Shown in pieces: positions 1 to 29,014 of a stretch of DNA of 29,014 nucleotides; position 1 is the first letter of the stretch, and each line of letters begins with the position of its first letter. This stretch comes from a virus. Position numbers and translations under genes: made by a program. The stretch spans positions 1 to 29,014 of the IMG/VR virus record IMGVR_UViG_3300030109_001380, one strand, 5' to 3'. The notes under the pieces are model-generated. The model was given only the letters and a program-made list of their open reading frames with translations. It had not been told where the DNA came from and did no database searches.

Positions 1-186
1 GCAGGCGCGGCAATTGATGATTTTGCTGAAATGGCAGCCGGTGGTGCAGTAAAAAGTATGCAAGACCCTAAAAAATTTGAATCCCGTGATTTTGCAGGAA
101 TGACAGCGGAACAGAGAAGACAGCAAAAAGAAATGATGGATTCTTTTGACAAATACTTTCGTAGAGACAAAAAGAAGAATAAATAA
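1..186 (+). CDS. C-terminal end of an unidentified phage protein (partial)
   Basis: An open frame runs in from the left edge and stops at TAA 184-186. The visible 61 residues contain an Ala/Gly-rich start, then a charged helical segment (MTAEQRRQQKEMMDSF) and a Lys/Arg-rich end (FRRDKKKNK). The stop overlaps the next ATG as TAATG, so the two genes are probably translationally coupled. Its place just before the connector gene suggests a head, scaffold or portal-region protein, but the fragment carries no recognisable domain and I do not assign a function. Confidence 0.75.
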   Translation, partial: AGAAIDDFAEMAAGGAVKSMQDPKKFESRDFAGMTAEQRRQQKEMMDSFDKYFRRDKKKNK

Positions 187-1070
187 TGGCTACTTCATCA
201 TCAGTAAACTTTGAACTAGACGTAGCAAGTTACGTAGAAGAAGCTTTTGAGCGTTGTGGTTTAGAAGTACGCACTGGTTATGATTTAAAAACCGCGAAAC
301 GTTCTTTAAACTTGCTTTTAGCAGATTGGGCAAATCGCGGTTTAAATCAATGGACTATAGAACAAACTTCAATTACTTTAGCTTCTGATATAGGTAATTA
401 TCCAGGCGGTAATTTAACCATGACAGTTGGCGCAAGCGGCAGTTTTACCGTTGGTGAAACCATAACGGGTGGTACCAGTTCAGCGACTGCTTCAATAACA
501 AGTCTACCTTCATCTACTTCTATGGCTATTACAATTCCTTCTGGGACTTTTAGTAACGGCGAAACTTTAACAGGCGGCACAAGTGCCGCTACAACCACAC
601 TATCTGCGGCGGTGGACCTAACTACCGTGCAAAAAACAATTGATGTTTTATCCGTTGTAGTTACTAGAGACAGCACAGATTATGGGTTAACCCGTTTGAG
701 TCGAAGTGAGTATTTAAATTTACCAAATAAAACACAGACCGGAAGACCTTCTCAGTTCTTTTTGGATCGTCAAATAAGCCCAACTTTAAAACTTTGGCCT
801 GTTCCAGAAAATAATACAGATATTGTTAAGTTTGATCGTTTAGTTCGTATGGACGACGCAGACGACTACACAAATACTTTGCAAATACCGTTTCGTTTTT
901 ACCCTTGTTTAGCTGCGGGTTTGGCTTATTACTTAGCAATAAAACGAGCACCCCAGAGAATTGAAATACTGAAAGCTATTTACGAAGAAGAATTTAACAG
1001 AGCTATGTTAGAGGACCGAGATCGAGCTTCTTTGCAGATAACACCTAGTTTTAGTTATTACGGTAGTTAA
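186..1070 (+). CDS. Head-to-tail connector / tail accessory protein, P22 gp4-like
   Basis: A 294-residue protein resembling the gp4-type head completion/tail accessory factor of short-tailed phages, which extends the portal ring and docks the tail. The N-terminal helical block (residues 10-60, with AKRSLNLLLADWANRGLNQW) and the C-terminal half (about 150-294, with RPSQFFLDRQ, LKLWPVPEN and a helical IPFRFYPCLAAGLAYYLAIK region) match the style of this family in marine phages. Between them lies an inserted Gly/Thr/Ser-rich segment holding two copies of a 20-residue repeat (84-103 and 119-138). The start at 186 overlaps the preceding stop (TAATG). The following genes are also neck/adaptor candidates. 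The family call is from motif recognition, not a search. Confidence 0.7.
   Translation: MATSSSVNFELDVASYVEEAFERCGLEVRTGYDLKTAKRSLNLLLADWANRGLNQWTIEQTSITLASDIGNYPGGNLTMTVGASGSFTVGETITGGTSSATASITSLPSSTSMAITIPSGTFSNGETLTGGTSAATTTLSAAVDLTTVQKTIDVLSVVVTRDSTDYGLTRLSRSEYLNLPNKTQTGRPSQFFLDRQISPTLKLWPVPENNTDIVKFDRLVRMDDADDYTNTLQIPFRFYPCLAAGLAYYLAIKRAPQRIEILKAIYEEEFNRAMLEDRDRASLQITPSFSYYGS
435..599 (+). repeat. Two-copy Gly/Thr repeat inside the connector gene
   Basis: Residues 84-103 and 119-138 of the connector protein are near copies sharing SG-x-F-x-x-GET-[IL]-TGGTS-x-AT. The block interrupts the helical connector fold and is absent from its two conserved halves as I recognise them. Similar GETxTGxTSxAT units occur as decorative beta-rich insertions in phage virion proteins, so a surface-exposed loop domain is likely. 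Confidence 0.6.
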
Positions 1071-1072
1071 TC

Positions 1073-1378
1073 ATGGCTAAATATGCAACTGGAAAAAAAG
1101 CTTACGGAATATCAGATAGGTCTGGTTTTCGTTACCCGTTAAATAAAATGAGAAAAGAGTGGACGGGTATGTTAGTTGGGTTTGATGAATTTGAACCAAA
1201 ACACCCTCAACTAAAACCAATACGTAAGTTTTCTGATCCCCAAGCATTAAAAGATCCCAGACCAGATAGAATAGAACCCGTTATTACTTATGTTGGAACA
1301 CCTATTTTATCTGAAAAAACATTTACCCCAACAAGAGCTTTTGGGGTTATAGGACAAGTTACGGTGACAACAACATGA
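1073..1378 (+). CDS. Small conserved phage virion-module protein, unknown function
   Basis: A 101-residue basic protein beginning MAKYATGKKAYGISDRSGFR, with the segment RYPLNKMRKEWTGMLVGFDEFEPKHPQL. This phrase recurs in small proteins of marine podoviruses and myoviruses beside connector genes, but I know of no assigned function. The middle is rich in Pro and charged residues and the end is Thr-rich. No membrane segment or catalytic motif is visible. It starts three bases after the connector stop and its TGA overlaps the next ATG (ATGA, 1375-1378), so it sits in a tightly coupled neck-gene cluster. A minor head-tail joining role is inference. Confidence 0.7.
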   Translation: MAKYATGKKAYGISDRSGFRYPLNKMRKEWTGMLVGFDEFEPKHPQLKPIRKFSDPQALKDPRPDRIEPVITYVGTPILSEKTFTPTRAFGVIGQVTVTTT

Positions 1379-2022
1379 GTTTTACACTAGCAACGCTGAA
1401 AACAGCAATACAAAATTACACTGAAAATGACGAAACTACGTTTACGTCAACTTTAGATACTTTTATAAAAAACACAGAAGAACGTATTTTAAAAAACACA
1501 CATTTAGATATTTTTAGAAAAAACGTAACTGGGACAATGACTTCTTCTAACCAATATTTATCTAGTCCCAGTGATTTTTTAGCGCCTTTTTCTCTTTCGA
1601 TTACATCTAGTAGCGTAAAAACTTTTTTAGATTTTAAAGACGTCAACTTTATACAAACTTTTAATCCGAACAGCAGCACTACTGGAACGCCTCGTTACTA
1701 TGCTAGTTTTGATGTAAATACTTTTATTATCGGACCTACACCAGACAGTAACTATTCTTCAGAACTGCATTACTATTATCGACCAGCAAGTTTAACAGCA
1801 GGTTCTGATAGCGGCACTACTTGGTTAAGTGAAAATGCTACCCAAGCCATGCTTTATGGTTCTCTTGTAGAGGCTTACACTTTTATGAAAGGTGAACCGG
1901 ACGTTTTACAAGAATATGAGAAACGTTTTGCAGAAGCTATGGTTTCTATTAAAATGCTTGGAGAATCCAGGGAAAGCACAGATGAATATAGAACGGGACA
2001 AGTAATACGAGATAAACAATAA
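1375..2022 (+). CDS. Phage adaptor / neck protein (SU10-adaptor-like)
   Basis: A 215-residue protein whose N-terminus (LATLKTAIQNYTENDETTF, then a helical FIKNTEERILKN) and C-terminus (helical ATQAMLYGSLVEAYTFMKGEPD, then YEKRFAEAM) match a recurring family of phage adaptor proteins beside the gp4-type connector. The family forms a ring under the portal and links it to the tail. The centre (about 60-150) is beta-rich with a GTPRYYASF segment. The start overlaps the previous stop by four bases (ATGA). Length and gene order fit. I recall the family as related to the phage SU10 adaptor, which should be confirmed by profile search. Confidence 0.6.
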   Translation: MSFTLATLKTAIQNYTENDETTFTSTLDTFIKNTEERILKNTHLDIFRKNVTGTMTSSNQYLSSPSDFLAPFSLSITSSSVKTFLDFKDVNFIQTFNPNSSTTGTPRYYASFDVNTFIIGPTPDSNYSSELHYYYRPASLTAGSDSGTTWLSENATQAMLYGSLVEAYTFMKGEPDVLQEYEKRFAEAMVSIKMLGESRESTDEYRTGQVIRDKQ

Positions 2023-2030
2023 GGAAAAAT

Positions 2031-2321
2031 ATGTTTGATGTTGAAGTAAAAGCAGATGTAAATGGTGTGAACATACACACTACTAAAAATAGGGGTTTTT
2101 CCCCAGAAGAAATAGCGGCAAGAGCCGTAGAAAAAATAGTTTCTATTTCAGTTGATGCTGACCCTATGATAAAAGCACAAGCCGAGGCTTTTAAAAGTAG
2201 GGTATATCATGTTATTGTATTAGCGTGCAAAGATGCAATAAATAGCGATAGGACTACTATGTATAATCTTTTAACAAAACAAGGTCATAACGATATGGCT
2301 GATATTTTAAGGAGACTGTAA
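2031..2321 (+). CDS. Small hypothetical virion-module protein
   Basis: A 96-residue soluble protein with mixed alpha/beta composition. It begins with a beta-like segment (MFDVEVKADVNGVNIHTTK), continues with helical stretches (SPEEIAARAVEKIVSI and MIKAQAEAFKSRVYHVIVLACKDAI), and ends in a charged helix (GHNDMADILRRL). I do not recognise a domain. It has a clear Shine-Dalgarno (AAGGA, eight bases upstream) and lies nine bases after the adaptor gene and two before the next gene, so it is certainly part of the late operon. A chaperone or assembly role is possible but unsupported. Confidence 0.65.
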   Translation: MFDVEVKADVNGVNIHTTKNRGFSPEEIAARAVEKIVSISVDADPMIKAQAEAFKSRVYHVIVLACKDAINSDRTTMYNLLTKQGHNDMADILRRL

Positions 2322-2323
2322 AA

Positions 2324-2794
2324 ATGGCTATATCTCAAGCTATGTGTACCTCGTTTAAGTCTGAGTTATTACAAGGTATTCATAATTTTCACAACGGTTC
2401 TGGTGGTGGAACTACGACTACTACAGGAAGTGGAAACACATTTAAAATTGCTTTATTCACTTCTAGTGCAAGTTTAGGCGCAAGCACCACAGCCTATTCT
2501 ACAAGTAATGAAGTTTCAGGAACTAACTATAGTGCTGGTGGTAATACACTAACTAACGTAGATCCTTCTACTTCTGGTACTACTGCTTTGACTGATTTTG
2601 CAGATACAACGTGGTCTACAGCTACAATCACGGCCCGCGGTGCATTAATTTATAATTCAAGCACAACAGCCGGATCAGCTAACAGAGCGGTAGCAGTTTT
2701 AGATTTTGGCGGAGATAAAACATCTACGTCAGGAGATTTTACAGTTCAATTTCCTGCAGCAGATGCTAGTAATGCTATTATAAGAATAGCGTAA
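2324..2794 (+). CDS. Ser/Thr/Gly-rich phage structural protein
   Basis: A 156-residue protein. After a short helical N-terminus (CTSFKSELLQGIHNFHNG) comes a Gly/Thr linker and a beta-rich body containing FKIALFTSSASLG and YSTSNEVSGTNYSAGG, a pattern I recognise from many phage virion proteins of unknown detailed role. The C-terminal part (ARGALIYNSS, AVAVLDFGGDK, GDFTVQFP) fits a jelly-roll-like or beta-sandwich fold. It is followed by another beta-rich protein and the tail fibre, so a tail or decoration protein is the best reading. Function is not established. Confidence 0.7.
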   Translation: MAISQAMCTSFKSELLQGIHNFHNGSGGGTTTTTGSGNTFKIALFTSSASLGASTTAYSTSNEVSGTNYSAGGNTLTNVDPSTSGTTALTDFADTTWSTATITARGALIYNSSTTAGSANRAVAVLDFGGDKTSTSGDFTVQFPAADASNAIIRIA

Positions 2795-2803
2795 GGAAAT
2801 TTA

Positions 2804-3367
2804 GTGGCTACTGGATGGGGTAGAAGTACCTGGGGCGACGATAAATGGGGTGTTACTTCCGCTATATTCAGTGTAACTGGAGTAGCCGGAACTTCAGCAT
2901 TAGGCTCTGAAAGCGTAGTAGCTGAAGCTAATGTATCTGTTACGCAATCGGCACTAACAACTACATTAGGAACTGTAGTTACAGCAGGAGCAGCGGTTAC
3001 AGGAGTAACTGGTAGTGCAAATGTAGGAACGCTTGGAGACGAATCTGTAAGCGCAGGGGCCACAGTAAGCCCGACAGGAATTGCTGCAACAGGTTCTGTT
3101 GGAAATTTATCTACAGTATCTGTTAATATATTAGAAGTTAGTTTAGTTGCTGCAACATCTAGTTTAGGAACGGTAACACCGAAAGCAAATGCTGATGTAA
3201 CTGTTACCCTGGATGCAGCAACAGGAAATATAGGTTTTGCTAACGTTTGGAGTTTAGTAGATGATTCTCAAACACCTAGTTGGACAAGTGAAACACCATC
3301 ACAAACACCTAGTTGGACAAGTGAAACATCTTCTCAAGATCCAAATTGGACAGACGTAGCAGCATAG
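2804..3367 (+). CDS. Low-complexity tail/virion protein with GTG start and C-terminal 11-residue repeats
   Basis: A 187-residue protein starting at GTG 2804, nine bases after the previous stop and preceded by AAGGA. No ATG gives a comparable frame, so GTG is the supported start. It begins GWGRSTWGDDKWG, a Trp/Gly-rich signature common at the start of phage virion proteins. The body is Ala/Val/Thr/Gly-rich with loosely repeated units (SALGSESVVAEANVSV, GTLGDESVSAGATVS), suggesting a repetitive beta structure. The last 33 residues are three copies of an 11-residue SQTPSWTSE-type unit. It sits directly before the tail fibre and may be a fibre-attachment or tail-surface protein (inference). Confidence 0.7.
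   Translation: MATGWGRSTWGDDKWGVTSAIFSVTGVAGTSALGSESVVAEANVSVTQSALTTTLGTVVTAGAAVTGVTGSANVGTLGDESVSAGATVSPTGIAATGSVGNLSTVSVNILEVSLVAATSSLGTVTPKANADVTVTLDAATGNIGFANVWSLVDDSQTPSWTSETPSQTPSWTSETSSQDPNWTDVAA
3266..3364 (+). repeat. Three tandem 33-bp coding repeats
   Basis: Units begin at 3266, 3299 and 3332. The first two are nearly identical in DNA; the third has diverged (SQDPNWTD). They encode SQTPSWTSE plus two residues per unit at the extreme C-terminus of the preceding gene. The strong DNA identity of the first two points to a recent slippage or unequal recombination event. Confidence 0.8.
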
Positions 3368-3377
3368 AGGATATATT

Positions 3378-6293
3378 ATGGCGAGTACATACGTAAATGA
3401 TTTAAGATTAGAAGAAATAGGTACTGGTGAACAGTCCGGTACTTGGGGCGACACTACAAATACAAACTTAGAACTTATTGCAGAAGCGTTTGGTAGCGGT
3501 TCAGAGGCCCTTTCAGATGCTTCTACAGCAACAATTACAATGGCAGATGGCGCAAGTGATGCAGCTAGAGCAATAGCACTTACTCTTACAGGTTCTTTAT
3601 CTCAGGCTTGCACTGTTACATTAGCACCTAATACAGTTAATAAATGCTGGGTTATACAAAATAGTGCTGGTGACACAGTAACCATTTCTCAAGGCACAGG
3701 CTCAAATGTCGTAATTCCGAATGGAGGAATTAAGATGATTGTTGCTGATGGTGCTGGTTCAGGAGCAGCGGTTACTGATGTATTAGACCTAACAGGTGGT
3801 ACAGGTAACGTAGGACTAGGATCTGGCTCATTAGGTGCAGCTTTAACAACAGGAACAGATAACGTAGCAGTAGGTGAAGCCTCACTTGATGCAGTAACGA
3901 CTGGCTCAGACAATACAGCAGTTGGCGATAACGCTGGTGGTGCTTTAACTACTGGCTCAAACAACGTGGCAGTAGGCTCTGGAGCTTTACTGGTAGCAAC
4001 CACAGCAGCAGATAATACTGCGGTGGGAACACTAGCTTTGACTGCGAATAGTTCTGGTACAGACAATACAGCAGTCGGATATGCTGCTGGTGATGCGGTA
4101 ACCACAGGATCAGACAACACTTTAGTAGGAGATAACGCTGGTGGCGCGATAACAACTGGTGGTGATAATACTGCGGTTGGCTCTGGCGCACTAGCTACTG
4201 AAGATGGTAATGGACAGAACGTAGCAGTAGGATCAGCAGCGTTAGCAACATTAAATGCTGGTGCAGATGCTGGCAACGTAGCGGTTGGCTATCAAGCCTT
4301 AACTGCTGCAACTACTGGTGTTGACAACGTAGCAGTCGGTTTTCAAGCTGGAGATGCAGTAACAACAGGTTCAGATAACACATTAATCGGAGATAGTGCT
4401 GGCGGAGCTTTAACGACAGGTGCAAACAATGTCGCGGTGGGTTCAGCAGCATTAGCTACAGAAGATGGTAATGGTTCAAATGTTGCAGTAGGTACAAATG
4501 CTCTTACTACTCTTAACGCTGGTGCAGAGGGAAAAAACGTAGCAGTTGGTCACGAAGCTTTGAAAGTAGCATCAACAGGTATAGAAAATGTAGCAGTAGG
4601 ATGTTCTGCCATGATTGCCAACACAACAGGCTCATACAATACTGCAGTCGGTGGTTATGGAACTTTAGATGCGAACACAACTGCGAATAACAATACAGCT
4701 ATTGGTGCTGGTGTTATGACTGCAAATACAACAGGTGCTAACAATACTTCTGTTGGAGCTTATAGCTTAGATGCGAACACAACTGCAAATAGCAATACAG
4801 CAGTTGGTTATGCTTCTTTGTCTAGCAATACAACAGGAACAGAAAATACAGCCATTGGTAAAGATTCTTTAGGAGCAAACACCACAGCAAACAGTAATGT
4901 TGCAGTAGGTGTGGAGTCATTACAAGATAACACTACAGGAGCTTCTAATACTGCTGTAGGAACTGGTTCTTTGAAGGAACAAACTACAGCAAGTAACAAT
5001 ACAGCAGTTGGATATCATTCTTTACGAGAAAACACTACAGCAGATCATAACACAGCAGTTGGATATAATGCTTTATTAGCAAACACTACAGGAAATACTA
5101 ATACAGCAATTGGTTCTAGTGCTTTAACAGCAAACACAACTGCATCATTTAACACAGGAGTTGGACACAGCGCATTAGAAGCTAACACTACAGGTGCATC
5201 CAATACAGCAGTTGGAAAAAACTCTTTAGCAGCAAACACTACAGCCTCTAATGGTACAGCTATTGGAAGAGATGCTTTAAAAGCAAACACCACAGGTGAT
5301 TCTAATACAGCAGTAGGTTTTGATTGTTTAGGAGCAAACACCACAGGAACAGCAAACACAGCCGTAGGACATAATACTTTAGATGCTAACACCACAGCAA
5401 ATAGCAACTCGGCTTTTGGTTATAATGCGTTAACTTCAAACACCACAGGAACTTTAAATGTAGCGATTGGTTCAGAATGTATGGCAGATAATACCACAGG
5501 AAGCAGTCTCACAGCGGTTGGTGAAAATGCTTTACACGCAAACACAACTGCAAGCAATAATACAGCAGTTGGATATAATGCTTTATTAGCAAACACCACA
5601 GGTTCTGAAAATCAAGCATTTGGAACTTATACTTTAGCGACTTGCTCCACAGGTGCATATAACACAGCAGTAGGCTACAACGGACTAGGCGCACTTACTA
5701 CAGGTACTAACAATGTGGCATTAGGTTTTAGGGCTGGTCAGGGAATAACAACAGGTGGTAGGAATACCCTTATTGGAGAAGGTTCAGGAATAGCTGGAAG
5801 CCCTAGTGGTAATATTACTACAGGCAGTAATACTATGTGTTTAGGTGATGATAATTTAGGAACTTTATTTTGTATACAAGGCACAATTAATACTTCTGAT
5901 GTCCGAGATAAAAGAAATATTACAGATTTTAGTAATGGTTTAGATTGGATAAATAAAATGAAGCCAGTTACTTACCAATGGGATAGAAGGTCTTGGTATG
6001 TTGATGAAGATGCTACACCTGAAGATATACTGGCAGTAAAAACTGATGGCTCTTTAACAAAACCTAAAGTTGAAGTAGGACTTATAGCGCAAGATGTACT
6101 AGAAATAGAAAAAGAACACGGATTTGGTAGTGATAATGATAATAGTCTTTTAGTCAATCTAACTGAAGATGAAACTAGATATGGTATCAACTATACAAAT
6201 ATAGTACCTATGTTAATCAAAGCAGTACAAGAACTTTCAACACAAGTTGAAGAATTAAAAAACAATAAATGTAAATGTAATAAGGAAAAATAA
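3378..6293 (+). CDS. Tail fibre with 17-residue repeats and C-terminal S74 self-cleaving chaperone
   Basis: A 971-residue fibre. Residues 1-140 form a typical fibre N-terminus (EQSGTWGDTTNTNLELIAEA). Residues 144 to about 817 are about 39 units of a 17-residue repeat, N-T-A-V-G-x-x-x-L-x-x-N-T-T-G-x-x, resembling trimeric beta-helical adhesin head repeats (YadA-like). From about residue 835 comes an intramolecular chaperone of the peptidase S74 type: S840-D-V-R-D-K845 matches the SDxRxK signature in which Ser and Lys form the cleavage dyad, so autocleavage between T839 and S840 is predicted after the chaperone trimerises the fibre. The end is a coiled coil (LIKAVQELSTQVEELKNN) followed by Lys/Cys-rich residues. 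Likely the receptor-binding protein. A good AGAGGA ribosome site precedes the ATG. Confidence 0.92.
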   Translation: MASTYVNDLRLEEIGTGEQSGTWGDTTNTNLELIAEAFGSGSEALSDASTATITMADGASDAARAIALTLTGSLSQACTVTLAPNTVNKCWVIQNSAGDTVTISQGTGSNVVIPNGGIKMIVADGAGSGAAVTDVLDLTGGTGNVGLGSGSLGAALTTGTDNVAVGEASLDAVTTGSDNTAVGDNAGGALTTGSNNVAVGSGALLVATTAADNTAVGTLALTANSSGTDNTAVGYAAGDAVTTGSDNTLVGDNAGGAITTGGDNTAVGSGALATEDGNGQNVAVGSAALATLNAGADAGNVAVGYQALTAATTGVDNVAVGFQAGDAVTTGSDNTLIGDSAGGALTTGANNVAVGSAALATEDGNGSNVAVGTNALTTLNAGAEGKNVAVGHEALKVASTGIENVAVGCSAMIANTTGSYNTAVGGYGTLDANTTANNNTAIGAGVMTANTTGANNTSVGAYSLDANTTANSNTAVGYASLSSNTTGTENTAIGKDSLGANTTANSNVAVGVESLQDNTTGASNTAVGTGSLKEQTTASNNTAVGYHSLRENTTADHNTAVGYNALLANTTGNTNTAIGSSALTANTTASFNTGVGHSALEANTTGASNTAVGKNSLAANTTASNGTAIGRDALKANTTGDSNTAVGFDCLGANTTGTANTAVGHNTLDANTTANSNSAFGYNALTSNTTGTLNVAIGSECMADNTTGSSLTAVGENALHANTTASNNTAVGYNALLANTTGSENQAFGTYTLATCSTGAYNTAVGYNGLGALTTGTNNVALGFRAGQGITTGGRNTLIGEGSGIAGSPSGNITTGSNTMCLGDDNLGTLFCIQGTINTSDVRDKRNITDFSNGLDWINKMKPVTYQWDRRSWYVDEDATPEDILAVKTDGSLTKPKVEVGLIAQDVLEIEKEHGFGSDNDNSLLVNLTEDETRYGINYTNIVPMLIKAVQELSTQVEELKNNKCKCNKEK
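3807..5828 (+). repeat. About 39 tandem 51-bp coding repeats in the tail fibre
   Basis: The repeated protein unit is 17 residues (N-[TV]-A-[VI]-G-x5-ANTTGxx), residues 144 to about 817, with a few 18-19 residue units. Early units carry ALTTGSDN-type ends and later ones ANTTA/ANTTG-type ends, so the array grew from at least two sub-lineages. Because the period is a multiple of three with fixed codon patterns, long spurious antisense frames appear here. Confidence 0.9.
4065..4586 (+). repeat. Higher-order duplication: two 261-bp blocks of five fibre repeats
   Basis: Fibre residues 230-316 (DNA 4065-4325) and 317-403 (4326-4586) align unit for unit. Both contain AGDAVTTGSDNTL, GGA-[IL]-TTG, ALATEDGNG and a 19-residue unit with TLNAGA. 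The shared odd units (the EDGNG unit and the two-residue insertion) show the whole five-unit block was duplicated rather than each unit converging. Confidence 0.85.
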
Positions 6294-6294
6294 A

Positions 6295-6612
6295 ATGGCA
6301 GTAACTAAAACAATGACTAAAGCTGTACCTTATGAAAAATCAGGCAAAGCACAAGAATGGCACTTAAAGATGAAGTACGAGAACGATAGCGAAGGTGATG
6401 CAACCTACTATACTTCTACTTTTAGCCACAGGGCAGTAGCAGCCGATGGTGATTTTACCGCAGCAGCAAAAGGCTCATTTAGCCTAGCAGACCTTACAGC
6501 ACTTTGTCCTGTTTCACATTGGGATACAGTTTTTGCTAGTCAAGTAGACTCAGTTATTACTAATCCAAATACAAATCCTGTAGCAGACGAATCATTTTCA
6601 GTACCTAGTTAA
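6295..6612 (+). CDS. Small hypothetical protein downstream of the tail fibre
   Basis: A 105-residue protein beginning MAVTKTMTKAVPYEKSGKAQ. Visible features are an aromatic/charged first half (EWHLKMKYENDSEGDATYY), an Ala-rich middle and an Asn/Pro/Ser end. No membrane segment, signal peptide or catalytic motif is seen. It starts one base after the fibre stop (TAAAATG) and ends just before the oxygenase gene, so it is cotranscribed with the fibre. Proteins of this style follow fibre genes in other marine phages as I recall them, which could mean a fibre assembly factor or small virion component, but that is inference. Confidence 0.65.
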   Translation: MAVTKTMTKAVPYEKSGKAQEWHLKMKYENDSEGDATYYTSTFSHRAVAADGDFTAAAKGSFSLADLTALCPVSHWDTVFASQVDSVITNPNTNPVADESFSVPS

Positions 6613-6613
6613 T

Positions 6614-7300
6614 ATGGCTACTCAAATCCACGGTATGCCTAGTGTTTTTGTGCTAGAGCATGATGTACCAGAAGAAATGGTAAAAAATTTAAATAAGTAT
6701 TTAGATTCTTATTTGAAGAAAAAGAAACGAAAATCACTTGCTAGTACACTTGTTGGTCAAATACAGCACGGACAACAACTATTAATGGATCACGAAGATA
6801 AAAAAATTATTGATTTTACTAATATGTTGTGTGGGCTAGGAGCTGAGTATATTAATCAGTTTTCTAAAGCTACTGGCGCACAATACAAAACTAATAAGCG
6901 TGTAGAAATGGATGAACTTTGGTCAGTACACAGTTACGAAAGAGACTACAACCCAATACATAGTCACGGAACTAAAACACTAATGGGTATCTCTTGCACA
7001 ACTTGGACTAAAGTACCACAGCAAATATTAGATCAACCTACAGCAGGAACATCTAATTACAATTTATACAATGCTAGTGGACATTGTGATGGATATTTAG
7101 CTTTTCAGTATGGACAAAATCACGTTACAGATGTGGATATTTTAAAACCACCACAAAGTTTTGTAGTGCAACCACAAGTAGGAAAGCTATATTTATTCCC
7201 AAGTTGGTTACAACACATGGTTTACCCATTTCAAGGTAAAGGTGAAAGAAGAACAGTTGCAGCTAATTTAAATTGTTGGGACATACAGGTGGCTACATGA
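6614..7300 (+). CDS. Putative 2OG-Fe(II) oxygenase
   Basis: A 228-residue protein resembling the 2-oxoglutarate/Fe(II)-dependent dioxygenases frequent in T4-like cyanophages and other marine phages (PF13759-like). The C-terminal double-stranded beta-helix signature is clear: Y-N-P-I-H116-S-H118-G for the first metal ligands, then KLYLFPSWLQH201 for the distal His, and GERR213 for the 2-oxoglutarate-binding Arg, followed by VAANLN. The first motif reads HxH rather than the textbook HxD/E. The N-terminal 90 residues are helical and Lys-rich. Substrate is unknown; phage homologues are proposed to hydroxylate proteins or bases. The gene lies between fibre and nuclease genes and its stop overlaps the next start by four bases. 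Confidence 0.75.
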   Translation: MATQIHGMPSVFVLEHDVPEEMVKNLNKYLDSYLKKKKRKSLASTLVGQIQHGQQLLMDHEDKKIIDFTNMLCGLGAEYINQFSKATGAQYKTNKRVEMDELWSVHSYERDYNPIHSHGTKTLMGISCTTWTKVPQQILDQPTAGTSNYNLYNASGHCDGYLAFQYGQNHVTDVDILKPPQSFVVQPQVGKLYLFPSWLQHMVYPFQGKGERRTVAANLNCWDIQVAT

Positions 7301-7677
7301 GTAAATCTCCAGATGCTTTTGTATACAGAGCAACGCTAGATCGCGTTGTAGATGGAGATACTTTTGATTGTATACTTGACTTAGGGTTTGATGTAAAACT
7401 GCATAAACAGCGCGTTAGACTGCATGGAATTGACACACCTGAATCACGCACTAGAGATTTAGCAGAAAAAAAACTAGGTTTACTAGCAAAAGAACGATTA
7501 AAAGAACTTTGTAAAGGGTCTTTTAAGGTCCGATCATTAGGAAAGGGCAAATATGGCCGTATACTCGGTATTCCATACACAGAAAATGGCGAAGATATTT
7601 GTCAAATGTTGATAAACGAAGGTCATGCGGTAGAGTATCACGGGGGTAAAAAAACAAAAAAATGGGGAAATTACTAG
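7297..7677 (+). CDS. Thermonuclease (SNase/TNase-like) endonuclease
   Basis: With the ATG at 7297 this is a 126-residue staphylococcal-nuclease-fold protein that should cleave DNA and/or RNA using Ca2+. The whole active site is recognisable: VVDGDTF (D21), RLHGIDTPE (catalytic R41, D46, T47, catalytic E49) and KYGR88, corresponding to Arg35/Asp40/Thr41/Glu43/Arg87 of the staphylococcal enzyme. I prefer ATG 7297, which overlaps the previous TGA as ATGA and has AGGTGG upstream, over a TTG at 7273 that would add eight non-conserved residues. No signal peptide is seen, so it acts in the cell or is packaged. Its place in the tail module suggests coordination with late functions or host DNA breakdown (inference). 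Confidence 0.88.
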   Translation: MSKSPDAFVYRATLDRVVDGDTFDCILDLGFDVKLHKQRVRLHGIDTPESRTRDLAEKKLGLLAKERLKELCKGSFKVRSLGKGKYGRILGIPYTENGEDICQMLINEGHAVEYHGGKKTKKWGNY

Positions 7678-7687
7678 AGGAAAAATT

Positions 7688-7852
7688 ATGGATATGATAA
7701 TAAATTTGATAACTTGGGTAACCGGTATAGTAACAGTAGCTTCATTAATAGCTGCTTCAACACCCACACCCAAAGATGATGTTTGGATAGGTAAACTTTA
7801 TAAAGTCATAGATCTTCTTGCTTTAAACGTTGGAAAAGCAAAGGATAAATAA
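7688..7852 (+). CDS. 54-residue single-span membrane protein, holin-like candidate
   Basis: A short gene encoding MDMIINLITWVTGIVTVASL and onward. Residues 4-24 form one membrane span, followed by STPTPKDDVWIGKLYKVID and a short amphipathic helix ending in Lys-rich GKAKDK. The PTPKDDxWIGKLYKxID phrase is familiar from tiny phage membrane proteins near lysis or tail genes. AGAGGA lies upstream of the ATG, and the stop overlaps the next ATG as TAATG. Paired with the next small membrane protein, it is a reasonable lysis-pore (holin) candidate, but no endolysin is recognisable in the window, so the role is unproven. Confidence 0.7.
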   Translation: MDMIINLITWVTGIVTVASLIAASTPTPKDDVWIGKLYKVIDLLALNVGKAKDK

Positions 7853-8034
7853 TGTCTACGGCAAAAGAGTCTTTATCTAAAATTGAAGCGCACGAAAGAG
7901 AGTGCGCTATTCGGTATGAGTACATAGAAAAAAGACTAGACGAGGGTTCTGCAAAGTTCAAAAGACTAGAAACTTTAATATGGGGTGTTTATCCTTTTAT
8001 AGTGGGAACCGTTATTTTAGCTAAATACATTTAA
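7852..8034 (+). CDS. 60-residue coiled-coil plus C-terminal membrane anchor protein (XhlA-like layout)
   Basis: A 60-residue protein with a charged helical or coiled-coil N-terminus (KESLSKIEAHERECAIRYEY, then IEKRLDEGSAKFKRLETLI) and a single C-terminal membrane span (about residues 43-58, WGVYPFIVGTVILAKYI). This layout recalls haemolysin XhlA-type and holin-associated phage proteins, which anchor to the inner membrane and cooperate with a holin. Its ATG overlaps the stop of the preceding membrane protein, so the two are probably made in a fixed ratio and may work together. Homology is not established; the call rests on topology and context. Confidence 0.72.
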   Translation: MSTAKESLSKIEAHERECAIRYEYIEKRLDEGSAKFKRLETLIWGVYPFIVGTVILAKYI

Positions 8035-8047
8035 AAGGTGCTTATAA

Positions 8048-9943
8048 ATGCCTTTACAAAAGTTACAATTTAAACCAGGAATCAACAGAGAAACCACCTC
8101 TTATACTAACGAAGGTGGTTGGTTTGATTGTGAAAAAATAAGATTTAGATCGGGTGTTCCCGAAAAAATAGGCGGTTGGACTAAAGCTAGTACGAATACT
8201 TTTTTGGGAACTTGTCGTGCTTTACACAGTTGGGTTGATTTAAACGGAACTTTACGCACCGGAGTTGGTACGCATTTAAAGTATTACATTAACGAAGGTA
8301 TCGATTATAACGACGTAACTCCGTTAAGAACCACTACATCTGCTGGTGATGTTACTTTTTCAGCTACTAATGGTTCTTCTACTATAACTGCAACAGATAG
8401 CAGTCATGGTGCGGTTGAAGGAGATTTCGTAACTTTTTCGGGGGCCGCTACTTTAGGTGGTCTTGTAACCGCGGCTGTTTTAAACCAAGAATATCAAATA
8501 GTTAGTGTTCCTACAACCAACACATTTACGTTTACTGCTAAAGATACATCTGGTTCTACTGTTACGGCAAACAGCAGCGATAGCGGCAACGGTGGTAGTT
8601 CTGTAGTAGGTGCTTATCAAATAAACGTTGGCTTAGACAGCACGGTTCTCGGGACAGGTTGGGGTGCTGGAACTTGGGGTAGAGGAACTTGGAACTCTGC
8701 AACTTCTTTGACGGATATATCTAGTATATTGAGGTTGTGGACACACGATAACTTTGGGGAAGATTTAATAATTAATGTTAGGGACGGTAACATCTTCTAT
8801 TGGGACACCAGTGCTTACTCTAGTTCTTACAATAGAGCTATTCCTTTGTCTACCGTATCAAATGCTGTATCTGCTCCTACGGTAGCTAAACAGGTTTTAG
8901 TTTCTGATCGTGATCGTCACGTTATTGCTTTTGGTTGTGATCCAGAAGACGACACTGGAACTCAAGACCCTTTATTAATAAGGTTTAGCGATCAAGAAAC
9001 AGCTATTACTTGGAACTCTACTGCTACGAATACTGCGGGTAGTTTAAGGTTAGGTTCCGGCTCTGAGATTATGACCGCTGTTGAAACAAGGCAACAAATT
9101 GTTGTTTTTACAGACGTTTCTTTACACGCTATGCAGTTCTTGGGACCGCCGTTTACTTACGGAATTAATTTAATTTCTGAGAACATTACAATAATGTCTC
9201 CGTTATCTGCAAAAGCGGTAGATGATTATGTTTTTTGGATGGGACTTGAAGACTTTTATTTCTATGATGGTCGTGTTCAAAAATTACCTTGTTCTGTAAA
9301 AGCATACGTTTTTAACAACTTTAATTTGCTTCAAAAAGAAAAAGTTTTTGCTGCATTAAATTCTTCTTTTGACGAAATTTGGTGGTTTTACCCGTCCTCA
9401 GATTCGGAAACAATTGATCGTTACGTTGTTTACAACTATGTGCAAAAAATTTGGTATTACGGCACAATGGCTAGGACTGCTTGGTTAGACAGAGGCATAT
9501 TAAATAACCCTATAGCTGCCGGCGCAGACAATTATTTATATGACCATGAAAACGGTTTAGATGATGGTAGCACCTCGCCAGCTTCAGCAATAACTTCTTA
9601 CATAGAGTCTAGCCAATTGGATATAAGTGACGGAGACGGGTATGTTTTTATTAGACGTTTAATTCCAGACGTTACTTTTGATGGCTCAATAACAAGTACC
9701 CCAAGTGCTTCTTTTACCCTTAAAACACGTAACTTTCCTGGTGGATCTTACGGTAACTCAGACGCAAGCACTGTAACTCAAACGGCAAAGGCCAGCACTA
9801 CTACGGTAGAGCAGTTTACAAATCAGGTTCATGTTCGTTTGCGCGGACGTTCTTTTGCTTTAAGGGTAGGTAGTGATGGTGCCGAAGTTAAGTGGCGGTT
9901 AGGTTCTCCTCGCGTAGACATACGCCAAGACGGTAGAAGATAA
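8048..9943 (+). CDS. Tail stabilisation protein, P22 gp10-like
   Basis: A 631-residue protein with the family-typical start KFKPG-style segment (LQFKPGINRETTSYTNEGGW) followed by WFDCEKIRFRSGVPEKIGGW, the signature of the P22 gp10-like 'phage stabilisation' proteins. These form a ring or plug below the connector that closes the portal and links it to the tail hub. The beta-propeller-like body has recurring Trp/Gly/Tyr strands (FVFWMGLEDFYFYDGRV-type, KIWYYGTMARTAWLDRG, PIAAGADNYLYDHENG). An inserted Ser/Thr/Gly block (about 95-215) looks like a decorative domain. Length is larger than P22 gp10 (about 470 residues from memory), consistent with that insertion. Its stop overlaps the next ATG (TAATG). 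Confidence 0.8.
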   Translation: MPLQKLQFKPGINRETTSYTNEGGWFDCEKIRFRSGVPEKIGGWTKASTNTFLGTCRALHSWVDLNGTLRTGVGTHLKYYINEGIDYNDVTPLRTTTSAGDVTFSATNGSSTITATDSSHGAVEGDFVTFSGAATLGGLVTAAVLNQEYQIVSVPTTNTFTFTAKDTSGSTVTANSSDSGNGGSSVVGAYQINVGLDSTVLGTGWGAGTWGRGTWNSATSLTDISSILRLWTHDNFGEDLIINVRDGNIFYWDTSAYSSSYNRAIPLSTVSNAVSAPTVAKQVLVSDRDRHVIAFGCDPEDDTGTQDPLLIRFSDQETAITWNSTATNTAGSLRLGSGSEIMTAVETRQQIVVFTDVSLHAMQFLGPPFTYGINLISENITIMSPLSAKAVDDYVFWMGLEDFYFYDGRVQKLPCSVKAYVFNNFNLLQKEKVFAALNSSFDEIWWFYPSSDSETIDRYVVYNYVQKIWYYGTMARTAWLDRGILNNPIAAGADNYLYDHENGLDDGSTSPASAITSYIESSQLDISDGDGYVFIRRLIPDVTFDGSITSTPSASFTLKTRNFPGGSYGNSDASTVTQTAKASTTTVEQFTNQVHVRLRGRSFALRVGSDGAEVKWRLGSPRVDIRQDGRR

Positions 9944-10242
9944 TGTCGAGTAGAAATTTAACACAACCTACTTTCCCTACGCCGCCCGAGGAATACGATA
10001 GTAGTTATATGGCAGAAATAGTAAGAGCTTTTGCTGTTTTTCAACAACAGGTGATTAACCCAGGAGAGGGTCGAGCTACTAATTTTACATTAACAAATTT
10101 AGCAGATAACGACACAGGACTTGAAACTGGGGCTCTTTTTGCGCAAAATGGGGTTGTAAAAATTGTACGTTTAAATGTGCCTTGTCCGGCTGGTTTAGAG
10201 GCTACTGCTACTTTAGGTAGTGTAACAGTGAGTATTTCTTAA
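9943..10242 (+). CDS. Small virion-module protein following the stabilisation gene
   Basis: A 99-residue protein. The N-terminus is Pro-rich (QPTFPTPPEEYD) and leads into a helix (YMAEIVRAFAVFQQQVINP), then a beta-rich end (GRATNFTLTNL, GALFAQNGVVKIVRLN, ATLGSVTVSIS). I recognise this Pro-rich-then-helix pattern from small marine-phage proteins that follow the stabilisation protein, but no function is known to me. It is coupled to the upstream gene by a TAATG overlap. A tail needle or plug component is conceivable given the position; nothing in the sequence proves it. Confidence 0.7.
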   Translation: MSSRNLTQPTFPTPPEEYDSSYMAEIVRAFAVFQQQVINPGEGRATNFTLTNLADNDTGLETGALFAQNGVVKIVRLNVPCPAGLEATATLGSVTVSIS

Positions 10243-10256
10243 TTAGGCGTGTTATT

Positions 10257-10289
10257 ATGGTAAACAAGAGTCAAATAAAGGATTTTTAA
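10257..10289 (+). other. Ten-codon micro-frame (possible leader) in the 10243-10288 gap
   Basis: ATG 10257 opens MVNKSQIKDF and stops at TAA 10287-10289, overlapping the next gene's ATG as TAATG like other junctions in this genome. However, the next gene has its own good AAAGGA site (10277-10282), so this frame may simply be chance. Confidence 0.25.
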
Positions 10290-11974
10290 TGTCAGCAGCC
10301 TTACAAACATATAATGAAGCTCAAGATACTTTATTCGTTCCAGACGGCGGCATTGCCGCTTTTTTGTATGCTACTGAGGGCGATTGGGCTACCGAAGACG
10401 ATATTCCAGAAACAGGCATTGCTCAAGTAAAAAGTGTTGCGGACAAACTAGCAGAATACGGTCGTTACGAAGACGAGTACATGGTCCACGCAGCAGAGGG
10501 CGAAACAGTTGTTCCTTTAGAAGTATTAGAGGCAAACCCTCGTCTTAAAAGTAATTTGTTTAATCAAATGGAAAAAATGGGTTTAGAACCAGAACGTTAT
10601 GTTGTGGGTAGTGAACTTAACTCACTAAACCCTGTTACCGGACAACCAGAGTTTTTTCTTAAAAAACTTTTTAAAGGCGTTAAGAAATTAGTTAAGAACG
10701 TAGTAAAAGTTGTTAAGAAAGCACTTCCCGTTGTATTGCCTATCGCTTTAGCAATGACGCCCCTCGGACCAATATTCGGAGCGGCAGGGATTACCGCAGG
10801 TGCGTTAGGTGGATTTGCTTCAGGTGTATCTGGCGGTATTTCATCATTACGTGCTGGCAACACCTTTATGGAAGGATTTAAGAGTAGTGTGGGATCAGCG
10901 GCAGGCGGTGTAGGCGAAAGATTTAAACAGTTTGCAAGTCCAGCAAGAGCAAGAGAGGCAGGCGGAACTTACTTTGGCGACCCGACAAGGACTATACGAA
11001 CGCCAGCAGAACAACAAGCCGCGCTTAGAACTCAAGCAGTTTCCGATCAGCTTATTGCAAATGTAGACGCTAGAATGACTCCGCAAGTAACTGAACAAAA
11101 TATGGCTGCGGTAAAGCAACAACTAGCCGGTGGTCAAGGTACAGGAACAACTACCGTTACTGATTTACCTCCATCTACGATAGATAACCAAATTAGTCAA
11201 GATTTCTTAGCTAGTATAGACCCACGCACTACTACTACTCCAACTACAACTACAATGGCAGTGCCTTATACTCCGACTGACATTTCTACCGGAGTAACCG
11301 TTCCAACAGGTGTAAATGTTAGTGTTGACGACGCAATCGCGGCACTAAATCGAGTGCCAGCAGAACCACGTAGTTTCTTAGAAAGAACTGGAGACTTTAT
11401 GTTTAGGGGTGGCAAAGACCCACAAACCGTAAAAGCTGCACAAGATGCGGCTGGACAAGCTTACGCACAAAAAATGAAAGAGTTAGGTATTCAAGCTACA
11501 GAAGCAGGTTATAACGCAGCAAGAGCCGCGGCAGGTCCCGGAACATTAACTAGATATGGACCTTCGGCATTGTTAGCTTCTGGCATAGCGGCAGGCACTG
11601 GATTCTTTGATGCACCAGAGCAAGAAGAAGAAGAAACAGAAGCCTTCGTAACAGGCGCAGAATTATTAGAACAAGATCCGGATAAATACATGATCCGTTA
11701 TCCGGCAGCTTCTCCCACATACACACTATCAGACATAAGGGTTCCGGGTAGCACGTTAGGTTTTGCTGATGGCGGTGCTGCACAATTCCCTAGACGCGAC
11801 GGAGCGATCGCGGGCCCCGGAACAGAAACTTCTGACGACGTTCCTGCAATGTTATCTGACGGCGAGTTTGTTATGACTGCAAAAGCAGTAAGAGGCGCAG
11901 GGGCAGGAGATAGAGGCAACGGCATGAAAACAATGTATAGTTTAATGAGAAAATTTGAAAGAGCGGCAGTATAA
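10289..11974 (+). CDS. Large virion protein with cationic amphipathic helix, presumed ejection/internal protein
   Basis: A 561-residue protein of a type common in marine short-tailed phages. The N-terminal conserved block (about 60-120) contains MVHAAEGETVVPLEVLEANP and NPVTGQPEF. Next is a strongly cationic amphipathic stretch (about 123-144, with LKKLFKGVKKLVKNVVKVVK) leading into a Gly/Ala/Leu-rich hydrophobic region (146-188). The middle is Thr/Pro/Gln-rich and likely flexible. The C-terminus has the widespread module FADGG (492-496) then GPGTETSDDVPAMLSDGEFV and a helical MYSLMRKFE end. Membrane interaction during DNA ejection is inferred from the helix and from position among large structural genes. 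The ATG has AAAGGA at 10277-10282. Confidence 0.7.
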   Translation: MSAALQTYNEAQDTLFVPDGGIAAFLYATEGDWATEDDIPETGIAQVKSVADKLAEYGRYEDEYMVHAAEGETVVPLEVLEANPRLKSNLFNQMEKMGLEPERYVVGSELNSLNPVTGQPEFFLKKLFKGVKKLVKNVVKVVKKALPVVLPIALAMTPLGPIFGAAGITAGALGGFASGVSGGISSLRAGNTFMEGFKSSVGSAAGGVGERFKQFASPARAREAGGTYFGDPTRTIRTPAEQQAALRTQAVSDQLIANVDARMTPQVTEQNMAAVKQQLAGGQGTGTTTVTDLPPSTIDNQISQDFLASIDPRTTTTPTTTTMAVPYTPTDISTGVTVPTGVNVSVDDAIAALNRVPAEPRSFLERTGDFMFRGGKDPQTVKAAQDAAGQAYAQKMKELGIQATEAGYNAARAAAGPGTLTRYGPSALLASGIAAGTGFFDAPEQEEEETEAFVTGAELLEQDPDKYMIRYPAASPTYTLSDIRVPGSTLGFADGGAAQFPRRDGAIAGPGTETSDDVPAMLSDGEFVMTAKAVRGAGAGDRGNGMKTMYSLMRKFERAAV

Positions 11975-13161
11975 TGGCAACAGAAACAACCACACAGATT
12001 GTAAGAGAAGCACCTGAAATAGAAGCTCAGAAACTGGCTTTATTAGAAAGTGCTAGAGATTTAACTAAACAACGTTCTGGCGAAGTGCCGCCAGTTTATA
12101 GGGTAGCGGATTTAAGTGCATTAGAAAGAGGCGCTGGTGACGTATTACGTGCGGGTATAGGCGGGTATGAACCTTATTTAGACGCCGGTTTTGGTGCAAC
12201 TCAAGCAGGTGTAGGCGCTATAGCCGATACTGCAATGCCACTATTACAACAAGGTTTTGGTGCAACACAAGCCGGGTTAGGTGCGATAGATCAGGCACAG
12301 GCACTAGCCGCGGCAAGCAGAGCTACCCCGTATGGATTTAGAGACGAAGGTATTGCTGGATTAAGAGAAGCAACGGGACGATTTGACCCGTCTTCTATAT
12401 CAGAGTTTTTTGATCCGTTTACAGAACAAGTTATTGCAACTCAACAGCAAGACGTAGATCGTCTAGGACAACAGCAACTAAATCAAGCCAGAGCTAGAGC
12501 AGCGGCGGCAGGAGCCTTTGGTGGTTCTAGGGGCGCACTACAAGAAACAGAAATAGGACGTAACGTATTAGGTGAGCAATCACGTATTGGTGCTCAATTA
12601 CGTTCGCAAGGTTTTCAACAAGCACGGCAAGCGGCCCAACAAGCGTTTGAACAGCAACAAGCAAGACGCATGGCGGCGGCTCAAGGCATAGGTCAACTTG
12701 GACTACAGTTTGGTCAACTAGGGCAAGCTGATGTTCAACAACTAGCCGGGTTAGGTCAAGCCAGTGGTGCGTTAGGTCAAGGTCTTGGATCACTTGGAGA
12801 GCAAGCTGGAATACTGGGCGGCAGATTAGGTAGCTTGGGACAACAGCAAGCACAGATGGGCGGACTTGAACAACAAATGAATTTAGCTGATGTAAACGCC
12901 ATGATGCAACTAGGCGGAGCTTATCGAAGTAATTTACAGAATCAATTAGAAGCACAACGTATGTCAGAACAACAAGCACAAATGATGCCTTACCAACAGT
13001 TAGGGTTCTTGTCAGACATATATAAAGGTGCTCCAAGTACTCAATACTCAATACTTAGCAGTCCTTCAGCACCTGCTGCTTCACCTTTCCAACAAGTAGC
13101 AGGATTAGGTGTAGCCGGACTAAGTGCTTTATCAGGAGCTAGATACGCGGGGTTATTTTAA
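11974..13161 (+). CDS. Gln/Ala/Gly-rich internal virion protein candidate
   Basis: A 395-residue protein dominated by Gln, Ala and Gly. Two copies of GFGATQAG-x-GAI occur near residues 73-105. A long helical, coiled-coil-prone centre (FEQQQARRMAAAQGIGQL, with QQQ runs) contains the phrase AGAFGGSRGALQETE that I recognise from ejection-type proteins of marine phages. Further Gly/Leu/Gln heptad-like repeats (LGQGLGSLGEQAGILGGRLG) follow. The C-terminus is Ser/Pro/Ala-rich and ends in a hydrophobic segment (VAGLGVAGLSALSGARYAGLF). It lies between two larger structural genes and is joined to both by TAATG overlaps, consistent with fixed stoichiometry in one particle. Confidence 0.7.
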   Translation: MATETTTQIVREAPEIEAQKLALLESARDLTKQRSGEVPPVYRVADLSALERGAGDVLRAGIGGYEPYLDAGFGATQAGVGAIADTAMPLLQQGFGATQAGLGAIDQAQALAAASRATPYGFRDEGIAGLREATGRFDPSSISEFFDPFTEQVIATQQQDVDRLGQQQLNQARARAAAAGAFGGSRGALQETEIGRNVLGEQSRIGAQLRSQGFQQARQAAQQAFEQQQARRMAAAQGIGQLGLQFGQLGQADVQQLAGLGQASGALGQGLGSLGEQAGILGGRLGSLGQQQAQMGGLEQQMNLADVNAMMQLGGAYRSNLQNQLEAQRMSEQQAQMMPYQQLGFLSDIYKGAPSTQYSILSSPSAPAASPFQQVAGLGVAGLSALSGARYAGLF

Positions 13162-15749
13162 TGAATACCTTACAAAGACCTTTGTTTAGACAAGCTGGTG
13201 GACCTGCAGAAATGATGCCTGCGGGCGTCGCTGCTTTACCTCAAGCCGATCCAGCAGCAATGGTCGCTGCGGTAGAGCAAACTACAGCACGGGACATGGA
13301 AAAAGTAGGACAAGAATACGTACAAGGTGTCTCACAAGGACTAGACGACGCAGAGAACTTTAAAGAGGTTATTGATTCTTTACGTGGTAATGCCATGCCT
13401 ATAGAAGAACGTTACCTAGAGTTATCTGAATACGTTGGTGAAGACGACGCTGAGAAAACACCAGAGTCTGTATTGGCTATGGTACAGCCCGTTATAATGA
13501 TGACAGAAGAAGGTAACGTCGATTCTGGTATAGGTGAGCTTATGCAGAAACTAGCCGGTGAGATTGACATGGTAACTGAAGCAGGTGCACCGACACAGAT
13601 GGGTCAAGGTCTTGGTGGTTTAATGGCGGCTAATCAAGAGGTGCCTGTTCAGAAATTTGCTAACGGCGGTATTGTGCAACACTTTAACCCTGGTGGCGCG
13701 GTAAATCAAAATCCTATATATACAAGTTCTTTAGCTTTCCCTAATAACCTTACAAGAACGCCTGGACCTGATTTGAGAGTAGGTATTGAGCAATTAAAAA
13801 GTCGTTTGCCACAAACTTATCAAGAGGTGCTTCCCCTTTATCAAGGAATAATAAATCCGGAACAACAAAGAGATATGACTAAATCTCAAATTATGTTTGA
13901 CATTGCACAGGCCGGTTTGAACTTTGCTGGTGGTGTAGATCCACGCACCGGTCAAGCTATGACAGGTAGAGCGTTGGGATCACAACTAGCCGCAGCCGCT
14001 TCTGGTTTACCACAACAGATCGGAGAACGGGTCGCGGCTCAGAGACAACAAGAACAAGCCGCTCAACTAGCCGCTTTACAGATGGCCGGAGATATAGAAA
14101 AAGCGAGAGTAGAACAAGTGGGTAGCGAAAGAGGTTTGGGAGCTCAATTATCACAAAGAGCGGAATTAGCTATTTTTGACGCAGATACGAAGTCTGCTTT
14201 AACTAATCAAAAAGGTGCTATCGAAGATCAACTTGCGGCAAATGCAGCAGCAAGAATAACCGCAGAAAATGACAAAAATGTTGGAAGACAAAAAGAGTTA
14301 TACCAAGAAGAATATAGGTTGAGAACGAATCTTGCTAATAATAACTTTCAGAATGACTTAGTTAAAATAGAAGAAAATTATCAGAATAATCGTAATTTAA
14401 GAGAACTTCAAAGCGGTCTTGATACAGCCCGAGAAAAAGTTGGTTATCAACACCAAAAAGATATGCAAGAAGATAGGCAAGAGTTTTTAAAACCGTACAA
14501 AGACGCTGAGTTAGAGTTGGCTGAAAGGGCGGCTGATTTATCAGAAGCTATGTATAAAGATGGTTTAAAACGTTTGCCAAGCACTAAAATTGGTTCTAAC
14601 CTATCTGGATTTTTGTTTTTAGATTCTGAAGCAGACGCTGCAAGAAAAATTCAGGACCAGAGAGCAGCACAACTATTTGATTTGACCGTTCAAGCTCAAC
14701 AACTAGGTATGGACACACAGTCGTTGAACAATTATATAAACAATAATAACTATCGTTTAGCTGTAAGAAAACAAAGTTTCTTTGAAGAAACCACTTATTT
14801 AGGTCAACTTATAGACAGGGAACTTGCTATGAATAAGCAAGGGCTTCAGGGCATGGACTCAAATCAAATGAACGCATTACTTATGAGCGATCAAGCTGCA
14901 ATAGCTTACGGTTTAGGTGCTAGTATGCCGGAATACGAGTACGCTTTATCTCAGAAATTTAAAACGTCTTTTGATCCAAATTCAGGATTAAGAATAACGG
15001 CTAATATGCCACCATACATAAAATCAGCGATTGAAGCGAGGCAACAAGGCGGATTTACCGCGTTTTCTCCAGATATGACCGTAGTTGAAAGAATTGCTAT
15101 GCAACAAGGTTATGCTAAAGGTGGTGAAATAAAGCACATGGCTAATGGTGGTGATCCTAGTAAAGGTCTTTTTGAACCTACTACCGGACGTTTTATGGCG
15201 AGGCCGCCGGAACCAGAACAACCAATCACGTTCGACGAACCAATCATATCCGGTTTAGAGGGAATAGATATTACCAAAGGAACGGGTTCTGATGCTTTTT
15301 TAAAACAAGCCGCAAATAAGGTAGTAACAGCTTTATTTATGGAAAACGCACCTTTTGAAGAAACAGAAGAAGCTGTTAGAACTTTAGACAGTTTCACTCA
15401 AATTGCACTTACTCGAGCATTGGGTTCATTAGCAGGTAGAGAAAACAGAGAACTGCAAGAACGTTTGGCTAAACTGCAAGTACCTGCGGCTGAGTTCTTT
15501 TATAACGACAGCGAAGCACTAGCACAGTTTAGAGCGTCAAGTCGCGTTATGGACTTTGCTATTCGTGAGCAAGAGTCTGTAATGCAAGGTCCTGGGTTAA
15601 CACGTACCGAAAGAAACAAAGCTAAGAAAGATTTGGCTTCATTAAAGAGTATACGAAGCGAATACGATAACTTAGCTGCTGCTTATTCAAGAAAACTAGA
15701 GGGAGACACAGAAGCTGTCTCTAAGCAATTAGATCAGTTTTTTAATTAA
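13161..15749 (+). CDS. Large internal virion / ejection protein candidate (862 residues)
   Basis: An 862-residue, mostly helical protein. The N-terminal 165 residues are acidic (DDAENFKEVIDSLRGNAMP, YLELSEYVGEDDAEKTPESV). Then comes FANGGIVQHFNPGGAV (166 on), and a region I recognise from marine phages, IMFDIAQAGLNFAGG with LPQQIGERVAAQRQQEQAAQ, followed by a long charged coiled-coil region (about 300-480). A second Gly-Gly motif pair occurs at YAKGGEIKHMANGGD (651-665), before a helical C-terminal domain rich in Glu/Arg. No enzyme motif is seen. Size, helix content and location match ejection proteins that leave the head with the DNA. Start overlaps the preceding stop (TAATG). Confidence 0.68.
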   Translation: MNTLQRPLFRQAGGPAEMMPAGVAALPQADPAAMVAAVEQTTARDMEKVGQEYVQGVSQGLDDAENFKEVIDSLRGNAMPIEERYLELSEYVGEDDAEKTPESVLAMVQPVIMMTEEGNVDSGIGELMQKLAGEIDMVTEAGAPTQMGQGLGGLMAANQEVPVQKFANGGIVQHFNPGGAVNQNPIYTSSLAFPNNLTRTPGPDLRVGIEQLKSRLPQTYQEVLPLYQGIINPEQQRDMTKSQIMFDIAQAGLNFAGGVDPRTGQAMTGRALGSQLAAAASGLPQQIGERVAAQRQQEQAAQLAALQMAGDIEKARVEQVGSERGLGAQLSQRAELAIFDADTKSALTNQKGAIEDQLAANAAARITAENDKNVGRQKELYQEEYRLRTNLANNNFQNDLVKIEENYQNNRNLRELQSGLDTAREKVGYQHQKDMQEDRQEFLKPYKDAELELAERAADLSEAMYKDGLKRLPSTKIGSNLSGFLFLDSEADAARKIQDQRAAQLFDLTVQAQQLGMDTQSLNNYINNNNYRLAVRKQSFFEETTYLGQLIDRELAMNKQGLQGMDSNQMNALLMSDQAAIAYGLGASMPEYEYALSQKFKTSFDPNSGLRITANMPPYIKSAIEARQQGGFTAFSPDMTVVERIAMQQGYAKGGEIKHMANGGDPSKGLFEPTTGRFMARPPEPEQPITFDEPIISGLEGIDITKGTGSDAFLKQAANKVVTALFMENAPFEETEEAVRTLDSFTQIALTRALGSLAGRENRELQERLAKLQVPAAEFFYNDSEALAQFRASSRVMDFAIREQESVMQGPGLTRTERNKAKKDLASLKSIRSEYDNLAAAYSRKLEGDTEAVSKQLDQFFN

Positions 15750-18700
15750 ATGGTTAGAAAAGTAGACAATTTTGATTTACGCGGAGCGTTTAATTACCTT
15801 GTAGAAGATCAAGACGAAGGTGGTATGGGTTTAACTCGACCGCAAGCTGAGAGTCAAATAGCCCAGCGTTTAGCCAAAGAAGTTGATTTTGATTACACAG
15901 CAGCTACCGAAGCGGGATTCAATAACGAACAAATTATATCGAAACTAACCGGCATTGAAGATCGAGGCGCTTTGTCTGTACTTGGAGAGGCCACGGCTCG
16001 CGGAGCAATAGGTGCTATACCAGAAGCACTTGCACTTACTCCCGGAACTGCACTTGGGGCTAAAATAGGTACTGCTATTAACCCTGGACTTGGTACTCTT
16101 ATTGGTGGTGGGATTGGTTTTATAACAGCACCTTTAGTTGCTTCGATTGTCGATCAGCAAGTCGGGCTTACTAAATCTGCTAGTGATTTTTTATTAGGCG
16201 AAGAAGAACCGGTATTGCCGTCAGATCAACCGTTTAGAGAAGCTGGAAAAGTAACGGGTGGTGTTCTTAGTTTTAGTGCCGCTTTGCGCCGTGGCTTGGC
16301 TAAATCGACATTAGGCGACGTACCTACGGGGCAGGCAGGAGCCACTTTAGTTGACACGGGTGCAGACTTTGGATCTAAAAAAATATTAGCCAATTTACGT
16401 AAATACGACCCTGATGCAAAAACACCGTTGAGTTTACGAGCATTACAGGCTACAGAAGATGTAGCTACTCGCATGGCGACCAGAGCACGGGCCCCGGGTC
16501 GAGATTACTATTTAAGACAAGAGGTACCGATTGCAACTGCGTTTGGTTTAGGTGCTGGTATAGCCGAGCAGGTAGACCCCGGAGACGCAATGACGTCATT
16601 TTTAACGTCTTTGGGTGCCGGTTTAGTTGCGCCTGTATCGCCTTTAAGTAGACTTGTTTCCGGTGCCGCAGCAAAATCAGCACAAGCTGGACAAGCGTTA
16701 AGACACCCGAGCGAAACTTTTCAGAATATATTAAGCAATTTAAGAAACAAGACAGAAAGTAAAGCAAGAAATGACTTAATAAAACTTTACGAGGGTATAG
16801 CAAAAAATGCCGAGGCACCCGGTAGGGCTAGAGCGTTGGCAGATGGTGTTCCTTATGATCCAAAAATACACAGTCCTGACGTTGATTTTACAAAAATAAA
16901 TCCAGGCGGTGCGGCAGAAATTATTAGGGCTTCAGAAGAAATAGTAACGGGTTTAGTTCCTGGAGTAGATAAACTTCTTACACCTGGGACAATACCCGTT
17001 GATCCTAAAACTCCCGGGATTGAATCTTATTTTGGTGTACTTCGTTTACAAGCAGAGGCAATGGCTAAAAATCCTGACTTAAAAAGAGAGGTGAGTAACT
17101 CAACACAACAGGCGGTAGCTTTAGCTGCCAAAACTCTTGAAAATGCTATAGAGGTTCAAGACGCTAGTTTGATAGCTATTCACACAAAATTATTTCAAGA
17201 AGCCCAAGAAAATTTTATTGGCGAATTGTTACATAACAGGTTAAGGACAGTCACAGAGACATTAGACAAAGCAGAAGCTAAAGGCAAACTGGAACCTGGC
17301 AAAGGTAGTGAAATAATTGTTAGAGAAATTAATAAATTAGAAAGTTACGCAAGAGACATAGAAAAACGTTTATACGATTCAGAATTAATAGATTACCTTG
17401 CAAGCGTAAAACCGAATTTTCTTATAAAAGGTCTTAACGAAGATGAAGCTAAAGCTGCCCTACAAGGGCGTTTTATGGCTAGTGACATAAAAAGTGCAGA
17501 TGGCAAGAAAGCTCTTGAGTTAATTGAGGAAATTAAAGCTAATATTCCTAAAGCAGATCCCACGCTTCAGAGACCACCTAAAGCAGCAACTAAAACAAAA
17601 AGAAAAAGCACAGCCATCCCTTCTATCTTAAAGCCGGGTATAGAGCCAAAAGTGCCAAGAATAAGAGATATTGTTAGAAACATTGATCCGGACTTTGATG
17701 AAATGAGCGAACTTATTTCTTCTATGGGTCGCGACGCAAAAATCTCACGGAAAAAAAATCCTCGTACGGGTCTGCCACTTGGTATAGAAATATTGCCGTC
17801 ACATAGAATGAAAAGAGGCGGCGAAAGTAGCATTGATGGCCTTATGCAAAAAGCCATAGAGGAAGGTTATTTTCCGGGATATGGAATAAATGAGTACACG
17901 GCTGGTCCGGGAGGAAAAGTATTAAGTCGTGATGAGCTTTATGAGGCTTTAGCAAACAATATAACTAAACCGGAAGATCAAGTTAGGTTAGATGAATATC
18001 AAAATAAAGTTGAGATAGCCGCTGATCTTCAAGAATCTTTAGACAAAGCGGGTATAAAAAATAAAGATATTCGTGGTAGGACTGATGATGAGATATTTGA
18101 ATTAGTTGCTGATATAGATTCCGGTATATTACCGCCAAGAAGAATGAGAGAACAAGTTGGTGGATTCCCTAAAGATATGCCGGCTAAAGAGCGTAGGCGT
18201 TTAGATAAAGAATTAGAAGCACAGACACAAGCACAAGCTAGTCAGATACAATACGATCCAGATATTCCGGCACAGATTATGACGGTTGGTGATGCAATTA
18301 GGATTCGTTCTTTGATAGGAGATGCGCTTAGAGATACCGTTACAAAACCAAGCGAACGAAGGTATCTTACTCGCATACGAAAAAATGTACTCAAAGATTT
18401 ATTAGAAAACACAGATTTAGATGAAACGCGAGAAGCTTTAATTTTGGCAAACACTTTTACAAAAGCAAAAAATGACGTGTTTTCCCGCACAAAAGGCGGT
18501 GAAATGGCTAAAGACCTAAAATATTCAGACGATAATGTTTTTGCAGAAAACCTTCTTGCTGCAGGCAGGCCTAACGAATTAGGCAATAGGGTTACTGGAT
18601 TACAAAAGTTTGGACAGTTTTTTGAAGATCAAGCTAGAGAATTGGTAAAAGTGGGCGATCCAGAACTTACAGCACTTGTAGAGAACGTAATACCAGCTTC

Positions 18701-20057
18701 TCAAAATTCTGCTTTAACTATAGAAAACAGTATAGTTAAAGTTATTAGAGGTATGTTATTTAACGGCGTAATTGAAACAAAACCGCAAAGCACGCTTATT
18801 CCAAGCGATATAAAAAAGGCATTACCCGGTCAATTTGAGGCAGGTCAACTTGTAGTAAATGAAAGAAAACTTAAAACTTTTATGAATAGATATAAAGCTG
18901 CTGCCGATCAAAATCCTAGAATAAAAGAATTGTTTGACGACATGAGCGATCCGCTTAAAGCTCAACAGGTTCTTGAAAGCCTTAAAAGGCGTGAGGGTAT
19001 ACCTGAAAAAGGAATACTTTCAATGGACGAAAGAATAGCTGAAAAAGATGCTTTGAGCGATATTCTTGGCGTAGACAGTCCTGTTTTCAGACTTACTCAA
19101 ATTTTAGAAAGCAAAGAGCCCCAAACTAAATTAGACAACCTTATAAAACAGGTTAATTTAATCAAGACTTCGGATATACCGGTAACGTATAAAGGCAAAA
19201 AGGTTCCGGCGAAAGAGGTGTTTGAACCTGCCGTCGGTGGTTTAATGACGTCTTTTATACAGGTTGCTCGAGACGCAAGTTACATAAAAGGCAAAGATAT
19301 TTTTGAAACAGGGGATCTTACACCGATACCTAGATATGACGCAAAAATATTCCGTCAAGTATTTTTTGAAACAGGAGAAGTTTTTCCTCAAATGGGAAGT
19401 TTACCTTCAATTGCAGATACTTTGTTAAAACAAAAAGTTATTGATAAAGCTAGGTATGACCAAATAGATAACGTTACGTTAGCTATGGAACGTATGCAAA
19501 ATCAACAAGAGTTTATGGAACTTTTGCCAGATATGTCAACAAAATCAAAACAGCTTTTTCAAAGGTTCGCCTCAAGGGTTTTTGGTGCGCAATTAGGGGC
19601 ACGTTTAGGCACGGGCACCATACAGGTTCCAGGATTTACTGCTGGATTAGCTGAAGATATTCTTATGAAATCGCCTAGCACAGCTTTGACTACTTTTATG
19701 AGTAAATTGTTTGAACCAGGCGGCTACGAAAAATTTGCAGAACTGCTTGAATCGACTGCAGAAGAATCAATGAAAAGACAACGTGGTCAAGCGTTCGAGA
19801 CTCCATTGTTAGTGCCACCACTAAAAGATTCTCCGTTAGCCGTTGCTGCTCCGGTAGAAGCAATCACTCGAGACAGGGAAGAAGAAAGAACGATCACGCC
19901 TCCACCACCACAGCTATCTCAGGCGTCACCGTCGGTAAATCCTATGCAGACCGCTAATCAGAGAGCACGCTACGCGGCTATGTTCCCACTTGATCCGGCT
20001 TCTTCACTTATTAGAGAACGTCAAGCACAGGGCATAGGAAGTCTTCCTAGACCTTAG
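15750..20057 (+). CDS. Giant virion protein, presumed ejection/internal protein (1435 residues)
   Basis: The largest gene in the window. Residues 85-135 form an Ala/Gly-rich hydrophobic, glycine-zipper-like stretch (ALTPGTALGAKIGTAINPG, then GTLIGGGIGFITAPLVASIV), which could insert in a membrane. The remainder is mainly soluble helix with a basic, Pro-rich linker near 600-640 (KTKRKSTAIPSILKPGIEPK). A Pro/Ser-rich tail follows that ends RYAAMFPLDPASSLIRERQA, a terminal phrase I recognise from related phage proteins. No lysozyme or transglycosylase motif is visible. It begins directly after the previous stop (TAAATG) and closes the late module. Size and context recall the large inner-core proteins of short-tailed phages; homology is untested. 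Confidence 0.68.
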   Translation: MVRKVDNFDLRGAFNYLVEDQDEGGMGLTRPQAESQIAQRLAKEVDFDYTAATEAGFNNEQIISKLTGIEDRGALSVLGEATARGAIGAIPEALALTPGTALGAKIGTAINPGLGTLIGGGIGFITAPLVASIVDQQVGLTKSASDFLLGEEEPVLPSDQPFREAGKVTGGVLSFSAALRRGLAKSTLGDVPTGQAGATLVDTGADFGSKKILANLRKYDPDAKTPLSLRALQATEDVATRMATRARAPGRDYYLRQEVPIATAFGLGAGIAEQVDPGDAMTSFLTSLGAGLVAPVSPLSRLVSGAAAKSAQAGQALRHPSETFQNILSNLRNKTESKARNDLIKLYEGIAKNAEAPGRARALADGVPYDPKIHSPDVDFTKINPGGAAEIIRASEEIVTGLVPGVDKLLTPGTIPVDPKTPGIESYFGVLRLQAEAMAKNPDLKREVSNSTQQAVALAAKTLENAIEVQDASLIAIHTKLFQEAQENFIGELLHNRLRTVTETLDKAEAKGKLEPGKGSEIIVREINKLESYARDIEKRLYDSELIDYLASVKPNFLIKGLNEDEAKAALQGRFMASDIKSADGKKALELIEEIKANIPKADPTLQRPPKAATKTKRKSTAIPSILKPGIEPKVPRIRDIVRNIDPDFDEMSELISSMGRDAKISRKKNPRTGLPLGIEILPSHRMKRGGESSIDGLMQKAIEEGYFPGYGINEYTAGPGGKVLSRDELYEALANNITKPEDQVRLDEYQNKVEIAADLQESLDKAGIKNKDIRGRTDDEIFELVADIDSGILPPRRMREQVGGFPKDMPAKERRRLDKELEAQTQAQASQIQYDPDIPAQIMTVGDAIRIRSLIGDALRDTVTKPSERRYLTRIRKNVLKDLLENTDLDETREALILANTFTKAKNDVFSRTKGGEMAKDLKYSDDNVFAENLLAAGRPNELGNRVTGLQKFGQFFEDQARELVKVGDPELTALVENVIPASQNSALTIENSIVKVIRGMLFNGVIETKPQSTLIPSDIKKALPGQFEAGQLVVNERKLKTFMNRYKAAADQNPRIKELFDDMSDPLKAQQVLESLKRREGIPEKGILSMDERIAEKDALSDILGVDSPVFRLTQILESKEPQTKLDNLIKQVNLIKTSDIPVTYKGKKVPAKEVFEPAVGGLMTSFIQVARDASYIKGKDIFETGDLTPIPRYDAKIFRQVFFETGEVFPQMGSLPSIADTLLKQKVIDKARYDQIDNVTLAMERMQNQQEFMELLPDMSTKSKQLFQRFASRVFGAQLGARLGTGTIQVPGFTAGLAEDILMKSPSTALTTFMSKLFEPGGYEKFAELLESTAEESMKRQRGQAFETPLLVPPLKDSPLAVAAPVEAITRDREEERTITPPPPQLSQASPSVNPMQTANQRARYAAMFPLDPASSLIRERQAQGIGSLPRP

Positions 20058-21496
20058 ATTAGCCACTCCCGGCTTTGTTCTCCCAATACTTCTTGAGCAA
20101 TATCAATTTTACCCTTTAAGGCAGCAAGTATTTTTTCATCAACCGTGTCCGGGCTTACTAAGTCTACGTAGGTTACGTGATTTTTTTGTCCTATGCGGTG
20201 GGCCCTGTCTTCTGATTGTATGCGTGTTTCTAAATCATAGCCGTTATTCCAATAGATTACGTTAGTTGCCGCAGTTAACGTCAAACCGTAACCACCTGTC
20301 TTGGGATTACCAACAAAAAAACGTAACGGATTTTCTTTGTCTTGAAAGTTTTTGACTATCTCTTGGCGTTTGTCTTGTGGCGTAGCTCCATAAAAAGCTT
20401 CCGCACTGTCCTCACCGTATCGTTCTTTTAACTTATTGACTATCCGTTCTAAATCATACACCCACGTAGCCCATATAATTACTTTGCCTGACATTTCATC
20501 AATGGTGCTCAGTAGTTCGTCTAAACGTTTATTTGGTATCTCTTGTATCTCACCATCATCTGTCTTTAAATGCCCGCAGCATATCTCTTGTAATCGCATT
20601 ATTTGTGTCAATACGCTAGTCGTAGTAGATAGCTCTCCTTTTTCTAAACGTGCGATAGCTAGTTTTTTCATCTGCACGTATGCGGATAACTGTTCTTTAC
20701 TCAACGGCACCCGCCTTGATGTATATATTTTCTCAGGTAAATCTAAACAATCTTCTTTTAAAACCCTGGAACTAAACGAGTCTAATTTACCGTGCAGTTC
20801 ATCTAAACGTTGATAGCCAGTAATTTCTTGGAAGCTACGCATACCCATAGCTCTTTTCCTAACAATTGCATAACGTGCTTGATATGCGAAGAAACTTTTA
20901 AATCCAAGCAGTTGCGGACTTAAAAAATCACATTGACTGAATAAATCCATAGGGTTCTTTGTAATTGGGGATCCTGTTAGTATGCGTTTGTATTTAGCCA
21001 GACTAGCCGCTTTCAACGCATTTTTTGTGCGTAACGCTTTGCGATTCTTTATTGCCGTGCTCTCGTCCATAATAAATAGGTTGTTGGGGTTCATCTTTAA
21101 AAACTTAAATGCACTGGACGCGCCTTTGACAGTAGATAAGGCTTCTACGTTCATAGCCAATATATGCAGATCAGTGTGTCCCGGATCGGCTAACTCGGTT
21201 AACGCTTCACGATACTTTTTAGTTATGTTGGGTTGCCACTGAACCATTTTAGAGTTTATGCGATCGGGCAAATGTTGTGGTATTTCTTTTTCGACCCAGT
21301 TTGCGAACACACCTTTTGGCGCAACAATGAGAACCGTATTAATGGCATTAACTTCGTATAATGCACCGAGAGTATCTATTGCAATCTTTGTTTTACCAGT
21401 CCCCATTTCAAGAAAAAGCGCGTGCTGCTTGGCTTTCCACGTTTTTTCAAATATCTTTTTTTGATGCTCATACGGCTTCGTTTTATATTTATACAT
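20054..21496 (-). CDS. SNF2-type ATP-dependent DNA helicase/translocase
   Basis: A 480-residue superfamily 2 protein with all core motifs: Walker A MGTGKTK (31-37), the Ia-like VLIVAPKGVFANWV, Walker B DEST (144-147) with following A-I-K-N typical of SNF2 enzymes, motif III LTGSPITKNP (173-182), motif V GYGLTLTAATNVIYW, and motif VI QSEDRAHRIGQ (427-437). It should use ATP to translocate on duplex DNA, and in phages it is thought to remodel replication or recombination intermediates. It is the only minus-strand gene, has GGAG eight bases before the ATG, and reads away from the replication genes through a shared promoter region. Its stop (TAA) and that of the giant virion gene (TAG) share TTAG. 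Confidence 0.93.
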   Translation of the reverse strand: MYKYKTKPYEHQKKIFEKTWKAKQHALFLEMGTGKTKIAIDTLGALYEVNAINTVLIVAPKGVFANWVEKEIPQHLPDRINSKMVQWQPNITKKYREALTELADPGHTDLHILAMNVEALSTVKGASSAFKFLKMNPNNLFIMDESTAIKNRKALRTKNALKAASLAKYKRILTGSPITKNPMDLFSQCDFLSPQLLGFKSFFAYQARYAIVRKRAMGMRSFQEITGYQRLDELHGKLDSFSSRVLKEDCLDLPEKIYTSRRVPLSKEQLSAYVQMKKLAIARLEKGELSTTTSVLTQIMRLQEICCGHLKTDDGEIQEIPNKRLDELLSTIDEMSGKVIIWATWVYDLERIVNKLKERYGEDSAEAFYGATPQDKRQEIVKNFQDKENPLRFFVGNPKTGGYGLTLTAATNVIYWNNGYDLETRIQSEDRAHRIGQKNHVTYVDLVSPDTVDEKILAALKGKIDIAQEVLGEQSREWLI

Positions 21497-21513
21497 TTAT
21501 TTTGCTCCGGGTA

Positions 21514-21542
21514 TTGACGTATATAATGATATGCGATATAAA
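21514..21542 (+). promoter_or_regulatory. Sigma70-like promoter for the replication operon
   Basis: TTGACG (21514-21519), a 17-bp spacer and TATAAA (21537-21542) give one mismatch per box to the bacterial consensus. The predicted start site is near 21549, giving a leader of about 50 bases before the gene at 21599. Confidence 0.75.
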
Positions 21543-21554
21543 TATGTTTGTCTA
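21526..21554 (-). promoter_or_regulatory. Sigma70-like promoter for the SNF2 helicase gene
   Basis: On the minus strand TAGACA (21554-21549), a 17-bp spacer and TATCAT (21531-21526) each differ from consensus at one base. The predicted start is near 21519, leaving a leader of about 22 bases containing the GGAG ribosome site. It physically overlaps the plus-strand promoter. Confidence 0.6.
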
Positions 21555-21572
21555 GGAATGTAAAACATTCCT
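21554..21572. promoter_or_regulatory. Perfect palindrome AGGAATGT-AAA-ACATTCCT, operator or leader hairpin
   Basis: Two 8-base arms with a 3-base centre, perfectly complementary. It touches the -35 box of the minus promoter and lies at about +5 to +23 of the plus transcript. It could be a repressor operator controlling both directions or a 5' stabilising hairpin on the replication mRNA. No T-run follows, so it is not an intrinsic terminator. Confidence 0.6.
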
Positions 21573-21598
21573 CAATTCACGAACCACGGAGATAAAAG

Positions 21599-22165
21599 AT
21601 GGAAAACGACTTTCTTTCACAATTAGAATCAGACGCAATCGCAACAGATTCTACCCCAAAAGATCAGGATTTGAACAGTGTCGCAAACATTGCCAAAGCT
21701 ATTCAAGATAAAGAGGATCTTTTAGCCGACTTAGAGAAACAAGTTAAGACGGTAAAGAAAGAACTTTTGAAACTCACTGATGAAGATTTACCGTCAATTT
21801 TACAAGAACTTGGAATGACTGGTTTTACATTAGATGATGGTTCTTCAATTTCAATCAAACCCACGTATGGCGCACATATTAAAGTTTCAGATAAAGAAGA
21901 AGCTTTTGCATGGTTGCGTAAAAACGATTTTGGGGACTTGATTAAAAATGTAGTGAGTTGCACTTTTGGACGCGGCGAAGACGAAACTGCTGTAGATTTC
22001 ATGGCTTTTGCCGAGAAAAGTGGTTACACACCGCAACAAAAGACAGATGTTCATTCACAGACACTCAAGGCGTGGGTCAGAGAGCGCGTGGAAAACGGCG
22101 ATAGTTTTCCTTCCGAGCTATTTGGCGCATACGTAGGACAACGTGCAATAATCAAGAGGAAATAG
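21599..22165 (+). CDS. First gene of the replication operon, coiled-coil protein of unknown function
   Basis: A 188-residue acidic protein. After a disordered start, residues 25-70 form a coiled coil (ANIAKAIQDKEDLLADLEKQ, VKTVKKELLKL), followed by a compact alpha/beta domain (ELGMTGFTLDDGSSISIKPT, EEAFAWLRKNDFGDLIKN). The C-terminus has TDVHSQTLKAWVRERVENG and ELFGAYVGQRAIIK, a phrase I recognise in a conserved phage family located next to ssDNA-binding genes (I recall it as DUF7173; to be confirmed). Function is unknown; a partner of the ssDNA-binding protein or of DNA ends is plausible. Shine-Dalgarno CGGAGA sits seven bases upstream of the ATG. Confidence 0.72.
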   Translation: MENDFLSQLESDAIATDSTPKDQDLNSVANIAKAIQDKEDLLADLEKQVKTVKKELLKLTDEDLPSILQELGMTGFTLDDGSSISIKPTYGAHIKVSDKEEAFAWLRKNDFGDLIKNVVSCTFGRGEDETAVDFMAFAEKSGYTPQQKTDVHSQTLKAWVRERVENGDSFPSELFGAYVGQRAIIKRK

Positions 22166-22167
22166 CA

Positions 22168-22944
22168 ATGGCTAGTAAAGAAGTATCAAAGAAAAAAGAC
22201 AGCAATGTCATACAGTTGGACGCTTCTATTTTTGAAGCAGACGCGGGTAAAGGCTTAGAAAACGTAGGTCAAGAGGACCTGGCTTTACCTTTTATTAAAA
22301 TATTGAGTGGACTAGATCCTGTATTAGATGATTTGGAAGAAGCAAGAAAAGGCGATATTTACAATACCGTTACAAATCAAATCTACAAAGGTAAAGAAGG
22401 CATTAAAGTTGTGCCTTGCACTTATCAAAGACGATTCATAGAATGGGCCCCGCGAGGTAGCGGAACCGGCGCACCTTTGAATATATTCACTCCAAACGAT
22501 CAAAGACCAAAAACCGAACGATCTCCAGACGATAACAGAGAATACGTTGTAGACGGAGACGGTAGCTATATCGAAGAAACGCATCAGCACTTCGTAGTAA
22601 TAATAGAACCTGATGGCACTTCGAGCACGGCTTTGATTGCAATGAAATCTACGCAACTTAAAAAGAGCCGTAAATGGAACTCAATGATTGCTTCACGCAG
22701 TATTGTTGGTGCAAACGGACCTTTCACACCGCCTAGATATTCTCATGTTTACTTACTAAAAACAGTAAGTGAGGAAAACTCGAAAGGCAGTTGGCATGGT
22801 TGGGACATATCTCTAGTAGGACAAGTAGAAGATATGGCGCTCTACGGTAACGCTAAAGGTTTTGCAGAGTCTATATCTACCGGTCAAGTTGAGGTAAAAC
22901 ACTCTCAGGAATCCACTGAAAGCGCTGATAACGCTCCTTTTTAA
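22168..22944 (+). CDS. Phage single-stranded-DNA-binding protein (SSB-like)
   Basis: A 258-residue protein with the layout of phage ssDNA-binding proteins: a flexible N-terminus, a core with LALPFIKILSGLDP, KGDIYNTVTNQIYKGKEGIK, VVPCTYQRRFIEWAPRGSGT and a Lys-rich STQLKKSRKWNSM segment, and an acidic Ser/Glu tail ending ADNAPF. The core phrases match a marine-phage family commonly annotated as ssDNA-binding; the acidic tip ending in Pro-Phe parallels bacterial SSB, where it recruits replication proteins. It would coat ssDNA at the fork. Neighbours are the coiled-coil gene two bases upstream and the primase downstream, after a hairpin. Confidence is moderate because an OB fold cannot be proven by eye. 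Confidence 0.75.
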   Translation: MASKEVSKKKDSNVIQLDASIFEADAGKGLENVGQEDLALPFIKILSGLDPVLDDLEEARKGDIYNTVTNQIYKGKEGIKVVPCTYQRRFIEWAPRGSGTGAPLNIFTPNDQRPKTERSPDDNREYVVDGDGSYIEETHQHFVVIIEPDGTSSTALIAMKSTQLKKSRKWNSMIASRSIVGANGPFTPPRYSHVYLLKTVSEENSKGSWHGWDISLVGQVEDMALYGNAKGFAESISTGQVEVKHSQESTESADNAPF

Positions 22945-22953
22945 CCAACATAG

Positions 22954-22979
22954 GGGAGACGGTAGCAATACCGTCTCTC
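22954..22979 (+). promoter_or_regulatory. GNRA-capped RNA hairpin between SSB and primase genes
   Basis: GGGAGACGGTA pairs with TACCGTCTCTC (11 pairs, one G-U) around a GCAA tetraloop (22965-22968). No T-run follows, so it is not a classical terminator. It ends just before the primase ribosome site (AGGGAG, from 22980), which places it as an mRNA processing, stability or translational control element. Confidence 0.8.
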
Positions 22980-22989
22980 AGGGAGCCTT

Positions 22990-24531
22990 ATGTCTAATTA
23001 CAAACAATTTTCGTCTATTTTTGATGGCCTACGTGCGGCTTATGGCACCTATAAGGTAGACAAGAAACAATTAAATGGATCAAAGACCACCGGGAAAGCG
23101 GGCGTTGTTCGCGAAACACGCACCAAAGAACTTTGGGAAGGTCACTTGTCCGGTAAGGGACAATCCGTTGGAATTATTCCAATCAATGAAGATAACAATT
23201 GTAAGTGGGGTTGTGTCGATATAGATCAATACAACTTCGATCACAAAACACTAATCGAAAAAATTCGTAAGCTAAAACTACCTTTGGTAGTTTGTCGTTC
23301 AAAGTCCGGTGGGGCGCACGTTTTTGTTTTTACATCTGACTGGGTATCTGCAAAGAATATTCAAGAAGTGTTAAGACACGTTGCGTCCCTACTGGGTTAT
23401 GGAGAATCAGAGATATTTCCAAAGCAAGTCAAGCTTAATCTCGAACGTGGCGACGTAGGCAACTTCCTTAATATGCCTTATTACGATCACGAAGACGGTT
23501 TACGTTACGCAATAAAGGACGACGGCACAGCCGCAACCTTAGAAGAATTTTTTGATATGTATAAAGAGTATGTCTGCACACCAGAACAACTCTCAGCAAT
23601 AATGATGGAAGAAGATAAGTTTCAGCCAATAGAAAACGGGCCACCTTGTTTACAAGTATTGTGCAAAGAAAAAGTTTCCGAGGGCGGTCGTAACAATGGG
23701 TTATTTAATATTGGTGTATATCTTAGAAAAGCTTTTCCTGATTCCTGGGAAACAGAAATATTAAACTACAATATGCAGTATTTAGATCCACCTCTGCCTT
23801 TGAACGAGGTAAATATTGTAGCCAAGCAGTTACACAAAAAAGATTATGCGTATAAATGTAAAGACGCCCCTATAAACTCTTATTGTAACGCTGAGTTATG
23901 TAAAACCAGAAGATTTGGTATTGACGCGGCGGTATCGGGAGTGATGATAGCCAATTTAAGAAAATACAATTCACAACCGCCTGTTTGGTTTGTTGATGTA
24001 AACGGGCAACCCTTAGAGTTAGATACCGAAGGTTTGATGAATCAAGCAACTTTTCAGCGTGCGTGCGTAGAGCAGTTAAATTTTATGCCTAGAAGTGTCA
24101 CAAAACCACTTTGGGAAGGTCGTATGAACACCTTGTTAGATGAAATGACACAGAACGAGGGAAGTATAGTAGAAGTAAGTGCAGACGCTAGTGTTAACGG
24201 GCGTTTCTATGCGTTCCTGGAGGAGTTTTGCACTTCTTTACAGCAAGCTCAAGATAGAGAAGAAATACTTCTCAGACGGCCATATACTGACGAGAAAGAG
24301 GAAAGCACATTTTTTAGGTTAGTTGATTTAGAGAATCATTTAATCAAAGCAAACTTTAAAAACTATAAAACACATCAGATAGCACAGCGTTTACGGGATA
24401 TAAACGGAGAAGCTACGCAAATAAACATAAAGGGTAAAACCGTGCGTGTTTGGGTGATTCCTTCATTTAATCGTGTAAACCCGGACATACCACCGCCTGA
24501 TTTTGGCAATCAGGACGAGGTTCCGTTTTAA
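22990..24531 (+). CDS. Archaeo-eukaryotic-type (AEP) DNA primase, TOTE-like
   Basis: A 513-residue primase of the archaeo-eukaryotic superfamily. The catalytic motif I is CVDID (D77, D79), motif II is S106-GGAH110-VFVF, and motif III should lie in the following EIFPKQVKLNLERGDVGNFL region. This pattern matches AEP domains first described in TOTE conflict systems and many phages. Residues 228-290 look like a PriCT helical domain (EGGRNNGLFNIGVYLRKAFP), followed by a three-Cys cluster (C290, C299, C304, in YKC...YCNAELCKTRRFG) that may bind metal. A winged-helix-like C-terminal part (about 440-492) precedes an acidic tail ending NQDEVPF. It should synthesise primers for the polymerase encoded downstream. 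Its stop overlaps the helicase start (TAATG). Confidence 0.85.
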   Translation: MSNYKQFSSIFDGLRAAYGTYKVDKKQLNGSKTTGKAGVVRETRTKELWEGHLSGKGQSVGIIPINEDNNCKWGCVDIDQYNFDHKTLIEKIRKLKLPLVVCRSKSGGAHVFVFTSDWVSAKNIQEVLRHVASLLGYGESEIFPKQVKLNLERGDVGNFLNMPYYDHEDGLRYAIKDDGTAATLEEFFDMYKEYVCTPEQLSAIMMEEDKFQPIENGPPCLQVLCKEKVSEGGRNNGLFNIGVYLRKAFPDSWETEILNYNMQYLDPPLPLNEVNIVAKQLHKKDYAYKCKDAPINSYCNAELCKTRRFGIDAAVSGVMIANLRKYNSQPPVWFVDVNGQPLELDTEGLMNQATFQRACVEQLNFMPRSVTKPLWEGRMNTLLDEMTQNEGSIVEVSADASVNGRFYAFLEEFCTSLQQAQDREEILLRRPYTDEKEESTFFRLVDLENHLIKANFKNYKTHQIAQRLRDINGEATQINIKGKTVRVWVIPSFNRVNPDIPPPDFGNQDEVPF

Positions 24532-26042
24532 TGTTTCGTATTTTTGGTCCACCCGGGACCGGAAAAACAACAACATTACTAAATCTAGTTGATAAAGAGT
24601 TAGAGCGAGGAACGCCCTCATCAGAGATAGCGTTTTTGGCTTTTACTCGTAAAGCAGCGAGAGAGGCAAAAGAACGTGCGTGCCGTAGGTTTGGACTAGA
24701 CGCTAAACAAGATTTACCTTATTTTCGCACACTACATTCTTTGGCTTTTCGTTTAGTCGGACTAACGACCGAACAATTAATGGGAACAGAGCATTACAGA
24801 GAGATAGAGAACCGTATCGGCTTTGATCTATCGGGAAGCACTAATATAGACGAAGAACACACTGCGTCTATAAAAAGAGAGTCAGAGATTTTACGGCTAA
24901 TAACATTAGCGCGTTTAAGAAGAACAACGCTACATTCCGAATACAATAGAAGCAACGTTAAATACAGTTGGACTGAAGTTAATTATGTAGCCAATGCCGT
25001 AGAGCAATACAAAAAATCAAATGGCTTACACGATTACACGGATATGTTAGAACTGTTTGTGGCTAAAGGTCGCACGATATGTCCACCTTTGCGATTGTGT
25101 TTGTTAGACGAGGCCCAGGATTTATCTCCGTTACAATGGGAGATCGCACACCTGTTAGACTCTAAATCAGATAAGATGTATTGCGCCGGAGACGACGATC
25201 AAGCTATCTATGACTTTGCCGGTGCAGACGTAGATCATTTTATAAATTTACCGGGCGGTGCAGAAATATTAGAAACAAGCTATCGCGTTCCGGCTTCTGT
25301 GCATCAACTGGCAATGGGGTTATCTTCAAGAATACAACGCCGTTTTCCTAAAAATTATGTGCCAAAAACAGATATGGGTTCGGTGCAAAGAATTTACTCC
25401 CCAGAAAGTTTAGATTTTAGTAAAGGCGACTGGTTGATCTTGAGTCAAGCTAATTATCAAATTAATCCTGTATCTTCTATTTTGAAGCAAAGTGGGTATT
25501 ATTTTGAAAGATCGGGCTATCCGTCTGTATCTCCTAAAGTAAGCACGGCTTTGTTGGCTTGGAAGAAGTTACAAAATAATGACGTCATAGACGTCGGTTC
25601 GGCACAAGTTTTGTATTCATTTATGCGTGGCAATGGCGTGCGTGTAGAACGTGGGTTTAAAACACTGAAAGCGGGAGAAAATGTTTTTTTAAGTTTAGAT
25701 CAATTACAAAAAGATCACGGCTTATTGGCTACGGCAGATATGGATTGGCAAACGGCACTAGATCGTTTACCTGATATGGACCGAGCATACATCAACGCAT
25801 TACTGCGAAGGGGCGAAGATTTAGAAGAAATGCCCCGCATCAAATTATCCACGATTCACGGAGCAAAAGGCGGAGAAGCAGAGAACGTAGTAGTGTTTAG
25901 CGATTTGACCGCCGCGGCTGATGAATCTTTACAGATCAGTCCAGACACCTTGCACCGTGTCTTTTATGTTGCCGTGACTCGAACTAAAAAGAATCTTTAC
26001 ATTGTAGAGCCAGAAATTTATCAAAGGAGTTATAACTTATAA
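24531..26042 (+). CDS. UvrD/Rep-like superfamily 1 DNA helicase
   Basis: A 503-residue SF1 helicase, somewhat short compared with UvrD or Rep (about 670-720). Motifs: Walker A FGPPGTGKTTT (5-15), Ia FLAFTRKAAREAKERA, motif Ic/TxGx-like YFRTLHSLAFRL, Walker B LLDEAQDLSPLQ (D193-E194), motif III AGDDDQAIYDFAGAD, motif IV ETSYRVP, motif V LSTIHGAKGGEAENVV, motif VI VAVTRTKKNLYI (R484). It should unwind DNA 3'-to-5' if it behaves like its family. The ATG overlaps the primase stop and its own stop overlaps the polymerase start, so primase, helicase and polymerase form a coupled set. It may supply fork unwinding in the absence of a visible hexameric helicase (inference). Confidence 0.92.
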   Translation: MFRIFGPPGTGKTTTLLNLVDKELERGTPSSEIAFLAFTRKAAREAKERACRRFGLDAKQDLPYFRTLHSLAFRLVGLTTEQLMGTEHYREIENRIGFDLSGSTNIDEEHTASIKRESEILRLITLARLRRTTLHSEYNRSNVKYSWTEVNYVANAVEQYKKSNGLHDYTDMLELFVAKGRTICPPLRLCLLDEAQDLSPLQWEIAHLLDSKSDKMYCAGDDDQAIYDFAGADVDHFINLPGGAEILETSYRVPASVHQLAMGLSSRIQRRFPKNYVPKTDMGSVQRIYSPESLDFSKGDWLILSQANYQINPVSSILKQSGYYFERSGYPSVSPKVSTALLAWKKLQNNDVIDVGSAQVLYSFMRGNGVRVERGFKTLKAGENVFLSLDQLQKDHGLLATADMDWQTALDRLPDMDRAYINALLRRGEDLEEMPRIKLSTIHGAKGGEAENVVVFSDLTAAADESLQISPDTLHRVFYVAVTRTKKNLYIVEPEIYQRSYNL

Positions 26043-27961
26043 TGAAAAAAGAAACCAGATTACAGTTTCCCATGTTTGGGACAAGCACCGATTGGACTCC
26101 GCCCGTAGACTTACCCGATTTAAGTGACGCTAAAGAAATAGCCATAGACCTCGAAACACGCGACCCGAACCTTAAAACCAATGGTCCAGGGTGGCCTACT
26201 GGGGACGGTGAGGTAGTGGGCGTTGCAGTAGCTACGGCAGACTGGAAGGGGTATTTGCCTTTCAGTCACTTAGGCGGTGGAAATTTAGATCGACGCATCA
26301 TTTCACGTTGGTTGACTAAAATTCTTGCCGGAGACGGCGATAAAATTATGCACAATGCTCAGTATGACGCCGGGTGGCTACGTCAAATGGGCGTGCCTAT
26401 CAATGGTCGCATCATAGATACCATGATTACAGCGTCCTTATTGGACGAAAATAGGTTTAGTTACTCATTGAACGCACTCTCCTTTGATTATTTAGGCAAA
26501 ACTAAGTCCGAAAAGCTGTTAGTAGACGCCGCAAGGGACTTTGGCGTAGATCCAAAAGCAGAAATGTGGAAGCTACCGGCCCCGTATGTGGGTCCTTACG
26601 CAGAAATGGACGCAGAACTCACACTCGAGCTATGGCAGTTATTTAAAACACAGATAGCCGTCGAGGATTTAAGTTCGGTGTGGGAATTAGAAACGGAATT
26701 GTTGCCGTGCCTTATAGATATGACCTGGCGTGGTGTTCGAGTAGATGTAGATCGAGCAGAAAGAACTAAACAAGCTATATTAAAAAGAGAAAAAGAAGCA
26801 CTGGCACAAATTAAAAAGTTGGCGGGGTTTGAAGTAGAAGTATGGGCTGCGGCTTCTTTGAAAAAAGCATTTGATAAAATTGGCATAAGCTATCCCAGAA
26901 CTGAGAAGGGTGCCCCGAGTTTTACTAAAGCGTTTCTAACTGAGCACAAGCATGAGTTTCCACGTTTGGTGGTAAAAGCACGTGAGTTAAATAAGATACA
27001 GGGCACGTTTATAAATACGATACTCAAGCACGTTGGTAAAGATAAGCGTATTCATAGTCACATCAACCAGTTACGTTCGGATAATGGCGGAACCGTGTCG
27101 GGACGCATATCAATGAACAATCCAAACCTTCAACAAATCCCGGCTCGCGACCCAGAACTGGGACCAATGATACGCAGTTTGTTTTTGCCTGAAGAAGACG
27201 AACAGTGGGCGGCGATAGATTTCTCGCAACAGGAACCACGGATCTTGGTGCATTACGCCTCGGTCTTATCTGATTGGAAGGGCGGTGGTTTAGAAGGTGT
27301 AGATGAATTTGTAGACGGTTATAAGAACAATCCAGATATGGACTTTCACACAATGGTTGCAGAAATGGCTGATATTCCTAGAAAAAGTGCCAAGACTATT
27401 AATTTAGCCATGATGTATGGCATGGGCGTTACCAAGCTATCGCACCAGTTAGACATCAGTTTAGACGAAGCAAAAGACCTGACTAAGCAATACCACAGTC
27501 GCGTGCCATTTGTTAAACAATTAATGCAAGGCGTATCGAGAAGATTAGAAGACGCGCGATCTAACGGAAGTGTGCGCTCTTTGAAGGGCAGAAAGTGCAG
27601 ATTTGATTTATGGGAACCAAAAGGGTTTGAAATGAAAAAAGCGTTGCCAAAAGAAGAAGCACTGGCAACCTATGGACAAACTACACAATTAAAACGTGCA
27701 TTTACATACAAAGCACTTAACCGATTAATCCAGGCAAGTGCCGCAGATATGACAAAACAAGCTATGGTTAACCTTTATAATCAAGGGTTTACGCCACTTT
27801 TGCAGATACATGATGAACTTGATTGCTCGGTAAAAGACTTGGAAGAAGCACAAAAGATTTCGGGAATAATGGAAACGGCTCTGGAATTAAAAGTTCCCAG
27901 TAAATGTGACATTGACCTCGGACCAAGTTGGGGAGAGGCGAAAGAAATAAAATCTGTTTGA
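26042..27961 (+). CDS. DNA polymerase I-type (family A) replicative polymerase with 3'-5' exonuclease
   Basis: A 639-residue polymerase lacking the 5'-3' nuclease domain, as usual in phages. Proofreading motifs are IDLET (D36, E38), HNAQYDAGW (D109) and YAEMD (Y186, D190). Polymerase motif A is DFSQQEPR (393-400), motif B is RKSAKTINLAMMYG (447-460, with R447, K451, Y459), motif C is HDE (590-592). The residue matching E. coli Phe762 is Leu455. It copies the phage genome using primers from the upstream AEP primase. The start overlaps the helicase stop (TAATG). The stop codon TGA lies within the -35 box of the next promoter. No T7-like thioredoxin-binding insertion is evident. Confidence 0.96.
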   Translation: MKKETRLQFPMFGTSTDWTPPVDLPDLSDAKEIAIDLETRDPNLKTNGPGWPTGDGEVVGVAVATADWKGYLPFSHLGGGNLDRRIISRWLTKILAGDGDKIMHNAQYDAGWLRQMGVPINGRIIDTMITASLLDENRFSYSLNALSFDYLGKTKSEKLLVDAARDFGVDPKAEMWKLPAPYVGPYAEMDAELTLELWQLFKTQIAVEDLSSVWELETELLPCLIDMTWRGVRVDVDRAERTKQAILKREKEALAQIKKLAGFEVEVWAAASLKKAFDKIGISYPRTEKGAPSFTKAFLTEHKHEFPRLVVKARELNKIQGTFINTILKHVGKDKRIHSHINQLRSDNGGTVSGRISMNNPNLQQIPARDPELGPMIRSLFLPEEDEQWAAIDFSQQEPRILVHYASVLSDWKGGGLEGVDEFVDGYKNNPDMDFHTMVAEMADIPRKSAKTINLAMMYGMGVTKLSHQLDISLDEAKDLTKQYHSRVPFVKQLMQGVSRRLEDARSNGSVRSLKGRKCRFDLWEPKGFEMKKALPKEEALATYGQTTQLKRAFTYKALNRLIQASAADMTKQAMVNLYNQGFTPLLQIHDELDCSVKDLEEAQKISGIMETALELKVPSKCDIDLGPSWGEAKEIKSV

Positions 27962-27986
27962 GTATTGCGGATTTGTCCTATATAAT
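27958..27986 (+). promoter_or_regulatory. Sigma70-like promoter with perfect TATAAT
   Basis: TTGAGT (27958-27963), 17-bp spacer, TATAAT (27981-27986). Transcription is expected to begin around 27993, practically at the ATG of the next gene (27994), so the message may be leaderless. Confidence 0.65.
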
Positions 27987-27993
27987 CTCAGAT

Positions 27994-28269
27994 ATGGCAG
28001 ATGAAGCTATGCTAAAAGCAGATGGATATGACGAGGCAATTCTTGGAATTACCCGTCGCTGCGGAAAGCAGGACATCATAGCCTACGATGTTGCTAAAAT
28101 TTTAGACATTCTAGTAACGCGCGATGGTATGACAGACGAAGAAGCAATAGAGTTCTTTGAATATAATGTTCAAGGGGCCTGGTTAGGGGAAGGCACACCC
28201 TGTTTCGTTTATACCCATGAACTAGAGGATTTAAAAGACGAATTAAATTGGAACCAAGAATCAAATTAG
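27994..28269 (+). CDS. Small conserved phage hypothetical protein (91 residues)
   Basis: An acidic 91-residue protein: MADEAMLKADGYDEAILGIT, a Cys-containing RRCGKQDIIAYDVAKILDIL, and MTDEEAIEFFEYNVQGAWLG followed by TPCFVYTHE. The DGYDEAI...DGMTxEEAxEFFxYN pattern is frequent in small phage proteins of many marine and gut phages, but no function is known to me. I place the start at ATG 27994 because conservation begins there, although an in-frame ATG at 27928 inside the polymerase gene exists. No Shine-Dalgarno precedes 27994, consistent with leaderless translation from the promoter ending at 27986. Confidence 0.75.
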   Translation: MADEAMLKADGYDEAILGITRRCGKQDIIAYDVAKILDILVTRDGMTDEEAIEFFEYNVQGAWLGEGTPCFVYTHELEDLKDELNWNQESN

Positions 28270-28277
28270 GAATTACT

Positions 28278-28436
28278 ATGGACACAGATAAGTGGAAAAG
28301 TATATTGGTGCCTCGCGACACGTATGAAGAAATAAGAGAAGTTGCCAAAGAAGAAGGTAGAACTATTTCTGGACAATTACGTTTGACTTGGCAACAATGG
28401 AAAAATGCAAATAGAACACAAAAATTGGACAGCTAG
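28278..28436 (+). CDS. 52-residue ribbon-helix-helix-like protein
   Basis: Starting at ATG 28278 (TAGGA eight bases before), it encodes a beta strand WKSILVPRDTYEEIREVAKE then EGRTISGQLRLTWQQWKNA. A short strand followed by two helices with Thr/Ser at the turn is the Arc/CopG/MetJ ribbon-helix-helix pattern, a dimeric DNA-binding fold that reads DNA with the strand (K-S-I-L-V here). A small phage transcription regulator is the likely role, possibly on nearby palindromes. A longer version from TTG 28248 is possible but less likely. Its 3' end overlaps the next gene by 32 bases in another frame. Confidence 0.65.
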   Translation: MDTDKWKSILVPRDTYEEIREVAKEEGRTISGQLRLTWQQWKNANRTQKLDS

Positions 28437-28563
28437 AGAGTTTTTAAAGATCGCGGATCGCGTGTCACGGAAATTAGAGAGAGGCGATAAAGTTTACCGA
28501 GACGAGATAGAAAAATTAAAATTGCTGGCTCAAATAGAAGTCGCTAAAAAAAAGATGTTATAA
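28405..28563 (+). CDS. 52-residue charged helical protein overlapping the RHH gene
   Basis: ATG 28405 opens a 52-residue frame, MQIEHKNWTAREFLKIADRV then a charged helix (RKLERGDKVYRDEIEKLKLL, AQIEVAKKKML) ending at TAA 28561-28563. It overlaps the preceding gene by 32 bases and fills the space up to the terminator, which supports its being real. The whole second half looks like one long amphipathic helix or a coiled coil. No known family is recognised. The ribosome site is weak (TGGAAAA), so it may rely on coupling to the upstream gene. Confidence 0.55.
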   Translation: MQIEHKNWTAREFLKIADRVSRKLERGDKVYRDEIEKLKLLAQIEVAKKKML

Positions 28564-28590
28564 GGTCCCTCCCGTCCTTTTCTTTTTATA

Positions 28591-28625
28591 CCCGTTAATT
28601 CCTCCATTATTAACGGGTTTTTTTT
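28591..28625 (+). terminator. Strong intrinsic terminator of the replication/early operon
   Basis: CCCGTTAAT (28591-28599) pairs perfectly with ATTAACGGG (28609-28617) around a 9-base loop and is followed by eight T (28618-28625). It sits 27 bases after the last stop codon and separates this operon from the next promoter. Confidence 0.95.
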
Positions 28626-28660
28626 GCGCAAACCACTCGTAAGTTATTGATTGTTAGTTA

Positions 28661-28683
28661 GTTTTTCATTGTTTTTGAAAAAC
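28661..28683. repeat. AT-rich inverted repeat between terminator and next promoter
   Basis: GTTTTTCA (28661-28668) is perfectly complementary to TGAAAAAC (28676-28683) with a 7-base loop. There is no T-run after it on the plus strand. It may be an operator or part of an AT-rich initiation region; the role is not decidable from sequence. Confidence 0.5.
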
Positions 28684-28726
28684 AGACCCCCTATGTTTAT
28701 TGGCCTCTGCAAGGTATAAGACATTA

Positions 28727-28735
28727 TGTTATAAT
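28727..28735 (+). promoter_or_regulatory. Extended -10 promoter for the last gene
   Basis: TGTTATAAT combines the extended TGn element with a perfect TATAAT (28730-28735). The best -35 at the 17-bp position (CTGCAA, 28707-28712) is poor, as expected when the extended -10 compensates. The predicted start near 28742 gives an 85-base leader. Confidence 0.7.
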
Positions 28736-28796
28736 ACTTATACGCGGTTTTTTATGAATCGCGGTTGTTCTTTAACAATTTGTTTAATCCTTTTAA

Positions 28797-28825
28797 CTAA
28801 TGTGCAAAAGCACGGGAGGCATTAG
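28797..28825 (+). promoter_or_regulatory. Leader structure enclosing the Shine-Dalgarno sequence
   Basis: CTAAT (28797-28801) can pair with ATTAG (28821-28825), and inside it GTGC-AAAA-GCAC (28802-28813) forms a small stacked hairpin. The ribosome site GGGAGG (28814-28819) is left as an asymmetric bulge between the two stems, immediately before ATG 28828. This could tune ribosome access. Confidence 0.5.
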
Positions 28826-28827
28826 CT

Positions 28828-29014
28828 ATGGCTAATCTAAAAGTTGGAGTGGACATCACTTCTGATGGGTATACGTTTTTGGCAATTACTATGGGATCTT
28901 ATGGAACCTGGACTATTGGTTTGAATCTGCAAGAAGTTATTGCTAGAGCCAATAGGACTGCAAGTTCTGATCGCACCAACGTTATTGAGGTGTGGTATGG
29001 CAAAAGCGACGACA
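28828..29014 (+). CDS. Start of an unidentified gene (partial at right edge)
   Basis: ATG 28828 opens a frame still open at the end of the window (62 codons visible): MANLKVGVDITSDGYTFLAI, then TMGSYGTWTIGLNLQEVIAR and ANRTASSDRTNVIEVWYGKS. The first part looks beta-rich and is followed by a short helix. GGGAGG lies eight bases upstream. It is the first gene behind the extended -10 promoter and may start a separate early operon. No family is recognised from this fragment. Confidence 0.75.
   Translation, partial: MANLKVGVDITSDGYTFLAITMGSYGTWTIGLNLQEVIARANRTASSDRTNVIEVWYGKSDD

Follow-up and report, generated by a model that had tools for sequence, protein, structure and literature searches.

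Matching C-terminal tips on a phage AEP primase and its gp34-like neighbour, most likely a shared tail of the T7 kind

The window analysed here, a virus contig of 29 kb (29,014 nucleotides), contains 25 genes, among them a primase gene on the plus strand (22990..24531) that codes for 513 amino acids. This ORF matched the AEP-TOTE family of Pfam (PF22548, 1.2e-13, 51.7 bits against a cutoff of 27) and the PHROGs family phrog_21866, labelled 'primase' (2.4e-92), and its solved relatives in the PDB were 7nqd and 7nqf (E 2e-11). The catalytic motifs of the DxD and SxH types were conserved among 76 sequences: the conserved region consists of D77/D79 plus S104-K-S-G-G-H110, with D77, D79, S104, K105, S106, G108, and H110 invariant. 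By these sequence matches the product is a TOTE/CAPP-type AEP primase, and primer synthesis is predicted. Its catalytic AEP domain is homologous to that of the CRISPR-associated primase-polymerases and TOTE AEP primases represented by 7nqd and 7nqf; unlike in those proteins, the context is phage replication, and the tip of the tail lies outside the matched part.

The primase gene lies within a replication module. A SNF2-type helicase gene (20054..21496, minus strand, Pfam 9.7e-26) is followed on the plus strand by a gene for a DUF7307 protein, which is Pam3 gp33-like (21599..22165, Pfam 4.7e-31) and occurs in nearly all long related loci, and by a gp34-like gene (22168..22944) that directly precedes the primase gene. 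A UvrD-like helicase gene (24531..26042, plus strand, Pfam 4.7e-29) begins on the primase stop codon at a TAATG junction, and an A-family DNA polymerase gene (26042..27961, plus strand, Pfam 6.3e-62) comes next. The genes for the SNF2 helicase, DUF7307 protein, UvrD helicase, and A-family polymerase adjoin the gp34 and primase genes in long loci of nearly all the C-terminal tip classes described below, and the polymerase was found in most long loci. Outside the clade with EF/EL tips, all primase loci of 9 kb or more contained the gp34 gene; inside it, 59 of 63 did. In addition, the neighbourhood of SNF2 helicase, DUF7307-like, and PF23977 genes (20054-22944) is kept in phages with A-family or, by annotation, Pol III-type polymerases.

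The gp34-like protein belongs to the Pam3_Gp34-like family PF23977 (Pfam 5.1e-63). An earlier reading of this DNA, made from the sequence only, had called it an ssDNA-binding protein ending in ADNAPF. The ending is present as described (22924..22941, plus strand); since neither Pfam nor PHROGs assigns a function to PF23977, the ssDNA-binding role is one that we infer, and we regard the product as a probable OB-fold SSB. The AF2 model of gp34 (pLDDT 87.6) has the strand and helix order b-b-b-a-b-b, which is OB-like, and one match in BFVD was named SSB (2.2e-4). A Foldseek search of the model against the PDB gave no significant fold match (best E 0.018, TM-scores of at most 0.25 among the matches listed), and a profile sequence search of the PDB returned no match to gp34. 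Similar to T7-type phage SSBs such as DUF2815 and Enc34 ORF6, gp34 is predicted to have a core rich in beta strands, and its C-terminal tail lacks a confidently predicted structure (pLDDT below 50 at residues 249-252 and 254-256). It differs from them in that PF23977 has no sequence match in the PDB, and the hallmark helix after strand 2 of the T7-type proteins (PMC5686142) is absent from the predicted order. The gp34 protein also retains a terminal Phe in phages YuA, FoX7, MyoSmar, and Pluto, for which an AEP primase was not annotated in the regions fetched; three of the four carry a Pol III-type polymerase. In Xanthomonas phage FoX7, the gp34-like protein ends in ADNF and a hypothetical protein (locus L538, 12718-13479) ends in PIANF.

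The primase ends in a tip of the same kind. Positions 24490-24531 code for PPPDFGNQDEVPF, residues 501-513, followed by the stop codon, which places the SSB-like acidic Pro-Phe tail exactly where the sequence-only reading had put it. Only 2 of the 25 genes in the window end in PF, namely the primase gene and the adjacent gp34-like gene. Conservation was assessed in the window clade, defined as 75 primases dereplicated at 95%, each at least 60% identical to the window primase. For the tip E-V-P-F (residues 510-513, 24517..24528, plus strand), the final residue was F in 74 of the 75 primases and the penultimate residue was P in 70. Column entropy was 0.24 and 0.14 bits at P512 and F513, compared with about 1.8-3.0 bits at most columns of the linker (494-509), the exceptions being P503 and F505. 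The contrast between a conserved tip and a mostly variable linker, which had been proposed as a check, thus holds within this clade. The gp34 tip behaved likewise (P in 59 of 64 and F in 60 of 64 sequences of the window clade). The spot P503-x-F505 (24496-24504; P 44/51, F 43/51) is a second conserved feature, 8-10 residues from the end of the primase.

These last codons also overlap signals of the next gene, and the tip might be a by-product of gene overlap, with the Shine-Dalgarno sequence and the stop/start overlap of the helicase gene constraining the RNA. The TAATG overlap occurs in 34 of the 75 window-clade primases, and a Shine-Dalgarno-like GAGG for the gene starting at 24531 (24517..24520, plus strand) overlaps the Glu510 codon. 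At this position, -4 from the end, Glu was encoded by GAG rather than GAA in 53 of 57 cases, so the acidic position is partly confounded, because it shares bases with the GAGG. However, Pro was encoded by all four of its codons (CCG 36, CCA 13, CCT 11, CCC 10) and Phe by both (TTT 40, TTC 34), showing that the amino acids are conserved beyond the DNA alone, and gp34 has the same tip even though its gene ends 45 bases from the next gene in this window. A purely RNA-level cause was therefore rejected for Pro and Phe and retained for part of the acidic residue, and as an account of the whole tip it is highly improbable. The primase and gp34 tips are under amino-acid selection.

The tail that bears the tip appears to lie outside the primase fold. 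In the AF2 model there was no strand or helix beyond residue 491, and the pLDDT of residues 491-513 fell by block from 75 to 65 and 59. Together with the column variability, the model predicts that linker and tip (residues 492-513, 24463..24528, plus strand) lack secondary structure and that the tail is flexible, which agrees with the earlier expectation that the last residues are not packed into the fold. In this respect the primase is similar to bacterial SSB, whose C-terminus (SSB-Ct, DDDIPF) follows a disordered linker and has an acidic-x-Pro-Phe arrangement at the extreme end. The terminal Phe, penultimate Pro, and preceding acidic residues of SSB-Ct are all present in the window primase (DEVPF), with only two acidic residues among the last six. 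Unlike bacterial SSB-Ct, the tip sits on a primase and a PF23977 protein, and homologues lose both Pro and Phe. No AEP primase with an SSB-like tail was found in the open-access papers searched. The statement of the sequence-only reading that it knew of no such description stands to that extent for AEP primases, while an acidic, Phe-terminal tip shared by an SSB and a primase-helicase is already visible in phage T7.

The resemblance to SSB-Ct raised the idea, central to the sequence-only reading, that the primase mimics the host SSB tail and docks on SSB-interacting host proteins such as PriA, RecQ, RecO, chi, or DnaG, or rivals SSB for access to these proteins. The E/D-x-P-F form of the window clade fits this proposal, as do the pockets that bind the E. 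coli SSB-Ct DDDIPF, which have a basic rim and a salt bridge to the carboxylate of the terminal Phe (PMC5872125). However, the comparison across genomes did not favour it. The IMG/VR relatives of the primase comprised 535 loci, 530 of them with a full C-terminus and 468 also with gp34. In these 468 pairs, the gp34 of the same genome nearly always ended in a tip related to that of the primase: PF with PF in the window clade, NF or HF with PY, EF with EY or EF, EL or EI with EM or EL, and IV with IV. The matched tips include pairs that are not of SSB form, namely (primase/gp34) ENIV/QDIV, EDIV/EDIV, EPDL/EPEL, KSEF/GGEF, KAEF/HSEF, and EAVF/KEVF. Tip conservation does not extend to the whole family, failing in the IV, EL, EF, KFRT, and DGEA clades and holding within the PF clade only; the homologues without a Phe tip (KFRT, DGEA, and IV clades) weigh against docking on host SSB readers, as does the tendency of the tips to drift to IV, EL, and EF together with gp34.

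The matching was also examined statistically. Of 103 clusters, 68 agreed within the genome in the penultimate class (36.4 expected) and 77 in the terminal class (59.5 expected); none of 5000 shuffles, which ignored relatedness, reached either value. Pagel likelihood-ratio tests on the primase tree gave p=0.004 for penultimate Pro, p=0.05 for a terminal aromatic residue, and p=0.12 for a penultimate acidic residue. An independent-pairs test for the terminal aromatic residue, with few events (about 2 changes in the same way and 0 opposite), was not significant. These results are suggestive of covariation of the two tips after correction for phylogeny. In HTVC027P and Bhz9, whose annotated proteins were listed nearly in full, none of the proteins checked carried the primase/gp34 tip apart from the primase and gp34 themselves.

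Two sets of phages bear directly on whether the reader of the tip belongs to the host. HTVC027P and HTVC023P both infect Pelagibacter strain HTCC1062, and their primase/gp34 tips are IV/IV and KFRT/VPF, respectively, so that one host goes with different tips. In addition, phages PSA28 (Pseudomonas), PMBT28 (Salmonella), and Bhz9 (Acinetobacter) code for separate small SSB-like proteins (L086, 17667-17993; L087, 18108-18449; L085, 18742-19053) that end in DDDIPF, as in PSA28 and PMBT28, or DDDLPF. The PSA28 protein has E. coli SSB tail-like last residues (NEPPMNFDDDIPF) and matches the SSB model PRK09010 of NCBI over its tail part, residues 121-177 (1.9e-7), and PHROGs labels two of the separate proteins as SSB. 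Yet the primases of these Acinetobacter, Pseudomonas, and Salmonella relatives end in SEF (KSEF in PMBT28), and the separate SSB of Bhz9 carries a tip different from the primase/gp34 tip. The different tips on one host, the separate DDDIPF/DDDLPF proteins, and the T7 precedent thus favour a phage-internal reader. Host mimicry is unlikely in our view, although cross-binding of the tip to host SSB partners is possible in the PF clade of the window.

The T7 precedent is close. As a control, gp2.5 (the SSB) ends in DEDGDF and gp4 (the primase-helicase) in SNDTDF. The acidic tails of gp4 bind to gp5, the A-family polymerase, at its basic patches (PMC12593628), and deletion of the gp4 tail abolishes cooperative binding (PMC8835902). 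As in T7, the primase and the putative SSB of the window phage end in matching acidic, Phe-terminal tails, and the phage codes for an A-family polymerase. The systems differ in that T7 gp4 is a fused primase-helicase while the window primase is of AEP type, in that PF23977 has no sequence match to gp2.5 (no PDB match), and in that Pro is usually the penultimate residue in the tips of the window family, which also change from lineage to lineage; polymerase binding here would be by analogy. An AEP primase with a shared tail of the T7 kind is the most likely interpretation, and we lean towards the view that the primase tip is a phage-internal docking tag of the same kind as that of gp34, read by a phage partner. 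The flexible tail of the primase would bear the same kind of tip as the probable SSB, and a phage-encoded partner would recognise, in both tails, the terminal hydrophobic residue together with the acidic residues close to it. Such reading may hold the primase at, or pass it along within, gp34-coated ssDNA and the replisome, in the way that gp2.5 and gp4 use their tails with the DNA polymerase of T7; the two tips tend to drift together between lineages (PF, EF/EY, EL/EM, IV). The tips themselves, their conservation, their matching within genomes, and the lack of predicted structure are observed, whereas binding, the choice of reader, and any influence on priming are inferred.

The reader might be the A-family polymerase, by analogy with T7 gp5, the SNF2 helicase, the UvrD helicase, or the surface of gp34 itself. 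Since the module genes occur in nearly all tip classes, their presence or absence singles out no one reader. The gp34 surface is a serious candidate because crystals of T7-type SSBs show acidic tails inserted into adjacent molecules (PMC5686142). A specific proposal of this kind is that gp34 covers its DNA-binding surface with its own tail and that the primase tail, as an additional copy, would bring the primase to DNA coated with gp34 or weaken the hold of gp34 where priming starts. This would fit the rarity of the primase in loci that lack gp34, the occurrence of gp34 in phages with no AEP primase annotated nearby, and the tendency of the two tips to covary. However, the OB fold of gp34 is read from the strand order, with the Foldseek result noted above, the AF2 model gives its tail no confident placement, and there are clades with a gp34 tip whose primase has none; we consider this proposal rather improbable.

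If the docking-tag interpretation is true, C-terminal tails shared between replication proteins, as known from T7, would also operate in a system that replicates with an AEP-type primase, and the same principle would reach PF23977, a widespread phage family of unknown function, for which it suggests an SSB-like role. A broader and more tentative possibility is a family-wide tail code, in which the tips of the primase and the SSB-like protein coevolve to fit a single phage reader, with at least two to three switches (from PF to IV and to EF/EL), and host-type SSB tails are placed on a separate protein. The docking pairs would then be natural and possibly mutually orthogonal, and the PF, EF, EL, and IV variants offer a means to find the reader and to test the orthogonality of the code.

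Some lineages depart from the matching and count against a shared tag, as does the terminal Phe that gp34 keeps in the four phages whose fetched region shows no annotated AEP primase. In the HTVC023P clade (about 60 loci; primase GKFRT, gp34 VPF) and in Nanhaivirus (primase DGEA, gp34 EVPF), the gp34 tip is kept and the primase tip is lost, and L467 and a few single loci are further exceptions. A link between loss of the primase tip and a missing A-family polymerase, considered for Nanhaivirus, was ruled out, as R5C has a polymerase A annotated elsewhere; it is also contradicted by the HTVC023P clade, in which the polymerase is present and the primase tip absent. The HTVC023P-clade primase (L088, 1361-2926; relatives L396-L465) ends in MDDDFHTGKFRT, and GKFRT is kept in most of the loci. 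The HTVC023P primase gene overlaps the next gene by 35 bases, and the primases of this clade have an acidic-Phe stretch 7 residues from the end.
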